Positions 1-64,000 of a stretch of 64,000 nucleotides of DNA are shown in pieces. Below the pieces are notes generated by a model. That model did not search any database, was not told where the DNA came from, and saw only the letters and a list, made by a program, of their open reading frames with translations. A program made the position numbers and the translations under genes. The stretch is taken from contig NC_022549.1 in the NCBI RefSeq assembly GCF_000967915.1, forward strand, positions 732,366 through 796,365, written 5' to 3'. Position 1 is the first letter of the stretch, and each line of letters opens with the position of its first letter. The stretch is from Paracholeplasma brassicae. GTDB lineage: Bacteria > Bacillota_I > Bacilli_A > Acholeplasmatales > UBA5453.

Positions 1-2
1 TA

Positions 3-1511
3 GAAAATTACTATTTATCAATGAACTTAGACGTTTCTTTCGTCGAGTTTTTTGCTGATTCAAGCTACCGTGTCACGGTCGTTTCAAGTGATTCTAGTGA
101 AGTGACGGATGCCTATCAAATACTTGACAATGACGTTATATCAAATCAAGAGTTTAAAGAAGTCGGTGCGTTTGTAACAAGATATGATCAAATGCTCGAT
201 GAAGATTATATCTACTATGTGAGCATTCTTCCGGATAACAACTATCTTAGAATTGGCTATTCATTAGAGGCCTATCAAAGCGATCAAAACAACTACATCT
301 TAGGTATGCTTTTCTTATTATTGGTCATTATTTTAACTGGTTATTTATTGACCTCAAAATGGGTAAAACGAATATTTGAGCCCATGGATACGTTAATATG
401 TGACATTGATTACCTTAAAGTAAATCAATCATTTTTCAAAATTCCTCTGACCAATCAAGACGAATTAGATGAATTAATCTTGCGAATTAACCATATGAGT
501 CACGACATTGAAGACAGTACTCACGGTTTATCTCAACAAAAAGAGTTGCTTGATATTTTACTAAATCACTCAAACCAAGGTGTTCTGATTTTTTCAAGTG
601 ACCAAGAAGTTGTTTTGCAAAATCGTTTGTTTGATTTTAAAGAACTAAATGAGTTGATTTCACAAAACTTAGGTCGTGTTATCGATCATCATCTGGTAGA
701 AACATTTCAGTTATCAAATGGAAATCAGGTCTATCAAATCCGTATGGCGAGCGTAACAAACAAAAATCTCGTTAGAAATCGGGGTAAAAATGGGGTTTTA
801 GTGCTAATTGAAGACATCACTAATAAGGTAATCCTAGAAAAAAATAAAAGAGACTTTTTTGCGAATGCTTCACATGAACTCAGATCACCATTAACATCAA
901 TACGAGGAGAAGCAGAACTTATTTTATACGACATGGTGACAGATAGTGAAAAGCAAGAACTGGCATCTAAAATAATCAAACAAGCGGGATCGATGGACAA
1001 CTTGTTAACCGATATGTTACTGCTATCGAAACTTGAAAACAGACCACAAGAAATCAAACAACCAGTTCAACTTGATGTCCTATTAAATGAAGTGTTTGAT
1101 GATTTTATGATTCAAATTAAAGAAAAAAGCATTTCAATCGAGAAAGATATTTCTCATGCGGTACTATTAGGTAACCCGACAGATTTTCGTTCCCTATTCA
1201 AAAATTTGATTGAAAATGCAATCAAATACAATCAAATAAACGGAAGCATTACAGTTCAGTTAACTCAAAAAAGACAATTCATTGAATTTGTTATTAAAGA
1301 CACAGGCATTGGTATATCAAGACAACATCAAGAACGCGTTTTTGAACGTTTTTATCAAGTGAATAAACACAGAAATCAAGTAAACTACGGCACTGGTTTA
1401 GGACTTTCAATTGTTAAACACATTGTACAACAATATCATGGTCAAATCGAAGTGGATAGTGAATTAAATAAAGGGACTAAGTTCACAATAACCTTTTCGG
1501 CTGTTTTATAA
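3..1511 (+). CDS. PhoR-like sensor histidine kinase (5' partial)
   Basis: Membrane histidine kinase, probably the partner of a PhoP/OmpR-type response regulator encoded just upstream of the window. The frame is open to the window edge with no stop. The usual first membrane helix before the extracellular domain is missing, so the ATG at 21 is probably internal and the gene is cut by the window. Counting from that ATG: extracellular sensor about 1-90, membrane helix about 92-112, HAMP-like linker, PAS-like stretch, H-box HELRSPL near 284, N-box near 394, DTGIGIS near 424 and GTGLGLS near 457. All catalytic boxes look intact. The signal is unknown. Confidence 0.9.
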   Translation, partial: ENYYLSMNLDVSFVEFFADSSYRVTVVSSDSSEVTDAYQILDNDVISNQEFKEVGAFVTRYDQMLDEDYIYYVSILPDNNYLRIGYSLEAYQSDQNNYILGMLFLLLVIILTGYLLTSKWVKRIFEPMDTLICDIDYLKVNQSFFKIPLTNQDELDELILRINHMSHDIEDSTHGLSQQKELLDILLNHSNQGVLIFSSDQEVVLQNRLFDFKELNELISQNLGRVIDHHLVETFQLSNGNQVYQIRMASVTNKNLVRNRGKNGVLVLIEDITNKVILEKNKRDFFANASHELRSPLTSIRGEAELILYDMVTDSEKQELASKIIKQAGSMDNLLTDMLLLSKLENRPQEIKQPVQLDVLLNEVFDDFMIQIKEKSISIEKDISHAVLLGNPTDFRSLFKNLIENAIKYNQINGSITVQLTQKRQFIEFVIKDTGIGISRQHQERVFERFYQVNKHRNQVNYGTGLGLSIVKHIVQQYHGQIEVDSELNKGTKFTITFSAVL

Positions 1512-1563
1512 TATCATTTTGAAAAATACGTATGATGAGTTATGATAGGTTTAGGTGAATATT

Positions 1564-2307
1564 ATGAATTTAACATTTAATGAAGTACCAAATCACAAAG
1601 GAATTGTCGTTATAAGTCATGGAATGGGTGAACATCAAGGTCTTTATAAAGACGTTTGTTTAAAACTAAATGAAAAAGGCTATTCGACTGCGATTTATGA
1701 CTTGTTTGGCCATGGGAGTAACCATCCAAATCACCCATTGAAAAGTTATCGAATTTACGTTGATGAATTAGATCAAGCGGTTAATGAAGTACGTAAGCAC
1801 CATAAAAAGGTGTTTTTAATTGGTTTTTCGCTAGGTGCGATGATCACCAACTTATACTTAGTAGATCATAAGAACGTTTCTGGGGCAATTGTGCTGAGTG
1901 GAAAGACAAAACCAATAAATTCGATTATCCTACCTGGCCTTCTTTTTAGAAATAAAAAGCTTAAGTTGAATTATAGTGATCCTAAAAAACGACATGAAGT
2001 TGATTTAAGCTTAAATTGTGATCCGGTCGTATTAAAGGAAGTCAATTATCAAATGTTATATCAAACACTCTACCAAGGCTTGAAAAAGCTTAGTCGATCG
2101 ATAAAAACAATTACTACACCGCTTTTAATACAACATGGCGGTAGTGATGAAATTGTTGATTCGGTCGAATCAATACAATTTTATGAACGATTGAAATCAA
2201 AAAAACAAATCATTATTTACCCAAACAGTAAACACGATTTGTTATTTGATGTCGATAAAGAATTAGTGATTAATGACCTTGTGTCATTTATGGATTACAC
2301 GGAATAA
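1564..2307 (+). CDS. Alpha/beta hydrolase, lysophospholipase/monoacylglycerol lipase-like
   Basis: Serine hydrolase of the alpha/beta fold, probably acting on lysolipids or monoacylglycerols. An N-terminal HGMGEH forms the oxyanion-side motif. The nucleophile elbow GFSLG is near residue 88, the acid lies in HGGSDEIVD near 195 and the catalytic His in SKHD near 222. Length 247 aa is normal for the family. A GTG at 1555 is in frame, but AGGTGA at 1553-1558 sits at proper distance only from the ATG at 1564, so that start is chosen. There is no signal peptide, so it is cytoplasmic. It follows the kinase after a 52-base gap and ends at a strong terminator. Confidence 0.85.
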   Translation: MNLTFNEVPNHKGIVVISHGMGEHQGLYKDVCLKLNEKGYSTAIYDLFGHGSNHPNHPLKSYRIYVDELDQAVNEVRKHHKKVFLIGFSLGAMITNLYLVDHKNVSGAIVLSGKTKPINSIILPGLLFRNKKLKLNYSDPKKRHEVDLSLNCDPVVLKEVNYQMLYQTLYQGLKKLSRSIKTITTPLLIQHGGSDEIVDSVESIQFYERLKSKKQIIIYPNSKHDLLFDVDKELVINDLVSFMDYTE

Positions 2308-2311
2308 ATAG

Positions 2312-2343
2312 GAAAAAACAACTGAAAATTCAGTTGTTTTTTT
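2312..2343. terminator. Bidirectional rho-independent terminator
   Basis: Ten-base perfect stem AACAACTGAA / TTCAGTTGTT (2317-2326 with 2329-2338). It is flanked by A-run on the left and T-run on the right, so it can end both the hydrolase gene and the convergent tetR-type gene. Confidence 0.85.
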
Positions 2344-2946
2344 AAATGAAAATACCGTTTTTAAGTATGAACATAACCTCATCTACGATTTTATCAAGAT
2401 CTTTATCAGTTAATGTATCCCTGAATAATACCTGAAGACCAACAAAGTTTGAAATCCCCATTAACACATAGGAGAGCGTTTCAAGAGATACCTCCGGATT
2501 TAGCTCCTGTTCTTCAACTGAAATCGCTAGGTTCTTCACATAAGCAGCGGAGAACTTTTGATAATATTGCTTGAATAAATCTTTGTCAACAAACATTGAT
2601 TCCCAAATGATTCTATACGATAACGGGTCTTGCCAAGCAAACTTTAGGAAAGCTCGAATGCCAAGGCGTTCTTTTTCATATCGAGAATTAGCGTCTTTAA
2701 TGCCTTCGTTAATCGCTTTTCTGATTGACTGACGATATTGGTTTAACAAAAAGTTATATAGAGCAAATTTATCATCAAAATAAATGTAAAAAGTGCCAGT
2801 TGCAATCCCAGCTTTTTCAATTATTTCATTGATTGAAGTCGACTGATAGCCATTTTTTGAAAATAGTTTTTTCCTGTTTGAATGATTTTATTAAAAGTTT
2901 TCATGCCATCTTTGCGTTTAGGAAGACGATAGTCTAATTTATCCAT
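2342..2946 (-). pseudogene. TetR-family regulator, one-base frameshift in the HTH region
   Basis: A TetR-type repressor read leftward. The start ATG is at 2946 with AGGTGAT just upstream. The first 30 or so codons read MDKLDYRLPKRKDG and on into the helix-turn-helix, then the frame breaks. Downstream of the break the sequence resumes as a clear TetR helix-turn-helix (NGYQSTSINEIIEKAG, then TGTFYIYFDDK) and a full ligand-binding domain. One A missing from the six-A run (T's at 2867-2872 on the plus strand) explains it exactly: seven A's would give a continuous reading frame of about 200 aa. It is divergent from the acyl-CoA dehydrogenase operon and is probably its FadR/PaaR-like regulator. It may be a sequencing error. 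Confidence 0.85.
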
Positions 2947-2965
2947 TGTAATCACCTATAGATAG

Positions 2966-2979
2966 TGTAAACGATTTTA
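2966..2979. promoter_or_regulatory. cre-like site, one mismatch
   Basis: TGTAAACGATTTTA matches the CcpA consensus TGWAANCGNTNWCA at 13 of 14 positions (T instead of C near the end). It lies between the tetR-type gene and the acyl-CoA dehydrogenase operon, about 34 bases upstream of the operon's -35 box. The regulator is inferred; none is in the window. Confidence 0.45.
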
Positions 2980-3012
2980 TTCAAAAACACAAGTGAAAAA
3001 ATATTTATACTA

Positions 3013-3041
3013 TTGACATTTCTTAGGATTAGGACTATCAT
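3013..3041 (+). promoter_or_regulatory. Promoter of the MaoC/acyl-CoA dehydrogenase/ETF operon
   Basis: TTGACA at 3013-3018 and TATCAT at 3036-3041, spaced by 17 bases, followed about 50 bases later by AAGAAAGGA and the MaoC start. A good sigma-A-type promoter. Confidence 0.75.
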
Positions 3042-3093
3042 TAAATTAAGATGAACGTTTATTCAGTATTTAAGAAAGGACTAAAGGAATAAA

Positions 3094-3501
3094 ATGACAA
3101 TTAAAGAAATTAAGGTTGGAGATGCGGCTTTCTTTGAAAAAACAATCACAGAAGCAGACGTATGCCTTTTTGCCGAAGTATCAGGGGATCATAACCCTGT
3201 TCACTTAGACGATACGTATGCTGCAAAGACCATGTTTCAAAAAAGAATCGCGCATGGTGGATTAATTAATTCACTATTTTCTACTGTTTTAGGCACTCAA
3301 CTACCTGGTGAGGGGACAATTTATTTATCTCAGGAATCAAAATTTATAAGACCAGTATATTTAAATGACCACATTAGGGCTTGTGTTGAAGCCGAAGAAA
3401 TCAATGAGGAGAAAAATCGAGTCCGTATGAAAACAATCGCTTACAATCAACATAATGAAGCGGTTGTCGTTGGACATGCGATTGTAATGTTGCCAAAATG
3501 A
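3094..3501 (+). CDS. MaoC/PhaJ-type (R)-enoyl-CoA hydratase
   Basis: Hot-dog fold hydratase that adds water to trans-2-enoyl-CoA (or dehydrates (R)-3-hydroxyacyl-CoA). The hydratase-2 motif is visible: catalytic Asp32 and His37 in SGDHNPVH, then AHGGLINS near 54. The 135 aa length matches PhaJ/MaoC single-domain enzymes. It is the first gene of a tight operon and overlaps the acyl-CoA dehydrogenase by ATGA. The partner genes make a short-chain acyl-CoA substrate likely; the exact acyl chain cannot be read. Confidence 0.88.
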   Translation: MTIKEIKVGDAAFFEKTITEADVCLFAEVSGDHNPVHLDDTYAAKTMFQKRIAHGGLINSLFSTVLGTQLPGEGTIYLSQESKFIRPVYLNDHIRACVEAEEINEEKNRVRMKTIAYNQHNEAVVVGHAIVMLPK

Positions 3502-4619
3502 AAAATGAACTATTGATTAAAATGATTGAAGAATTTGCTGTTAATGAAGTAAAACCACTGGCTTATGAGATTGATCGAGACGAACGTTTTCCAAAAGAAA
3601 CGGTTGAAAAGTTAAAGGAATATCGACTCATGGGACTGCCTTATGAAACCACTTATGGTGGCGCTGGCGCAAACTATGGGGCATACATTGATGCGGTGAG
3701 GATTCTATCGAAATATTGTGCGACCACCGGCGTTATTTTGTCGGCACATACCTCTTTATGTTGTTTTCCAATCCATCAATATGGAACCGAAGAGCAAAAA
3801 GAAAAATACCTGACAAAATTAAACAATGGGACCTATTTAGGAGCCTTTGGACTGACTGAACCTAATGCAGGCACGGATGCGTCTAAGCAACAAACAAAAG
3901 CCAAAGATTGTGGTGATTATTATGAAATCACCGGAAACAAGATTTTTATAACAAATGCCATCTATGCGGATATTTATATCATATTTGCGATGACAAACTC
4001 AGATTTAGGTCTAAAAGGTATTAGCGCGTTCATCTTAGAAAAAAACACTGAAGGCTTTAGCTTTGGACCTAAAGAGAAGAAAATGGGAATCAAGGGGTCA
4101 TCGACATGCGAATTGATTTTCAATCAGGTTAAAATCCCTAAAGAAAACTTATTAGGCAAAATAGGTGAGGGATTTAAAATCGCAATGGCAACCCTTGATG
4201 GGGGGCGTATCGGAATAGCGGCTCAAGCCCTTGGTATTGCAGAAGGTGCATTTGAAAAAGCGGTTGCTTATGTTAAAACAAGAAAGCAATTTGATAAACC
4301 AATCGCATCGTTTCAAAACACTCAATTTGTGGTTGCTGAAATGAAAACGCAAATAGAAGCAGCTAGAGGCTTATTAAATAAAGCCGTGAGTGACAAAGAA
4401 AAAGGATTAAATTACACCGAATCAGCTGCGATCGCTAAACTATTTTGTTCGAAAATCGCAGTTGAAGTATCCGATAAGGCGATTCAACTCATGGGTGGCT
4501 ATGGCTACATAAGAGACTATGAAATTGAACGCTATTTAAGAGATGCGAAAATCACAGAAATTTATGAAGGTACCTCAGAAGTTCAAAAAATGGTCATTGC
4601 TGGGAGGGTTCTCAAATAA
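3498..4619 (+). CDS. Acyl-CoA dehydrogenase (short-chain type)
   Basis: FAD flavoprotein that oxidises acyl-CoA to 2-enoyl-CoA or runs in reverse, exchanging electrons with the ETF encoded next. It shows the family signatures AFGLTEPNAGTDAS and QLMGGYGY. The catalytic base is Glu357 in YEGTSEVQ, the position used by butyryl-CoA dehydrogenases. The length of 373 aa is typical. The start overlaps the MaoC stop (ATGA), and the stop overlaps the EtfB start (TAATG). No thiolase or 3-hydroxyacyl-CoA dehydrogenase is nearby. Confidence 0.95.
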   Translation: MKNELLIKMIEEFAVNEVKPLAYEIDRDERFPKETVEKLKEYRLMGLPYETTYGGAGANYGAYIDAVRILSKYCATTGVILSAHTSLCCFPIHQYGTEEQKEKYLTKLNNGTYLGAFGLTEPNAGTDASKQQTKAKDCGDYYEITGNKIFITNAIYADIYIIFAMTNSDLGLKGISAFILEKNTEGFSFGPKEKKMGIKGSSTCELIFNQVKIPKENLLGKIGEGFKIAMATLDGGRIGIAAQALGIAEGAFEKAVAYVKTRKQFDKPIASFQNTQFVVAEMKTQIEAARGLLNKAVSDKEKGLNYTESAAIAKLFCSKIAVEVSDKAIQLMGGYGYIRDYEIERYLRDAKITEIYEGTSEVQKMVIAGRVLK

Positions 4620-5416
4620 TGAATATTGTAGTCTTAGTTAAACAAGTACCAGACACAACAGAGATTAAGATTGACAAAGAGATGAACACACTAATCAGAA
4701 CAGGTGTTAAATCCATCATCAACCCCGATGATTTAGCTGGTATTGAAGAAGCACTAAAATTGAAAAAAACCTATGGTGGAACCGTCAGCGTGGTTACAAT
4801 GGGACCAAAACAGGCAGAAATGATGTTAAGAGAACTTTATTCTAGAGGCGTTGACCAAACGTATTTAATTAGTGATCGAAAATTTGCTGGCTCTGATACG
4901 TTGGCAACCTCAACCATCCTATCAAGTTTCTTAAAAACACTGTCTTTTGATTTGATCATTGCTGGCTATCAAGCGATTGATGGGGACACTGCACAAGTTG
5001 GGCCACAAGTAGCTGAGCTACTGGGCATTCCGCAAGCCACTTATCTTCAGGAAATCGTATCTTATCAATCCAATCGTTTAATCGTAAAAAAACGAACAAA
5101 ACATGAGATTCAAACACTTAGAGTTAAGACACCTTGCCTGATAACCACATTATCCGATATGAATAAACCTAGGTACATGAATGCGTATGACATATTCAAT
5201 TCAAGCGATAAAGAAGTACTACTGATCACATTTGATGATTTGAACGTGGATGAAACAAAAGTCGGACTTAAAGGCTCACCAACATGGGTCAAAAAAACGT
5301 TTGTAAAACCAGTCGTTCAAAAATCACCAGTTGAAGTGATGGAACCAGAAGAGGCAGCGAAACTAATCGCTAAAAAAATATACCCATATATTGAGGTGAA
5401 CAATCATGAGTCATAA
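4619..5416 (+). CDS. etfB: Electron transfer flavoprotein beta subunit
   Basis: Nucleotide-binding ETF subunit that pairs with EtfA to carry electrons to or from the acyl-CoA dehydrogenase. It begins MNIVVLVKQVPDT, the family N-terminus, and carries NPDDLAGIEEALKLK and the AGYQAIDGDTAQVGPQ stretch near 120-135. Length 265 aa. GGGAGGG upstream and translational coupling by TAATG set the start. Whether this is a simple or an electron-bifurcating ETF cannot be decided from what I can read. Confidence 0.95.
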   Translation: MNIVVLVKQVPDTTEIKIDKEMNTLIRTGVKSIINPDDLAGIEEALKLKKTYGGTVSVVTMGPKQAEMMLRELYSRGVDQTYLISDRKFAGSDTLATSTILSSFLKTLSFDLIIAGYQAIDGDTAQVGPQVAELLGIPQATYLQEIVSYQSNRLIVKKRTKHEIQTLRVKTPCLITTLSDMNKPRYMNAYDIFNSSDKEVLLITFDDLNVDETKVGLKGSPTWVKKTFVKPVVQKSPVEVMEPEEAAKLIAKKIYPYIEVNNHES

Positions 5417-6386
5417 GGTTGCTATTTGGATTGAACAAGAAAACAATGACATTTTACCAATTGGTCTAGAATTGATTTCAGAGACAAGAGCACAAGTTCA
5501 AGATTCGACTCATATAACCGCTATATATTTAGGGACAGAATTGAACATCGAAGATAAAAATAAACTTAGAAAATGTGGTGCAAATGAAATTGTCTTTATC
5601 AAACACGAACGCTTATCTAAGTACAATACACAAGATTATACGAAAGCCATTTGTGATTACATGCAAACACGTCCAGATGTATTCTTAATCGGATCGACGT
5701 TAAATGGACGGGATTTAGCACCACGTATCTCTGCTAGACTAAAAACAGGGTTAACGGCAGATGCGACAATGTTAGAGTTTGAAAATCAAATAGATAAGTT
5801 ATTGTTACTAGCGACTAGGCCAGCACTTGGTGGTAACTTGTTTGCAACCATTATTTGCCAAAATCATGTGCCACAAATGGCAACGATTCGTCCAAATATA
5901 TTTGCCATAAGGGAAACTGAAGTACAGGTATGCAACAATCATGAGTATGTACCGATGCTAGAAGTCTCAAATGACGTTGAACTACTTGAAACGGAAATTC
6001 TAGAAGATAAACACGTCGACTTAAACAAAGCGAACGTTGTCGTTGCAGGAGGCAGAGGTGTTTCGACAATGTTTAGTGAACTTAAACGATTATCAAATCA
6101 AATCGGAGCAGAGGTTGCTGCTTCAAGAGCGGTTGTTGATGTAAATATTCTACCAAAAGACAGACTGGTTGGACAAACCGGCACCACCGTAAGACCAAAA
6201 GTCTATTTAGCCTTTGGCATAAGTGGAGCGATTCAGCATATCGCTGGCATGGATAAATCAGAGCTAGTTATTGCGGTTAATACGGATCCTAAAGCACTAA
6301 TATTTGATATCGCAGATATTTCAATCGTCGCTGATGCGAAAATCGTATTACCGTTATTAATTAAAGAGTTGGAAATATTGCAATAA
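5406..6386 (+). CDS. etfA: Electron transfer flavoprotein alpha subunit
   Basis: FAD-binding ETF subunit. The C-terminal FAD domain is clear: AGGRGVST near 216, ASRAVVD, GQTGTTVRPKVYLAFGISG and AVNTDPKALIFDIADI. The N-terminal half is the usual divergent ETF domain. No extra ferredoxin domain is fused at the front, unlike some clostridial EtfA. It overlaps etfB by 11 bases and closes the operon at a strong terminator. Confidence 0.95.
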   Translation: MSHKVAIWIEQENNDILPIGLELISETRAQVQDSTHITAIYLGTELNIEDKNKLRKCGANEIVFIKHERLSKYNTQDYTKAICDYMQTRPDVFLIGSTLNGRDLAPRISARLKTGLTADATMLEFENQIDKLLLLATRPALGGNLFATIICQNHVPQMATIRPNIFAIRETEVQVCNNHEYVPMLEVSNDVELLETEILEDKHVDLNKANVVVAGGRGVSTMFSELKRLSNQIGAEVAASRAVVDVNILPKDRLVGQTGTTVRPKVYLAFGISGAIQHIAGMDKSELVIAVNTDPKALIFDIADISIVADAKIVLPLLIKELEILQ

Positions 6387-6394
6387 AATCATTT

Positions 6395-6435
6395 AAAATA
6401 ACCGGTTTTTTCTAAAGAAACCGGTTATTTTTTTA
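6395..6435 (+). terminator. Terminator of the ETF operon
   Basis: Stem AAATAACCGGTTT (6396-6408) pairs with AAACCGGTTATTT (6418-6430), followed by a T run. It can also work on the other strand. Confidence 0.9.
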
Positions 6436-6535
6436 TTTTCTATTCTTTTTTCTTTGTTTGATTAATCAATGATTTATAAAAAATATACCTCAAAAAAATA
6501 TGTAAATTATTCTATACATTCGTTTCTATTTGTTG

Positions 6536-6541
6536 TATAAT
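6536..6541 (+). promoter_or_regulatory. -10 box before the AAA ATPase
   Basis: TATAAT at 6536-6541 with a weak -35 TATACA at 6513-6518 (17-base spacing). Transcription would start only about 10 bases before the ATG at 6558, giving a very short leader. Confidence 0.55.
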
Positions 6542-6557
6542 TTAATTGGTGATAATA

Positions 6558-7857
6558 ATGTTAAAAAGAAAGATATTCGACGACTTAATCAAATGGAAAG
6601 ACTCGCTAGATAAAAAAGCAATCCTACTAAAGGGATCAAGACACGTTGGCAAAACATATATTGTGAATTATTTTGCAAAAGAAAATTATACGAATTTAAT
6701 TCATTTAGATTTTGAGAACAATCCGAAACTTCGCTCTATTTTTGATGGTGAGCTTGATTTAGGTACTTTGACAAAACAGATATCATTAAAGCTGCAAACT
6801 GAAAAAATGGTACCTAATAAGACGTTTAATTTTTTTAGACGAAGTTCACTTGTGTCCGCGTGCACGCATGGCTGTAACAAATTTAACGGCCCAAGATAAA
6901 TACGATGTCATTATGGCAACGAGTGCTTATGGGATGAACATCGATAATTTTCCGCTTGAGTTAAATCCAAACGAACAGCTGATGAATTTGTATGGGTTAG
7001 ATTTCGAAGAATTCTTATGGGCTAATAGCATTAACTTAAACGTTATCGAACAAATTAAAACCCATTTTATCGCTGAAACAAGTGTACCAAGCGTTCTTCA
7101 TGACGCTGTGATGGAACTATTAAAAGAATATACAGTTATAGGTGGAATGCCAAAAGTCGTTGATGTTTTTACGACAAAACATAATTTTAAATCGGCATTG
7201 AAAATTCAAAAAGAAATTTTAAAAGATTACATGAGACAAATGCAAATGTATCTAAGCAAGGTGGAATCTAGAAAGACCAGCCTTTGCTTTAACTCAATTC
7301 CAAAACAACTAGAAAAAACGAATAAAAAGTTTATGTATGGTGTCGTTGAAGAACTATCGAATGCAAGAAAATATGAAAAAAGCATTCTAAATCTTCATGA
7401 CTCAGATCTAATTGAGATTTCATTCAATTTAACCGAACCTAAATGGCCATTTCGTAATCAAGTGAAGTATGATGTTTTTAAAGTCTATTTAAAAGATATC
7501 GGTCTGCTGACTTCTATGTATGGAGCAGAGGCACAGCAATCAATTATGGACGGAGATTTTTCATATAAAGAATTTGCGGTTTTAGAGAGCTTGGTTGCTG
7601 ATATTTTAATCAAAGGTAATCATAAGTTATACTATTTTAGTAAGAATGCAACATTGGATGTTGAGTTTATCTTAAAACTATTTAACAGAGTAACTGCCAT
7701 ATCGGTTAACCATGCGGATAATACGAAGGCAAAAGCATTAGATTCTGTCTATGAAAACTATGGCGTAAAAAGCGCAATTAAGCTTTCAATGACGAATAAA
7801 TTTGAAATAGATACATTTGTTAAAATGCCAATTTATATGGCAATGTTTTTACAATAA
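6558..7857 (+). pseudogene. AAA+ ATPase with DUF4143-type C-terminus, one-base frameshift at Walker B
   Basis: Member of the large prokaryotic AAA_14/DUF4143 ATPase family of unknown role. Walker A GSRHVGKT is near residues 26-33. The first frame derails at about 6825. In the next frame the sequence continues as LIFLDEVHLCPRARM, the Walker B region, and runs as a full ATPase and DUF4143 domain to 7857. Removing one T from the run at 6825-6827 joins the two into one protein of about 432 aa. GGTGA at 6548-6552 supports the ATG at 6558 over the in-frame TTG at 6546. It stands alone with its own promoter. Confidence 0.82.
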
Positions 7858-7882
7858 AAGTTAATAGGGGAAAATACAAAAT

Positions 7883-8704
7883 ATGATTGAATATCTAATT
7901 GGGTTACCAGTTTGGCTCTTAGCCTTACTGGGGGGCATTTTAACTTGGGGGCTAACGGCACTTGGGGCGTCCCTAGTCTTTTTCTTTAAAACAATCAATA
8001 AAGCAGTGCTTGCCATGATGCTTGGTTTTGCATCGGGAGTAATGATTGCAGCAAGTATGTGGTCATTAATCACACCTGCGATTAATCTAGCGCAAGAACA
8101 AGGAAAGATTGCATGGCTTGTGGCTAGTATTGGGTTATTATTGGGTGGTATTTTTCTATACGCATTTGATAAAATCATTCCACACATGCATTTTGGTGAA
8201 AATCACACAACTGAAGGGGTTAAAACATCATTATCACGAACAGTGTTGCTGATATTCTCGATTACACTACACAACATACCTGAAGGCTTAGCTGTTGGTG
8301 TTGCTTTTGGTGTTGTCGGATTAACGGGTGATATGAATCAAGCACTGATGGCTGCTATTGCAGTTGCAATCGGGATAGGAATTCAAAACTTCCCAGAAGG
8401 TGCAGCGGTTTCGATTCCTTTAAGACAAGAAGGATTATCAAGAAAAAAGTCATTTATGTATGGGCAAGCATCAGCGATTGTTGAACCAGTATTCGCAGTG
8501 ATAGGTGCGCTCTTAGTTAATTCAATGCAAGGCTTTTTACCCTACGCTTTAGCGTTTGCTGCGGGGGCAATGATTTACGTTGTTGTTGAAGAATTAATCC
8601 CTGAAGCACAAGAACAGGCAACGCCGACAGGTACACACTTTTCGACGTTTGGGTTTTTGTTTGGTTTTATCATAATGATGGTATTGGATGTCGCTTTAAG
8701 TTAA
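7883..8704 (+). CDS. ZIP-family metal transporter (GufA/ZupT-like)
   Basis: Integral membrane importer of Zn2+ or another divalent metal. About eight membrane helices are visible. The metal-site motifs are HNIPEG with His near 130 and QNFPEG near 168, the His/Gln pairing typical of the GufA subfamily. A conserved VVEELIPEAQ follows in the penultimate helix. Length 273 aa is normal. AGGGGAAAA precedes the ATG. It is a stand-alone gene ending at a short terminator. Confidence 0.9.
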   Translation: MIEYLIGLPVWLLALLGGILTWGLTALGASLVFFFKTINKAVLAMMLGFASGVMIAASMWSLITPAINLAQEQGKIAWLVASIGLLLGGIFLYAFDKIIPHMHFGENHTTEGVKTSLSRTVLLIFSITLHNIPEGLAVGVAFGVVGLTGDMNQALMAAIAVAIGIGIQNFPEGAAVSIPLRQEGLSRKKSFMYGQASAIVEPVFAVIGALLVNSMQGFLPYALAFAAGAMIYVVVEELIPEAQEQATPTGTHFSTFGFLFGFIIMMVLDVALS

Positions 8705-8710
8705 TAAATT

Positions 8711-8735
8711 AATTGGAGCCATCCAATTTTTTTAT
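8711..8735 (+). terminator. Terminator after the ZIP transporter
   Basis: Seven-base stem AATTGGA / TCCAATT around GCCA (8711-8728), followed by a T run. Confidence 0.7.
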
Positions 8736-8801
8736 ATTATAAGCGAACACAGTTTGAAGTTAATTTAAAATGTCATATTTGACGAAAATAAACTGTAAAT
8801 A

Positions 8802-8810
8802 TGGTATAAT
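8802..8810 (+). promoter_or_regulatory. Extended -10 promoter of the DUF1538/PII operon
   Basis: TGGTATAAT at 8802-8810 is a full extended -10. The nearest TTGACG (8779-8784) is 20 bases away, so the extended -10 probably does most of the work. Confidence 0.6.
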
Positions 8811-8834
8811 TAAAAATAAAAAGGGGTGATGCAT

Positions 8835-10319
8835 TTGATTAGTAAAATGCTAGGAGGTCGTTTTAAAGAGTCCATCCAAGCAGTACTGCCTGTGTTTGTA
8901 CTTGTCATTGGCATTAGTGCTTTTATTGGTGTGCCTATGGAAACACTTGGAGCCTTTATCATTGGTACGGTACTTTTAGTTTTTGGGTTAACCATTTTTC
9001 AAATTGGTGCTAACGCGTCGATGGTTACAATTGCTGAGGGGATTGGTAATTTTATTGTTCGGAAAAGAAAACTGAAAATACTAATATTAATCGCATTTTT
9101 GGTCGGTTTCTTAATCACAGTGGCAGAACCGGCATTATGGGTTTTATCTGACCAGTTTAAAACCGTGGTTAGCCCAGTTATTTTGATTCTTGCGGTTGCC
9201 ATGGGTGTTGGTGTGTTTGTTACCATAGCACTGCTACGTATTGTCTTGCAAATATCGCTTAAATATCTAATTTTAATTAGTTATGGTATCGTGTTTGTCA
9301 TTGCCTATTTGGTATCGTTAACGAACCCTGGGTTTATTCCGATTGCGTTTGATTCAGGTGGTGTGACGACTGGTCCAATGGCGGTGCCATTTATTATGAG
9401 CTTGGGTTATGGTTTGTCACACTCTCGTGGTGACAAAAAGAGTGAGATCGATACGTTTGGTTTGATTGGGATTGCCTCGATTGGTCCAATTATTTCAGTA
9501 TTAATCTTGGGATTATTGAATCAACCAGATGTGCCTATATTAGACACAACCTCAAGTCTACTTGACTATTTTATTACCAATTTATTTCAAATGGCGATTG
9601 CCATACTTCCGTTTATCTTATTTTTCTTTTTCTTTCAAATGATCGCATTTAGATATCGAAGAGAACGTGTTAAGAAGATAATGATTGCGTTTGGTTATAC
9701 TTACGTCGGGTTGGTATTATTTTTGACAGGTGCTAATGGTGGGTTAGTGAATTTAGCCTTTTATATTGGGGAGCATTTTGCCTCAACGTCGTATTATTGG
9801 GTTTTGATACCAATAGGGATGTTATTTGGATTCTTAGTAATCTCGGCAGAACCGTCAGTCATCGTATTAAATAAACAAGTTCATGAAGTAAGTGCGGGTG
9901 CTATTCCTCAGAAACTTATGATGACAAGCTTATCTATTGGTGTTTCACTTGCGATAGGTATGTCTTTACTTAGAGTGATTACAGGGATTAGCATTTGGTA
10001 CTTTATTCTACCAGGTTATCTAATCGCAATCGCGTTAATGTTTTTTACACCGGCGATATTCTCTGGTATTGCGTTTGATTCAGGTGGGGCCGTTTCAGGT
10101 GCTATGACATCAGCGTTTTTGGTTCCCTTTGCACTAGGTGCGGCAACTTCTTTAGGCTCTAATATTTTGACGGATGCGTTTGGATTAGTAAGCCTAGTTG
10201 CGATGACACCACTGATTACGATTCAAATTCTAGGTTTTTTATATCAACGTAGACAAGCGAAAGTGGAGATCAAGACTGAACCTGAACGGATCATTAAGTT
10301 AAGTGAGGTAGAAAAATGA
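8835..10319 (+). CDS. DUF1538 multi-pass membrane protein, two tandem repeats
   Basis: Putative transporter of unknown substrate, about 12 membrane helices. It consists of two copies of the DUF1538 unit. VAEPALWVL (near 98, counting from 8826) is echoed by SAEPSVIVL (near 341). FDSGGVTTGPM (near 175) is echoed by FDSGGAVSGAM (near 417). DTFGLIGIASIGP is echoed by DAFGLVSLVAMTP. Three in-frame starts exist; AAGGGGTGAT is best spaced from the TTG at 8835, with ATG at 8829 as alternative. It overlaps the first PII-like gene by four bases, implying coupled control by those proteins. Confidence 0.85.
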   Translation: MISKMLGGRFKESIQAVLPVFVLVIGISAFIGVPMETLGAFIIGTVLLVFGLTIFQIGANASMVTIAEGIGNFIVRKRKLKILILIAFLVGFLITVAEPALWVLSDQFKTVVSPVILILAVAMGVGVFVTIALLRIVLQISLKYLILISYGIVFVIAYLVSLTNPGFIPIAFDSGGVTTGPMAVPFIMSLGYGLSHSRGDKKSEIDTFGLIGIASIGPIISVLILGLLNQPDVPILDTTSSLLDYFITNLFQMAIAILPFILFFFFFQMIAFRYRRERVKKIMIAFGYTYVGLVLFLTGANGGLVNLAFYIGEHFASTSYYWVLIPIGMLFGFLVISAEPSVIVLNKQVHEVSAGAIPQKLMMTSLSIGVSLAIGMSLLRVITGISIWYFILPGYLIAIALMFFTPAIFSGIAFDSGGAVSGAMTSAFLVPFALGAATSLGSNILTDAFGLVSLVAMTPLITIQILGFLYQRRQAKVEIKTEPERIIKLSEVEK

Positions 10320-10654
10320 AATTATTAATTACAATTGTTAATAAGGGAAAATGTAGTTTAGTAACGGAAATATGCCATAAGTTTAAAATTGATTTTCAAA
10401 CGGTCTACACGGGTAAAGGAACGGCTTCATCTGAAAGACTTGAAATGCTAAGCTTAGGTGAAACTGAAAAAGAAATCATCTTAAGTCTCGTTAGTGACAA
10501 AGACATTGTGCTTATTTTAAATGAACTCAATCAATCCATTGATTTCAATAAGGTAGGCAATGGTGTTGCTTTTAGTGTTCAACTCGACTCGATTGGATCA
10601 AGTACATATCAATACTTAATGGAAGGGTTAGGAGGACTAACAAATGGAAAATAA
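10316..10654 (+). CDS. PII-like signalling protein 1
   Basis: Small 112-aa protein with a PII (GlnB-like) ferredoxin fold pattern. It has MKLLITIV as first strand, a T-loop-like segment TVYTGKGTASSERLE, then KVGNGVAFSVQLDSI matching the C-terminal half of PII (KIGDGKIFVLPVEEV in GlnB). The uridylylated Tyr of GlnB is not evident. PII proteins form trimers that sense nucleotides or other ligands and plug or regulate transporters. It overlaps the DUF1538 gene by ATGA, so that membrane protein is the obvious target; this is inference from context. Confidence 0.8.
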   Translation: MKLLITIVNKGKCSLVTEICHKFKIDFQTVYTGKGTASSERLEMLSLGETEKEIILSLVSDKDIVLILNELNQSIDFNKVGNGVAFSVQLDSIGSSTYQYLMEGLGGLTNGK

Positions 10655-10964
10655 ACAAGTTATTATATATATTTGTAATCATGGCTATGCCTATGAGGCA
10701 ATGCAAGAAGCCAAAAAAGCAGGGGCAAGGGGTGGAACCATCCTTCACGGTCGTAGTTCAATTTCAACGGAAAAATCAAAATTCTTTGGAATCACGATTC
10801 ATCCTGAAAAAGAACTCCTCTTGATTGTTTGTTTAGAGTCACAAAAAGACGCGCTAATGCAAGCCATGACAAGTCAGTATGGCGTTACAACTGAAGCCAG
10901 AGGGTTGTGTTTTTCGATGAAAGTTGAGGACACAATTGGCTTTAGTTTTGAACCAATTGAATGA
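10644..10964 (+). CDS. PII-like signalling protein 2
   Basis: A second PII-fold protein, 106 aa. It has strand VIIYICNHGYAYEAMQEAKKAGARGGTILHGRSS, then ARGLCFSMKVEDTIGF at the C-terminal half, both PII-family patterns. It diverges strongly from PII-like protein 1, so the two may form a mixed trimer or sense different ligands. It overlaps the preceding gene by 11 bases, with GGAGGA upstream. It is the last gene before a strong terminator. Confidence 0.82.
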   Translation: MENKQVIIYICNHGYAYEAMQEAKKAGARGGTILHGRSSISTEKSKFFGITIHPEKELLLIVCLESQKDALMQAMTSQYGVTTEARGLCFSMKVEDTIGFSFEPIE

Positions 10965-10971
10965 TCACTTG

Positions 10972-10996
10972 CCTCCCTTTTGGGAGGCTTTTTTAT
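10972..10996 (+). terminator. Terminator of the DUF1538/PII operon
   Basis: GC-rich stem GCCTCCC / GGGAGGC around TTTT, then a T run. Confidence 0.92.
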
Positions 10997-11059
10997 TGGT
11001 TCATGGATGAAAAAAACATTCATGTTTTGAAACAAAAGAATGAAAGCGCACGCTTTTTA

Positions 11060-11088
11060 ATGACATTTTATCGATTAAAGCGTATAAT
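11060..11088 (+). promoter_or_regulatory. Promoter of the AEC transporter
   Basis: ATGACA at 11060-11065 and TATAAT at 11083-11088 with a 17-base spacer. Confidence 0.65.
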
Positions 11089-11114
11089 TACTTTAGATGT
11101 CTAAGGGGGATATT

Positions 11115-12107
11115 ATGGATACATTATTTTTCGCACTTAATGCGATTTTACCAATCATATTGCTGATTGCATTAGGTTACCAATTAAAACGAATTAACAT
11201 GTTTAACCGGGGGTTTCTAAAAGTAGCTAATAGTTTTGTGTTTCGTGTAGCACTACCGGTATTACTGTTTGTTAATGTGTATAAGATTGAGTCAATTAAA
11301 GACATTGACTGGGCAGTTGTCTTATACTCGGTCTTAATGATTATTATTGTTTTTATCTTAGGTATCATTTGTGTACTGCTTTTTGTACCAGATGATAGAA
11401 GAAAAGGGGTTGTTGTGCAAGCAACGTTTCGTTCGAACTATGCGATTATCGGTATACCGCTTGCCACTGCGTTAGGTGGTGTAGAGGCAACCGCGATTGC
11501 ATCAATCTTAAGTGCCTTCTCAATTCCTTTATTTAATGTGCTAGCTGTCATCGGATTAAGTGTTTTTATCAAAGAAGAAGGTAAACCAGTTAGTTATATT
11601 GGTATACTAAAAAACATTGCAAAAAACCCATTAATTATCGGGGTTATGTTTGGTTTATTGGCGTTAGTCATTAGAAATTACACCACAGCATTCAGCTTAA
11701 AAGAGGATATTCCATTTTTGTTTAAAGCCATTTCTGATGTTGCAGTGATTGCCTCACCATTAGCCTTAATCATTCTTGGCGCTGATTTTGAGTTTAAGGC
11801 GATTAAATCAATGTATAAGGAAATCTTATTAGGCGTGACATGGAAGATTTTATTGACGCCAATTTTATCACTATCGGTTGGGTATTTATTATTTAAGCAG
11901 TTTGAGGTCATTAATATTAGTGCCGAAACACTACCAGGGTTAATCGCTTTATTTGGTTCGCCTGTGGCGGTGACATCAGCGGTTATGGCAGGTGAAATGG
12001 GAAGTGACGAAGAATTGGCCGCACAATTAGTTGTTTGGTCGTCCATTGGCTCTGTGATCACAATTTTCTTGTTTGTTGTCTTTTTTAAGAATGTCGGATT
12101 ACTGTAA
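11115..12107 (+). CDS. AEC-family permease (auxin efflux carrier-like)
   Basis: Inner-membrane carrier of the AEC family, which in bacteria includes malate and other organic acid permeases. About ten membrane helices. It shows the family's first-half RVALPVLLFVNV and the central NYAIIGIPLATALGG, and the late LFGSPVAVTSAVMAGEMG motif. The ATG at 11097 is in frame, but AAGGGGGA at 11103-11110 sits properly only before the ATG at 11115. Substrate unknown. A perfect hairpin terminator follows. Confidence 0.87.
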   Translation: MDTLFFALNAILPIILLIALGYQLKRINMFNRGFLKVANSFVFRVALPVLLFVNVYKIESIKDIDWAVVLYSVLMIIIVFILGIICVLLFVPDDRRKGVVVQATFRSNYAIIGIPLATALGGVEATAIASILSAFSIPLFNVLAVIGLSVFIKEEGKPVSYIGILKNIAKNPLIIGVMFGLLALVIRNYTTAFSLKEDIPFLFKAISDVAVIASPLALIILGADFEFKAIKSMYKEILLGVTWKILLTPILSLSVGYLLFKQFEVINISAETLPGLIALFGSPVAVTSAVMAGEMGSDEELAAQLVVWSSIGSVITIFLFVVFFKNVGLL

Positions 12108-12135
12108 GAAAGAGAATTTTCTCTTTCTTTTTTTT
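12106..12135 (+). terminator. Terminator after the AEC permease
   Basis: Stem AAGAAAGAGAA / TTCTCTTTCTT (12106-12116 with 12119-12129) followed by a T run; it starts inside the stop region of the gene. Confidence 0.85.
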
Positions 12136-12192
12136 GCAAATTACGAGCATTTTAAAAAGACTAATGCTATGATTGATAATGAGGTGTTAAGG

Positions 12193-12540
12193 ATGAGTTT
12201 TTTTGATTTTCATTTAAAAGGTAGAACCAATAAAGAAATCACACCAAGCCAATACATTAGCCGACTTGAAGATGGAGAAGCCATCGTATTAATTGATTGC
12301 AGAACCGTACAGGAGCACCAAATCAAACGTATTCCTGAATCGGTCGTTTTACCAGTTCAGATGTTTGATCAAGTTGATGAATGGTTTCCAGATCGTTATC
12401 AAACCTATGTTATTTATTGTGAACATGGGGTTAGAAGCTCAAAAGCAGTTGAAATCATGGTTGAAAAAGGCTATAGTAATGTTTATGACTTAGGTGGAAT
12501 CGTTGCTTGGCCAGGTGAAACTGAATCGGATTTGTTTTAA
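12193..12540 (+). CDS. Rhodanese-like sulfurtransferase, single domain
   Basis: Cytoplasmic single-domain rhodanese, 115 aa, which carries sulfur as a persulfide on a Cys. VLIDCRTVQEHQ is the CH2A-type motif, the active loop is CEHGVRS with Cys76, and YDLGGIVAWPGE closes the domain. The frame is open further upstream, but GAGGTG at 12181-12186 selects the ATG at 12193. Partner enzymes are not encoded nearby, so its acceptor is unknown. Confidence 0.9.
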   Translation: MSFFDFHLKGRTNKEITPSQYISRLEDGEAIVLIDCRTVQEHQIKRIPESVVLPVQMFDQVDEWFPDRYQTYVIYCEHGVRSSKAVEIMVEKGYSNVYDLGGIVAWPGETESDLF

Positions 12541-12632
12541 AAAGCACTTAGGTGTTTTTTTTATAAATAGAGGCAATTGCAATAATGCAGCATCTTTTAG
12601 GAATATGATAGGATGTCATTAGATACTTGGCT

Positions 12633-12660
12633 AAATCGAATTTTTCTTATGCCAAATCGA
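12633..12660. repeat. Direct repeat AAATCGA x2 upstream of a promoter
   Basis: AAATCGA at 12633-12639 and 12654-12660, 21 bases apart (two helical turns), immediately upstream of the extended -10 at 12669. It could be a binding site for a dimeric activator or chance. Confidence 0.35.
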
Positions 12661-12668
12661 GGTTATTG

Positions 12669-12677
12669 TGCTATAAT
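12669..12677 (+). promoter_or_regulatory. Extended -10 promoter of the SRPBCC/GNAT genes
   Basis: TGCTATAAT at 12669-12677; no good -35 is visible, and the AAATCGA repeat covers the -35 region. Confidence 0.6.
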
Positions 12678-12712
12678 ATCGATATTAGAAATAACTAGAA
12701 ACGAGTGAACAC

Positions 12713-13150
12713 ATGTCTAAGTCAATTAACTACCGCATCACGGTTAAAATTAAGAAAAGCATCCAAGAGGTTTGTGAAAAACTATTTGATTACGACCTGC
12801 TTAAATACCATCAACAACCCCCGCTAATCACGTATCATTTAATGCGAGGGAAAACATTAGAAAAAGGCGCTGTAACAAGATTGTTCTATAATTATAATGG
12901 AACAAAAATATACATGGATGAGTACGTGATTGACAATCAATTACCTACGTCAATAACGCTCCTATATACCATGGGTGACATTAAAAACAAAATGACCTAT
13001 TCATTCTCGAATGTAAATGATCAAAACACATTGTGGACAAATGAAGTTATTTTTGAGTTTGTTGACGACTTTACAGTTGATAAATTGCACTATATCAAAC
13101 AAACAGAAGAGGATATGAAAGCATTTAAGGAGTACATTGAACGTGATTAG
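12713..13150 (+). CDS. SRPBCC-like (Bet v1/START fold) protein
   Basis: A 145-aa soluble protein that looks like the SRPBCC ligand-binding fold. It opens with a strand (YRITVKIKKS), followed by a short helical stretch (IQEVCEKLFDYDLLKYH). A row of beta strands follows, including TRLFYNYNGTKIYMDEYVI and TMGDIKNKMTYSFS, and it ends in a long C-terminal helix (KQTEEDMKAFKEYIE). No catalytic residues can be named. It overlaps the GNAT gene by about 10 bases, so the two are co-translated. The call is by fold pattern only. Confidence 0.55.
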   Translation: MSKSINYRITVKIKKSIQEVCEKLFDYDLLKYHQQPPLITYHLMRGKTLEKGAVTRLFYNYNGTKIYMDEYVIDNQLPTSITLLYTMGDIKNKMTYSFSNVNDQNTLWTNEVIFEFVDDFTVDKLHYIKQTEEDMKAFKEYIERD

Positions 13151-13637
13151 AAAAGCGACGACATACGATTTAACAGGAATACTAAGTGTGATTGAGGAAG
13201 CGAAAGCTCGCATTAGAACCACTGGTTCACCACAATGGCAAAATGGTTACCCAAATGAGCAAATATTTCTTAATGATATTAGTCAGGAGGCTTTATTTGT
13301 GTATGAGATTGAGGGTACCATCGTTGGTGTAATGGCGATTTATCCCTATGAGAAGACTTACGATGTAATCGAAGGTAATTGGCTCAATGAGGATGATTAT
13401 ATTGTGATACACCGAATCGCTGTATCTAATTATTTTGTTGGTAAGGGTATTACTAAAAAAATGTTTGATTATGCGTTTGATTATTTCAAATCAAACAACA
13501 TGCGAATTGACACACACGAATTAAACCAAGCGATGATCAATTATTTGATTAAGGATGGTTTCGTTTTATGTGGTAAAATATACTTAGAACAACCAATTGA
13601 TAAAGAGCGCTTAGCATTTCATAAGTGCACTAAGTAG
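13137..13637 (+). CDS. GNAT-family N-acetyltransferase
   Basis: Acetyl-CoA-dependent N-acetyltransferase, about 166 aa. IRKATTYDLTGILSVIEEAK is the N-terminal GNAT pattern. IHRIAVSNYFVGKGITKKMFDYAFDYFK is the acetyl-CoA-binding motif A region (a variant of the Q/RxxGxG/A loop). DTHELNQAMINYLIKDGFVLCG is motif B. Two starts are possible: TTG at 13137 (4 bases after AAGGAG) or GTG at 13143 (10 bases). Substrate unknown. Confidence 0.85.
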   Translation: MNVIRKATTYDLTGILSVIEEAKARIRTTGSPQWQNGYPNEQIFLNDISQEALFVYEIEGTIVGVMAIYPYEKTYDVIEGNWLNEDDYIVIHRIAVSNYFVGKGITKKMFDYAFDYFKSNNMRIDTHELNQAMINYLIKDGFVLCGKIYLEQPIDKERLAFHKCTK

Positions 13638-13645
13638 GTGATGAA

Positions 13646-13744
13646 ATGGCAGAGATTATTAGCAATAACATCTTGTTAATTCAATCCATTGTAGGCTCAT
13701 TAATCGTTTTTTTAATTGTGACTTTGTTTCGGATTTATTTTAAC
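13646..13744 (+). pseudogene. 5' fragment of a small membrane-protein gene split by IS605
   Basis: AGGTGA precedes ATG at 13646. The frame gives an N-terminal membrane helix (LLIQSIVGSLIVFLIVTLF) and then runs into the left end of the IS200/IS605 element, where it would stop at 13792 after IS-encoded residues. The 3' fragment at 15495-15640 is in the same reading phase. Joined, they would give a protein of about 80 aa with one membrane helix and a charged cytoplasmic tail. The family is not recognised. The exact junction is uncertain by a few bases. Confidence 0.65.
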
Positions 13745-13887
13745 AATCTAATCAAGAAGTCCCCTTCCTCTATAGGTAGCGGGACGAATTGATTTTTTTG
13801 TTTTTTTATTTGGAATATTATATATAAAACATGGTATAATATAAATATAATAAACATTCGGTATAATTACGGAAAGAAGGCTATATA

Positions 13888-14295
13888 ATGTTAAAATTAG
13901 ACACGAATTCACATTCAGTCTTTATGTTGTGGTATCACTTGATTTTAGTCACTAAATATAGACGTGAAGTCTTTACAGACGACATCTCTAATCGTGCTAA
14001 AGAGATTTTTGAAAATATAGCTACTAATTATCATATTACCTTAATTGAGTGGAACCACGATTCAGATCATGTTCACGTTTTATTTAGGAGTCACCCAAAA
14101 ACCGAACTATCCAAATTCATTAATGCCTATAAATCAGCTTCATCTCGATTAATCAAACAAGAGTTTGAATCTGTACGTAACAAGTTATGGCAGTCTTACT
14201 TTTGGAGTCAAAGTTTTTGTTTGTTAACTTCGGGTGGTGCACCGATCGATGTGATTAAACAGTATATCGAAAGTCAGGGTGAAAAAGATGAATAA
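13888..14295 (+). CDS. tnpA: IS200/IS605 transposase TnpA (Y1 HUH)
   Basis: Single-strand DNA transposase. The HUH metal motif is His61-Val-His63 in DHVHVLF, and the nucleophile Tyr126 lies in VIKQYIESQG. The 135 aa length is full size. It excises and inserts the element as single-stranded circles at a short target site. AAGAAGG precedes the ATG, and the 3' end overlaps tnpB by 8 bases. Confidence 0.96.
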   Translation: MLKLDTNSHSVFMLWYHLILVTKYRREVFTDDISNRAKEIFENIATNYHITLIEWNHDSDHVHVLFRSHPKTELSKFINAYKSASSRLIKQEFESVRNKLWQSYFWSQSFCLLTSGGAPIDVIKQYIESQGEKDE

Positions 14296-15388
14296 AGCCT
14301 TTAAGTTTAGAATCTATCCAACGGACACTCAAAAGACTTTGATTCATATGACCTTAGGCCATAATCGCTTTCTGTGGAATAAGATGTTAGATGACAAACA
14401 AAAACATTATGAGTTAACTAAGGGCATGTTATATAACCGACCTGCTCAGTATAAAGATACGTATCCCTTCTTAAAGGATATTGACTCGTTATCCTTAGCC
14501 AATACCCAACTCAATTTAGAAAAAGCCTTTAGAATGTTCTTTAGACGAAAACAAGACCTGCCTAAGTTTCACTCTAAGAAACAAGACTATGGTTATACGA
14601 CTAATTTCGTTAATAACAATATCGTACTAAAGAAGGGTTATATCAAACTACCTAAACTAGGTGATGTTAAAATCAAACAACACAGAACCATACCTAGTGA
14701 TATGTCTATAAAGAACGTTACGGTATCTAAAACAAGTACAGGTAAGTATTATGTTTCTATTCTATATGAATACCAAATAGAGATTAAGAAACAAGCAGTC
14801 AATCATTCAATAGGTCTAGATTTCTCAATGAATCATTTCTATATAGATGACCAAGGATTCAAGATGGATTATCCTAAAGCCATTCAAACAGACTTTACGA
14901 CATTAAGAATCCTACAAAGAAGTTTATCTAGAAGAATCAAAGGCTCTAGTAATTACCAAAAGAAAGTATTAGAGATTGCCTTATTACATGAACGAATTAG
15001 ACATAGAAGAGATGACTTCTTACATAAACTATCAAACGCGATAGCCAAGCGTTATGAATTAGTGAGTGTCGAGGGTTTGAATCTCATAGAGATGTCTAAA
15101 ACAAATCCATACTACGCCAAACAGATTTCTAGGTTTGGATGGACACGGTTTATCTCATTTTTGAAGTACAAGTTAGCAAAAGAAGGCAAGACACTTATGA
15201 CGATGGATAAATGGTATCCATCATCGAAGTTATGTAGTCACTGTGGCGAGATTCACACGGAACTTAAACTCTCTAACCGAGTGTTTGAGTGTCCAAGTTG
15301 TCGACTACACCTAGATCGAGATCACAACGCAGCGATCAATATCAACAGAGAAGGATTAAGACAATATAAGTTAGCATTTCAGTTATAA
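14288..15388 (+). CDS. tnpB: TnpB RNA-guided nuclease of IS200/IS605
   Basis: TnpB, the ancestor-type relative of Cas12, which in studied elements cuts DNA guided by the omega RNA made from the element's right end. It begins MNKAFKFRIYPT. RuvC residues are visible: Asp178 in IGLDFS, Glu262 in VSVEGLN, and Asp343/345 in LDRDHNAAIN. The zinc finger CSHCG...CPSC lies between the second and third RuvC motifs. 366 aa. The ATG at 14288 is preferred to the GTG at 14279. All catalytic residues are intact. Confidence 0.96.
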   Translation: MNKAFKFRIYPTDTQKTLIHMTLGHNRFLWNKMLDDKQKHYELTKGMLYNRPAQYKDTYPFLKDIDSLSLANTQLNLEKAFRMFFRRKQDLPKFHSKKQDYGYTTNFVNNNIVLKKGYIKLPKLGDVKIKQHRTIPSDMSIKNVTVSKTSTGKYYVSILYEYQIEIKKQAVNHSIGLDFSMNHFYIDDQGFKMDYPKAIQTDFTTLRILQRSLSRRIKGSSNYQKKVLEIALLHERIRHRRDDFLHKLSNAIAKRYELVSVEGLNLIEMSKTNPYYAKQISRFGWTRFISFLKYKLAKEGKTLMTMDKWYPSSKLCSHCGEIHTELKLSNRVFECPSCRLHLDRDHNAAININREGLRQYKLAFQL

Positions 15389-15494
15389 AAGGATTCAGAA
15401 CCGTAGGGACTACGGGGATAGCCTATTGAGTCACTGGTGGGTACATCGGTTTGGATAGGAAGCCCCCACTTCGATTAAGTGGTGGGTAGTTCAC
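15389..15494 (+). ncRNA. Probable omega RNA (reRNA) scaffold at the IS605 right end
   Basis: The stretch between the tnpB stop and the element end holds several short hairpins. CCGTAG GGA CTACGG lies near 15403-15417, and the terminal CCACTT/AAGTGG hairpin follows. In characterised IS200/IS605 elements this region, with the 3' end of tnpB, is the guide-RNA scaffold and the guide is the flank just past the right end, here starting at about 15495. Position and ends are inferred from family knowledge. Confidence 0.5.
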
Positions 15495-15640
15495 TTTCAG
15501 GAGAAGTTGTCTCTGCGGCGGTAGGGTATTCATCAAATTTTGAACAAAAAAATCTGCTTTCTCAGATGAGAGAAGCTGAATTAAGAATGTACGCAGATAA
15601 GAAAAATAGACGAAAAGAAAAAGAACAGACCCTAAGCTAG
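15495..15640 (+). pseudogene. 3' fragment of the split small membrane-protein gene
   Basis: Open frame SGEVVSAAVGYSSNFEQ... ending RRKEKEQTLS then TAG at 15638-15640. It is in the same phase as the fragment starting at 13646 and free of stops. The tail is hydrophilic and highly charged, like a cytoplasmic coiled segment behind a single membrane helix. Not recognised as a named family. A hairpin follows directly. Confidence 0.6.
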
Positions 15641-15656
15641 CTTGCCTAGGGTTTTG
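15630..15656 (+). terminator. Hairpin after the split gene
   Basis: CCCTA / TAGGG stem with an internal AAGC/GCTT palindrome, then TTTT. It overlaps the last codons of the split gene, so it is its native terminator. Confidence 0.6.
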
Positions 15657-15727
15657 AAATTTATTATCAAGACCTAAAAAAGAAAGGGATTAATTCGAAA
15701 AAACGATAATAATCAATTAAATCAAGC

Positions 15728-15733
15728 TATAAT
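15728..15733 (+). promoter_or_regulatory. -10 box of the GH18 lipoprotein gene
   Basis: TATAAT at 15728-15733, 19 bases before the ATG at 15752; no convincing -35 box. Confidence 0.45.
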
Positions 15734-15751
15734 GTTTGTGGGAGTGATTAT

Positions 15752-17938
15752 ATGAAAAAATACGCATCAATACTTGTCTTTTTGATTGTTTTATTGTTGT
15801 CTTCCTGTAAGACACCAATAAACGACGAGTATTTAGTGATTAACTACAATATTGAGACAAAAAAAATAATTAACGTCAATCATGATTATGAGGTTATCAT
15901 TACGGATCAAAACGTCTTAATTTACTTTGAAGTGAGACCTAAAAGTGGGGAAATAAAAACCTTTGAACGGTTGATTGTTAATAAAAAAGAAGTGAAGAAC
16001 TACGAATTCTTAGATAATAAAATAACGTTTTACCAAATTAGTGAGCATCCAACCAAACCGGATGAGCAAGTTAACGTCGATATCACTTTAAAAACCAATG
16101 GTGGTTACTGGACAAGTGAACAATTAACGGATCTTGAAGCTTCAAGCGCCCACACAATAACTAGTAAAAATGATTACACAGGTTCAACGTTTTCCTTACA
16201 TGATTCGACGACCACCGGATTAAGATGGTACTATAAATTGTTTTTAAATTATAACGAAACAGTCGATCTCTATGAGGTTGTCTACAAAGACTTAGCAACC
16301 GCCCAAGTGTCGATGTTAAATCTACCTGAATATGATTTCATTATTGGGGTTGCGGCTAACTATTTTGATGCAGAAACAAGAGAACAAATCATACATTATA
16401 CGAATCAAAGTGATCCGCTCTTTGCTTCCTTTAATCTTGACCCAGCAAGTTACACGGAAGGTGACTTGGTTATTTCTTTTTATGAGGATTCGGTGATTAG
16501 TGGAAATCTGACAAAAACGTATCTTGAGTCAGCGACCTTGCCAATCCCTTACAAAAAAGGATTTACATTTGTTGGTTGGTCTGATGGGGTCAACGTGTTT
16601 TCTGATTACAGCGTTCATCAAGCAAAGGACAAGGTGGTTGAAGTGACTTACGAGGCCATTTGGCAAGAAAAAACAGTCGAAGAATTAGAGACTTTCTTGG
16701 ATGAATTAATCCCATTAGTCATCGATGAAAACTTGTATTTTGAAACATCCTATAGTGCATTTGACCTTCAATTCGATAGTTCCACGGAATCGGTGATTTC
16801 AAACGAAGGTATTTATACAAGGCCGTATAAAGATCAAAATGTCCGCCTTTCTGTTCATGTCTATGAGGCAAATCAATTAATTAAAACAATCAATTACGAT
16901 GTGATTGCAAAAGGCTACAAATCGCTTGATTCAAGCTTTGCATCGAGTTACATCTACAGAAATTATTCACAAGTTGACGACTTATTTTTTGAGACCTTAG
17001 ATGTCATCAATACCGCGTTTATTACGGCAAATAGTCAAGGTAACTTAAGCGGTTCTAGTTACTTATCAAATGTCAAACAGTACATCATGCCAAGAGCCAA
17101 AGAAAACGGGAACTGGGTGATTATGTCGGTTGCACCTGAATCTAGCTGGTCTTCGATTGCTTCATCACAACAATCGATTGATACACTAGCTAATCAGATT
17201 GTTGAATTCATTAATGTGCATGGGTTTGACGGTGTGGATATCGATTGGGAAACACCGACGGACAGTGAGAAGACAAGGTTTACGGCACTGATGAAAACCG
17301 TCTATCAAAAAGTAAAATCGAACAATCCCAATCATTTAGTTACCACAGCAATTACCGGTGGTATGTGGCAACCACCACGATATGATTTGATTAACTCACA
17401 AATCTACCTAGATTACATTAACTTAATGACTTATGGAATGACTAGTTCAAATGGCCAATATCAAAACGCACTTTATAAAAGCACGACGTTTCATAATACC
17501 TCTTTAAAACTTGGTGCAAGTCTAAATACAGCAAGTATTGATGAAAGTGTGAAAATGCTAAAAAATAGCTATGGAGTTCCTTACAGTAAAATAGTAGTTG
17601 GTGTCGCGTTCTATGGGATTAAACAAACAAGGATCTATAATGAACAGACCAATACGTTTGATGCATTTAAGAATGCTGGGTCAGTTTATTATAATCACAT
17701 TGAAAACATCTATATGACCGATTCGAGTTACGAGCTAGTCTATGATACTGGTGCGGGCGTACCTTATATTTACAAGAAGGATGGAACCGAATTTATTTCT
17801 TTTGATAACCCACAAAGTATTCTAGAAAAAGGAAACTATATCCTTAAAAATAAGTTAGGCGGGATGATGTTTTGGGAGTATGGAACAGATCCAACGAACC
17901 GGTTATTAGAAGCGGTAAAACAGGGCATGGGAAAATAA
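15752..17938 (+). CDS. Glycoside hydrolase family 18 lipoprotein (chitinase/endo-N-acetylglucosaminidase-like)
   Basis: Surface lipoprotein of 728 aa. A signal peptide ends in lipobox LSSC. Residues about 30-240 are an unassigned beta-rich region. Residues about 240-305 resemble the InlB-type repeat (FVGWSDG). The GH18 barrel covers about 390-728 with the DxxDxDxE motif as DGVDIDWE (Asp493, Asp496, Asp498, catalytic Glu500). YINLMTYGM and GGMMFWEYG follow. Substrate could be chitin, peptidoglycan-type glycan or host N-glycan. No transporter for amino sugars is adjacent. Confidence 0.9.
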   Translation: MKKYASILVFLIVLLLSSCKTPINDEYLVINYNIETKKIINVNHDYEVIITDQNVLIYFEVRPKSGEIKTFERLIVNKKEVKNYEFLDNKITFYQISEHPTKPDEQVNVDITLKTNGGYWTSEQLTDLEASSAHTITSKNDYTGSTFSLHDSTTTGLRWYYKLFLNYNETVDLYEVVYKDLATAQVSMLNLPEYDFIIGVAANYFDAETREQIIHYTNQSDPLFASFNLDPASYTEGDLVISFYEDSVISGNLTKTYLESATLPIPYKKGFTFVGWSDGVNVFSDYSVHQAKDKVVEVTYEAIWQEKTVEELETFLDELIPLVIDENLYFETSYSAFDLQFDSSTESVISNEGIYTRPYKDQNVRLSVHVYEANQLIKTINYDVIAKGYKSLDSSFASSYIYRNYSQVDDLFFETLDVINTAFITANSQGNLSGSSYLSNVKQYIMPRAKENGNWVIMSVAPESSWSSIASSQQSIDTLANQIVEFINVHGFDGVDIDWETPTDSEKTRFTALMKTVYQKVKSNNPNHLVTTAITGGMWQPPRYDLINSQIYLDYINLMTYGMTSSNGQYQNALYKSTTFHNTSLKLGASLNTASIDESVKMLKNSYGVPYSKIVVGVAFYGIKQTRIYNEQTNTFDAFKNAGSVYYNHIENIYMTDSSYELVYDTGAGVPYIYKKDGTEFISFDNPQSILEKGNYILKNKLGGMMFWEYGTDPTNRLLEAVKQGMGK

Positions 17939-17948
17939 ATAGAACAAG

Positions 17949-17983
17949 AAAAACAAGGACACGATTCGATGTCCTTGTTTTTA
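17949..17983 (+). terminator. Terminator after the GH18 gene
   Basis: ACAAGGACA / TGTCCTTGT stem (17953-17961 with 17970-17978) flanked by A and T runs. Confidence 0.9.
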
Positions 17984-17995
17984 TAAAACATTTTT

Positions 17996-18009
17996 GTTGA
18001 CTGCTCAAC
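17996..18009. promoter_or_regulatory. MarR-type operator 1
   Basis: Palindrome GTTGA-CTGC-TCAAC covering the -35 box of the ABC exporter promoter. It matches operator 2 (18033-18046) at 13 of 14 positions in inverted orientation. Confidence 0.75.
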
Positions 18010-18025
18010 AAAGAAGTGATAAAAT
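17997..18025 (+). promoter_or_regulatory. Promoter of the ABC exporter/MarR operon
   Basis: TTGACT at 17997-18002 and TAAAAT at 18020-18025 with a 17-base spacer. The -35 lies inside operator 1, and operator 2 begins 8 bases after the -10, so a bound repressor would block initiation from both sides. Confidence 0.8.
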
Positions 18026-18032
18026 GCTAACA

Positions 18033-18046
18033 GTTGAGTAGTCAAC
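18033..18046. promoter_or_regulatory. MarR-type operator 2
   Basis: Palindrome GTTGA-GTAG-TCAAC just downstream of the -10 box, same arms as operator 1, centre to centre 37 bases apart. Confidence 0.75.
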
Positions 18047-18063
18047 AAGATTGGAGATTCATT

Positions 18064-19836
18064 ATGTTAAAACTAGCAAAATACTTTAAGTGGTGGTATT
18101 ACCCACTCATTATCTTAATTGTGGCCTTAATCTACATTCAAATTGAATTTGACTTAAGATTAATCGATAAAGTCGCAGATATTATTCGAAGTATCGGTAT
18201 AGCCGATACGACAGGCACGCCACAAACCGATGAAATTCTTTCGATAGGACTCAGTATGATTTTAATCACACTTGTTAGCATATCGACAACCATTTTAGCG
18301 AGTTTTTTAGCCTCACGCATCGGCGCAAACCTCTCAAAGAATTTGCGTAAACAATTGTATTTAAAGGTGGATGGATTCTCATTAGAAGAAATCAATCAAT
18401 TTTCAACGTCCTCACTGATTACAAGAACTTCAAATGACATTCAGCAAGTACAAATGGTGATGATTATTTTACTTAGAATGGCCATCACAGCACCTATGAT
18501 GGCAATCAGAGGTGTGTTAAAGATTTCAGGGCTAAGTAATGAGCTTTCGATCATAACCGCCATTGGGGTTATCTTTATTTTAACGGTGATCAGTGTTATC
18601 TTCGTTTTTGTTACACCAAAATTTAAGGTGATGCAAGAACAAAATGATGAGCTTAATTTAGTCACAAGAGAAAACCTAGTCGGGCTAAGAGTTGTTCGTG
18701 CACACAACGCTCAAGAGATTGAGAAAGATAAATTTGAAAACATCAATGAACGCATCACGAGACTTAACTTGTTTGTTAATCGTGGGATGCAGTTATTAAT
18801 GCCAAACATGGCTTTAGCAATGAATGGGGTCAGTTTAGCCATTGTTTGGCTAGCTGCGGTATTAATTAATCAAGGCAACTTAGGACAAAACGGTTACGAT
18901 GGCATCGCGATTCAAACACAATTTACGACGTATTCGATGCAAATTCTAATTAGTTTTATGATGCTTACCATGCTCTTTATTATGATTCCAAGAGGCCAAG
19001 TATCAGCAAAGCGTATTAGAGAAGTCCTTAACACCAAAACAAAGATTAAAGACCCAGTTAATCCAAAGACAATAAATAAAGAAGAAGCGATTCATATTAA
19101 GTTTGAAGATGTGTGTTTTAAATACCCAAATGCGGAAGAATGTGTCATTGAAAATGTCAATTTTGAAGCAAATATGGGACAAACGGTGGCTTTCATTGGA
19201 TCAACCGGTAGTGGAAAATCAACCATCATTAATCTAATTCCTAGATTTTATGATGTGACTCACGGTTCGATTAAAATTAATGACATCGATATCAGAGACC
19301 TGAAACAAACGGATTTGATCGATTTGGTTGGTTATGTGCCACAAAAAGGGATGTTATTTCAAGGTGACATCCAATCGAATTTAAGATTAGGAAATGAACA
19401 TGCCACGGACGAAGAATTATTAAGTGCGCTTGAAATATCGCAATCTAAGGAGTTTGTTATGGCTTTAGAAGATAATCTTAACGCACCCGTATCCCAAGGT
19501 GGTAAAAACTTTTCTGGTGGGCAAAGACAGCGCTTATGTATTGCAAGAACGATTGTCAAACAACCTAAAATTTACATATTTGATGATTCGTTTAGTGCGC
19601 TTGATTATCAAACCGATCGTAAACTAAGAAGAGAACTGGAAAAAACGACGAAGAACGCGATTAAATTGATTGTGGCACAGCGCATTAGCACCATACTTCA
19701 CGCGGATCAAATTGTTGTTTTAGAAAATGGCAAAATTGTCGGTAAGGGCACACATAAAGAGCTATTAAAGACAAATCATGTGTATCAGGAAATGGCATAT
19801 TCTCAATTGTCTGAGGAGGAACTAGCTCATGAATAA
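18064..19836 (+). CDS. ABC multidrug exporter half-transporter, degenerate-site subunit
   Basis: One half of a heterodimeric exporter of the BmrC/LmrC type: six membrane helices (about 15-325), then an ATPase domain. Walker A GSTGSGKST starts at 379 and the signature reads FSGGQRQR. Walker B IYIFDDSFSALD has Asp508 where the catalytic Glu should be. That change is the hallmark of the subunit with the weak ATP site in such pairs. GGAGA before ATG 18064 sets the start; the frame open from 18034 is spurious. It overlaps the partner gene by 8 bases. Confidence 0.92.
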   Translation: MLKLAKYFKWWYYPLIILIVALIYIQIEFDLRLIDKVADIIRSIGIADTTGTPQTDEILSIGLSMILITLVSISTTILASFLASRIGANLSKNLRKQLYLKVDGFSLEEINQFSTSSLITRTSNDIQQVQMVMIILLRMAITAPMMAIRGVLKISGLSNELSIITAIGVIFILTVISVIFVFVTPKFKVMQEQNDELNLVTRENLVGLRVVRAHNAQEIEKDKFENINERITRLNLFVNRGMQLLMPNMALAMNGVSLAIVWLAAVLINQGNLGQNGYDGIAIQTQFTTYSMQILISFMMLTMLFIMIPRGQVSAKRIREVLNTKTKIKDPVNPKTINKEEAIHIKFEDVCFKYPNAEECVIENVNFEANMGQTVAFIGSTGSGKSTIINLIPRFYDVTHGSIKINDIDIRDLKQTDLIDLVGYVPQKGMLFQGDIQSNLRLGNEHATDEELLSALEISQSKEFVMALEDNLNAPVSQGGKNFSGGQRQRLCIARTIVKQPKIYIFDDSFSALDYQTDRKLRRELEKTTKNAIKLIVAQRISTILHADQIVVLENGKIVGKGTHKELLKTNHVYQEMAYSQLSEEELAHE

Positions 19837-21667
19837 ACGAGTAAATAACACACAATCACGCGGACCAGGGCATGGCCCAGGACACGGTATGGGTGCCGTT
19901 CAAAAACCTAAAAATATGAAAAAGTCATTAATGAAATTGCTCAACAGCATGAAAGGTTACCAACTTTGGTTACTAATTGCGTTTTTATTTGCTGGAATGT
20001 CTACCGTATTTAATATTTTAGGACCGACCTTGTTAGGTGATATTACGAACGTTGTGCATTTATCGGTTAAAGAAGGTACACAAATCGATCTTGATAAAAT
20101 TAGACAAATAGCGATACTCTTAATCGTCTTATATCTACTAAGTATGATTTTTAATATTATTCAATCGTTTATCTTAACGCGAGTAACTCAAAGCACAGTT
20201 AAGCAATATCGAACACAAATATCAAGAAAAATTAATCGATTGCCACTGGCGTATTTTGACAACAAAAGCTATGGTGAGGTTTTATCAATTGTAACAAATG
20301 ATATTGATACCATCGGTCAAGCGTTAAACCAATCGGTCTCACAATTGATTACATCGACTACCTCAATTATTGGTATTGTCGTTATCATGATTACCATCAG
20401 TATTCAATTATCGATTGTATCATTTGTCGCAATTCCACTTTCGTTTGTTGCGATTATGATTGTGATGAAGTTTTCACAAAAATACTTTAGATCGCAACAA
20501 AAGAGTTTAGGGAAAATCAATGGTCACATCGAAGAAATCTATTCTGCACATAACGTTGTAAAAGTATTCAATGCATCAAATAAAAACTTAGAAAAATTTG
20601 AAACTTACAACAATGAAATGGAAAAAAGTGCCTACATGAGCCAATTTCTTTCTGGCTTAATGATGCCAATTACGACATTTATTTCAAATTTATCGTTCCT
20701 TGCTGTTGGTGTTTTTGGTGGCATATTGACCGTGAGAGGCGTTATCTTAATCGGCGATATTCAGTCAATGATTCAATACAATCGCAGGGTCTCACAGCCA
20801 CTCGGGCAGATTGCTCAATCATTTAACCAAGTTCAAAGTGCAATCGCTGCATCTGAACGTGTGTTTGAATTCTTAGAACAAGCTGAAATGAAAGATGAAT
20901 CTAATCTTCATCAATCAGTCAATTTACTTGAAGGAAACGTTACCTTTAAACACGTTAAATTCGGTTATCAATCAGATAAAATAATCATTAAAGACTTTAA
21001 TTTAGAAGCAACAAAAGGTCAAAAAATCGCGATTGTTGGACCAACAGGTGCAGGTAAAACAACCTTAGTGAACTTGATTATGAAATTCTATGAAATCAAT
21101 GAGGGGGATATTTTGTTTGATGGCGTTAGTATTCATGAATTAAGCCGTGAGAAGATTGCCGATTTATTTGCGATGGTCTTACAAGACGCTTGGTTATTCA
21201 AAGGTACTATTTATGACAACCTAACGTATGGATCTAAAAACGTTACTCAAGAAGAAGTCATTAAGGCTGCTCAAATGGCGAATATTCATCACTTTATTGA
21301 ATCACTTCCAAACGGTTATCAGATGATTCTAGATGAAGAATCGGGTATTTCACAAGGACAAAAGCAGTTGTTTACAATTGCTAGAGCCATGGTAAGAAAT
21401 GCACCGATGTTGATTCTTGATGAAGCAACCTCAAGTGTCGACACAAGAACAGAAGTATTAATTCAAGAAGCGATGGATAAACTAATGCATGGCAGAACGA
21501 CATTTGTTATTGCCCACCGTCTCTCAACAATTAAGAATGCAGACATCATCCTTGTGATGAATGAAGGCGACATCATCGAATCGGGTAATCACGAAACGCT
21601 ATTAAAACAAAATGGTTTTTATGCCAACCTCTACAACAGTCAGTTTGAAAAGGTTGAACAAGTATGA
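19829..21667 (+). CDS. ABC multidrug exporter half-transporter, catalytic subunit
   Basis: Partner of the preceding gene. The N-terminal 20 residues are rich in Gly, His and Pro (GPGHGPGHGMG), perhaps a metal-binding or flexible tail. Six helices follow, then the ATPase domain with Walker A GPTGAGKT from 404, signature ISQGQKQ and Walker B LILDEATSS with the catalytic Glu532 present. The altered signature (SQGQ rather than SGGQ) would face the degenerate site of the partner, as in known heterodimers. 612 aa. It overlaps the MarR gene by ATGA. Confidence 0.92.
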   Translation: MNKRVNNTQSRGPGHGPGHGMGAVQKPKNMKKSLMKLLNSMKGYQLWLLIAFLFAGMSTVFNILGPTLLGDITNVVHLSVKEGTQIDLDKIRQIAILLIVLYLLSMIFNIIQSFILTRVTQSTVKQYRTQISRKINRLPLAYFDNKSYGEVLSIVTNDIDTIGQALNQSVSQLITSTTSIIGIVVIMITISIQLSIVSFVAIPLSFVAIMIVMKFSQKYFRSQQKSLGKINGHIEEIYSAHNVVKVFNASNKNLEKFETYNNEMEKSAYMSQFLSGLMMPITTFISNLSFLAVGVFGGILTVRGVILIGDIQSMIQYNRRVSQPLGQIAQSFNQVQSAIAASERVFEFLEQAEMKDESNLHQSVNLLEGNVTFKHVKFGYQSDKIIIKDFNLEATKGQKIAIVGPTGAGKTTLVNLIMKFYEINEGDILFDGVSIHELSREKIADLFAMVLQDAWLFKGTIYDNLTYGSKNVTQEEVIKAAQMANIHHFIESLPNGYQMILDEESGISQGQKQLFTIARAMVRNAPMLILDEATSSVDTRTEVLIQEAMDKLMHGRTTFVIAHRLSTIKNADIILVMNEGDIIESGNHETLLKQNGFYANLYNSQFEKVEQV

Positions 21668-22110
21668 GTGAAAAGCACATTGACTACGACTATTTAAGTC
21701 TAACTCAAGAACTTCACAGTTTAACAAAAATGATTCATCAATCGTTAGATGATCAAATTAAAGATTTTAATATAAGCCGACTTCATGCACCATACATTAA
21801 ACTGTTGTCTGTTTTTAAGACAGGATTAACCCAAAAAGAACTAACCAGTAAATTAGGTGTCGATAAAGCAAATACGTCAAGAGCGATCAATGATTTAGTC
21901 AAAAAGAATTACGTGAAAAAAGATTTTCAAGAAAACTTGGAAATCAATTATAAACTGGTGTTAACCGAAAAAGGCCTTGCACTATCAAACACCTTGATGA
22001 AGACCGTTGAAGACAAATACGTGGAATTATTTAGTGTCTTAGAGCTAGAAGAACTAGAAACGTTCAGACGAATTGTGAAGAAAATAACGTCTAGTGCAAT
22101 CATTAAATAA
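21664..22110 (+). CDS. MarR-family repressor of the ABC exporter operon
   Basis: Winged-helix regulator of 148 aa. KTGLTQKELTSKLGVDKANTSRAINDLVKKNYV is the HTH and recognition helix, followed by the wing (ENLEINYKLVLTEKG) and a C-terminal dimer helix. It is the last gene of the exporter operon with a four-base overlap. The two GTTGA-N4-TCAAC palindromes at the operon promoter are the probable binding sites, so it likely represses its own operon and is released by a drug or metabolite ligand. Confidence 0.92.
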   Translation: MSEKHIDYDYLSLTQELHSLTKMIHQSLDDQIKDFNISRLHAPYIKLLSVFKTGLTQKELTSKLGVDKANTSRAINDLVKKNYVKKDFQENLEINYKLVLTEKGLALSNTLMKTVEDKYVELFSVLELEELETFRRIVKKITSSAIIK

Positions 22111-22137
22111 TTTTACTAGGTAAGAAAATACTTTTTG

Positions 22138-22146
22138 TGATATAAT
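22138..22146 (+). promoter_or_regulatory. Extended -10 promoter
   Basis: TGATATAAT at 22138-22146, 27 bases before the ATG at 22173. Confidence 0.6.
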
Positions 22147-22172
22147 ATATTTGGGGAAAGAAGGTATTAAGT

Positions 22173-22373
22173 ATGGCTTGGAGCAATGAATCTCGCATAA
22201 TTGGCGAAAAAGTACAAGTATTGAATGAAAAAGAAATGGGCGTAATTACAAGAATTGATTACGAACGTAAGTTAATCTATGTTTTATTTAAACGTTTAAG
22301 AGAAGAAGCTTACCCTTACCCAGAAGCATTCGAACAAAATTATTTAACTGTAAAAATGAGCAGTAACCGATAG
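22173..22373 (+). CDS. Small hypothetical protein, 66 aa
   Basis: A monocistronic gene with its own promoter, AAGAAGG ribosome site and strong terminator, so it is very likely expressed. The sequence is beta-rich (IIGEKVQVLNEKEMGVITRIDYERKLIYVLFKRL...) and has the look of a small SH3/KOW-like barrel: a turn GEKVQVL followed by paired strands. No function can be assigned. Confidence 0.75.
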   Translation: MAWSNESRIIGEKVQVLNEKEMGVITRIDYERKLIYVLFKRLREEAYPYPEAFEQNYLTVKMSSNR

Positions 22374-22392
22374 TTAATAAACTTATGAATGA

Positions 22393-22420
22393 AATCAGGC
22401 AATCAATGCCTGATTTTTTA
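22393..22420 (+). terminator. Terminator after the 66-aa gene
   Basis: AATCAGGCA / TGCCTGATT stem (22393-22401 with 22407-22415) followed by a T run. Confidence 0.9.
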
Positions 22421-22485
22421 TCGTTTCTAAAAAATAATAATAATTCACATAAAATACCTATTTTTGAAAACGCTAACATTTAATC

Positions 22486-22514
22486 TTGTATTTCGATTTG
22501 AAGATTGATATAAT
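22486..22514 (+). promoter_or_regulatory. Promoter of the VOC protein gene
   Basis: TTGTAT at 22486-22491, 17-base spacer, TATAAT at 22509-22514 with an extended TGA in front. Confidence 0.75.
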
Positions 22515-22536
22515 CTAGGTATGAGAGGTGAAAGCA

Positions 22537-22995
22537 ATGCAAACAATACATCCATTCCTGTGGTTTAACGACAACTTGGAAGATGTTATTGCGTACTATC
22601 TTGAAGTCTTTAAAGATAGTGAAGTGCTAGAAAAGCGGGAGCATTACGATGGTCCATTGAAAGGGAAGTTATTCCAAGCAACGTTTCGCTTAAATGACTT
22701 AATCTTTATGGCAATCAACGGCGGTCCATATGTGAAATTTAGTGGCGCAGTTTCGTTTTTAGTAAGTTGTGATTCACAAGAAGAACTAGATTATTACTAC
22801 GATACCTTAGGTAAAGATGGTAAAATCGAAAATTGTGGTTGGTTAGTTGATAAATTTGGTGTGACATGGCAGATTGTCCCAAAACAATTAATGAACCTAT
22901 TAGGATCTTCTGATCTTGAAAAAGTCGGCAGAGTAACACGAGCAATGTTACATATGGAACGACTAAATATTGAACAATTATTGAAAGTCGAATAA
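22537..22995 (+). CDS. VOC superfamily protein (PhnB-like)
   Basis: A 152-aa glyoxalase/VOC-fold protein of the PhnB-like group. It opens IHPFLWFNDNLEDVIAYY, repeated-fold strands follow, and it ends with GWLVDKFGVTWQIVP, the group's C-terminal signature. These proteins are often annotated as 3-demethylubiquinone methyltransferase-like but their reaction is mostly unknown. GAGAGGTG at 22523-22530 selects ATG 22537 over the in-frame GTG at 22528. Confidence 0.88.
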   Translation: MQTIHPFLWFNDNLEDVIAYYLEVFKDSEVLEKREHYDGPLKGKLFQATFRLNDLIFMAINGGPYVKFSGAVSFLVSCDSQEELDYYYDTLGKDGKIENCGWLVDKFGVTWQIVPKQLMNLLGSSDLEKVGRVTRAMLHMERLNIEQLLKVE

Positions 22996-23001
22996 GAATG
23001 T

Positions 23002-23033
23002 AAAAACGTGAATGTTTGATTATTCACGTTTTT
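23002..23033 (+). terminator. Terminator after the VOC gene
   Basis: AAAAACGTGAAT pairs with ATTCACGTTTTT. Confidence 0.9.
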
Positions 23034-23076
23034 CTTTAATCCAAATACAACAAGATAAAAGAAAAGGGGACCACCT

Positions 23077-24183
23077 GTGAAAACCGTTTATCCTAATTAT
23101 CAAAACTCAATCTTAAATGTTTCAGCAACGATTCTTAAGCATTACGGAGTAACAAGTCCTTACGACTCAATTCAGTTGCTAGAAAACGAATTAAATATGA
23201 ATCCAAAGCACGTGATGTTAGTATTACTTGATGGGCTTGGCGTTAATATCATTAAGAACAATACGAGCAAGGACTCTATATTTAGAACGTTAATGAAAGC
23301 TGAAATTACCTCTGTTTTTCCACCTACAACAGTAGCTGCAACAACAAGCGTTATCTCAGGGCTACCCCCGTTTTCACATGGTCACATCGGATGGACACAA
23401 TACAATAAAAAAGATGATTCGAATACCGTTGTTTTTATGAATGAAGATTTTTATGACAAAACAAAAGTACTAAAAGAGAACTTTCAACGAAGAGATTTAA
23501 GCTATGAAACCATCTTTACAAAAATCAAACGAGCCAATCCCAATCTTCACGTCTATGAAGTGTTTCCGAGTTTTAGAGATAATGGGTTTGATACATTCAA
23601 GGCTCAAGTCGATCACTTAATTAATGTCAGTAAGGGTAAAGCTAGCTTTAGCTATTGTTATTGGGTTGAACCAGATAAAACCATTCATGAGACAGGAACA
23701 AAAGATCCACAGTTAACCAAATTAATTGGACAACTTGAAAAAGAAGTTAAACGTCTAATCACAAACGTCGCTAAAGATACTTTAATTGTGTTGATCGCTG
23801 ATCACGGATTAGTGGATGTCAAGCCGATTAATATCAATAACGAACAAACGCTTTTAGAAACCCTAAGACGTATGCCTTCGGTTGAACCAAGGGCGTGTGC
23901 ATTTTATCTAAAAGATGGGATGCATGAAGCGTTTAAAAATGAATTTAAAAGGCTATTTAAAAAGAATTTCATTTTGTTAACTAGAAAAGAATTTTTAGAA
24001 ACGAAATTGCTTGGTGATGGGGTAAAACATCCGTTGTTAAACGAATTTATTGGTGATTATATGGCCATAGCCAAATCAAACTACATGATTCAACTAAAAG
24101 AAGTGAATCAGTTTAAAGCGCATCACGCTGGTCTTTTAAAAGATGAAATGATGGTCCCTTTAATCATGCACCATCAATCCTAA
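23077..24183 (+). CDS. Alkaline phosphatase-superfamily phosphodiesterase/nucleotide pyrophosphatase-like
   Basis: Metal-dependent hydrolase of the type I phosphodiesterase/nucleotide pyrophosphatase family, 368 aa. The first metal Asp is in LVLLDGLGVN near 50. The nucleophile Thr lies in the PPTTVAATTSVISGLPP stretch near 87-95, the paired Asp-His in IADHGL near 247 and a late His in HHAG. There is no signal peptide, so it is cytoplasmic. GTG start at 23077 with AAGGGGA six bases upstream. Substrate unknown. Confidence 0.85.
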   Translation: MKTVYPNYQNSILNVSATILKHYGVTSPYDSIQLLENELNMNPKHVMLVLLDGLGVNIIKNNTSKDSIFRTLMKAEITSVFPPTTVAATTSVISGLPPFSHGHIGWTQYNKKDDSNTVVFMNEDFYDKTKVLKENFQRRDLSYETIFTKIKRANPNLHVYEVFPSFRDNGFDTFKAQVDHLINVSKGKASFSYCYWVEPDKTIHETGTKDPQLTKLIGQLEKEVKRLITNVAKDTLIVLIADHGLVDVKPININNEQTLLETLRRMPSVEPRACAFYLKDGMHEAFKNEFKRLFKKNFILLTRKEFLETKLLGDGVKHPLLNEFIGDYMAIAKSNYMIQLKEVNQFKAHHAGLLKDEMMVPLIMHHQS

Positions 24184-24207
24184 CAAGGCATTTGAGTTAG
24201 AAATAAA

Positions 24208-24240
24208 CAAAAAACGCTACCTCACTGAGATAGCGTCTTA
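24208..24240. terminator. Terminator shared by the phosphodiesterase gene and tRNA-Lys
   Basis: ACGCTA (24214-24219) pairs with TAGCGT (24231-24236), with an inner CTC/GAG pairing. The A run to the left makes it a strong terminator on the minus strand for the tRNA; the T-rich right side can serve the plus strand. Confidence 0.75.
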
Positions 24241-24247
24241 TTTTTAA

Positions 24248-24323
24248 TGGTACACCCGCACGGGCTCGAACCGTGGACCCACTGATTAAGAGTCAGTTGC
24301 TCTACCGACTGAGCTACGGATGC
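24248..24323 (-). tRNA. tRNA-Lys (CTT)
   Basis: 76-base cloverleaf on the minus strand: acceptor GCATCCG with CGGGTGT (two G-U pairs), D-arm with AGCTCAGTCGGTAGAGC, anticodon arm ACTGA-CTCTTAA-TCAGT giving anticodon CTT, T-arm with GGTTCGAGCC, and an encoded CCA end. Confidence 0.95.
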
Positions 24324-24453
24324 ATCTTATTTTTAGCGCAAAATTATGATAACATATTTAAAAAATAATTACAACACTATTTTGAATTTAAATGTGAAAA
24401 TCATGCAATTATGTTGTATCATATAAGGGTAAGTTTCAAGGAGGTAATCAGAA

Positions 24454-25008
24454 ATGTTTGAAATAATATCGAATTATGAGCCTAAGGATTCATTTGAGAT
24501 TGAAGATAAAAAGCAGTTTCTTCAAGCAATCAGCTTATTCAAAGAAGAATTAGTGAATCGCCACCCAATGATGCACTTTACTGCCTCATCGATTATATTT
24601 AATGAAACGTTTGATCAAATGCTCATGATTTATCATAAGATGTATGACTCATGGAGTTGGACGGGTGGTCATTTAGATGGCAATACGGATTTCTTAGAAG
24701 TAGCTAAAAAAGAAGCAATTGAAGAGACTGGTGTGAGCGAGCTAAAAGTCATTTCTTCAGGCCCTGTCAGTATTGAAGCATTACCGGTTTGGTTTCACGT
24801 CAAACGCGGTTTACCCGTAAGTTCGCATATGCACTTAAACGTATCGTTTGCTTTTGTGGCTAGTGATAAAACAAAGTTAATCATCAACCATGAAGAAACA
24901 AATGGGGTTCGATGGATTAAGATCAGTGAGTATAAAAAATACGTCACAGAACCGGAAATGTTTCCAATTTACGACAAAATAATTAAGAGGGTGATCAATC
25001 ATGATTAA
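24454..25008 (+). CDS. Nudix hydrolase
   Basis: Nudix-fold pyrophosphohydrolase, 184 aa. The Nudix box is visible as GGHLDGN...EVAKKEAIEETG near 70-92, with Lys in place of the usual Arg of REUxEE. The cognate nucleoside-diphosphate substrate is unknown. A textbook AAGGAGGTAAT precedes the ATG. It overlaps the HAD gene by eight bases, so the two probably act together in housekeeping of phosphorylated metabolites. Confidence 0.88.
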   Translation: MFEIISNYEPKDSFEIEDKKQFLQAISLFKEELVNRHPMMHFTASSIIFNETFDQMLMIYHKMYDSWSWTGGHLDGNTDFLEVAKKEAIEETGVSELKVISSGPVSIEALPVWFHVKRGLPVSSHMHLNVSFAFVASDKTKLIINHEETNGVRWIKISEYKKYVTEPEMFPIYDKIIKRVINHD

Positions 25009-25648
25009 AGCAATTTTATTCGATTTAGACGGGACGTTATTAAATACATTAGACGATATAAAAAATAGCGTTAACTATATGTTAAAGAAGCACGGATTCA
25101 AGGAGCGAACTTTAGATGAAATCAGATCGTTTGTTGGTGATGGGGCAAAACAAATGATTGAGCGTTCGATTGGTTTTACAGAACCCAAAGAACAAGTACT
25201 TGAATGCTTATCGACTTATGAGGCGCATTATGAAATACACAAGGCGGATTTAACAAAACCTTATGATGGGGTTTATGATTTGTTAAATCAATTAAAAGAA
25301 AAAAACATTCGCTTAGCGGTCGTCTCAAACAAGCCAATGCCACAAGTAATTCCATTGATTGAAGGACTGTTTCCAGGTTACTTTGAAGTGATACTTGGCG
25401 AAACGAGTGAACTAAAGAGGAAACCATCGCCAGAAATGTTATTTTATGCCATCGAGGCGCTTGAGCTTAGTAAAGAAGACGTCTTGTTTGTGGGCGATTC
25501 CGATGTGGACATGCAAACGGCAATCAATGCAAACGTGGATGCGATCGCGGTTTTATGGGGATTTAGAGATGAAACGGTATTAAAAAAATATCAACCAAAG
25601 TACATTGTAAATCATCCAAAAGAAATTTTAACGATTATTAATAAATGA
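25001..25648 (+). CDS. HAD-family phosphatase (phosphoglycolate phosphatase/PpaX-like)
   Basis: Haloacid dehalogenase-type phosphatase of 215 aa. It has motif I FDLDGTLLNT, motif II VVSNKP near 108, a motif III Lys in KRKPSP near 146 and motif IV VGDSDVDMQTA near 165. The cap inserted after motif I makes it a Gph/PpaX subgroup enzyme. It is co-translated with the Nudix gene. Its terminator has been split by the IS3 element that follows. Confidence 0.9.
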   Translation: MIKAILFDLDGTLLNTLDDIKNSVNYMLKKHGFKERTLDEIRSFVGDGAKQMIERSIGFTEPKEQVLECLSTYEAHYEIHKADLTKPYDGVYDLLNQLKEKNIRLAVVSNKPMPQVIPLIEGLFPGYFEVILGETSELKRKPSPEMLFYAIEALELSKEDVLFVGDSDVDMQTAINANVDAIAVLWGFRDETVLKKYQPKYIVNHPKEILTIINK

Positions 25649-25652
25649 GGAA

Positions 25653-25669
25653 AAGACCACCAGTACAAT
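25653..25669 (+). terminator. Left arm of a terminator split by IS3
   Basis: AAAAGACCACCAGT at 25651-25664 pairs (one mismatch) with ACTGGCGGTCTTT at 27368-27380 on the far side of the IS3 element. Together they are the native terminator of the Nudix-HAD operon, the IS lying in the loop. Confidence 0.6.
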
Positions 25670-25704
25670 TGAACCGCCCCCTGTCAAGTAGACAGTGGAA
25701 ATAA

Positions 25705-26535
25705 TTAAATAACTGATTCAATTTTTAAGGCTTGATTCCGAAATTCCATCGGAGTTAAGCCTTTTAGTTTTTCTTGGTACCTTTGTTTATTATAAAACTG
25801 GATGTATTGATCAATCGCTACTTTGAGTTGATTGATGTCGTGAAACTGGGTTAAATAGTACATTTCTGATTTAAGTGTACCCCAAAAACTCTCCATCGGT
25901 CCATTATCAATACACCTACCAACTCTAGACATACTGACTGTCATGCTTCTAGAAGTGAGCTTCTTTTGAAACACTTTATTCGTATATTGATACCCGCGGT
26001 CACTGTGTACCATCGGTTTGGCTTCCGGATTAAGTTGGAATGCTTTCTCGAAGGTTTCATTTACCAGTTGGTTATTATTCGATATACCCATTTTGTAACT
26101 GATAATACTGGTATCACACAGATCGATGATGGCACTTAAGTATAACTTAGTATTCGATCCAATCACCTTGAACTCGGTAACGTCTGTTAACCATTTCTCA
26201 TTGGGATTATTAGCCTCAAATTGTCTGTTTAAGACATTCTCTGCTGTGATCTCTGGTCTTACTTTAATATACCCCTTACGCACTCTACGGATAACCGACG
26301 ATACACCTAATTTCTTCATCAATCGTCTGATGCGTTTTACATTATAGTTCGTTTGATTCCGCTTATTAATCCATAAAGTCATCCGTCTATAGCCTAAGAT
26401 ACCTTTAAACTCATCATGATATTCAAGAATCAATTGAGATAACTCATGATTAATCTTTTCTTCATTTGTTTCTTCATGTTTTAACCACTTATAATAGCTG
26501 CTACGAACAATCAAAAGGATTTCACATAACACCAA
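25705..26535 (-). CDS. IS3-family transposase OrfB (DDE integrase domain)
   Basis: Catalytic part of the IS3 transposase. It has an HTH_21-like region (LGYRRMTLWINKR), then the rve integrase core with Asp in TDVTEF, Asp in HSDRGYQYT and Glu in NGPMESFWGTLKSE. The reading frame is open far upstream of the GTG at 26535: KEGYFSKIRQEAKYKTIKGLHEAK leads back without stop to an A7 run at 26634-26640. The functional product is therefore an OrfAB fusion by -1 frameshifting. Confidence 0.93.
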   Translation of the reverse strand: MVLCEILLIVRSSYYKWLKHEETNEEKINHELSQLILEYHDEFKGILGYRRMTLWINKRNQTNYNVKRIRRLMKKLGVSSVIRRVRKGYIKVRPEITAENVLNRQFEANNPNEKWLTDVTEFKVIGSNTKLYLSAIIDLCDTSIISYKMGISNNNQLVNETFEKAFQLNPEAKPMVHSDRGYQYTNKVFQKKLTSRSMTVSMSRVGRCIDNGPMESFWGTLKSEMYYLTQFHDINQLKVAIDQYIQFYNKQRYQEKLKGLTPMEFRNQALKIESVI

Positions 26536-26567
26536 AATAGGATAGTTTTTTGCCTCATGAAGCCCTT

Positions 26568-27287
26568 TTATCGTTTTGTATTTGGCTTCTTGGCGGATCT
26601 TGCTAAAATATCCCTCCTTTCGATCTCCTGGAATTTTTTTATGACTTCAGCCTCCATCTCCAGACGTTCATTCTTCCGTCTTAGAAGCTCAACTTCACGT
26701 TTTAGTTTCTCAATTTCACTTAGATTCTCTACAGGCTTTCTCTTGCCTCGTTCGTCCTTTAAACCAGCTTCACCTTCTACGTTGTATTTTCTGACCCAGT
26801 TATACACTTGTGAGTAGGCTGTCTCAAACTTCTCCGCTGCGAGTTTATATTCAAAGTTATGTTCAATCGTCCATTTCACTATATCTAACTTTTCTTCATA
26901 ACTCACTTTTCTTGATTTCGCCATATAAACATACCCCTTTGGATCATACGCTTTGATCTCGTTATGTCTATTATACTTGGAAACCCAACTCTTAATCATT
27001 GAGTCTGATGTTATTTGATATTGTTTGGCCAGTTCTGCGTATGATCCTTTGCCATCGTGGTAAGCTTTAATCACCTCTAATTTGAATGATTTCATATAAC
27101 TTTGGTTTCTTGGTTTATCCTCAAATGCCATACTTCCCATCGATTCATAGTTCCTGACCCATTGTTTAACACTGGATACGTCACATCCTAATTCACATGC
27201 GATTTCTAACATTGACTTGATTCCTGTTTGATATGCTTTGATTGCTTTGATTTTTGTTTCTTTACTGAATCTTGGTGTTCTTGACAT
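26568..27287 (-). CDS. IS3-family transposase OrfA (DNA-binding)
   Basis: DNA-binding half of the transposase, 239 aa, longer than classical IS3 OrfA and typical of IS150-type elements. It carries three successive helix-turn-helix units (near MLEIACELGCDVSSVKQWV, YAELAKQYQITSDSMIKSWV and YKLAAEKFETAYSQVYNWV) and a C-terminal leucine-zipper-like coil (EIEKLKREVELLRRKNERLE). GAGAGGGGA upstream selects the ATG at 27287 rather than the in-frame ATG at 27311. Confidence 0.92.
   Translation of the reverse strand: MSRTPRFSKETKIKAIKAYQTGIKSMLEIACELGCDVSSVKQWVRNYESMGSMAFEDKPRNQSYMKSFKLEVIKAYHDGKGSYAELAKQYQITSDSMIKSWVSKYNRHNEIKAYDPKGYVYMAKSRKVSYEEKLDIVKWTIEHNFEYKLAAEKFETAYSQVYNWVRKYNVEGEAGLKDERGKRKPVENLSEIEKLKREVELLRRKNERLEMEAEVIKKFQEIERRDILARSAKKPNTKR
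26634..26640 (-). other. A7 slippery site for -1 frameshifting in IS3
   Basis: Seven A's on the coding (minus) strand where the OrfA frame (KKFQEIERR) can slip back by one into the OrfB frame (KKIPGDRKEGYF). A GGAG/AGGAGGG stretch follows. Typical of IS3-family programmed frameshifting. Confidence 0.7.
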
Positions 27288-27386
27288 AAGAAAAATCCCC
27301 TCTCTGTACACTTCTACAAACTTTAATTATTTGTAGTGTCTACTTTAAGGGGATCATATCAAATGAAAACTGGCGGTCTTTTTTTG

Positions 27387-29225
27387 TTATTTTGTTGATT
27401 GTTTGATAATAAGTGAACCAAATGGCTTTAAGGTAAATTGGTCATCAGAGATTAAATGGTCATTTAATAAACAGTGACCTTCAATGTTAAAATCGAGACT
27501 CACGACTTGTGTTTGATTTGAAGCGTTTAAAAAGAAGTATGTCACCTCGAAATCACTAATCTTTTTGTATACGATGACTTGTTGATCATCGTTATGATAA
27601 ACAAATTCAATGTCACTTGATTTAAACGTAGTGTCTTCTTTTTTAAGTCTGATTAACTGTTTGATACGGGCTTTAAAGTCAAGGTTTTGATCGTTTTCAT
27701 CCCAAGTCATACAACGTCTGTTATCAGGGTCTCCCTTACCGGTTAATGCGACCTCACCACCATAATAAATGGTTGGTGTACCAGGGAAGCTAAACATAAA
27801 TAAGTAAGCTAAGTAGGCCAAATCGGTGTTCTCTAAAGAACGGTCTAAAATACGTGCGGTGTCATGAGAATCAACCAAATTAAACATGGCCTCTAAGATT
27901 TGTCTAGGATAGCTCGCATAGAGTTTATTGATTAAGAAAACAAACTGACTGGCCTTAATTTTAGGTACATAAGGGTCGTGACCGAAGAATTGCCAGATAG
28001 GATAGATTAATTCATAATTCATCACACTGTCAAACTGATCCCCTTGTAGCCAAGGCATTGAGTAGTCCCAGTTTTCTCCAAAGATAAAAGCGTCTTTTTT
28101 AGCACTTATTACCGTGTTTCTAAAGGCCCTCCAAAAATCATGACTGACTTCATTTGAAACGTCTAATCGCCAGCCATCGATGTCGTATTCCTTTATCCAG
28201 TAAGCCGCCGCATCAAGCAAGTGTTTTCTTGCGATTGGGTTTTCGGTATTCCACTTAGGCATATAAGGTGTAAAGGCAAACGTATGATAATTAGGGACAA
28301 GACCAGGTTGGTAAATTGGTCGTTTATTTTCGTTTAGTTTGAAATTGAGAAGTGGCTCGTCTTTGACAAAAAAACAATCGAAGTATGGCGAGTTTTTTCC
28401 ATGTTTGATCACATCTTGAAAATAAGGATGATCGTAACCACAGTGATTGAATACGGCGTCTAAAACAACCTTAATGCCGCGCTTATGTGATTCATCGACC
28501 AGTCGTTTGAAATCGTCGTTTGTTCCAAAGGACGGATCGATTTTAAAATAATCGATGGTGTCATACTTGTGGGTCGAATCCGCTTCAAATAAAGGGGTAA
28601 AATAAATGCCTGTAATACCCAAATCGACCAAATAATCGAGTTTTTCGATGATGCCTTTGATGTTACCACCAAAAATCATTTGATTGGTGACTTCCTCTTT
28701 TGGATTTCCCCAGGCATGAGTGATTGTGTTTTTAGCGTCAGTCGATCGATTAAATCGGTCTGGAAATATTTCGTACCATACGGTTTCTTTTACCCATGTT
28801 GGGATTTTGATTACGTCAACTTCATTGATGAAAGGAAAGTTGAAGTAGTTGAATAAATTGTATTTTTTCTTTTTGTCGTGATCTTCTCTAAGGTCATAGA
28901 TTTCTCTTGCCCCATAGAGATAGGTGTCATCTAGGATAAAAGCGTATTTTACACGTTTGTGAATTGGTTTAATTGCGATAAAATAATAGTCAAAGACATG
29001 ATCTGACATTTTCTTAGTCATGACTAGGTCACTGGCGTTTTCATGTTTCCAAGCCCAGTGTATTTGTTTTTCATCAATGGGTTCGTATCGAAATGGGTCA
29101 CCATAGACAAGTTTGACCTGGTTAAAGTCATCTTTTTGAGTTCTTAACCACAAGTGAAGTGTCTCATTATCATAGGCGTAAGCCATTTCAGATTTAGAAC
29201 GATGTAGTAAAGCAAATGTGTTCAT
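27387..29225 (-). CDS. Neopullulanase/cyclomaltodextrinase-type GH13 enzyme
   Basis: Cytoplasmic GH13_20-like enzyme cleaving cyclodextrins, pullulan or maltodextrins. A CBM34-like N-terminal domain (about 1-120) is followed by the catalytic barrel with nucleophile Asp355 in GWRLDVSNE, acid Glu384 in FGENWD and Asp455 in DSHDT, and a C-terminal beta domain. 612 aa, no signal peptide. The start ATG at 29225 has no close ribosome site. AAAGGAGG lies at 29260-29267 with an eight-base stem-loop between it and the ATG. The gene is divergent from the amylase lipoprotein gene and processes imported glucan. Confidence 0.92.
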   Translation of the reverse strand: MNTFALLHRSKSEMAYAYDNETLHLWLRTQKDDFNQVKLVYGDPFRYEPIDEKQIHWAWKHENASDLVMTKKMSDHVFDYYFIAIKPIHKRVKYAFILDDTYLYGAREIYDLREDHDKKKKYNLFNYFNFPFINEVDVIKIPTWVKETVWYEIFPDRFNRSTDAKNTITHAWGNPKEEVTNQMIFGGNIKGIIEKLDYLVDLGITGIYFTPLFEADSTHKYDTIDYFKIDPSFGTNDDFKRLVDESHKRGIKVVLDAVFNHCGYDHPYFQDVIKHGKNSPYFDCFFVKDEPLLNFKLNENKRPIYQPGLVPNYHTFAFTPYMPKWNTENPIARKHLLDAAAYWIKEYDIDGWRLDVSNEVSHDFWRAFRNTVISAKKDAFIFGENWDYSMPWLQGDQFDSVMNYELIYPIWQFFGHDPYVPKIKASQFVFLINKLYASYPRQILEAMFNLVDSHDTARILDRSLENTDLAYLAYLFMFSFPGTPTIYYGGEVALTGKGDPDNRRCMTWDENDQNLDFKARIKQLIRLKKEDTTFKSSDIEFVYHNDDQQVIVYKKISDFEVTYFFLNASNQTQVVSLDFNIEGHCLLNDHLISDDQFTLKPFGSLIIKQSTK

Positions 29226-29233
29226 ATTGTGTA

Positions 29234-29267
29234 ATTCTTTGAAGATTTACAAAGAATATCCTCCTTT
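29234..29267 (-). promoter_or_regulatory. Ribosome site and stem-loop in the neopullulanase leader
   Basis: AAAGGAGG (plus-strand 29260-29267) is followed by hairpin ATTCTTTG...CAAAGAAT (29234-29257), then nine bases to the ATG. Folding the hairpin brings the ribosome site to about 11 bases from the start; unfolded, the distance is 34 bases. Confidence 0.55.
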
Positions 29268-29285
29268 ATTTGATATCAACCTCAT

Positions 29286-29315
29286 TATAGCGTAGTTTTC
29301 TTTGATTTGACAAAG
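29286..29315 (-). promoter_or_regulatory. Promoter of the neopullulanase gene
   Basis: Read on the minus strand: TTGTCA, an 18-base spacer, then TATAAT (plus-strand 29286-29291 for the -10). Confidence 0.65.
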
Positions 29316-29323
29316 AGTAAACA

Positions 29324-29337
29324 TGTAAACCCTTACA
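29324..29337. promoter_or_regulatory. cre-like palindrome between the amylase genes
   Basis: TGTAAACCCTTACA matches the CcpA consensus at 13 of 14 positions (CC instead of the central CG) and is symmetric (TGTAA/TTACA). It lies between the divergent neopullulanase and amylase promoters. A LacI-type maltose regulator is an alternative owner. Confidence 0.5.
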
Positions 29338-29358
29338 CATTTAGGGTGTGGTATGATA

Positions 29359-29364
29359 TATAAT
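29359..29364 (+). promoter_or_regulatory. -10 box of the amylase lipoprotein gene
   Basis: TATAAT at 29359-29364, 20 bases before the ATG; the -35 region overlaps the cre-like palindrome. Confidence 0.55.
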
Positions 29365-29384
29365 AGATAAAGAGGTGCTAAAAA

Positions 29385-30890
29385 ATGAAAAAAATACTAT
29401 TAATGATACTCATTATGACATTTGGAGTCTTCTTGATTGGTTGCGATAAAGATGAGCAAGTAAAAGAAGATCCAATCTTAACACAGTTTAGAGAAGCATA
29501 CCCTAGACATAACAATTACTACCAAGTATTTGTCAGAAGTTTTGCCGATAGTGATAACGACGGTATCGGTGACTTTGAGGGGATTAGACAAAATCTTTCT
29601 TATTTTAAAGAGTTAGGGATTAACGCGTTATGGCTGCTACCGATACATCCTTCAGCAAGTTATCATGGGTATGATGTTACAGATTTTTACGACGTTAATG
29701 AAGAATATGGGACGATGCAAGAGTTTGAAGCATTAGTTAGTGACGCTAAAAAAATGGACATCGATATTACCATCGATATGGTATTAAACCACACGTCTGA
29801 CCAACACCCTTGGTATCTTTCAAATCGTGATTGGTATACCCAGTTTTCATATTTTGGGGGTTGGATGCCAGAACTTGATTATTCAAAACCAGAAGTTAAA
29901 GAAGAAATGTTAAAAGTAATGAAGTTTTGGATCGACAAAGGTGTTAAAGGTTTTAGAGTCGATGCAGCGGTTCATATCTTTAATTCAAGACCTTACGTCA
30001 ACGACCTACCCGCTTCACAAGATATGTTGTTGTCAATTGATTACTTTAAATTCTTAAGAGCACAATTACGTCAGTATGACCAAGACGTTTACATGGTTGG
30101 CGAAGTATGGACAACGAAAGATTACAGTGCGTCTTTTTATCAAGGATTTGATAGCCTATTTAATTTTGATGTCTCCGATCGTATCATCGACATCGCCAAA
30201 GGTAGCAACTCTGGTTATAAGTACATCAATGACGTGAATCAAACTTACCGTGCGTTTCAAAATGTGATGGATGCCTATAACAATCAATTTGTTGGTCAAA
30301 ACGAAGTCTACATCGATGCACCTTTCTTAAGAAATCACGACCAAGATAGAACAGCATCAATTCTTAATGAAACCCAAAATCAATTCGCCTTAGAACTATT
30401 AATGGGCTTACCAGGTAACACGTATCTTTATTATGGTGAAGAACTCGGAATGAAGGGCATTAAATCAGATGGTACCGATGACATTTGGGATGAAACAAGA
30501 CGCTTGCCATTTGTTTGGGGCAATGAGTTTGAAACCGATTGGTGCAGTAAATGCATCAATTACGATATAAACACAGAAGATTACTTAACACAAAAAAATA
30601 ACCCGAATTCTCTATTTAATACGTATAAAACACTACTAAATCTTAGAAACAGTCAACCTGCATTAAAATACGGTCAGTTCGAGATTATTGAAACATCAAG
30701 CAGCTTAATCTCAGCTTATAAACGCACAGCAACGCTAAATGATTACCAACAAGAAGTGGTTGTTTACCACAACTTTTTAACCTCAAATTTTGAATTTAGT
30801 TTGGATGGTTACGACGTTCTTTATTACACAAATGGAGAATACAATGGTCAAATGGCACCGAGAACTAGCTTGTACTTGGTGAAAAAATGA
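29385..30890 (+). CDS. Alpha-amylase-family (GH13) lipoprotein
   Basis: Surface-anchored glucan hydrolase of 501 aa. Signal peptide with lipobox LIGC (Cys20), short linker, then a GH13 barrel. SDNDGIGDFEGI is the calcium-loop type start and MVLNHTSDQHPW is region I. The nucleophile is Asp193 in GFRVDAA, the acid Glu240 in VGEVW, and Asp319 lies in RNHDQDR. It would cut external starch or maltodextrin into importable pieces. It overlaps the DUF1189 gene by four bases. Confidence 0.93.
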   Translation: MKKILLMILIMTFGVFLIGCDKDEQVKEDPILTQFREAYPRHNNYYQVFVRSFADSDNDGIGDFEGIRQNLSYFKELGINALWLLPIHPSASYHGYDVTDFYDVNEEYGTMQEFEALVSDAKKMDIDITIDMVLNHTSDQHPWYLSNRDWYTQFSYFGGWMPELDYSKPEVKEEMLKVMKFWIDKGVKGFRVDAAVHIFNSRPYVNDLPASQDMLLSIDYFKFLRAQLRQYDQDVYMVGEVWTTKDYSASFYQGFDSLFNFDVSDRIIDIAKGSNSGYKYINDVNQTYRAFQNVMDAYNNQFVGQNEVYIDAPFLRNHDQDRTASILNETQNQFALELLMGLPGNTYLYYGEELGMKGIKSDGTDDIWDETRRLPFVWGNEFETDWCSKCINYDINTEDYLTQKNNPNSLFNTYKTLLNLRNSQPALKYGQFEIIETSSSLISAYKRTATLNDYQQEVVVYHNFLTSNFEFSLDGYDVLYYTNGEYNGQMAPRTSLYLVKK

Positions 30891-31741
30891 AACATGCACT
30901 GTTTGTCTCATTAACTAAAGTCAAAGACATCTACTTTCTTAAAGACGCACGTTGGTTTCACGCCTTCTTAGTTTACCTAATCGCCTCTGTTTTATTGGTT
31001 TTTCCGATAAGCTTGAATTTGATTAACTCAAAGACCACAAATTATGAATTAATCGGTGCAGAACTTGCGACTAAAGAAATCGATGGACTGTTAGATGAGT
31101 TGCCTAATTTCTCAATTGCACAGGGCAAACTATACTATGCACCTGAGTTAGAAGATCAAGTAATCACGACAAACTTAAATGATTCGTTTATTATCATTTT
31201 AAACACAACTTCGACTAAAATAGAGGGTATAAGTACAAAAATTAATACGATTATCTTCAATGATTCGAGCTTTGAGGTTTATTTAGCGGGTGTGTCCTTT
31301 AATTATGACTACCAACGTTTTTCAAATATCCACGTATCGGATTTAAAGAATATGGACAGTGATGATGCGATGACTATGATATATAATAATATTTATGTCT
31401 CACTAAAATCAACATTCTTATTACCTTTAATCTTGGTGCTCATTGTGGTCTTCTTTGTTACTAATTTAATTTTCATGTTAATTATTGCGATGTTCGCAAG
31501 ACTTTTAAGAATTAGAGACCATAACGTTCCAATTTATAGTGAAATCTTAAAAATATCATTTTTCGCTTCGTTATTACCATCGATTATTAGTATGCTCATT
31601 GGATTGCTAGCACCACCGATTACCATTGTGTTATTCAACTTTGGTTTGCCTTTGATGCTATTGATTATTTATCACAAGAGTAAACAAATTCAAATTAATG
31701 ACATTTATAAGACTCAAAAAGACGTCGAATATCTACAGTAA
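30887..31741 (+). CDS. DUF1189 membrane protein (MalA-like, maltodextrin locus)
   Basis: Membrane protein of 284 aa. It has one helix near 25-45, an extracytoplasmic domain of about 130 residues, then four helices from about 178 onward (LPLILVLIVVFFVTNLIFMLI, FFASLLPSIISMLIGLLAPP). The pattern matches DUF1189. Its streptococcal members sit in maltodextrin operons and are called MalA, with no defined reaction. Coupling by ATGA to the amylase gene fits that role. Confidence 0.78.
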   Translation: MKHALFVSLTKVKDIYFLKDARWFHAFLVYLIASVLLVFPISLNLINSKTTNYELIGAELATKEIDGLLDELPNFSIAQGKLYYAPELEDQVITTNLNDSFIIILNTTSTKIEGISTKINTIIFNDSSFEVYLAGVSFNYDYQRFSNIHVSDLKNMDSDDAMTMIYNNIYVSLKSTFLLPLILVLIVVFFVTNLIFMLIIAMFARLLRIRDHNVPIYSEILKISFFASLLPSIISMLIGLLAPPITIVLFNFGLPLMLLIIYHKSKQIQINDIYKTQKDVEYLQ

Positions 31742-31768
31742 ACCAGCAAATTTTGCTGGTTTTTTTTG
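31742..31768 (+). terminator. Terminator after the DUF1189 gene
   Basis: ACCAGCAAA / TTTGCTGGT stem with a T run of eight. Confidence 0.92.
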
Positions 31769-31779
31769 ACAAATGATTG

Positions 31780-31816
31780 ATTAAAAAAAACAGTTGAAAT
31801 CTCGATTTCAACTGTT
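31780..31816 (-). terminator. Terminator of the pullulanase gene
   Basis: AACAGTTGAAAT (31789-31800) pairs with ATTTCAACTGTT (31805-31816); on the minus strand it is followed by a T run. Confidence 0.92.
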
Positions 31817-31823
31817 TGCTTGG

Positions 31824-34646
31824 TTAGCGTTTTTTAAAATAGAAGAATAAGCCAGCACCAACACCAAGAATGATTGCCGATGGAATTAATACCATCGCAA
31901 GCAGTGGGAAATCATTGCTGTCGGATGGTTCTGGAATGACCTCGGTTGCATTTGAATTTTGTCCATAATAAACAACGATGGTTTCATGCGCTGAGATATT
32001 GACGGTTTTACCATTTTCAATTTCAGCGTTATTGATTGTTTGTGCTAAACTGGTATAAGCAATTTTCCAAACCAAGTCGCCATCCACGTTTGTTTCGTCT
32101 GTGCCTTGTGGTAAGGTAAAATGTGCCATCGGTAATGTACCATTGTTGTGTATAACAATCATATCTGGGTAGATGTCTTTATTGTTTTTTAAGCGATAAG
32201 CAACTAGGCCATCATTACCTGTTTCAAGTAGACTAACCGTTTGATCGACTTCATCAAATGTATTTAGTCTAAATGAAGGGTGTGTTTTTCTAAATTCGAT
32301 GAGTTCTTTATATTCAGTAAAGACGTCGTTATAGTCAACTTTAAAGTTATAGTTGATTTGATTGACTTTATCTGAGGCGTTGTAAGAGTTGTAGTTTAAT
32401 CCTTCCTTTACATGTTCATTATCAGATTTATCAGGTTTTGAACGCATCATTTCTGCACCTGCGTGTATGAAAGGCACACCTTGAGACATTAAGACAATGG
32501 CGTTTGCTTGTACTTGCATTAGTTTACGTATCACATTTGTTTTCCCACCAGATGTTAAACGGATTTGGTCAGCAAGTGTTGAGTTATCATGAGCTGATAC
32601 ATAGTTAACGTTTTGATTAGGACTAGTAAAGGTGTAATCCGTACCTCTAGTACCTAGAATGGTGTTTTTGATGTTACCAACTTCGTCATTTTTACCTTGA
32701 ACCCAGCCTGGACCTTCACCGTTGTTGCTGCCTCGAATTGAGTTTCTTGCGATATCATTAAATGACGCAACACCAGGCATTTGATTCATGGTTTGTTTGG
32801 TTGCTTGTTGAGATAACGGCAGTGGGGTTGTACCGCCTGTCCAAGGTTCACCATAAATGATGATGGTAGGATCGATTTTGTGTAATTCTTCAGCAATTAG
32901 ATTCATGGTTTCAACGTCATGAAGTGCCATCAAGTCAAAGCGGAAGCCTTTGACGTTATATTCGGTCGCCCAATAGATGAGGCTATCGACCATGAATTTA
33001 CGCATCATGTAGTGTTCAGATGCGGTTTCATTACCTGTACCACTACCATTAGATAGTGAGCCTTCGCTATTTAGGCGGAAGAAGTAGTTTGGTAAAATCT
33101 TATTGAAATTATAGTTCGCATCGCCTGTGTGGTTATAGACCACGTCCATCACAGTTCTTATGCCGTTATCAGATAGCCCTTTAACCATTTGTTTAAATTC
33201 ACTTACTCTTGTTGAACCAGTGTAAGGGTCGGTTGAATAAGAACCTTCTGGCACGTTGAATAACGTTGGCATGTAACCCCAGTTGAACCCACCATCTTTG
33301 ACGTTGAAGTAATTAGGATCATCGAGTCTTGTTTCATCGACATAACCAAATTCGAATGCTGGTAATAAGTGAAGGTGTGTGATTCCGAGTTCAACCATGT
33401 GGTCAAGCCCCGTTTTAACGGTTGTTTCGCCTTTAGTATAGGTTGTTCCTGACTCCACAATACCTAAGAATTTACCAACGTGTTCTCTCTTACCTGTCCA
33501 TGAGCTATGGCTAGTCAGGTCTCTAACGTGTAGTTCATAAATAATTGCATCAACGTAACGGCCACTGTACTTAGGTAGTTCTAAATCATCCCATCCACTA
33601 GGGTTGGTAGATTCAAGATCGACAATAGCCCCTCGAATGGCATTTACACCACTTGAGGTTGCATATGGGTCAACGACTTCATTTATGACGTTGCCATTTT
33701 TTACGGTATAGGTATAATATTTATTTTTTAAGTCTTCGTTTAAAGTTAGTTCAAAGACCCCTTTTTCACCACGAGTCATTATATGTGTCGTGGCTGTATC
33801 ATCACCGTCTGCTCTTACTGAGGTTGGATGACCAGCATCATAAATGTTTAAAGTCACTTCATCGCTGATTGGTGCCCATAGTTTAAATGTCGTAGCGGTT
33901 GGTGAATACGAAACACCTAAATCGTTACCTTCATAACCATAAGCCGCTTCGAAAAATGGTGAATTATATACCCCATTGAAACCGACATTTAACTTAGCTG
34001 TGGTTGCGCCTTGATCATCAAATAAAGCCTCTAAGCGATAAACGAAAGATAAATCGACGGTGTCTGTTGTAAAGGTGTAACCGGTCTTTGATCCCTTAAG
34101 GTTGTTTACAGGGACTAAGACGTCATCTTTATATAATTTAACAGAGGATAAATTCGGAACATCAACGGTTGTTTGAAATCTAACTTCAGTCGATGAGGTA
34201 AAAGTAGCCGTTAAAATCTTGTGGAAGGTTTCAGGTACTTCGGAATAAACAACCACATCACCTTGAATAATGTAGAAGTGATAGTCGCCATCAATCAATT
34301 TACCATCACTTACTTTGACGATACGGTCACCACCCGGTTCACGGTCTTTATCCCATGATCCTCTTGAACGGATAATAAACCCGTATTCATCTTCTAAACC
34401 GACAGGACCATCCTTTTTAAATGTACCCCAGGTTTTGGAGTTGATTGTTTCATCGACTGGAAGAATATCAACGCCGGTATCTCCAAATTTCCAAATATGT
34501 GCGTCCCAGTCGGTATAGGTTGCGTCATACCTAAAATAGTGGAAGTATAGATTTGGGCTGTCTACCGCAGCTTTTAAATTCGACACTATAAATAAGGATG
34601 AATAAATCATTAAAAATAGTAACGTTAACTTTTTCATTTTTGTCAT
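31824..34646 (-). CDS. Type I pullulanase, membrane-anchored
   Basis: Debranching enzyme cleaving alpha-1,6 links, 940 aa. Signal peptide (to about 26), CBM41-like domain (YFHYFRYDATYTDWDAHIWKF), a linker beta domain, CBM48-like domain near 240-330, then the GH13_14 barrel. The motif FNWGYMP replaces the usual YNWGYDP, with nucleophile Asp571 in GFRFDLM, Glu600 in YGEPW and Asp687 in SAHDN. It ends in a membrane helix and KKR, with no LPxTG, so it is anchored directly in the membrane. GAGGAGG precedes the ATG. The promoter region is covered by a perfect cre site. Confidence 0.95.
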   Translation of the reverse strand: MTKMKKLTLLFLMIYSSLFIVSNLKAAVDSPNLYFHYFRYDATYTDWDAHIWKFGDTGVDILPVDETINSKTWGTFKKDGPVGLEDEYGFIIRSRGSWDKDREPGGDRIVKVSDGKLIDGDYHFYIIQGDVVVYSEVPETFHKILTATFTSSTEVRFQTTVDVPNLSSVKLYKDDVLVPVNNLKGSKTGYTFTTDTVDLSFVYRLEALFDDQGATTAKLNVGFNGVYNSPFFEAAYGYEGNDLGVSYSPTATTFKLWAPISDEVTLNIYDAGHPTSVRADGDDTATTHIMTRGEKGVFELTLNEDLKNKYYTYTVKNGNVINEVVDPYATSSGVNAIRGAIVDLESTNPSGWDDLELPKYSGRYVDAIIYELHVRDLTSHSSWTGKREHVGKFLGIVESGTTYTKGETTVKTGLDHMVELGITHLHLLPAFEFGYVDETRLDDPNYFNVKDGGFNWGYMPTLFNVPEGSYSTDPYTGSTRVSEFKQMVKGLSDNGIRTVMDVVYNHTGDANYNFNKILPNYFFRLNSEGSLSNGSGTGNETASEHYMMRKFMVDSLIYWATEYNVKGFRFDLMALHDVETMNLIAEELHKIDPTIIIYGEPWTGGTTPLPLSQQATKQTMNQMPGVASFNDIARNSIRGSNNGEGPGWVQGKNDEVGNIKNTILGTRGTDYTFTSPNQNVNYVSAHDNSTLADQIRLTSGGKTNVIRKLMQVQANAIVLMSQGVPFIHAGAEMMRSKPDKSDNEHVKEGLNYNSYNASDKVNQINYNFKVDYNDVFTEYKELIEFRKTHPSFRLNTFDEVDQTVSLLETGNDGLVAYRLKNNKDIYPDMIVIHNNGTLPMAHFTLPQGTDETNVDGDLVWKIAYTSLAQTINNAEIENGKTVNISAHETIVVYYGQNSNATEVIPEPSDSNDFPLLAMVLIPSAIILGVGAGLFFYFKKR

Positions 34647-34691
34647 TGTAAAGCCTCCTCATAAGATATCTTATCATAATACGGCAATTTA

Positions 34692-34705
34692 TGTAAACGC
34701 TATCA
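34692..34705. promoter_or_regulatory. Perfect cre (CcpA) site
   Basis: TGTAAACGCTATCA fits TGWAANCGNTNWCA at every position. It lies between the divergent pullulanase and CBM41-protein genes and overlaps the likely -35 of the pullulanase promoter, so glucose repression is expected. Confidence 0.8.
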
Positions 34706-34735
34706 ATTGTGAAACCCATTACACAACATCCAAAG

Positions 34736-34764
34736 ATGACAAAAGCGATTTCATAGTGTAAAAT
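34736..34764 (+). promoter_or_regulatory. Promoter of the CBM41 protein/maltodextrin operon
   Basis: ATGACA at 34736-34741, 17-base spacer, TAAAAT at 34759-34764, then AAGGAGG before the ATG at 34801. Confidence 0.65.
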
Positions 34765-34800
34765 GAAAGTGAAGTTAAAGATTTCATAAGGAGGAAGAAA

Positions 34801-36333
34801 ATGAAAAAAGTTTTATTTGCTCTAATCGCATTATTTACTTTCGCATTTAGTTCATCACTATTTGTTGAAGTAGATGCTGCTGAAGGAGAAAAAGTAGTTG
34901 TACATTACTACAAGTTCGCAGGCGACTATGATGGTGTAGGTCTTTGGACTTGGGATAATGGAACAGACGATTCTCACAACAAAGCATTTGCTAAGTCTGG
35001 CATGGACGATGCCGGATGGGCTATCGTTGAATTTCCAGTTGACAAAGCAACTATGTCAACAGAAGGGAAATTTCTACCATTTGCTTTTGGTGTAACTCAA
35101 GGTGAGTCTGGATGGCCAGCTCAAGGTGATGCTGCAAAAGACAGTAAGAACCAACAAGATGTTAGTTACGATCGTGAAGCATTCAAAGCAAGTACAGAAA
35201 ATGAACTTCACGTTTACTTTGTTCAAGGCCAAGACGCTGCTTATATGTCAAGAGAAGCTGCAATGATCGCTGCTGGTCTTGCTAAAGAAGACGCAGAAGC
35301 ACCTGGCACAATCGATGCAGATTTTGTTACGATGACTGTCATCTACTACGATGCAACTCAAGACTATGAAGGTTGGAACATTTGGACATTTGGAAATGGT
35401 ACGGATGCTTCTAAAGACGGTGTAGACTTCATGTACGAAGTAAATTATACAAATGAAGGCATCACTGGTGTACACCAAATTGCTTTTATTTACATTAATA
35501 AAGCAACGACAGAAGAAACTGGATTTATCTTACGTACAGAATCATGGGATAAAAAATTCCCAAGTGACATTATGTTTGACAATAGTGAATTAATTGCTGC
35601 TGGTGGCGGTACGGTTTATTATTTAGCTGGTGAAGGTTCACTTAGAACTGGTACATTGGTTGAATTCTTAACAGACGCCTACGCATTCAATTTCAATTCA
35701 GCAGTTGCAGCATCACAAACACAAATTACGATTGAAATGAATAAAGAAATTGTAACAGTGGTTGTTGATGAAGAAGGTGTAAAGACACCAGTATTTGAAA
35801 ACAGCTGGATCGTGTTAAAGGATAAAGATGGAAACATCGTTCCAATCGAAGATATTTTATTTAACTCAGTGGTTGAAAAAACAAAACAATTCTCAATCGT
35901 TTTAGCTGAAGCAAACGAGTTAGATCCTTCTAAAGCGCCTTACACTGTAAGTTTTGATTATGAAGGTCAACAAGCCGTTAAAGAAGTTAGTTATGATACT
36001 GTAGCACCGACATTCACATTATTGGTTGATAAAAACCAACGCGTTGAAATCGGTTCAACTTGGGCATTAGGTCTATACACAGCAACAGATGCTGTTGATG
36101 GCGTATTAACTCCATTTGTTACTGCATCAGGTATCGTTGATACATCTAAAGTTGGTACATATACCGTAACACTTAGTGTTTCTGACGCTCTAGGTAACGT
36201 TGGAACAGAAGTCCTTACAATTAATGTTTATGACCCATGTGACGAAGAAACAGCAAGTGCAAGTTTATGGTTAGGATTCATTTCTGCACCATTAGCAGTC
36301 GCAGCGATCTTCGCTCGTAGATTCTTTTTATAG
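34801..36333 (+). CDS. Membrane-anchored glucan-binding protein with two CBM41-like domains
   Basis: Non-catalytic surface protein of 510 aa. Signal peptide (to about 27). The first CBM41-like domain (VVVHYYKFAGDYDGVGLWTWDNG, about 33-155) and the second (MTVIYYDATQDYEGWNIWTFGNG, about 178-290) keep the aromatic WxW glucan-contact pattern. A beta domain and a DUF5011/Ig-like domain (about 395-478) follow, then a C-terminal membrane helix with RR. No hydrolase motif is present. It probably holds starch or pullulan at the cell surface for the pullulanase and the transporter. Composition is richer in Ala and acidic residues than its neighbours. Confidence 0.82.
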   Translation: MKKVLFALIALFTFAFSSSLFVEVDAAEGEKVVVHYYKFAGDYDGVGLWTWDNGTDDSHNKAFAKSGMDDAGWAIVEFPVDKATMSTEGKFLPFAFGVTQGESGWPAQGDAAKDSKNQQDVSYDREAFKASTENELHVYFVQGQDAAYMSREAAMIAAGLAKEDAEAPGTIDADFVTMTVIYYDATQDYEGWNIWTFGNGTDASKDGVDFMYEVNYTNEGITGVHQIAFIYINKATTEETGFILRTESWDKKFPSDIMFDNSELIAAGGGTVYYLAGEGSLRTGTLVEFLTDAYAFNFNSAVAASQTQITIEMNKEIVTVVVDEEGVKTPVFENSWIVLKDKDGNIVPIEDILFNSVVEKTKQFSIVLAEANELDPSKAPYTVSFDYEGQQAVKEVSYDTVAPTFTLLVDKNQRVEIGSTWALGLYTATDAVDGVLTPFVTASGIVDTSKVGTYTVTLSVSDALGNVGTEVLTINVYDPCDEETASASLWLGFISAPLAVAAIFARRFFL

Positions 36334-36344
36334 GAGGCAATAAC

Positions 36345-37700
36345 ATGAAAAAAATTATATCTATTTCAATTACATCACTTCTTGCTGTAGTTGCAATCGC
36401 ATTCACTATTGTCTCATTAACCGGTTGCGGTAAAAAAGCAGAACCATGCATCACCCCAACAGGTGGATCTGTGGTTAACGTAGGTGAAATCGTTAAAGCA
36501 AAACAAGAAGTTAGTTTATGGATTGATGGCGAAGGCTATGGCGCAGCATTAAAAGAAGCGTTTGAAGCTAAATACCCACAATACGTATTAAAGACAGAAT
36601 CCGTTGGTTCAGTTGATACACGTGCGAAACTTGAGTTACAAGGTAAACAAGGCGCTGACGTTATCGTGTTCCCACATGACCACATCGGACTAGCTTTACA
36701 AAGCCAAGTCATTCAAAAATTACCAACCACATTGGCAAATCAATTCAGAGATGAAATGCTTGATGCGACAATCACAACAGTCGAATCAAATGGTGAACTT
36801 TACGGGGTTCCTCTACAAGCAGAATCAATCGCTTTATTCGCAAACATGAAGTTAGTTCAACCATTAATCGACAAAGGCGATTTACCAGCTGAATTCACAT
36901 TTGATGATATTGTCGAATTAGCTAAAACATACAACAATAGAGAACAATCTAAATATCTTTTAGGTATTGACATTGATGACTACTATGTTGCACATATGTT
37001 CTTTACTGCTTTTGGCGTTGAATTATTTGGTCCTAACCATGATGATCCAACAAAATTAGGTGCAGAACAACCAGAAATGGTCGAAGCTTTAACTTACATT
37101 TATGAAGAATACGCTACAAAATTAGTCGGTACTGAAAGAGTAAGATTATTACCTGAAACAGCAACTTTAACAAGTGATTACCTAAAGACTCAATTTGATG
37201 CAGGTAACCTACCATTCATGTTCTCAGGTCCTTGGGGCATTGAAGCTTCAGCTGAATCAGACGCTGCTGGCACAATCGACTTAAAGATCTCTAAAATTCC
37301 TCAAATTACGGTTGATAACGTATTAGCTGATCCTGTGACTTTCTCAGGTGTTCAAGTAGCTGCTGTTAGTTCATACACTGACGTACCTGCTGCTGCATTT
37401 ACTCTATTAGAGTTCTTAGCATCAGAAGAAGGTTTAACAATTATGTATGAAGAAACAGGTAAATTACCAGCACTTAAAGACTTATCAAATATTCCAGGCT
37501 TAGCTGAGGATGAATTCTTACAAGGCATTAGTGCTCAATTAGCATTCTCACAACCAATGCCATCAATTCCACAAATGGGATTTGTATGGAATACATACGC
37601 AACGATGCTTGCAAACGTATTTAATGGTGTTGAAACACCTGAAACTGCAGCTGCAAAAGCTAAGACAAACTACGAAGCATTAGCTGGATTAGCAAACTAA
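36345..37700 (+). CDS. Maltodextrin ABC transporter substrate-binding lipoprotein
   Basis: Family 1 extracellular solute-binding protein of 451 aa. Signal peptide ends in lipobox LTGC (Cys28). The mature protein shows VSLWIDGEGYGAALKEAFEAKYP, the QGADVIVFPHDHIG hinge region, and LPFMFSGPWGIEA, all typical of MalE/MdxE proteins. It follows the CBM41 protein by 11 bases and precedes two permease genes. It binds maltodextrin outside the cell and delivers it to the permeases. A hairpin after the stop may keep its expression above that of the permeases. Confidence 0.93.
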   Translation: MKKIISISITSLLAVVAIAFTIVSLTGCGKKAEPCITPTGGSVVNVGEIVKAKQEVSLWIDGEGYGAALKEAFEAKYPQYVLKTESVGSVDTRAKLELQGKQGADVIVFPHDHIGLALQSQVIQKLPTTLANQFRDEMLDATITTVESNGELYGVPLQAESIALFANMKLVQPLIDKGDLPAEFTFDDIVELAKTYNNREQSKYLLGIDIDDYYVAHMFFTAFGVELFGPNHDDPTKLGAEQPEMVEALTYIYEEYATKLVGTERVRLLPETATLTSDYLKTQFDAGNLPFMFSGPWGIEASAESDAAGTIDLKISKIPQITVDNVLADPVTFSGVQVAAVSSYTDVPAAAFTLLEFLASEEGLTIMYEETGKLPALKDLSNIPGLAEDEFLQGISAQLAFSQPMPSIPQMGFVWNTYATMLANVFNGVETPETAAAKAKTNYEALAGLAN

Positions 37701-37724
37701 TTTTAGTTAGATAAACATTAGGAC

Positions 37725-37757
37725 AAAGCCATAGCCTAAAAACTATGGCTTTTCTTA
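37725..37757 (+). terminator. Intercistronic hairpin after the binding-protein gene
   Basis: AAAGCCATAG (37725-37734) pairs with CTATGGCTTT (37743-37752), followed by TTCTTAAAT. It is a leaky terminator or mRNA-stabilising hairpin of the kind common after abundant binding-protein genes. Confidence 0.7.
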
Positions 37758-37782
37758 AATGTTTTAAGAAGGAGTGAAAGAC

Positions 37783-39975
37783 ATGCGTGAAGAAAAACGC
37801 AACAACCAAATCCTGCACATTTTCAAAGCGATTGCTTCAAGTTTAATATGGGGATTAGGACAATTATTTAACAAACAGTACATCAAAGCAATGATGTTCT
37901 TTTTAGTGTTTGGTTTGATGATTGGCATTGAAGTATCAACGGGGGATTATTTTAATGACCAACCGTTTGATTTTTATGAAACGAAGATTCCTGGTGACTA
38001 TCTAGGTGGCGAAAACATCCGTGATAAGTCAGGTGATTCAAGTTTCTCAGTTGAGTTTCCAAGATGGTTAACGTTTAACAACATAACCACAAACGATACC
38101 GAATGGAATGCATTTGTTCAAGAACATATGGCTAATGGAAAATCAACACTTACGACCGATTTAATCATCGAATTTACGTCAGCACGTATTCGAAGTATTC
38201 ATGAGGCAAAGATTGACGACATAAATGATCAAGCAGATAGTTTGGCTGAGAGTCAAGCCATAACATTTGTTGAAACACGTGCAACAGATGACTTAAGAGT
38301 TGAACTTCAAAACCCACTAGCAACCAAAGAAACAAATCCGGTTGAGTGGCAAGCCATCTATGACCGTTTGTACCCATCTTTATATCCGGCACGCTATGCG
38401 AGTCGTTTTAATGTAAACTATAACCAACTCTACGATGAAGAGATGCTTACAGACAAATATTTAAGTGGCATGCAACGCTATTTTTCTGAAAAAGTTAACC
38501 AACCAGGGTCAAACTTTATTCTAATTAGTGGGGATGACTGGAATGAATTATTACTTAGAATCTATTTTGGCGCTTTTCCTGAAGAGTATATCGAAGTTTA
38601 TGAAGAGTATGATAATTTCTTCTATGAAAAAGGCGGTTTCTTTGTAAAAGGTATTTGGTCTGTAATTACACTTGGTGAAGCGCCTCAATCAACGGTTGAT
38701 GGTAGCTCTAGAGTAGCATTTTTAATGCCAAATGGTGTCTTACCTTTCAGTTATACAGTCGAGGGGCACAATTCAACTCAATTGCTCTTAACAGGGTTAA
38801 TTGCAATTTTAACTTTAATCTATTTCTTAATGATTTATGTGTGGAATATACGTGATGCATACAAGACATCGGTTGCGCGTCAAAAAGGTGTTAGAGTGAC
38901 AGAAAAAGAGTACTTTAAATCTCTATATGACAATTCATTCGAATACATTGTATTAATGCCTGCCATTGTGATGTTAACGTATATTACAATTATGCCTATT
39001 TTATTTAGCTTAGCGATCGCTTTTACAAACTATAATAATCAACACATTCCACCAGCACAATTGGTTAGCTGGGTTGGAATATCAAACTTTAGATCGCTAT
39101 TTAGTATTACTGGTGGATCGACAATTCCATTTGGTGATGTCTTTTGGAAAGTATTCTCTTGGACATTAATTTGGGCCATAGGTGCAACATTTACATGTTT
39201 CTTTGGTGGATTTATCCAAGCAGTCATTATTAATAATAAACGCGTGGTATTTAGAAAAGCATGGCGTGCAGTATTAATTCTACCATGGGCAATACCTGCG
39301 CTTGTTTCACAATTGATGTTTAAAGTAATTTTCCATGGTGAAGGGATTGTTAATAAGTTTTTTGAGCTTTCTGGTGTCAATGAATTCTTAAGAGGCATTG
39401 GCTCCTTAGGACAACCAATGTCACTACTAACGGCTTCAACAGCGACATTCATGGATAGAATCGTGTATCTAGGTGATAACTCAATTAACTGGTTAGGAAA
39501 CGAAGTAAACCCATGGTTTGTCAGAATCTTCATTATTGTTTTAAACATTTGGCTAGGATTCCCTTACTTTATGGCATTAATGTCTGGGGTAATGACAAAT
39601 ATCTCTAAAGAATTATATGAAGCAGCAGAAATCGATGGTGCAACACCTTTTGTTCAATTTAAACAAATTACAATGCCGTTGGTCTTGTATCAAACATCAC
39701 CACTATTGATTATGACTTTTGCTGGTAATTTTAACAACTTTGGTATGATTTATTTTATTACAGGCGGTGGACCTGGTGGTGGTGAATCATCTAGGGCGTT
39801 TGCAGGTTATACGGATATCCTGATTTCATGGATCTATAAACTAACCACTGACGCAAACATAAGATGGTATTCAATGGCCTCTGTATTCTCAATTTTAATC
39901 TTCTTAATTATTGGGTCTATTTCGGCTTGGAATTTCCTTAGAACGAAATCATTTAAAGAGGAGGACATGATGTAA
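37783..39975 (+). CDS. Maltodextrin ABC permease MalF-like, with large extracytoplasmic insertion
   Basis: Permease of 730 aa, against about 430 for Firmicutes MalF/MdxF. The N-terminal GLGQLFNKQYIKA hairpin and the GIWSVITLGE stretch before the second helix are the usual landmarks. About 230 extra residues lie between them, outside the membrane. The permease core starts near 385 (EYIVLMPAIVMLTY) and the EAA loop reads EAAEIDGATPFVQFKQITMP. AAGGAG at 37769-37774 selects ATG 37783. The insertion may dock the binding lipoprotein or the glucan-binding protein. No ATPase gene follows. Confidence 0.9.
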   Translation: MREEKRNNQILHIFKAIASSLIWGLGQLFNKQYIKAMMFFLVFGLMIGIEVSTGDYFNDQPFDFYETKIPGDYLGGENIRDKSGDSSFSVEFPRWLTFNNITTNDTEWNAFVQEHMANGKSTLTTDLIIEFTSARIRSIHEAKIDDINDQADSLAESQAITFVETRATDDLRVELQNPLATKETNPVEWQAIYDRLYPSLYPARYASRFNVNYNQLYDEEMLTDKYLSGMQRYFSEKVNQPGSNFILISGDDWNELLLRIYFGAFPEEYIEVYEEYDNFFYEKGGFFVKGIWSVITLGEAPQSTVDGSSRVAFLMPNGVLPFSYTVEGHNSTQLLLTGLIAILTLIYFLMIYVWNIRDAYKTSVARQKGVRVTEKEYFKSLYDNSFEYIVLMPAIVMLTYITIMPILFSLAIAFTNYNNQHIPPAQLVSWVGISNFRSLFSITGGSTIPFGDVFWKVFSWTLIWAIGATFTCFFGGFIQAVIINNKRVVFRKAWRAVLILPWAIPALVSQLMFKVIFHGEGIVNKFFELSGVNEFLRGIGSLGQPMSLLTASTATFMDRIVYLGDNSINWLGNEVNPWFVRIFIIVLNIWLGFPYFMALMSGVMTNISKELYEAAEIDGATPFVQFKQITMPLVLYQTSPLLIMTFAGNFNNFGMIYFITGGGPGGGESSRAFAGYTDILISWIYKLTTDANIRWYSMASVFSILIFLIIGSISAWNFLRTKSFKEEDMM

Positions 39976-39976
39976 T

Positions 39977-41350
39977 ATGGAAAACTTATTATATATTGTA
40001 GGCTTATTGGTTGTCCTTTTCATGATGAATTTCTCTGTCGTGACCTCGGTAGCTGATGCCAAGAAAATCAAACGTCAAGACGTCGTAGTCCTTGCGTTAG
40101 CGCCTGTTTACGGTATCGTTAAAGTGCTAAAGTTAGAAGCAGTTGAGCTCAATCCAGGGTTATTAAAACAAAGACTTAATGCAAAATATTTATTACTTAC
40201 GGCATTAAAGTTTACGATAATCGTATTTTTATTTGTCTGGGCATTAACGAATTTAAACAGTAACATTGTTTTATTAAAAATGTTTGCGGCACTTGTTGTC
40301 ATCGTCATGGTATTTATTAACCAATCTGTGACACACAGCATTGCAGACAATCGTGGACAAAACACATTTTTTGCTGGATTGATGGGATTCTTACCGTTGA
40401 TAAGTATTGGTTTTTATTTGCTGATTCCATCAAAACGTAACATTCTAGAACAAACCGTCAGAAAACAATACTCAGTTAGAGAATTGTTTGGTCGTGCGGT
40501 AATCTATACGGAAATGACCGTGTTAGCTTTCTTAGTTTTAGTCCCTGTTATCTATATTATCGGTACAGCACTAACAGATAGCTCTGAGATTCCTTACCGT
40601 TTATGGCCAGAAAATGTATCATTTAGAAACTTTGAGATATTGACTTCTCAACGTTGGTTAAAAGCTGGACAAGCAGAACCAACCAAAGTCTATTTCATTG
40701 AATGGTTTAAAAATACATTATTAATTGCCGTGGTCAACATGATCGCATCGGTGTTATTAATTACAGGGTCGGCTTATGTGTTCTCAAGATTTAAATTTAA
40801 AGGTAAAAAATTCGGGTTGTTATCAATCATGATCCTTCAAATGTTTCCAACGTTTTTAAGCTTAATTGCAATGTACATTTTATTCGATACCTTTGGTCTA
40901 CTTAATAAACCACTGGCCTTAGTTATGGTCTATACAGCAGGTGCAATTCCTTTTAACATTTGGCTAATTAAGGGTTATTTACAAGGTGTACCAAAAGACT
41001 TAGACGAATCTGCGACGATCGATGGTGCGAACAAGGTACAAATTTTCTTTAAGATTATTTTACCGCTATCACTCCCAATCATCACGTTTGTGGCGGTTGG
41101 TCAGTTTATGGCACCTTGGTTAGATTACATCTTGCCATCCTACATATTGAGTGGTACAGGTGCAGATGCATCTAAGGGCTGGACCATCGCAATCGGTCTA
41201 TTTAGATTCCTTGAAGCAGGGAACTCCCTTTATAGACCTACCTTATTTGCTGCAGGTGCCTTAGTCATTGCAGTCCCTATTACCGTTTTATACGTCACCT
41301 TCCAAAAATATCTAATTGAAGGTATGACTGCGGGTGCAACGAAAGGATAA
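39977..41350 (+). CDS. Maltodextrin ABC permease MalG-like, with N-terminal membrane extension
   Basis: Second permease, 457 aa against about 280 for MalG. The first 160 residues add four membrane helices (NLLYIVGLLVVLFMMNF, YLLLTALKFTIIVFLFVWAL, LLKMFAALVVIVMVFI, FFAGLMGFLPLISIGFYLL) not found in ordinary MalG. The MalG core starts near 165. The EAA loop is ESATIDGANKVQIFFKIILPLSLP, where it should contact the ATPase. It starts one base after the MalF-like stop. Partner ATPase is not encoded here. Confidence 0.9.
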   Translation: MENLLYIVGLLVVLFMMNFSVVTSVADAKKIKRQDVVVLALAPVYGIVKVLKLEAVELNPGLLKQRLNAKYLLLTALKFTIIVFLFVWALTNLNSNIVLLKMFAALVVIVMVFINQSVTHSIADNRGQNTFFAGLMGFLPLISIGFYLLIPSKRNILEQTVRKQYSVRELFGRAVIYTEMTVLAFLVLVPVIYIIGTALTDSSEIPYRLWPENVSFRNFEILTSQRWLKAGQAEPTKVYFIEWFKNTLLIAVVNMIASVLLITGSAYVFSRFKFKGKKFGLLSIMILQMFPTFLSLIAMYILFDTFGLLNKPLALVMVYTAGAIPFNIWLIKGYLQGVPKDLDESATIDGANKVQIFFKIILPLSLPIITFVAVGQFMAPWLDYILPSYILSGTGADASKGWTIAIGLFRFLEAGNSLYRPTLFAAGALVIAVPITVLYVTFQKYLIEGMTAGATKG

Positions 41351-41352
41351 CT

Positions 41353-43077
41353 ATGAGTTTTTTAGAAAAAAAATGGTGGAAAGAAGCCGTAGGCTATCAA
41401 ATATATATCAAAAGTTTTAATGATTCAAATGGTGATGGTATTGGTGATATCAACGGTATTATCGAAAAGCTTGACTACTTAAAAGATCTAGGTGTTGACT
41501 TGCTATGGATATGTCCATTTTATAAGTCACCAATGGATGATAATGGTTATGACGTATCGGATTACTATCAAATTGCTCCAGAGTATGGGACACTTGAGGA
41601 TGCCAAAAAAATGATTGATGAAGCGCACAAACGTGGCATCAAAATCATTGCCGATTTTGTCATGAACCAAACATCTGATGAACACCCGTGGTTTATTGAA
41701 TCAAGAAAATCGGTTGATAACCCTTACCGTGATTATTACATTTGGCAAAAGGGTAAAATCGTCGATGGAAAAGAAGTCGAACCAACCAACTGGGCATCGT
41801 TTTTTGGCGGGTCCTGCTGGCAAAAAGATGAATTAACCAATGAGTATTACATGAAGATATTCTCCAAAAAAATGCCAGACTTAAACTGGGCAAATCCAAA
41901 CGTTAGAAAAGGGATGCAAGACATCGCAACGTTTTGGCTTGATCTTGGTGTGGACGGTTTTCGAGTGGATGCCGTGGCTCACATTGCACGCTCAACCACC
42001 TTTGAAGATTCCACGATGGAGAGTAATGAAGTTTACAAGCCGGATTGGCGTAAGTTTTCTAACTTACCTAAACTGCATGACTATTTACATGAATTCAATC
42101 AAAACGTCTTAAAACATTACGATGTGATGACGGTCGGTGAAGTTGGTGGTGGTGCATTACCGGAAGAAGCCATCGAATATGCTGGACTTGATCGTGATGA
42201 GTTAAACATGGTATTTAATTTTGACCACAACTGGTGTAACAACGTTTGGGACTTAAAAGACCCTAACGAACCGATTGTAGTTAACCTTAAACACATGAAA
42301 GAGATGTTCTTGAAATGGCAAAAGAATCTTTATGGTAAAGCATGGAACCCACTTTACTGGCTAAATCATGATCAACCTCGTGTGATGAGTCAATATGGTA
42401 ATGAGAAAAAACCGTTTTTATCGGGTTCGATGCTTGCAACTGCACTCTATTTTATGTGGGGCACCCCATTTATTTACCAAGGCGAAGAAATTGGGATGAC
42501 TAATTACCCATTTAAAACTATTGACGATTTTAATGACGTTAGTGTAAAGACAACCTACGCGCTTGAAAAGTCAAGAGGCAATACAGACTTAGATCGGTTC
42601 ATTGGCTTTACCGCCAAACGCAGTCGAGATAACGCTAGAACACCGATGCAGTGGAATAATAAACCTTACGCAGGGTTTTCAACAAAAGAACCGTGGTTTC
42701 ACGTCAACCCAAACTTCACTAAAGTGAACGTAGAAGATCAAATCAACGACCCAAATTCATTGTTGAATTATTATAAAAAAGTCATTGCTTTAAAGAAAGA
42801 CGACGCTTATAAGAGCACACTTGTTTATGGTTCATATGAAATGATTAATCAAGAACACCCTCAAGTTTATGCGTATCTTAGAAAAGGCGACCAAACCATT
42901 TTGGTGGTCACCAACTTCTTTGATTGTGAGACATCCATCTCGCTAAACGGACTTAAGGTAAAACAAGTATTATTGTCAAATTACGAATCAAACGAGATTT
43001 CGTTAGATAACCTGATTTTAAGACCGTACGAATCTTATGTGTTTGAAGTCAGTGAAGGAGGTAGTAAACATGAATAA
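41353..43077 (+). CDS. Alpha-glucosidase/oligo-glucosidase (GH13_31)
   Basis: Cytoplasmic exo-acting GH13 enzyme of 574 aa releasing glucose from imported oligosaccharides. It opens KKWWKEAVGYQIYIKSFNDSNGDGIGD, the subfamily start. Catalytic residues are Asp206 in GFRVDAVAH, Glu263 in VGEVGG and Asp340 in NHDQPR. Region I reads MNQTSDEHPW. The choice between alpha-1,4 and alpha-1,6 linkage or trehalose-6-phosphate cannot be settled by eye. It follows the MalG-like gene by two bases, so its product belongs to the uptake operon. Confidence 0.92.
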   Translation: MSFLEKKWWKEAVGYQIYIKSFNDSNGDGIGDINGIIEKLDYLKDLGVDLLWICPFYKSPMDDNGYDVSDYYQIAPEYGTLEDAKKMIDEAHKRGIKIIADFVMNQTSDEHPWFIESRKSVDNPYRDYYIWQKGKIVDGKEVEPTNWASFFGGSCWQKDELTNEYYMKIFSKKMPDLNWANPNVRKGMQDIATFWLDLGVDGFRVDAVAHIARSTTFEDSTMESNEVYKPDWRKFSNLPKLHDYLHEFNQNVLKHYDVMTVGEVGGGALPEEAIEYAGLDRDELNMVFNFDHNWCNNVWDLKDPNEPIVVNLKHMKEMFLKWQKNLYGKAWNPLYWLNHDQPRVMSQYGNEKKPFLSGSMLATALYFMWGTPFIYQGEEIGMTNYPFKTIDDFNDVSVKTTYALEKSRGNTDLDRFIGFTAKRSRDNARTPMQWNNKPYAGFSTKEPWFHVNPNFTKVNVEDQINDPNSLLNYYKKVIALKKDDAYKSTLVYGSYEMINQEHPQVYAYLRKGDQTILVVTNFFDCETSISLNGLKVKQVLLSNYESNEISLDNLILRPYESYVFEVSEGGSKHE

Positions 43078-43438
43078 AATCAAAGCAGATGTGATGCGTT
43101 CAATCGAATCATACATAATCTATTTCGGCGCATTGTTACACTTTCTTTTCTTCTTTATTTTTGAATTTAAGAACATCAATGTCCCTAATCCTGACATGGA
43201 AGTTGCCGGATTAACAATTGTATTTCGTCTGATTGTATTAATCATGGTACTTGTCATTGCTGGGAAATTAAGAGATATCGCGGATGATAATAAGGGTCAA
43301 GCAATTACGTTATTCTTAATTGGTGCGTTTGCCTTTATTCCCTCTGCCGAACGTATATCAAACTTAGTGCCTGTTTTTATATGGGTAGGTACTGCGGTTT
43401 ACATCATCATCAAATATAAAGTATTAGTAAAAAAATAA
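43070..43438 (+). CDS. Small four-helix membrane protein at the end of the maltodextrin operon
   Basis: Hydrophobic protein of 122 aa with four predicted membrane helices (near 14-32, 46-65, 78-94, 101-117). GAAGGAGG before ATG 43070 gives a strong start, overlapping the glucosidase gene by eight bases. No family is recognised. Its position suggests a helper for the maltodextrin transporter, but that is only context. Confidence 0.7.
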   Translation: MNKIKADVMRSIESYIIYFGALLHFLFFFIFEFKNINVPNPDMEVAGLTIVFRLIVLIMVLVIAGKLRDIADDNKGQAITLFLIGAFAFIPSAERISNLVPVFIWVGTAVYIIIKYKVLVKK

Positions 43439-43448
43439 ATACGACTCA

Positions 43449-43482
43449 AAGCCATTTGCCATTGTGCGAATGGTTTTTTTAT
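43449..43482 (+). terminator. Terminator of the maltodextrin operon
   Basis: AAGCCATT (43449-43456) pairs with AATGGTTT, followed by a T run. Confidence 0.75.
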
Positions 43483-43602
43483 CGGTTTTTAACAATTATG
43501 AGTTCAAAAACGTCATTATTTTAAATTTCATTTGAATTACTTAGTATTTCATTTCGAATCTACTTACTTTAGTGTTAAAATAACGACAAAGGAAGTGGTT
43601 AT

Positions 43603-46600
43603 ATGAGTTTTACAGGAGCTAATATGTTAATGTATTTTAATTTTCTAGCGATAGCGACAATCGGATTTGCGATACTCGGTGGCTTTTTAAAGGGTTTTTT
43701 CAAAACAACCTATTATTTTGTAGTCACTTTGATTGTCTTCATCGGTGGCTTTATTGCAATGCCTTTTATCACATCTTATTTAATGGAAGCTGACTTATCA
43801 TTTTTTAACCAATACATACCGGCCAGTCTTGAAATCGAACTCACAACGATAAAAGAAACCGTCGTCAGGTATTTAATCGAAATGAATCCGTCACTAGAGG
43901 CTGTCTTAGTCGAAGAGAGTGACGCTTTGAGACTTGTCTTTGGAGTGACACAAATGGCTTTAAATCTGGTCTACATACTCGTCTTGTATGTGTTTAATTT
44001 AACCCTATTTAAAGTGATTGGTTTTGTTATTTACTTATTTATTAAGCCGAGTAAAAAAGACAAATATGGCAATAAACGCTCAAAGAAACGCCTATTAGGC
44101 GCACTAATGGGTGGGTTGCGAGGCGTGTTTGCGGTAATATTATTAGCTATCCCATTTTCTGGGATTGTCTCAATCGGCAACAGTGCATCTTATCTAATCG
44201 AGCAACAAGACGCATACCCGGTAATGATGACACCGGAAGGCTACGGATTTGTTAGCTACTCAGAGGAAATTGAATCCGCTGAGTTAATTGAGTTTTTAGA
44301 GGGCTACCGTGATACTTACGTTGGACAGATCGCGTCTTTTATAAAAGTAGATGACGTCGCACTCGATGAGTTCGTCTTTGATGCATTCTTTAGTGTTAAA
44401 GCCACATCAAATGGCAAAGAAGTATCGGTTAAGTTTAGAAAAGAACTTGACAACATAGCCAAACTGTATGAAAAACTAATGACCCTCAATGATGGCAGTA
44501 GCCAATTTGACGAGGCGTTTTTAAAGAAACTATCGGAGGATGATGTTAATGAAATTCTTAACTACATAGAGTCGCTTGATCTGATTAAGGTGATTATCCC
44601 TGTGTCAGTGGAGTACTTTATTCGTAGTGGTGAATTTGATGACATGATCGAAGGTTATGAAGATTTAATTACCGTAGAAAAACTAAAACAAATCGATCTG
44701 GTCAATGACATTAAAGGGCTAAGTCCTATTTTTACGGATCTGATTAGTCTTTTAGACGAAGACACATCGATTGATGATCTTAATTTCTTGACTTTAGACG
44801 GGATTACCGTTAAACGTGTATTTACTAACATAGGCGAGCTAAGTGTGGTTAATCAGCTCGTACCTGTCCTTTTTAATTGGTTTGTAAATTCAGATACAAT
44901 GACGGATTTACTAATGAAATACGACTTAACGAAAGAAGATATCGTTGTCCCAACCGCTGAGACACTTCAGAATGACTTTGTCAATTTAGGTGATTTATAC
45001 ATCGCATTTCAAGCGTTAGGTTTTAGTGATGTATCTCAGTTTGAACAACTTAGTGACCCATTAGTGATTGATTCAATCGCTGATGAAGCGTTAAGTCAGT
45101 TTATTCAAACACTCTTTAGTTTTGAGCTACTAAGCGATAATCAAACGGTATTAACAGAGATTATGTATGATTATCTAATCGAAGTATTACCAGTTGAGTA
45201 TCAACAAGTATTTTTAAAGACAGATATCAGTTCCAATTTTAACGCAACAGAAATGACAAATTTAGTCTTACTATCTAAGCTGCTTCTATCTGCAGGTATC
45301 GTTTCTGAAGAGTTTAGCTATGAAGATCTATTAACAGAAGAAAACATAAATAAACTTGCCTCACGTATGTCTGCTTCAAATTTACTTTCTTCTAAAATGG
45401 ATGATCTTTTAGGCATACTAACCAATCAGTTTAGCCTACCTTTTGTTCTTGAAATCCCAGCTGAAACGACGTTTAGTGGTGAGACTGGAAAAGAAGAAAT
45501 TAAAGGCTTGTTAAATTCAATTCGCATCATACTTGATCAAGGTATTCTAGAAGAAACGTTTGATTTTTCTCAATTAACGAGCGAGACAATTGATGAACTT
45601 AGCATCCATCTAACCAGTTCAAGTGTGATTAATCACAATCTAAAATCGATCATCGAACAAGTGATTTCAAACACCGGTTTTGATTTTAGTGTGTCTTTAG
45701 ATGACGTCGTCTTTGACCAAACCGAAATATCAAGTTTACTCAAATCAGTAAAAATCATTATCGAAAACGGCTCGAGCCTAGATGCGATTACCTCATTAAA
45801 TGCATCTGACATTAATACCCTAAGCCAATCGCTTGTCATCACAAATACCTTGAAGGATGAATTAATTACCTTGACGAGTCAGAATGGTGCACTATATGAA
45901 GTACTTTATATCCCTGAAAATGTGACATGGCATTCGACATTAACGAATGTTGGTGAGGTCGAGTCTTTCTTACTTGCCATTCAAATGCTCAATATCACTG
46001 GCGGTCTTGATCAAGTTAGCTTAGACATTGATCAAATACTAGATAAGGATATTGATCAGCTCTTTAGATCAAGGATAATAGAAGAAACCAGTGTTAGACT
46101 ACTTAAAGACTTAGTTGAAACGGGTGCATTGAGTCTTTACTTAGAACCACTAGATACTCAAAATCAACAGTATCAATGGTATAAAACGAGTCCAAACGGT
46201 AGTAGTGATGCAATCTCACTCATCGAGTCAATTCAACAATTAAAATCGATTGGTATTGATTATGACGATTTTAATTACCAAGCGGTGCTCAACGCATTAC
46301 AAGTGCCACAAAATGTCATCGTACTTGAAAATGCCCTACTAGATTCAACCATCTTAGAAAGTTCACTTGAAAAGATGTTAAATCGTTTGTTGATTACCGA
46401 GGCAGGCTTTAATGTGGTCATTAATACCAATGATGATGAAAACTACTTTAAAGGCACACCAGAAAACGAAGGAGAGCTCCATCGACTGCTTAATGGACTT
46501 GTCAGCGCAAATGAATTAATGAATTTTGACTATCTTACGCTTTCAAGCGCTAATAAAACGGTGTTTAAATCCAACTTAAATCAAATCAATGAATCCGAAA

Positions 46601-47250
46601 TTCTAAGACAACTATTGGTTGAACTACTTGATAGCAGTCTGCTAGACTCGGTCTCTAACTATAAAGTTAGTCCAAGACCACAATTAACTAAGGCAATGTG
46701 GACAAGTGAAATCGATGCATTAGTCGATCTATTCGTGCTATTTAACGAAGGATTGAATTTAAGTACATTAGATATTACAACACTTGATGACCAATCGGCT
46801 GACAACTTAGGTCAATCAATTAACCTACTTTCAAGTAGCTATTTACTTGATGTCAATCAAATCAAACCGGTGATAAAATCTGGTTTTGAAACGGTGTTTT
46901 CTACCACACTAAGTCCATTAGGTGAGGTTTCTAGTCCGACTGATTCGTACCAAGATAAGGTTCAAAAATGGGCGGACGAGTCGTCTAAACTGGTTTCATT
47001 AATCAAACAATTTGATGAAATCAACCCAATCAGTGAAGGAAGAATTAAAGGTAATTTCGTTGGAGACACACTGTTTGCAGAAACGTTAGGTGGTTTCCTT
47101 GATGAAGCAGAAAACTCAAGTATGTTAAATCCGATTGTAATTGAACTTGCTTATGGCATACTTGATCCAAGTTATCATGCCTACGTGGATACAACCAATC
47201 AAACCTATGAAGAAATCATGGTTCAGATTCACGGCTTAATGTGGTTGTAA
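43603..47250 (+). CDS. Giant membrane-anchored repeat protein with CvpA-like N-terminus
   Basis: Hypothetical protein of 1215 aa. The first 200 residues hold about four membrane helices and resemble CvpA-type proteins (GGFLKGFFKTTYYFVVTLIVFIGGF and LGALMGGLRGVFAVILL). The remaining 1000 residues are acidic, helical, without Cys, and made of about eight degenerate repeats starting near 459, 547, 627, 705, 783, 867, 955 and 1036. Each has the pattern (G/S)E(I/V)xxLLxxIxIL...LD...L...DxxxLxxSLxxSxxLxxxLxxLIE. The single gene has its own leader. It probably forms a long outward-facing rod; its role is unknown. Confidence 0.75.
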   Translation: MSFTGANMLMYFNFLAIATIGFAILGGFLKGFFKTTYYFVVTLIVFIGGFIAMPFITSYLMEADLSFFNQYIPASLEIELTTIKETVVRYLIEMNPSLEAVLVEESDALRLVFGVTQMALNLVYILVLYVFNLTLFKVIGFVIYLFIKPSKKDKYGNKRSKKRLLGALMGGLRGVFAVILLAIPFSGIVSIGNSASYLIEQQDAYPVMMTPEGYGFVSYSEEIESAELIEFLEGYRDTYVGQIASFIKVDDVALDEFVFDAFFSVKATSNGKEVSVKFRKELDNIAKLYEKLMTLNDGSSQFDEAFLKKLSEDDVNEILNYIESLDLIKVIIPVSVEYFIRSGEFDDMIEGYEDLITVEKLKQIDLVNDIKGLSPIFTDLISLLDEDTSIDDLNFLTLDGITVKRVFTNIGELSVVNQLVPVLFNWFVNSDTMTDLLMKYDLTKEDIVVPTAETLQNDFVNLGDLYIAFQALGFSDVSQFEQLSDPLVIDSIADEALSQFIQTLFSFELLSDNQTVLTEIMYDYLIEVLPVEYQQVFLKTDISSNFNATEMTNLVLLSKLLLSAGIVSEEFSYEDLLTEENINKLASRMSASNLLSSKMDDLLGILTNQFSLPFVLEIPAETTFSGETGKEEIKGLLNSIRIILDQGILEETFDFSQLTSETIDELSIHLTSSSVINHNLKSIIEQVISNTGFDFSVSLDDVVFDQTEISSLLKSVKIIIENGSSLDAITSLNASDINTLSQSLVITNTLKDELITLTSQNGALYEVLYIPENVTWHSTLTNVGEVESFLLAIQMLNITGGLDQVSLDIDQILDKDIDQLFRSRIIEETSVRLLKDLVETGALSLYLEPLDTQNQQYQWYKTSPNGSSDAISLIESIQQLKSIGIDYDDFNYQAVLNALQVPQNVIVLENALLDSTILESSLEKMLNRLLITEAGFNVVINTNDDENYFKGTPENEGELHRLLNGLVSANELMNFDYLTLSSANKTVFKSNLNQINESEILRQLLVELLDSSLLDSVSNYKVSPRPQLTKAMWTSEIDALVDLFVLFNEGLNLSTLDITTLDDQSADNLGQSINLLSSSYLLDVNQIKPVIKSGFETVFSTTLSPLGEVSSPTDSYQDKVQKWADESSKLVSLIKQFDEINPISEGRIKGNFVGDTLFAETLGGFLDEAENSSMLNPIVIELAYGILDPSYHAYVDTTNQTYEEIMVQIHGLMWL

Positions 47251-47262
47251 AAAGAATATTCT

Positions 47263-47296
47263 AAAATGTCTGGTCACTGGCTCAGACATTTTTCCA
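47263..47296 (+). terminator. Terminator after the giant repeat protein gene
   Basis: AAAATGTCTG (47263-47272) pairs with CAGACATTTT (47283-47292). Confidence 0.8.
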
Positions 47297-47386
47297 TTTT
47301 GAGGCACAATTATGGAAAAAATAGCGTCAATGTATGGTAATATTTATATAGTGAAATATTAATCATGAGTATAAGGCGGTAATGAT

Positions 47387-47851
47387 ATGCAGGAATTCAT
47401 CTACTTTTTAATTTTTTTAGGTATAGCGTTTATTTTATTGTGGTTATTCTTACAGTCGATTAAGAAGAAAAACATGGAAAAACTTGAAATAGAACTAAGA
47501 CAATTTGGCGAAGTGACTCGTCAAAAAGACATCTACGATTTTACATTACAAATTGAGAACTCGATTTATAAAATCAAAGTAATCTACGCTTCTAATCTCA
47601 AAGAAGTGTCATTCAACTCAAAAAAACATTGGCAAGTCTCAAATGCAAGTGGCTCTAAAATGTTGGATACTAAAGGTTTTGAGACCTTAAGTGGCAACAA
47701 AATCATCTTAATATACCCAACACCTGAACGCGTTTTAAGATACATAAATGAAAATGAAGTGGTATTTGTAAAACCTTCCATGGATATTTGGGGAATGAAT
47801 GTTCTATGTTTAAATGACCTAGAAGCATACTTTACACAGGTTAAAGAATAA
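47387..47851 (+). CDS. Hypothetical membrane-anchored protein, 154 aa
   Basis: One N-terminal membrane helix (FIYFLIFLGIAFILLWLFLQSI), a basic stretch (KKKNMEKLE) and a compact mixed alpha/beta cytoplasmic domain. SKHWQVSNASGSKMLD, KIILIYPTPERVLRYINENEVVFV and WGMNVLCLNDLEAYF look nuclease-fold-like or sensor-like, but I cannot name a family or a catalytic set. GGCGGTAATG gives a moderate start. It may be co-transcribed with the thioesterase that follows after 36 bases. Confidence 0.7.
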   Translation: MQEFIYFLIFLGIAFILLWLFLQSIKKKNMEKLEIELRQFGEVTRQKDIYDFTLQIENSIYKIKVIYASNLKEVSFNSKKHWQVSNASGSKMLDTKGFETLSGNKIILIYPTPERVLRYINENEVVFVKPSMDIWGMNVLCLNDLEAYFTQVKE

Positions 47852-47887
47852 TTAAGACATCATACGAATAAGAATAGAGGTAAATTG

Positions 47888-48409
47888 ATGATTTATAAAG
47901 TTACAAATAAACAATACAACGCAGACGACTGTTTCGTTTGTGGTACACAAAATGACTCAGGACTACACATGCACTATTATGAATTAAATCAATCATTTCT
48001 ACTAGGTGTTACTTGTGGGAAAAATAGCCATCAAAGTTACCCTAAACGAATGCATGGTGGGATTATTACGGCACTTTTAGATGAAACCATTGGACGGGCG
48101 ATTAGCATTGATGAGCCAATGTGCTGGGGTGTGACCACATCAATCGAAGTTAAATTTAGAAGACCCGTTTCACTAGATGAAACGATTTATGTTTTGGGCT
48201 ACATCACTAAAAACAGAAGTCGCACGTTCGAAGGCTATGGCGTCATTCTTGCTAGCGATAAAAAGACGGTTTTGGCCGAATCTAATGCGAAATACCTGAA
48301 ACAAGATATTAAAGATATATTAGGGAATGATCACTTGTCAGGTTGGCAATTGATACCGGATGACAAAAAGGAGTTTGAATTATTCTATGAGTTTATTAGA
48401 AGTGAATAA
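47888..48409 (+). CDS. PaaI/hot-dog-fold acyl-CoA thioesterase
   Basis: Cytoplasmic thioesterase of 173 aa. CFVCGTQNDSGLHM is the characteristic Cys-rich start of this thioesterase group. MHGGIITALLDETIGRA is the hot-dog active-site helix, and TTSIEVKFRRPVSLDETIYVLG follows as the paired strands. Substrate is probably a short or aromatic acyl-CoA. ATG 47888 is preferred to the TTG at 47885 because AGAGG lies about seven bases before it. It overlaps the start of the ABC-F gene. Confidence 0.85.
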   Translation: MIYKVTNKQYNADDCFVCGTQNDSGLHMHYYELNQSFLLGVTCGKNSHQSYPKRMHGGIITALLDETIGRAISIDEPMCWGVTTSIEVKFRRPVSLDETIYVLGYITKNRSRTFEGYGVILASDKKTVLAESNAKYLKQDIKDILGNDHLSGWQLIPDDKKEFELFYEFIRSE

Positions 48410-49928
48410 CGTTAGTTTTAGATACGATAATAATGATTTACTAGTAGACGCAAATTTGCGTCTATTTTTAGGCGAACATACGGTTTTAGTAGGTCCAAAC
48501 GGGGCGGGGAAAACCACCTTCATGAATTTATTGAATGGGCATTTAAGCCCAGACAAAGGTGAAATTAATTGGCTGAATAACGTAAAGGTAGGTTATCTTG
48601 ATCAATACGCGAAAATTGACCCTAAAATGACGGTTAAATCCTACCTTCTAACGGTATTTTTACCATTGTTTGAAAAAGAGCTCCAAATGGAAAAACTATA
48701 CGAACAAGTGGCTCATGCCAAAAACGAGGCTGAAATGGAAAGATTTCTGAATATGGCATCTTCCATCGGTGATTATTTAATCGAACAAGACTTCTATGCG
48801 ATCAAATCGAAATTAGGGAACATTATCCACGGTTTAGGTATGCAAATGGAGGTACTTGACCAAGAAATTAAAACACTCTCAGGTGGGATGCGAGCGAAAA
48901 TCATCTTAGGTAAACTCTTATTAGATGAGAGTGATGTATTATTGCTTGATGAGCCAACCAACTTTCTTGACGTCAAACACATTGAATGGCTATCTAAGTT
49001 TTTGGTCAACTACCCAAAAGCGTTCATCGTCGTGTCACATGATGAACATTTCTTAAAGGAGATTGCAACTACGGTTGTTGCGATTGAGAACAAATCGATT
49101 GAACGATACAAAGGAAACTTTGAGTATTATTTAAAAGAGCGTGAAATACGTTTTGAGATGTCGTCAAAAGCGTATGATTCGCAACAGAAGTTTATCAAAA
49201 AGCAAGAAGATTTTATTCAAAAAAATATTGTGAGAGCTTCAACAACTAAGCAAGCTCAAAGCGTTAGAAAAAAATTAGAGAAATTAGATGTGGTCGAAAA
49301 ACCAACGAAACAAAAGAAATTACACTTTGTTTTTCCGTTTTCAACTCAAACGGGTAGAGATGTTTTAAAGTTAAATGATTTAGTCATTGGGTATTCAAAT
49401 CCACTTTTAAAGCCAATTTCTACGGTGATTAATAAGCAACAAACAATTGTAATTACTGGGAAAAATGGTGTAGGTAAATCTACGTTGTTAAAAACGATTT
49501 TAGGACGTATTAAACCGATATCGGGCAGTTTTGAATGGATTGATACAGCCAAAATAACCTATTTCTCTCAAGAGTTTGAATTAGAAGAAGAGCGTACCGC
49601 TTTTGAACTAATCCATTATTTATTAGAAGGGGTAGACAAAAAGGCGGTCTACACACTGCTTGCTCGCTATGGAATTAGCTTTGAGATGGCTAACCGTAAG
49701 ATAAAGAGTCTCTCAGGTGGTCAAAAGACCAAGGTTCGATTGGCGCTGATGGGGCAGGAAAAATCCAATGTATTAATCCTAGATGAACCAACCAATCACT
49801 TGGATCAAAATGCTAAGGATTCTTTAAAAGAAGCGATACTTAGCTATCCTGGTGTGGTTATTCTAGTATCACATGAAAAGAAATTTCATTCGGATTTAGA
49901 TGCGATTGAAATAGAACTGAAGGGCTAA
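48387..49928 (+). CDS. ABC-F family ATPase (translation factor type)
   Basis: Soluble protein of 513 aa with two ABC domains and no membrane part. Walker A GPNGAGKT (near 37) and TGKNGVGKST (near 357), signatures LSGGMRAK and LSGGQKTK, Walker B LLLDEPTNFLD and LILDEPTNHLD. The linker between the domains (near 235-320) is the ribosome-contacting arm of ABC-F factors such as Uup, EttA or antibiotic-resistance members. It lies directly before a MATE exporter, which hints at drug protection. The only AAGGAG is 14 bases before this ATG, so the start is less certain. Confidence 0.88.
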   Translation: MSLLEVNNVSFRYDNNDLLVDANLRLFLGEHTVLVGPNGAGKTTFMNLLNGHLSPDKGEINWLNNVKVGYLDQYAKIDPKMTVKSYLLTVFLPLFEKELQMEKLYEQVAHAKNEAEMERFLNMASSIGDYLIEQDFYAIKSKLGNIIHGLGMQMEVLDQEIKTLSGGMRAKIILGKLLLDESDVLLLDEPTNFLDVKHIEWLSKFLVNYPKAFIVVSHDEHFLKEIATTVVAIENKSIERYKGNFEYYLKEREIRFEMSSKAYDSQQKFIKKQEDFIQKNIVRASTTKQAQSVRKKLEKLDVVEKPTKQKKLHFVFPFSTQTGRDVLKLNDLVIGYSNPLLKPISTVINKQQTIVITGKNGVGKSTLLKTILGRIKPISGSFEWIDTAKITYFSQEFELEEERTAFELIHYLLEGVDKKAVYTLLARYGISFEMANRKIKSLSGGQKTKVRLALMGQEKSNVLILDEPTNHLDQNAKDSLKEAILSYPGVVILVSHEKKFHSDLDAIEIELKG

Positions 49929-49930
49929 GT

Positions 49931-51310
49931 ATGAAAAAATTAATCGGTAGTAGACTATTCTATAAAGAAGTGATTGCGATTATCATCCCGATCATGATAC
50001 AACAAGGGATCACAACCTTCGTTGGACTTTTAGATAATATAATGGTTGGTAGGTTAAATGTTGATGCCATTGCTGGTGTTTCAATTGCCAATCAAATTAT
50101 CTTTATTGTTACCATCGCTTTGGTCGGTGGATTAGCTGGTCCGGGGATCTTTATTGCTCAATATTATGGCGCAAAAGACGAAGAAGCACTCAAGCAAGCG
50201 TTTCGTGCAAAAATGATACTAGCCGTTATTATTACGGTGGTATCCATGGTTGTTTTATTCTTGTTTGGTGAAACGTTCGTAAGAGCATTTGCAAAAAATG
50301 ATGATCAATCCTTGGGCGTATATAATGAGACGGTAATCCGATATGGACTTGATTATTTAAGGGTCATTACACTAGGCCTTCCATTCTTAGCGGGTGTTCA
50401 ACTTTACGCCTCTACGTTTAGAGAAGTTGCACAAACCAAAGTGCCAATGTTTGCAGGGGTCATATCGGTGTTAGTGAATTTAACCTTCAACTGGATGTTG
50501 ATTTTTGGGCTTATGGGCTTTCCTCGACTTGAAGTCCAAGGGGCTGCTATCGCCACATTTATCGCAAGAATTGTTGAGTTTAGCATACTGATTATAATCG
50601 CTTACAAGTATAAATTGGTGTTTACCCAAGGCATATTTCACAAATTTGAAATTGAAAAGAAACGCTTTAAGAATTTAGTAAAGAAGAGTTTACCATTATT
50701 AACCAATGAGTTATTATGGAGTTCAAGTATGACCATTCTTCTTTGGGCTTACTCCCAACGTGGGACAAGTGTGACTGCGGCTTATAATATTTCAAATACA
50801 GTAGCTAACCTATTTTTCATTATATTTGGTGCATTAGCAACAGGGATTGCCGTTATGGTAGGTAACGAACTTGGGGCGAATCAAATTGAGAAGGCTAAGG
50901 AAAATGCATTTAAGCTATTATTCTTCTCTGTGATCGTATGTCTCGGGTTTGGTGCAATACTTGCGGTAATCGCACCATTTGTGCCGTATTTATATAATGT
51001 CACACAAAGTGTTCGAGACCAAGCGACGCAATTTATGTGGGTGATTAGCGGATTGATGTGGATTTTTGCGTTTAATGCGGGGTGTTTCTTCATCTTAAGA
51101 GCAGGCGGTTTGGTACTAACAACCTTGTTTTTCGATTCATTTTTTGCATGGATTGTGATCTTACCGATTGCAGTCATTTTATCACTCTACACAACGATAC
51201 CTGTGATTGTCATATATTTAGCTGCTGAGGCAACGAACATAATTAAAGCATTCATTGGATTTCATATTGTTAAAAAGGGGAAATGGGCAAAAAATTTGAC
51301 TCACAATTAG
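49931..51310 (+). CDS. MATE-family multidrug/cation exporter
   Basis: Twelve-helix Na+ or H+-coupled exporter of 459 aa. It has the family start IIIPIMIQQGITTFVGLLDNIMVGRL and GLAGPGIFIAQYYGAKDEEAL in the first half, mirrored by LATGIAVMVGNELGANQIEKAKENA in the second. It starts two bases after the ABC-F stop, so the two are co-transcribed. Substrate unknown. Confidence 0.92.
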   Translation: MKKLIGSRLFYKEVIAIIIPIMIQQGITTFVGLLDNIMVGRLNVDAIAGVSIANQIIFIVTIALVGGLAGPGIFIAQYYGAKDEEALKQAFRAKMILAVIITVVSMVVLFLFGETFVRAFAKNDDQSLGVYNETVIRYGLDYLRVITLGLPFLAGVQLYASTFREVAQTKVPMFAGVISVLVNLTFNWMLIFGLMGFPRLEVQGAAIATFIARIVEFSILIIIAYKYKLVFTQGIFHKFEIEKKRFKNLVKKSLPLLTNELLWSSSMTILLWAYSQRGTSVTAAYNISNTVANLFFIIFGALATGIAVMVGNELGANQIEKAKENAFKLLFFSVIVCLGFGAILAVIAPFVPYLYNVTQSVRDQATQFMWVISGLMWIFAFNAGCFFILRAGGLVLTTLFFDSFFAWIVILPIAVILSLYTTIPVIVIYLAAEATNIIKAFIGFHIVKKGKWAKNLTHN

Positions 51311-51319
51311 GAGGTAGTT

Positions 51320-52684
51320 ATGACTTTTAAACTGGAAACATTGAGCATTGATGAAATTGTGGTTCTCTTAGATCAACAACAGTTGACCTCAAAAGACCTA
51401 GTCAACTACTATTTAAATCAAATCAAACAGTACGACAAGAAATACAATAGTGTTGCAATCATTAATGAATATGCAATAAACGACGCACAAACGCTTGATT
51501 TAGAAAGAATAAAAGGTCATAAACGTAGTTCATTACACGGCATACCAATATTAATTAAAGACAATATTGTGACAGCAACAATGCCAACCACCGCAAATTC
51601 AATGGCATTGCATGACTTAGTTGGCCACACCGATGCACCATTAGTTCAACAATTGAAAGAAAAAGGTGTCATTATCCTAGGTAAAACAAATCTCTCTGAG
51701 TTTGCCTATTTTATGAGTTATGATCAAATGCCTTCTGGGTATGGTTCGCTTCACGGTCAAGTAGTGCACCCATACGATCCACGTATTGATCCACTGGGTT
51801 CATCAACCGGAAGTGCCGTTAGCGTTGCTGCAAATTTAATCCATTTAAGCATTGGAACGGAAACCAACGGTTCATTAATGGCTCCGGCACTACAATGTGG
51901 TATCGTTGCAATTAAGCCAAGTTTAGGTTTAGTGGATGGCGATTTGATTTTACCAATCTCAAAACGTCAAGACGTGGCTGGTCCAATGGGAAGAACCTTA
52001 AGTGATTGTGTGCATTTGTTGACACTGATGAGTAAAAACAATCGAGATTATCAGTCTTTTTTGAAGACTAAAACAAAAGACCTAAAAATTGGATTCATTC
52101 AATATGAAAACAGTCCATATAGTGACGAGGAAATAAATATACTAAAAAAAGCAAAAGAAATCTATTTGAGTGAAGGTTATCAAATCAAAGAGCTTAGTTT
52201 TATATTAGAAGACTTAGAGAATCATTTAACACTCGAGTATGAGTTTAAAAACGATTTAAATCATTTTTTAGCGGATAAGAGAATCTCGTCTTCAATGAAG
52301 TCATTAAATCAAATCATTGAATTTAATCTTGAAGATAAAAAAAACCGTATGAAATATGGGCAATCCATATTAACGAGTTCACAACAAAAAGGCAGTCTGA
52401 TGGATGATAACTATAAGGCATTGATTGAAAAACAAGAAAAACAACTTTCAAAATATGAAAACTTGCTCGATGATGTGGATCTCATCATTTCAACAAGACG
52501 AACATCCTACGCTCCAATGCTCGGTTTACCGTCCATTTCAATTCCAGCAAAACCAATACTTGATTTGACCCCAAGAAGTCTTATCTTTGTTTCAAGACGA
52601 TTCGATGAAGACAAACTAATCGAAATCAGTTATTTGTATGAACAAAAAACGAACTATCGCTATCAACATACTGAAATACAATAG
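51320..52684 (+). CDS. Amidase-signature enzyme (GatA-like fold, not GatA)
   Basis: Amidase of 454 aa with the Ser-Ser-Lys triad visible. Lys is in GIPILIKDNI near 78, the cis Ser in PLGSSTGSAVSVAAN near 158, and the nucleophile Ser in GTETNGSLMAPA, where Asn replaces the usual Gly before Ser. gatC and gatB are absent, so it is likely a stand-alone amidase rather than the tRNA amidotransferase. GGAGG precedes the ATG. It follows the MATE gene by nine bases. Confidence 0.88.
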   Translation: MTFKLETLSIDEIVVLLDQQQLTSKDLVNYYLNQIKQYDKKYNSVAIINEYAINDAQTLDLERIKGHKRSSLHGIPILIKDNIVTATMPTTANSMALHDLVGHTDAPLVQQLKEKGVIILGKTNLSEFAYFMSYDQMPSGYGSLHGQVVHPYDPRIDPLGSSTGSAVSVAANLIHLSIGTETNGSLMAPALQCGIVAIKPSLGLVDGDLILPISKRQDVAGPMGRTLSDCVHLLTLMSKNNRDYQSFLKTKTKDLKIGFIQYENSPYSDEEINILKKAKEIYLSEGYQIKELSFILEDLENHLTLEYEFKNDLNHFLADKRISSSMKSLNQIIEFNLEDKKNRMKYGQSILTSSQQKGSLMDDNYKALIEKQEKQLSKYENLLDDVDLIISTRRTSYAPMLGLPSISIPAKPILDLTPRSLIFVSRRFDEDKLIEISYLYEQKTNYRYQHTEIQ

Positions 52685-52730
52685 TCCGTTTTTTTTATTT
52701 ATAAAGTTATCACAAAATGTGTTTTCTCTC

Positions 52731-52759
52731 TTGTATGAAAACGTTTTAAATGATAAAAT
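52731..52759 (+). promoter_or_regulatory. Promoter of the nucleoside ABC transporter operon
   Basis: TTGTAT at 52731-52736, 17-base spacer, TAAAAT at 52754-52759. Confidence 0.7.
52736..52749. promoter_or_regulatory. cre-like site inside the promoter spacer
   Basis: TGAAAACGTTTTAA matches the CcpA consensus at 13 of 14 positions (A instead of C near the end) and sits between the -35 and -10, where binding would repress. Confidence 0.5.
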
Positions 52760-52797
52760 GAATATGGTTTAAAAAACATAATTAACAGGAGGAAGAA

Positions 52798-53923
52798 ATG
52801 AAGAAGCTTTTAGTTTTACTATTAGTATTTGTTTCTGTGTCAGTGTTAGCGGCTTGTGAAAAAGACGTTCTTGATCCAGAAAAACCAAAAAATTGTCTTA
52901 ATTACCGATAAAGGTGACATTACAGACAAATCATTTAACCAAGGTTCATACGAAGGGGTTAAAGCATATGGCGATAAAAATGATATCGAATACGCTTATT
53001 TAAAACCTCAAGATGCAACCGATGCAGATTACATTGTTGCTATTGAACAAGCAATCGCTGATGGTGCAACGATTATTGTTACACCAGGTTACTTATTTGA
53101 ACCAGCTGTCAATGAAATGCAAGTTGATTATCCAAATGTCAAATTTATTCTTCTAGATGGCTCTCCAGCAAACGTTGAAGGTGGCAAAATTGAGAAGAAC
53201 GTTTATTCTGTATTTTACGCTGAAGAACAATCAGGTTTCTTAGCTGGTTATGCGTCAGTTAAAGATGGTTTCCGTAAATTAGGTTTTATGGGTGGTATGG
53301 CAGTCCCTGCAGTACAACGTTTTGGACATGGATTTGTTCAAGGTGCGGCTGCAGCAGCTAAAGAATTAGGCTTAGCTGAAGGCGCTGTAACAATCGATTA
53401 TTTATACACAGGTGACTTTAAAGCTACTCCAGATGTACAAGCTGCAGCTGCAACTATGTACAATGCTGGTGTTGAAGTGATCTTTGCTTGTGGTGGTGCT
53501 GTCGGACAATCCGTTATGGCAGCGGCTGCAGGTGCATCAAATGAAACAGTTAAAAAATACGTCATTGGTGTTGACGTTGACCAAAGTTTTGATTCTTCGA
53601 CGGTCATCACATCAGCGACTAAGAATCTTGCAGCATCCGTTGAACAAGCATTAGAAGCTTTATTCGAAACAGGTAACTGGGATAAAGATTTTGGTGGTAA
53701 ATCAGTGGTACTTGATGCATCAAGAGACGGTGTTAGCTTACCTATGGCAAATTCTAAATTCAGAACATTTACAGAGGCAGACTACAAAGTAATTTTTGAT
53801 AAATTAGTTGCAGGTACTGTTGAAGTAGATAACACTATCGGTGCATTTGGTGACGATGGTTCAGCTTCAAAGCAATTTGAAACAACAGAAGCAAAGGTTA
53901 ATGTAATTAAATTTGGTTCATAA
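52798..53923 (+). pseudogene. BMP-family nucleoside-binding lipoprotein, one-base frameshift
   Basis: Substrate-binding lipoprotein of the BMP/PnrA family. AGGAGGAAGAA precedes ATG 52798. The signal peptide and lipobox (VLAAC) run to EKDVLDPEKPK, where an extra A in the six-A run near 52887-52892 breaks the frame. In the next frame the protein continues IVLITDKGDITDKSFNQG..., a full BMP domain with GGAVGQSVMAAAAG and VIGVDVDQSF, to 53923. Five A's would give one 374-aa protein. Followed by the matching ATPase and two permeases, all intact, so the break is recent or a sequencing error. Confidence 0.9.
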
Positions 53924-53944
53924 TTTTAAATAATTAATTAATGT

Positions 53945-53980
53945 AGGATAAGGGAAGAATACTTTCCTTATCCTTATTTT
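53945..53980 (+). terminator. Intercistronic hairpin after the BMP lipoprotein gene
   Basis: AGGATAAGG (53945-53953) pairs with CCTTATCCT (53966-53974), then a T-rich tail. It probably sets the binding protein above the ATPase and permeases. Confidence 0.7.
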
Positions 53981-54015
53981 AATTAAATGTTTCATCCATA
54001 GAGAGGTGTAATAAT

Positions 54016-55614
54016 ATGCATGACAAAGTCATCGAAATGAGAAATATAACCAAAGCGTTTCCTGGCATTATTGCGAACGATCAAGTCAATTTTGATCTAA
54101 GACGCGGGGAAATCCATGCGCTACTTGGTGAGAATGGCGCAGGTAAGTCGACCTTAATGAGTATACTATTTGGTTTATACTTACAAGATTCTGGTCAAAT
54201 ATTGAAAAACGGGCAAGAAATTGTTATTAATAGCCCAAATGATGCGAATCGATATGGAATTGGCATGGTACACCAACATTTCAAATTAGTTGAAGTATTT
54301 TCAATTCTAGATAACATTATCATGGGAGTAGAGCCTAATTCATATGGTTTTTTAAAGCGCAACGAAGCCAAACAAAGGATTGAAGACCTTTGCAAACGAT
54401 ATGAGTTATCGGTAAATGTTCATGATAGGATTCAAGACGTTAGTGTGGGCATGCAACAACGCACAGAAATATTAAAAATGCTTTATCGTGAAAACGATAT
54501 ATTGATTTTTGATGAACCTACGGCTGTCTTGACGCCACAAGAGATTAAGCAATTAATGGCAACCATGAAGAACCTCACAAAAGAGGGGAAGTCGATTATA
54601 TTTATCACTCATAAACTTGATGAAATCATGGAAGTATGTGATCGAGTAACGGTTTTAAGACGAGGTAAAGTCATCGATACCGTCGATGTTAAAAATACAT
54701 CAAAAGAAGCCCTTTCAAAAATGATGGTTGGAAGAGACGTTAATTTTGTCATCGATAAAAACAGAAATGAAGTCGGTGATGTGGTTTTAGAGCTTGAAAA
54801 CATTTCCGTTATTTCCAATCGAACAAAGAAAAAAGTACTAGATAATGTGTCATTTAAGGTGAGACAAAAAGAAATTGTCTGTATTGCCGGTGTGGATGGA
54901 AATGGTCAAAGTGAGCTTGGTTTGGTTATTTCAGGATTAATCAAAGCAAATGAGGGAAAGATTATGTTAAATGGACATGATATTACAAATAAGTCCATAC
55001 GCTATCGAAATGATAACGGCATGAGTCATATCCCAGAAGATAGACATAAGCACGCTGCGGTTTTACAAGAAACGTTAGCGAATAATCTGGTTTTAAAAAA
55101 ATATCACCTTGAACCTTTTCAATCCAAAGGCATCATTCAACCAAAAGAAATTAATAAACTAGGACAAGAATTAATTGACCGGTTTGATATTCGAAGTGGG
55201 CAAGGATTAAAAACAAAATTTGGATCCATGTCTGGTGGAAATCAGCAAAAAGCAGTCATTGCTAGAGAAATTGATAAAGATTCTGATTTAATCCTATCAA
55301 TTCAAACCGTCCGTGGTCTTGATGTTGGTGCAGTTGAGTTTGCGCATAAAAAATTAATTGAACAACGAGATAAAGGCAAAGCCGTATTAATGATTTCGTT
55401 TGAGCTAGATGAAGTAATGAGTGTTAGTGATCGAATTTTAGTCATGTACGAAGGCAAAGTGGTTAAAGACGTCATGTCGAATGAAATCACAGTTGAAGAG
55501 CTCGGACTTTATATGGCAGGAGCTAAAACAGATGATGTTATAGTCGATCAAACATATCAAAAAAGACAATTGAGTTTGGCAAAGGAGAAGACAAGTCATG
55601 GAAAAAAAGTTTGA
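54016..55614 (+). CDS. Nucleoside ABC transporter ATPase (NupA/YufO-like, two ABC domains)
   Basis: ATPase of 532 aa with two tandem ABC domains. The first has Walker A GENGAGKST, VSVGMQQRTEILK and Walker B LIFDEPTAVLTPQE. The second is degenerate, as usual in this family, with GVDGNGQSE, MSGGNQQKAVIAREI and LILSIQTVRGLDVGAVE. HFKLVEVFSILDNI is the family Q-loop region. It energises the two permeases encoded next and overlaps the first by 17 bases. Confidence 0.94.
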   Translation: MHDKVIEMRNITKAFPGIIANDQVNFDLRRGEIHALLGENGAGKSTLMSILFGLYLQDSGQILKNGQEIVINSPNDANRYGIGMVHQHFKLVEVFSILDNIIMGVEPNSYGFLKRNEAKQRIEDLCKRYELSVNVHDRIQDVSVGMQQRTEILKMLYRENDILIFDEPTAVLTPQEIKQLMATMKNLTKEGKSIIFITHKLDEIMEVCDRVTVLRRGKVIDTVDVKNTSKEALSKMMVGRDVNFVIDKNRNEVGDVVLELENISVISNRTKKKVLDNVSFKVRQKEIVCIAGVDGNGQSELGLVISGLIKANEGKIMLNGHDITNKSIRYRNDNGMSHIPEDRHKHAAVLQETLANNLVLKKYHLEPFQSKGIIQPKEINKLGQELIDRFDIRSGQGLKTKFGSMSGGNQQKAVIAREIDKDSDLILSIQTVRGLDVGAVEFAHKKLIEQRDKGKAVLMISFELDEVMSVSDRILVMYEGKVVKDVMSNEITVEELGLYMAGAKTDDVIVDQTYQKRQLSLAKEKTSHGKKV

Positions 55615-56761
55615 TTTAAAACTGGCTTGGAATAGATTTAAATCCAAGGAATGGTTTCCGACATTTACAGGTTCACTCCTAGCTATTTTACTAGGTATAA
55701 TGATTGGGATTATATTGATTCTAATACTTAACCCATCAAATGCTTCCTTGGGTATTGGAAGATTATTAAAAGGCTCATTCAATCACCCAAGAGGTGGTAT
55801 GATCGGTTTTGGCCAACTGCTATATAACTCAACACCGATCATCTTAACTGGACTTGCCGTAGCATTTGCGTTTAAAACTGGTTTGTTTAATATTGGTGCA
55901 AGTGGTCAATACACGTTAGGGCTGTTCGCAGCATCACTTGTGGGCATATTAGGTGATTCCTTGGGGCCTGTGCAGTGGATTGTCGCCTTGCTAGTTGGCG
56001 GACTTGCAGGTGCAATTTGGGGTGCGATTCCTGGGGCATTTAAAGCATTCTTTAATGTTCATGAAGTGATTACAAGTATTATGTTTAATTACGTTGGAAT
56101 CTATTTTGTTGTCGGGATGTACAAGTCAGATTTCTTGAATACACGTGTGATTAATGGGACAACCAATCGTACGTTAGTTGTGGATCAAGCAGCAAGAACA
56201 CCTTATGGGCCATTTAATGACTGGTTTAGAAACTCAGGGTTAGATATTGGGATTTTGATTGCCATGTTGGTTGCTGTTGTTCTTTACTTAGTTTTATATA
56301 AAACAGTATTCGGACGAGAGTTACGAACGGTAGGTCTAAATAAGGACGCGGCAAAATACTCGGGAGTAAACGAAAAGAAAAACATCATTTTATCAATGGC
56401 CATTGCAGGATTTGTTGCAGGTCTTGGTGGGGCACTCTTTATATTAGCACCAAGTGCAAGAAATTTAGGAAATGCCTTCCCACTTGAGGAAGTGATTGCA
56501 AGTGCCGGATTTGATGGTATTCCTGTAGCATTACTTGCAAACAATAACCCAATTGCAGTGATATTTACGACTTTTTTTGTTGAATACATCAAACTTGGTG
56601 GTAGTTCAATGCAAAGCGTTGGATTCGTATCTGAAATTGTCGATATTATTGTTGCAATTATATTGTACTTTAGCGCATTTACACTCTTTATGACTCAATA
56701 TTTTGGTAAAGTTGTAAAGAAAAAAGATAAATTAGTGATTAAAAAGGAGAGTGACGTTTAA
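55598..56761 (+). CDS. Nucleoside ABC transporter permease 1 (NupB/YufP-like)
   Basis: Branched-chain/BMP-type permease of 387 aa with about nine membrane helices. GQLLYNSTPIILTGLAVAFAFKTGLFNIGASGQY is the family signature. AVGL-type cytoplasmic loop RELRTVGLNKDAAKYSGVNEKK contacts the ATPase. GFDGIPVALLANNNP is another conserved stretch. It is followed immediately by permease 2, whose start overlaps its stop. Confidence 0.93.
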   Translation: MEKKFDLKLAWNRFKSKEWFPTFTGSLLAILLGIMIGIILILILNPSNASLGIGRLLKGSFNHPRGGMIGFGQLLYNSTPIILTGLAVAFAFKTGLFNIGASGQYTLGLFAASLVGILGDSLGPVQWIVALLVGGLAGAIWGAIPGAFKAFFNVHEVITSIMFNYVGIYFVVGMYKSDFLNTRVINGTTNRTLVVDQAARTPYGPFNDWFRNSGLDIGILIAMLVAVVLYLVLYKTVFGRELRTVGLNKDAAKYSGVNEKKNIILSMAIAGFVAGLGGALFILAPSARNLGNAFPLEEVIASAGFDGIPVALLANNNPIAVIFTTFFVEYIKLGGSSMQSVGFVSEIVDIIVAIILYFSAFTLFMTQYFGKVVKKKDKLVIKKESDV

Positions 56762-57744
56762 TGGCATTCTTTATTAGTCAATCGTTATTTTTTATCATTC
56801 CATTGCTAATTGTTGCTTTAGCGGGGATGTTTTCTGAAAAGAGTGGTACTGTAAATATAGCCCTTGAGGGAATTATGGTTATTGGTGCATTTTGTGGTAT
56901 TTTCTTTTTAAATCGTATGCAAGCAGCGGGTGTTTTATCTGATAATAAGCAATTGTTAATTATGCTTAGTGTATTTGTTGGTGGTTTTGGTGGTATTGTT
57001 TTTGCGTCATTGTTGGGCTTTTTAGCAATCAACATGCGTGCCGATCAAACCATTGGTGGAACCGCACTTAATATTCTAGCCGCTTCATTAGCGATTTTCT
57101 TAGCAAAAACACTTCAATCAAATGGGGCTGCTCAAATTGGATTTGATCCACAAGGATTTAGCTTAGGCGGTAAATTTTTAAGAGATGTATTTCCAAACAT
57201 AAACTACATATTTTTTGATCGAGCTTACATTACAACTTATTTTGGTCTATTACTCTTTGGGTTATCAACGGTTATCATTTACAAAACACGTTTTGGCTCA
57301 CGTTTATCTGCTTGTGGTGAACACCCTGAGGCAGCACAATCCGTTGGTATCAATGTTGTATTCTACCGCTGGGCTGGCGTTTTAATCTCAGGTTTTCTCG
57401 CTGGTATGGGTGGTGTGATCTACATATTACCAATTTCAGTTAGTTTCGAAGGTACCGTCGCAGGGTATGGATTCTTAGCGTTAGCGGTATTAATTTTCGG
57501 CCAATGGAAACCGGTTCGTATTTTATGGGCTGCGATTTTCTTTGGAATGTTTAAAGCGCTATCGGTCACATTCTTTGGTATGGATTGGGTAAAAGCGCTG
57601 TCTGAGATTTGGCCATTATTTCCGTTTGGAATGGTATTTAAGATGTTACCTTACCTAGCAACCATGGTTGTGCTTGCGATATCATCGAAACGATCGTTTG
57701 CACCTAAGGCTTCTGGTAAACCATTTATTGCAAAAGGACGTTAA
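56761..57744 (+). CDS. Nucleoside ABC transporter permease 2 (NupC/YufQ-like)
   Basis: Second permease, 327 aa, about nine helices. SEKSGTVNIALEGIMVIGAFCG is the N-terminal signature and RFGSRLSACGEHPEAAQSVGINV the ATPase-contact loop. GFLALAVLIFGQWKP follows. The gene overlaps permease 1 by one base (TAATG) and ends at a strong terminator. Together with the lipoprotein and ATPase it would import purine or pyrimidine nucleosides. Confidence 0.93.
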   Translation: MAFFISQSLFFIIPLLIVALAGMFSEKSGTVNIALEGIMVIGAFCGIFFLNRMQAAGVLSDNKQLLIMLSVFVGGFGGIVFASLLGFLAINMRADQTIGGTALNILAASLAIFLAKTLQSNGAAQIGFDPQGFSLGGKFLRDVFPNINYIFFDRAYITTYFGLLLFGLSTVIIYKTRFGSRLSACGEHPEAAQSVGINVVFYRWAGVLISGFLAGMGGVIYILPISVSFEGTVAGYGFLALAVLIFGQWKPVRILWAAIFFGMFKALSVTFFGMDWVKALSEIWPLFPFGMVFKMLPYLATMVVLAISSKRSFAPKASGKPFIAKGR

Positions 57745-57763
57745 TTTAAACGAGATACACGTT

Positions 57764-57802
57764 AAAAAACTCAGAAGTCGTTTTCACGGTTCTGAGTTTT
57801 TT
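57764..57802. terminator. Bidirectional terminator between the nucleoside transporter and ispG
   Basis: AAAAACTCAGAA pairs with TTCTGAGTTTTT; it can end both convergent transcripts. Confidence 0.9.
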
Positions 57803-57826
57803 GTTAGTTATTGGATGTTGGTTTGA

Positions 57827-58861
57827 TTAATACTCGTCAATCATACGAACCAGTTCGTCATAGACTTCAGCTTCTTTGATTTTTTTAATGATTTGACCAT
57901 GTTTGAAGATCACGGCCTCGCCTTTACCACCAGCGACACCAATATCAGCGTGTTTTGCCTCGCCTGGACCATTAACTTTACAACCCATGATTGCAACGTT
58001 AATGTGCTTGTTGACGCCTTGTAAATACGTTTCAATGCGTTTTGCAATATCGATCATATCGTACTGTATGCGACCACAGGTCGGACAACTAATCAGGTTT
58101 GGTATATCGTTTCTAAGGCCAAGATTTTTTAAAATTTCTTTTGCTGCTCGAATTTCAATCTCAGGGTTATCGGTTAAAGACACACGTATGGTATTGCCGA
58201 TGCCTTCGTGTAGAAGAATACCAATACCCATGGCACTTTTTATGGCACCACTAAAAGCGGTACCGGCTTCAGTTACACCCAGATGTAGCGGGTATTTAAA
58301 GGTTTTTGCGGCTAACCGATAAGTTTCAATCATTAAATTCATATCCGTTGCTTTTAAAGAAAGCGCAATGTCATAGAAGTCCATCGATTCTAAGATTTCT
58401 ATATGACCTTTTGCGACGTTAATCATATTTTTTGCGGTCGGTTCTAAGCCGTCAGGAAGAGAACCACTGTTTACACCAATACGGATTGGAATGTTCTTTT
58501 CTTTACAAGCATTGACGACTTGTTCTACTTTAGAACGGTCTTTGATGTTACCTGGGTTAAGTCTAATTTTATCCACACCTTGATTGATTGCCTCAAGCGC
58601 AAGTTTGTAGTCAAAATGGATGTCAGCCACTAATGGTATATTGATTTGTCTTTTGATGTCACCGAGTGCTTTAGCATCTACTTTGTCAAGAACAGCGACA
58701 CGAACGAGTTCGCAACCTGCTTTTTCCAATTGATGTATTTGTTTAACGGTTGCTTCAACGTCTTTGGTATACGTTGTTGTCATACTTTGTATGATCACGT
58801 GGTTGTTACCACCTAATTGTAAATTCCCTACCTTGATAGGTCTTGTTGTTAATCTTTGCAT
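57827..58861 (-). CDS. ispG: 4-hydroxy-3-methylbut-2-enyl diphosphate synthase (flavodoxin)
   Basis: IspG/GcpE, the iron-sulfur enzyme that turns MEcPP into HMBPP in the MEP isoprenoid pathway. It starts RPIKVGNLQLGGNNHVIIQSMTTT with the TIM barrel, then the 4Fe-4S domain with Cys in SCPTCGR near 265 and NGPGEAKHADIGVAGGKGEAVIFK near the end. 344 aa, the short bacterial form. TTAGGTGATA precedes the ATG and an extended -10 (TGTTATAAT on the minus strand) lies just upstream. No other MEP gene is in the window. Confidence 0.96.
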   Translation of the reverse strand: MQRLTTRPIKVGNLQLGGNNHVIIQSMTTTYTKDVEATVKQIHQLEKAGCELVRVAVLDKVDAKALGDIKRQINIPLVADIHFDYKLALEAINQGVDKIRLNPGNIKDRSKVEQVVNACKEKNIPIRIGVNSGSLPDGLEPTAKNMINVAKGHIEILESMDFYDIALSLKATDMNLMIETYRLAAKTFKYPLHLGVTEAGTAFSGAIKSAMGIGILLHEGIGNTIRVSLTDNPEIEIRAAKEILKNLGLRNDIPNLISCPTCGRIQYDMIDIAKRIETYLQGVNKHINVAIMGCKVNGPGEAKHADIGVAGGKGEAVIFKHGQIIKKIKEAEVYDELVRMIDEY

Positions 58862-59009
58862 ATTATCACCTAATAAGAATTATAACATAAAAAAAATACA
58901 ACATCACGTATTTGCATAAATAAATTAAAAAACAGAAGGTAAAAAAAGGGATTCCATTTGGGTCAAATTATGATATAATTATTTTACAGTTATTGAAAGT
59001 AAAAAATGC

Positions 59010-59038
59010 TTGATATTTACATTTTCTTTTGATATACT
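59010..59038 (+). promoter_or_regulatory. Promoter of rpmG
   Basis: TTGATA at 59010-59015, 17-base spacer, TATACT at 59033-59038. Confidence 0.7.
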
Positions 59039-59067
59039 CTATATGGAATGTCTGGAGGGATTTAAAC

Positions 59068-59217
59068 ATGCGTGAATTAGTTAAATTAGTTTGTACAGAA
59101 TGTGGCGAAGAAAACTACTACACAACTAAAAACAAAAAAACAACGCCAGGTCGTCTTGAAATGAAAAAATATTGCCCACGATCACGTACTTACACAGTAC
59201 ACCGTGAGAAAAAATAA
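59068..59217 (+). CDS. rpmG: 50S ribosomal protein L33
   Basis: Ribosomal protein L33, 49 aa. [23 protein letters not shown] and [20 protein letters not shown] match the family. It keeps the first CxxC but only one Cys in the second half, so it lacks a full four-Cys zinc site. CTGGAGGGA before ATG 59068 rules out the longer in-frame start at 59029. Monocistronic or co-transcribed with the MBL gene. Confidence 0.96.
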
Positions 59218-59246
59218 GCTATTCTTAGGAATAGTTTTTTTCTTAA

Positions 59247-59864
59247 ATGCCTGTAATAATTAAAGGCCACGACGACTTAGCTCACACCTACATTCTAAAA
59301 CGATTTGATCATTGCATCATTGTTGACCCAGGCGGTAATTACAAACAAATCATGCAGCACATCGAGGGTTATAAGGTTTCATATATCTTATTAACGCACG
59401 CGCACGTCGATCACATGGAACTCATTCATTTATTCGAATGCCCAATCTACATGCATAAAGATGATTACTTGTTGTTAACAAACGATGACAATAATGGATT
59501 TAAAGATTTAAGACTCACTAGAAAGTTTCATCCAACAAATCTTGATATTCGATTTGTCAAAGATGGTGATTTAATTCCATTTGTGGATCAAACGGTTGAA
59601 GTAATTCATACACCAGGACATACCAAAGGTAGTCTATGCTTTCTATATAAGAGTGAACTCTATACAGGTGATACCTTATTTAAAAGTGGTGTCGGTCGAA
59701 CGGATTTATTTGGTGGGTCAAACATATTGTTGACAAAATCAATTAAAAAACTGTTTAAGCAAGTTAAAGACAACACAAAAGTTTATCCAGGACATGATCA
59801 AGCAACTTCAATAAAAGAAGAGAAGAAAGAAAACAAATACGTCAAACAAATCTTATCCAAATGA
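59247..59864 (+). CDS. MBL-fold hydrolase (glyoxalase II-like)
   Basis: Metallo-beta-lactamase-fold hydrolase of 205 aa. The metal motif THAHVDH starts near 51, His in HTPGHTKG near 125, Asp in YTGDTLF near 140 and His in YPGHDQ near 182. The pattern fits glyoxalase II-like thioester hydrolases often found in Firmicutes. No clear ribosome site precedes the ATG at 59247, and it lies 29 bases behind rpmG. Confidence 0.88.
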   Translation: MPVIIKGHDDLAHTYILKRFDHCIIVDPGGNYKQIMQHIEGYKVSYILLTHAHVDHMELIHLFECPIYMHKDDYLLLTNDDNNGFKDLRLTRKFHPTNLDIRFVKDGDLIPFVDQTVEVIHTPGHTKGSLCFLYKSELYTGDTLFKSGVGRTDLFGGSNILLTKSIKKLFKQVKDNTKVYPGHDQATSIKEEKKENKYVKQILSK

Positions 59865-59898
59865 TATGGTAGAAATCACAAATTCTACCATATTTTTT
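59865..59898 (+). terminator. Terminator after the MBL hydrolase
   Basis: TATGGTAGAA (59865-59874) pairs with TTCTACCATA (59883-59892), followed by a T run. Confidence 0.9.
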
Positions 59899-59916
59899 AT
59901 TTTTTGCACTTTTTAC

Positions 59917-59945
59917 TTGACAGTGCTAATTTGATATTATACAAT
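59917..59945 (+). promoter_or_regulatory. Heat-shock operon promoter
   Basis: TTGACA at 59917-59922, 17-base spacer, TACAAT at 59940-59945, directly followed by the CIRCE element. Confidence 0.85.
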
Positions 59946-59949
59946 AAAC

Positions 59950-59976
59950 TTGGCACTGAATGACACAGAGTGCAAA
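59950..59976. promoter_or_regulatory. CIRCE operator (HrcA binding site)
   Basis: TTGGCACTG, nine-base spacer, GAGTGCAAA. It differs from the consensus TTAGCACTC-N9-GAGTGCTAA at three positions but keeps the GCACT/AGTGC core and spacing. Located just after the -10 box, in front of hrcA. Confidence 0.88.
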
Positions 59977-59990
59977 GAAGAGGTGATGGT

Positions 59991-61004
59991 GTGTTATCGA
60001 ACAGACAAAAACTAATTTTAAAAGCAATCATTGAATTATACGTTTCGGATGGCCAACCAGTTGGTTCTAAGGCGTTAACTGAAAAACCATATTTGAACTT
60101 TTCGTCAGCAACGATAAGATACGATATGGCGGTACTTGAAGAATTAGGATTTCTAGAAAAAACACATACCTCGAGTGGGCGTATCCCCTCAAATTTAGGT
60201 TATCGATATTACGTTGAAAACCTTGTAACAAGAGATGAAGAAATCGAAGAAGTTTTCCCGATGATTGATCGACTATTTAAAGATAACGAATCAAGCAAGG
60301 AAAAAGCGGTCAAAGAAGCCATTAATTTGCTTAGTGAATTGACCAATTATACATCGATTGTTTTAGGGCCGACTGAAGCGTTTGCGAGAATTAAGAAAAT
60401 CGACTTTATCCCGTTATATAATAAAGAAGCGGTTGTATTAATCGTGACGGATAAAGGACATGTTCAAAATGAATTAGTTACGCTACCAATCGATTTGAGT
60501 ATGGATGATTTCAAACGAATCATTTCAAGTTTAAACGACTTACTTGAAAATCAGTTGGTCAAAGATGCCAAGCGTATTCTTAAAAATGCATTTACAGAAG
60601 AAAACGTCATTGAGTACATGGACTATCAAGAAAAGCTGATCAATCGTTTTCTAAACGCATTTGTTGAGATGTCAGAGGATAATGTTTATCTAACTGGTAT
60701 GGGACATATGGTTGGTCAAGTCGATATAAACGACCCAGAACGTTTAAAAGAATTAATGACGATGCTTGATCGTAAAGACGTCGCAAAAATGATTGGAAAT
60801 GCCGATAAGTTATCGGTAAAGATTGGTAGAGAAGCCAGTTTTATGCCAACCGACACTTGTACGATTATTTCCGTGCCTTACTACGTGACAGAAGAAGAAA
60901 AAGGGACCATTGCTATTATTGGTCCAACACGAATGGATTATTCAAAAGTCATTCCTTTGATGGAATACATCGCGAAAAACATTGCGAAATTATATAACAA
61001 GTAG
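59991..61004 (+). CDS. hrcA: Heat-inducible transcription repressor HrcA
   Basis: Repressor of the class I heat-shock operon, 338 aa. Winged-helix start LSNRQKLILKAIIELYVSDGQPVGSKAL, recognition helix SSATIRYDMAVLEELGFLEKTHTSSGRIPS, then the GAF-like and dimerisation domains. GTG at 59991 is chosen because AGAGGTGATG lies just upstream; the in-frame GTG at 59970 falls inside the CIRCE element. It binds CIRCE and is kept active by GroEL in known systems. Confidence 0.95.
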   Translation: MLSNRQKLILKAIIELYVSDGQPVGSKALTEKPYLNFSSATIRYDMAVLEELGFLEKTHTSSGRIPSNLGYRYYVENLVTRDEEIEEVFPMIDRLFKDNESSKEKAVKEAINLLSELTNYTSIVLGPTEAFARIKKIDFIPLYNKEAVVLIVTDKGHVQNELVTLPIDLSMDDFKRIISSLNDLLENQLVKDAKRILKNAFTEENVIEYMDYQEKLINRFLNAFVEMSEDNVYLTGMGHMVGQVDINDPERLKELMTMLDRKDVAKMIGNADKLSVKIGREASFMPTDTCTIISVPYYVTEEEKGTIAIIGPTRMDYSKVIPLMEYIAKNIAKLYNK

Positions 61005-61013
61005 GTGAAATAG

Positions 61014-63405
<2,392 letters not shown>

Positions 63406-63414
63406 TTTAACCTT

Positions 63415-63434
63415 AGGGGCTACGGCCCCTTTTG
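63415..63434 (+). terminator. Hairpin between dnaK and dnaJ
   Basis: AGGGGC-TACG-GCCCCT followed by only four T's. Probably a partial terminator or a stability element lowering dnaJ relative to dnaK. Confidence 0.55.
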
Positions 63435-63451
63435 GTAAATAGGAGTGACTT

Positions 63452-64000
63452 ATGGCAAATAAAAGAGACTATTATGATGTCTTAGGTGTTAAAAAAGACG
63501 CAACACCAGAAGAAATCAAGAAAGCATATCGAAGTTTAGCAAAAAAATATCACCCGGACGTTTCAAGTGAGGCAAATGCGGAAGAGAAATTCAAGGAAGT
63601 TCAAGAAGCTTATGATACCATAGGTGACCCAGAAAAACGCAGTCAGTATGACCAATATGGCCATAATGGTCCGTTTGGACAAGGCGGCTTTGGTGGCGGC
63701 GGCGGTTTTGAAGGTTTTGGCGGATTCTCAGACATATTTAGTTCATTTTTCGGTGGTGGTGGTCAACAACGTAGAGATCCAAATGGACCTCAACGCGGTG
63801 ACGATTTAGAACGTGTGATGAATATCACATTTGAAGAGGCAGTTTTAGGGACTAAAAAAACCATTAAAGTTGAAACGGATCAAGCTTGTCATACGTGTGG
63901 CGGAAGTGGTGCACATAGTGCCTCAGATGTTGAGACTTGTGATCGCTGTCATGGGCAAGGGTCCATCAACGTGGAACAACGTACCATTTTGGGTACCATT
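63452..64000 (+). CDS. dnaJ: Chaperone protein DnaJ (3' end beyond window)
   Basis: Co-chaperone of DnaK. The first 183 codons are present. J domain [23 protein letters not shown] with the HPD motif in KKYHPDV near 33-35, Gly/Phe-rich region ([17 protein letters not shown]), then the zinc-finger domain begins with CHTCGGSGA and [15 protein letters not shown] precedes the ATG. The reading frame is still open at the window end. Confidence 0.97.

Follow-up and report, generated by a model that had tools for sequence, protein, structure and literature searches.

The operon considered here lies in a 64-kb stretch of DNA, which was analysed as a whole and is referred to below as the window. It has the order ABC1-ABC2-MarR, with consecutive genes all overlapping, and it is preceded by a promoter around which the palindrome GTTGA-N4-TCAAC is found twice. 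The features of the locus are these:

17949..17982, no strand assigned (scored on the - strand): hairpin containing T-runs, in the interval from the GH18 gene to the promoter
17996..18009, no strand assigned: putative operator 1 (site 1), GTTGACTGCTCAAC, overlapping the -35; the single site at this place is kept in four orthologous operons of family f4
17997..18002, + strand: -35 hexamer TTGACT, inside site 1
18020..18025, + strand: -10 hexamer TAAAAT, between the two sites
18033..18046, no strand assigned: putative operator 2 (site 2), GTTGAGTAGTCAAC, at about +2 to +15
18053..18056, + strand: ribosome-binding site GGAG, 7 nt ahead of the ABC1 start codon (ATG at 18064), with which the start codons of relatives align
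18064..19836, + strand: ABC1, TM287-like ABC exporter half-transporter with a degenerate Walker B (IYIFDD)
19829..21667, + strand: ABC2, TM288-like partner half-transporter with a canonical Walker B (LILDE) and an altered signature (SQGQ), overlapping ABC1
21664..22110, + strand: MarR-family regulator, last gene of the operon, overlapping ABC2 (ATGA), with recognition helix DKANTSR

An earlier note on this DNA held that the controlled operon ends with a MarR gene, and this is what is found at 21664-22110, after two ABC half-exporter genes. The product exceeds the curated cut-offs of PF12802 (36.1 bits, cut-off 27) and PF01047 (28.0, cut-off 24.6); among the NCBIfam equivalogs none attains its own cut-off (TcaR scores 39.7 against a required 170), so the protein is left without assignment to any named member of the family. 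ABC1 and ABC2 both carry PF00664 and PF00005 and are thus two adjacent half-transporters, each a membrane domain plus an NBD. After Walker B, ABC1 has DD where DE is usual, and ABC2 has SQGQ where SGGQ is usual; both features are kept in all four genus genomes compared, as DD in ABC1 and SQGQ or SSGQ in ABC2. One degenerate composite ATP site is a criterion for heterodimers of the TM287/288 type, with which the predicted ABC1-ABC2 pair is consistent. ABC1 aligns over 579 residues with 3qf4_A, which we take to be TM287, and ABC2 over 586 residues with 3qf4_B; these chains form a named heterodimer among the best structure matches, although chains of 8wcw and 9kwi outscore them against ABC1 and ABC2.

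The two copies of GTTGA-N4-TCAAC are present at 17996-18046 as the earlier note had reported, without a single mismatch, and the window has no other exact copy. Their reported placement, one over the -35 and the other right after the -10, was likewise borne out: TTGACT lies inside site 1, and site 2 begins 7 nt past TAAAAT. The two hexamers are separated by a 17-nt spacer, TG precedes the -10, and with a score of 10/12 the promoter is tied for the best promoter-like site in 17800-22500. Transcription would start near 18032, so that site 2, given its distance from the -10, should cover about +2 to +15. That the sites are near-perfect inverted copies of each other is accurate as description, because the reverse complement of site 2 (GTTGACTACTCAAC) differs from site 1 at 1 of 14 positions, but the relation carries little information, since both sites are palindromic in themselves and the N4 centres vary freely from one relative to another. 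The hairpin at 17949..17982 is likely a terminator or insulator that separates the operon from the GH18 gene.

Chance does not readily produce such an arrangement. In 120 simulated 64-kb sequences (first-order Markov, with the dinucleotide make-up of the window), exact sites arose at 0.09 per 64 kb and operator pairs not at all; for pairs with a gap of 20-26 bp, the expectation is about 4e-5 per 1.88-Mb genome. Single exact sites are another matter: the whole 1.88-Mb genome holds eight, against about 3.4 expected. The earlier note had proposed looking across the genome for further sites, and this yielded no wider regulon, as the six exact sites elsewhere are near chance, five of them lying inside long ORFs. 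The one intergenic site among them (L070:1016; G000:C1:419615), 42 nt before a 314-aa ORF, is a weak candidate for a second target. Matches with at most two mismatches in the window (57 against 43 expected) are mostly background, and we rejected them as further operators.

Conservation was assessed in 61 genomes. The pair at a gap of 20-26 bp occurs once in each of the seven genomes of the genus (g1) that were searched, at the orthologous promoter, and in 12 of the 61 overall, as compared with none of the 61 for the reversed pattern. The order pair-ABC1-ABC2-MarR is found in six of the seven, the contig of G002 ending after ABC2 and before MarR. Identity to the window proteins in the four genus genomes compared is 62-65% for ABC1, 61-63% for ABC2 and 32-35% for MarR; among relatives the 14-bp frames are constant, and the N4 centres and the gap vary. 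A homology search of genome contigs with the window MarR protein returned no relative, as the protein has diverged too far for such a search.

Four genomes of family f4, picked by MarR homology and thus independently of the motif, all have ABC1-ABC2-MarR in the same order. In each, the fetched stretch contains exactly one GTTGA-N4-TCAAC, which lies over the -35 of ABC1 and reads GTTGACAAATCAAC in all four. The core therefore seems to be the site over the -35, with the downstream one as an addition; operator 1 is likely the core operator and operator 2, absent from the f4 orthologues, likely accessory. Three other loci in this comparison (L044, L045 and L046) have no exact site, and in a fourth (L047) an exact site precedes, by 23 nt, an ORF that has a MarR-like match. 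The natural one-site (f4) and two-site (g1) forms of one operon would permit a direct test of what the second site contributes.

The pair also follows MarR genes into other gene orders and phyla. In the genus g15 (family f3), where five of the nine genomes among the 61 bear a pair, a MarR ORF follows the pair after about 12 nt in all five, in a different gene order. A sweep of 395 genomes of the class found pairs at a gap of 20-26 bp in 15, against one for a 5-bp half-site spacer (N5), none for gaps of 27-57 bp, and none for the reversed pattern. Outside g1 and g15 this sweep gave six pairs: MarR is adjacent in two (G064 and G347) and about 0.8 kb distant in one (G081), and the fetched stretches of G210, G383 and G395 contain no MarR. 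A motif-only scan of named genomes recovered at least 80 loci, including Paenibacillus, Lentilactobacillus, Mycobacterium and Amycolatopsis (80 among the matches listed, in 120 stretches; more exist). Among these 80, a MarR-profile ORF lies within 150 nt at 57, as compared with 9.4% of positions drawn at random from those loci, a count that is not fully independent because the profile took the first loci as its seed and was then iterated on the full set, and that favors detection of this subfamily because the profile was partly built on motif loci; at the remaining 23 of the 80 listed, no MarR-profile ORF lies within that distance. Some loci carry more than two sites. Three consecutive sites, 36-40 bp apart, stand beside a MarR ORF in Paenibacillus (L096:7222, L124:2136 and L166:5641), and at least three in tight tandem, possibly a simple repeat, occur at L086:4955-5004 (G210) and L158:4625, with no adjacent MarR ORF.

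The geometry of the pairs is itself informative. A -10-like hexamer lies 16-19 nt from the TTGA within a site in 84 of 102 pairs, as compared with 19% when the spacer letters are shuffled, and the centres of the two sites are 36-38 bp apart in 71 of 102, in a search that allowed 34-40. The simplest reading is that an operator half-site doubles as the -35 and that promoter geometry fixes the distance to the second site. Cooperative binding on one helical face (37 bp being about 3.5 turns) is not claimed, because promoter geometry explains the fixed spacing equally well.

The association extends to the protein. All 71 MarR proteins linked to a pair have K or R at position 68 and R, H or K at position 73, as against 4 and 7, respectively, of 17 other MarRs. 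The recognition-helix pattern [DE][KR][AGS]xxx[RHK] is present in 60 of the 71 and in one of the 17 (L029); it is also present in 29 of 32 non-redundant linked MarRs and three of the four f4 orthologues. (The control set was reduced from 25 to 17: four proteins were dropped as duplicates of linked proteins, and the four f4 orthologues were kept separate.) At position 94, which is Arg or Tyr in most linked MarRs, the window MarR has Ile. With this link between recognition helix and DNA box, targets could be assigned for many MarR proteins that have not been studied.

These observations bear on whether the operon's own MarR is the main regulator. The sites might be real operators that serve chiefly another MarR or wHTH protein, with the operon's MarR playing a minor part; the genome has nine other PF01047-type hits, and regulation in trans is common. 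The helix motif, however, is present in the operon's MarR and in none of the six other MarR-type proteins of the genome that could be aligned (for the other three of the nine, no profile match below 260 aa could be used), and the operon's MarR stays with the sites in the same operon in two families, which makes another main repressor distinctly unlikely.

We thus consider it very probable, from the sites, the promoter geometry, the operon order, their conservation and the association of motif with regulator, all visible in the DNA, that the palindromes are operators through which MarR controls a heterodimeric ABC exporter and its own synthesis, by repression with ligand release. A MarR dimer on site 1, the core site whose left half doubles as the -35, would cover that hexamer, and a second dimer on site 2, tightening repression, would cover the transcript start, so that RNA polymerase could not use the promoter. 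From this promoter a single mRNA would encode the ABC1-ABC2 exporter and MarR, and because it shares the message, MarR would limit its own level. A toxic, probably hydrophobic small molecule would bind MarR, the dimers would leave, and exporter and MarR would be made; once the molecule had been pumped out, repression would return. The autoregulatory circuit that the earlier note proposed, in which the sites are operators of the operon's own MarR, thus gains backing from conservation in 7/7 genus genomes, from the four f4 operons with one -35 site, from pairs that accompany MarR genes where gene order or phylum differs, and from a helix motif common to MexR. The operators of this uncharacterised exporter are thus strongly predicted.

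One could also envision MarR as an activator, with two bound dimers bending or positioning the promoter. Some MarR proteins do activate, RmaH of Lactococcus being an example according to the available part of PMC13277315, but a site on the -35 and another after the -10 have the geometry of occlusion, and the promoter is already near consensus (10/12), so we regard activation as highly improbable. That the palindromes act mainly as RNA hairpins, or merely decorate a strong promoter by chance, is scarcely credible: site 2 would fall at the 5' end of the transcript, and TTGAC, being also the -35 consensus, makes one half-site partly expected, but site 1 lies outside the transcript of this promoter, a genome is so rarely expected to hold an exact pair, and the gap specificity and MarR linkage would be left unexplained.

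Repression by the operon's MarR, as proposed here, has published counterparts. The available parts of PMC9892617 and PMC10609311, which relay the footprint of Evans et al. (2001), describe the operators of MexR in Pseudomonas aeruginosa, and the former gives the PII site as GTTGA-CCTTA-TCAAC, with PI and PII overlapping promoters. As far as these accounts go, MexR-mexAB-oprM shares with the window the GTTGA/TCAAC half-site, two adjacent operators over the promoter region, and a MarR-family autorepressor that controls an exporter. The differences in the same accounts are a half-site spacer of 5 bp rather than 4 bp and the involvement of both the mexR and the mexAB promoter regions, whereas the window MarR is the last gene of its operon. 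The ten solved-structure sequences that the window MarR matched include MexR, although the two are weakly similar (24.8 bits); their recognition helices align, DKALITRKI of MexR standing opposite DKANTSRAI. We rejected an equation of Arg73, the anchoring residue of MexR, with R73 of the window MarR, as counting positions in the alignment places MexR Arg73 at Asn76. The mexAB-oprM pump is an RND rather than an ABC transporter. The window site would thus work like a MexR site, with the same GTTGA pair, but is not claimed as one, as the 5-bp spacer is absent.

PefR-PefCD of Streptococcus agalactiae is a second counterpart. In the portion of the published description available, a MarR gene and two ABC genes form one operon with two upstream copies of the operator, induced by heme and protoporphyrin, so that the repressor is released by the ligand that is exported, as we propose for the window MarR; the same portion places the regulator gene first, records a second target operon, and gives an operator (TAAAATAGTTCTCACGATAACTA) that by eye is unrelated to GTTGA-N4-TCAAC. 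SAV4189 of Streptomyces avermitilis, again in the part of the source available, acts through several promoter palindromes to repress both its own gene and an efflux gene transcribed together with it; it differs in its operator (TTGCCYKHRSCAA), in having three sites, and in its MarR gene standing first. The system therefore belongs to an already known type of circuit, that of MexR-mexAB and PefR-PefCD. A search of the open-access literature found no paper on a GTTGA-N4-TCAAC box with a MarR-ABC-ABC operon, which is weak evidence of absence.

What is less ordinary is that the two-site cassette recurs widely and predicts the type of regulator. We lean, with some reserve, towards viewing GTTGA-N4-TCAAC pairs with 36-38 bp between centres as a portable promoter-operator cassette, occurring in Bacillota, Actinomycetota and other groups, whose readers are a large subgroup of MarR proteins with a recognition helix of the form DK[AS]xx[ST][RH]. 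In this view the half-site is the -35, the repressor and RNA polymerase are rivals for one set of bases, and the promoter fixes the spacing. If so, sequence alone would suffice to tell which regulator serves many an exporter that has none assigned.

Upstream of the operon, 15752-17938 encodes a 728-aa protein with a GH18 domain and a lipoprotein-like N-terminus, and in five of the six other genus genomes a 135-aa ORF is found in its position. Just 5' of the GH18 gene, adjoining ORFs of 135 and 369 aa (13888-15388) resemble IS200/IS605 TnpA-TnpB by eye, and a 276-aa ORF at 25705-26535 on the - strand similarly resembles an IS3-type transposase. Directly 3' of MarR lies a 66-aa ORF (22173-22373) with TATAAT upstream of it, as judged by eye; because a terminator-like hairpin on the + strand (22391-22417) appears only after this ORF, read-through from the operon is possible.

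Follow-up and report, generated by a model that had tools for sequence, protein, structure and literature searches.

A CvpA-like membrane domain followed by a tandem helical repeat array in Paracholeplasma brassicae, and its predicted class-wide family of large relatives

The open reading frame at 43603-47250 (+) of the window (the whole 64,000-nucleotide stretch of Paracholeplasma brassicae DNA analysed here) is intact, starts with ATG and encodes a membrane protein of 1215 residues, confirming an earlier note on this DNA. Four hydrophobic segments occupy the first 200 residues, and tandem helical units of about 80 residues follow them (Table 1). Judged from sequence comparison, this is not a lone protein; it is a member of a class-wide family that includes wall-less bacteria and some walled relatives. 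The repeat array, the similarity of its anchor to CvpA, the class-wide spread, the growth of the array in relatives and the helical fold of three units were computed. The architecture has good support. As to function, we infer an adhesin or a scaffold, and regard a membrane-anchored extracellular alpha-solenoid acting in this way as about an even proposition. The source genome is a single contig of 1,877,792 bases. A hydrophobic 133-aa ORF (window 43037-43438) lies between an alpha-amylase-family gene and the 1215-residue giant; it had no Pfam match, and BLAST gave no counterpart in the conserved block of the congeners. The terminator-like pattern listed in Table 1 was found four times, against 2.2 expected.

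Table 1. Features of the 1215-residue protein and its gene, in window coordinates.
Feature	Residues	Position	Strand	Basis
ORF, CvpA-like membrane domain and ten-unit helical repeat array		43603..47250	+	
TM1	8-26	43624..43680	+	hydropathy
TM2, after conserved CvpA-type motif G27xxxG31xxK34	39-57	43717..43773	+	hydropathy; hhalign to CvpA over TM1-2
TM3 region	112-143	43936..44031	+	hydropathy; AF2 helix 107-147
TM3-TM4 basic loop, +9/-1, predicted cytoplasmic	146-171	44038..44115	+	charge
TM4, chain then outside (predicted)	174-192	44122..44178	+	hydropathy, loop charge
Conserved post-TM4 segment, LDEFVFDAFF region		44359..44388	+	alignment of 18 relatives
Repeat unit 1	281-356	44443..44670	+	held-out HMM E 4.5e-12
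Repeat unit 2	about 373-448	44719..44946	+	held-out HMM E 1.7e-7
Repeat unit 3, weak	about 462-534	44986..45201	+	held-out HMM E 3e-3, in register
Repeat unit 4	550-624	45250..45474	+	held-out HMM E 2.9e-12
Repeat unit 5, best copy	632-704	45496..45714	+	held-out HMM E 1.4e-19
Repeat unit 6	708-776	45724..45930	+	held-out HMM E 2.7e-12
Repeat unit 7	785-859	45955..46179	+	held-out HMM E 2.5e-11
Repeat unit 8	871-948	46213..46446	+	held-out HMM E 1.5e-9
Repeat unit 9, weak	about 958-1029	46474..46689	+	held-out HMM E 1.5e-4, in register
Repeat unit 10, weak	1036-1108	46708..46926	+	held-out HMM E 7e-5, in register
C-terminal tail, without further hydrophobic segment	1109-1215	46927..47247	+	
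Terminator-like stem-loop, 11 pairs, T tail, 13 bases past stop		47263..47292	+	pattern match only

Off-diagonal Smith-Waterman self-alignment of residues 201-1215 is clearly periodic: the top score was 225, at an offset of 82 over 763 columns, with additional self-alignments at offsets 243, 329, 579, 673 and 755, and the maximum over 12 composition shuffles was 72. The periodic helical unit of roughly 80 residues proposed in the earlier note is thus borne out. A repeat profile was built from hand-seeded units and iterated over relatives, and a held-out HMM was retrained excluding every unit of the 1215-residue protein. This held-out HMM recovers ten tandem units in register over residues 281-1108, seven clear (E from 1e-7 to 1e-19) and three weak. 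Units 3, 9 and 10 are weak on their own, since 3 of 50 shuffles gave one match of about 5e-3 and the reversed sequence gave one at 5e-5; we kept them for their in-register positions. The “about eight” repeats read initially came near to this, as seven copies are clear, but ten are counted by register.

The consensus over 152 unit copies is ELEALLKALKILNEAGIDEDDFDLDTLTDEDIEEISDNLSSSKIISHNLPKIINSLLESGELDFTLEVPEDLEW. The motifs E(I/V)xxLL and SxxLxxxL, already picked out by eye, are indeed the two best conserved parts of the unit: over 40 units aligned in 74 columns, E2 is conserved at 88% and S55 at 95%, with L33 at 75% and I45 at 72% (numbering by alignment columns), and about twenty of the 74 columns are at least 80% hydrophobic. 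The conserved positions are either hydrophobic residues that are buried or probable helix caps (E, S, P), and none looks catalytic. An AlphaFold2 model of units 5-7, based on 20 aligned rows, is all helical (pLDDT 86.4, pTM 0.83). In each unit a long helix starting at the conserved E gives way to a short helix in the middle, then to a second one, to another starting close to the conserved S, and finally to an extended linker; the three units are confidently modelled as three-helix solenoid units. The rows were non-overlapping three-unit windows, as overlapping four-unit windows proved unusable because rows slid along the array. A second model, of residues 1-786, agrees with the first (pLDDT mostly 70-92 across residues 400-750), its membrane domain being of low confidence (residues 1-36 and 146-252 below 50).

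The earlier note had recognised no such family, and this stands against Pfam, NCBIfam and PDB, none of which gave a full-length profile match to a characterised family. The whole protein returned only noise from these three collections (S100 matches at E about 0.4); the 40 repeat units gave no Pfam match below E 0.01, the best (E 0.01) being unrelated families; and the unit profile had no match among PDB sequences. Foldseek searches with both models found nothing in PDB at E ≤ 0.001 (best for the three-unit model E 0.17, TM-score about 0.25). A Foldseek search of BFVD also gave nothing. The Pfam families RXLR_WY, Big_8 and MGMT_N appeared on one relative (L055) and were rejected as sums of weak repeats in which no single stretch passes. 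The open-access literature yielded no description of a giant CvpA-like repeat family, and an account may exist outside open access. Against these databases and that literature, the repeat and the giant family are apparently undescribed.

The CvpA-like start proposed in the earlier note also found support. Pfam CvpA/Colicin_V (PF02674) matches 15 of 18 family members (best E 6.9e-6), and aligns to residues 13-197 of the 1215-residue protein under its cut-off (10.5 vs 29.3 bits; 12.4 bits for the N-domain alone). Comparison of the N-domain profile with ten true CvpA proteins of the class by hhalign gave a probability of 94.9% and E 4.4e-8, over TM1-2 only, and a repeat-bearing relative from another family (L121, 1612 aa, eight units) exceeds the Pfam cut-off with 31.4 bits. 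We call the N-domain CvpA-like because its own score lies below the cut-off, but it shares this profile similarity and has a relative above it; a family link to CvpA is likely on these profile comparisons, the 1215-residue protein itself falling formally short of the threshold. In the segment after TM4, D260 is invariant and D255 and F259 nearly so among 18 relatives. CvpA domains were also observed in frames of 569-588 and 784-786 aa at loci such as L099, L100, L103, L106, L113 and L115, which are possibly other CvpA fusions. Three genomes of family f8 (G443, G489, G537) carry a small CvpA-like protein, not itself a giant, in a 346-353 aa frame; its in-frame TGA is expected under a TGA=Trp code.

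Net loop charges, averaged over 18 relatives, are +2.1 (loop 1-2), -4.1 (2-3), +6.8 (3-4) and -16.4 (post-TM4). A positive-inside bias is apparent, the 3-4 loop carrying net +4 or more in 16 of the 18 and loops 1-2 and 2-3 being consistent in all of them. Loop charge thus places the N terminus outside, loops 1-2 and 3-4 inside and the repeats outside, so that the array is predicted to be extracellular. The 1015 residues past the first 200 hold 165 D/E vs 57 K/R, and the ectodomain has a net charge of -107 and no cysteine vs 5.6 expected from other ORFs; hydropathy at a 1.6 cut-off gave no hydrophobic segment past TM4. Alpha-solenoids are common inside cells, and the repeats might form a cytoplasmic scaffold instead; the charge bias in all three loops and the acidic, cysteine-free ectodomain make this very improbable.

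In the proposed mechanism, the CvpA-like four-helix bundle, with its N terminus outside and its basic 3-4 loop inside, would fix the chain in the membrane, and about 1000 residues after it would be exported. The conserved membrane-proximal segment would lead into the ten tandem units, whose three helices and extended linker may stack as an acidic, cysteine-free alpha-solenoid. The surface that this arm turns towards neighbours, substrates or a host would be changeable, unit duplication altering the arm's length and fast sequence change altering its face. The rod or scaffold suggested in the earlier note agrees with the solenoid as modelled and with its predicted position outside the cell; the overall interpretation there is supported in part.

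The evolution of the array bears on this mechanism. No pair of units in this genome exceeds 35% identity. In three relatives, some units are as much as 88-96% identical and recur in larger blocks, of three units in L051 and L056 and of two in L055; these arrays grew by recent duplication. No other gene of the conserved block diverges as fast as this one, at 34-38% identity to congeners vs 42-78% for its syntenic neighbours; fast divergence and duplicated units are common in surface-exposed repeat proteins. Congeners have longer, less degenerate arrays (proteins of 1578-1993 vs 1215 aa), a difference that might befit a decaying or chance ORF without function, but conservation already speaks decisively against that reading, which we hold to be extremely improbable: the frame is intact, the N-domain conserved and syntenic orthologues are found in five examined congeners.

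All six sampled congeners carry a family member, and in the five for which the region was inspected synteny is conserved. Among named relatives are Paracholeplasma vituli 92-19 and several Acholeplasmataceae metagenome genomes. A single-sequence scan of genome contigs found no relatives, and a profile scan succeeded: the N-domain profile finds matches in 105 of 160 genomes from the order and in 164 of 395 from the class, and some of the weakest may be ordinary CvpA. Proteins sharing the N-domain are 941 to 6049 aa long, and the largest open frame has 6056 aa. Each of the 20 additional loci retrieved from across the class carries the repeat unit, with 4-24 detected copies in large frames; two unrelated 623-624-aa proteins adjoining these loci have none. 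Broadly, only the N-domain and the post-TM4 segment can be aligned as one profile across the class. The P. brassicae genome itself encodes a 3683-aa paralogue (L031:2044-13095; C1 about 1312043-1323094, minus strand) with the same N-domain, 19 detected repeat units, no cysteine and a net charge of -351. In family f4 its relatives are as long as 4461 aa; they (e.g., L040, L041, L042, L043) lie near a putative dnaE gene. Two large members occur in tandem at L117, L118, L127 and L129 (f24) and at L037 (f1), typically one of about 2500-3000 aa beside one of 950-1300 aa, and may work as a pair. Giants at G044:C1:982553-983608 (L042) and G071:C1:399185-400240 (L077) have one in-frame stop within the N-domain match, which may be a real interruption or a sequencing error.

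The wall-poor setting invoked in the earlier note is weakened, as it applies to families f1 and f4 of the order and not to the whole family. MraY (TIGR00445) occurs in 167 of 395 class genomes, and in at least 38 genomes of the two lists inspected MraY coexists with a large relative (families f3, f9, f12, f19 and f21); in three of these (L121, L125, L130), the same profile detects relatives with 8-18 repeat units, so the same architecture exists alongside MraY. A missing wall is not the family's defining context, because several relatives have MraY; wall loss as its defining trait, tested by MraY, was not upheld. These genomes count against envelope support as well, in which the protein, in the abundance that a coat requires, would cover the outer face of the membrane or form a skeleton there and so mechanically stabilise cells with little or no wall. 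That role is unlikely in our view, and it has in its favour that relatives are near-universal in the wall-less free-living families of order and class, typically as one long conserved copy per genome, and absent from the putative phytoplasma-like genus g20, living inside hosts. Rather tentatively, the class-wide CvpA-anchored giants (about 950-6000 aa), built from the unrecognised three-helix repeat, could be the principal fibre exposed by wall-less cells of the Bacilli lineage, kept or elaborated upon wall loss. Vesicle proteomics has been reported for Acholeplasma laidlawii (PMC6698929).

Large relatives are mostly found once per genome, at unlinked places, and a housekeeping envelope role therefore also fits, rather than a variable adhesin. 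Another reading is an envelope-homeostasis platform, in which the CvpA-like bundle would be the working part and organise a complex in the membrane, other extracytoplasmic proteins, for processing, secretion or stress responses, being held by the solenoid. Known CvpA-type proteins such as MarP join such a bundle to an extracytoplasmic domain, and the alignability of the N-domain and post-TM4 segment alone across the class is consistent with it. Still, genomic neighbours differ between genera, no conserved gene partner was found and no catalytic domain was matched, and we give this platform a small chance; the neighbours of the 1215-residue gene likewise offered no functional link. Returning to the exposed solenoid, if it is right, free-living mollicutes and their relatives would have a so far unnamed surface protein that ranks among their largest and most rapidly changing. 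How cells that lack a wall interact with their environment could be approached through it; its repeat would be a new helical module for structural work, and the arrays of 4 to 24 detected units would form a natural series in which to follow how solenoids lengthen by duplication.

As in alpha-solenoids of the HEAT, ARM, TPR and PUF types, the tandem helical units are predicted to stack; unlike them, each has three helices and an extended linker per ~80 residues. No HEAT, ARM or TPR profile matched, and consecutive units had no Foldseek match in PDB at E ≤ 0.001. Gram-positive repeat-bearing surface adhesins have a long, repeated, exposed stalk whose array length varies by duplication, a likeness shared by the predicted stalk described here. 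The 1215-residue protein differs in its anchor, an N-terminal bundle of several helices in place of sortase attachment or a lipid, and in having no known adhesin domain; its chain ends ...QIHGLMWL, with neither a Gram-positive sorting signal nor a hydrophobic tail. MarP-type proteins combine a CvpA-like bundle with an extracytoplasmic serine protease; here too such a bundle would anchor an extracytoplasmic C-terminal part, but this part is a repeat array, and Pfam and NCBIfam scans gave no serine protease domain. Finally, the four-helix membrane domain, the G..(K/R)G..K motif and the basic loop preceding TM4 are shared with CvpA (PF02674), whose frames in the class sample are mostly of 157-846 aa, whereas the 1215-residue protein has a 1000-residue repeat array.
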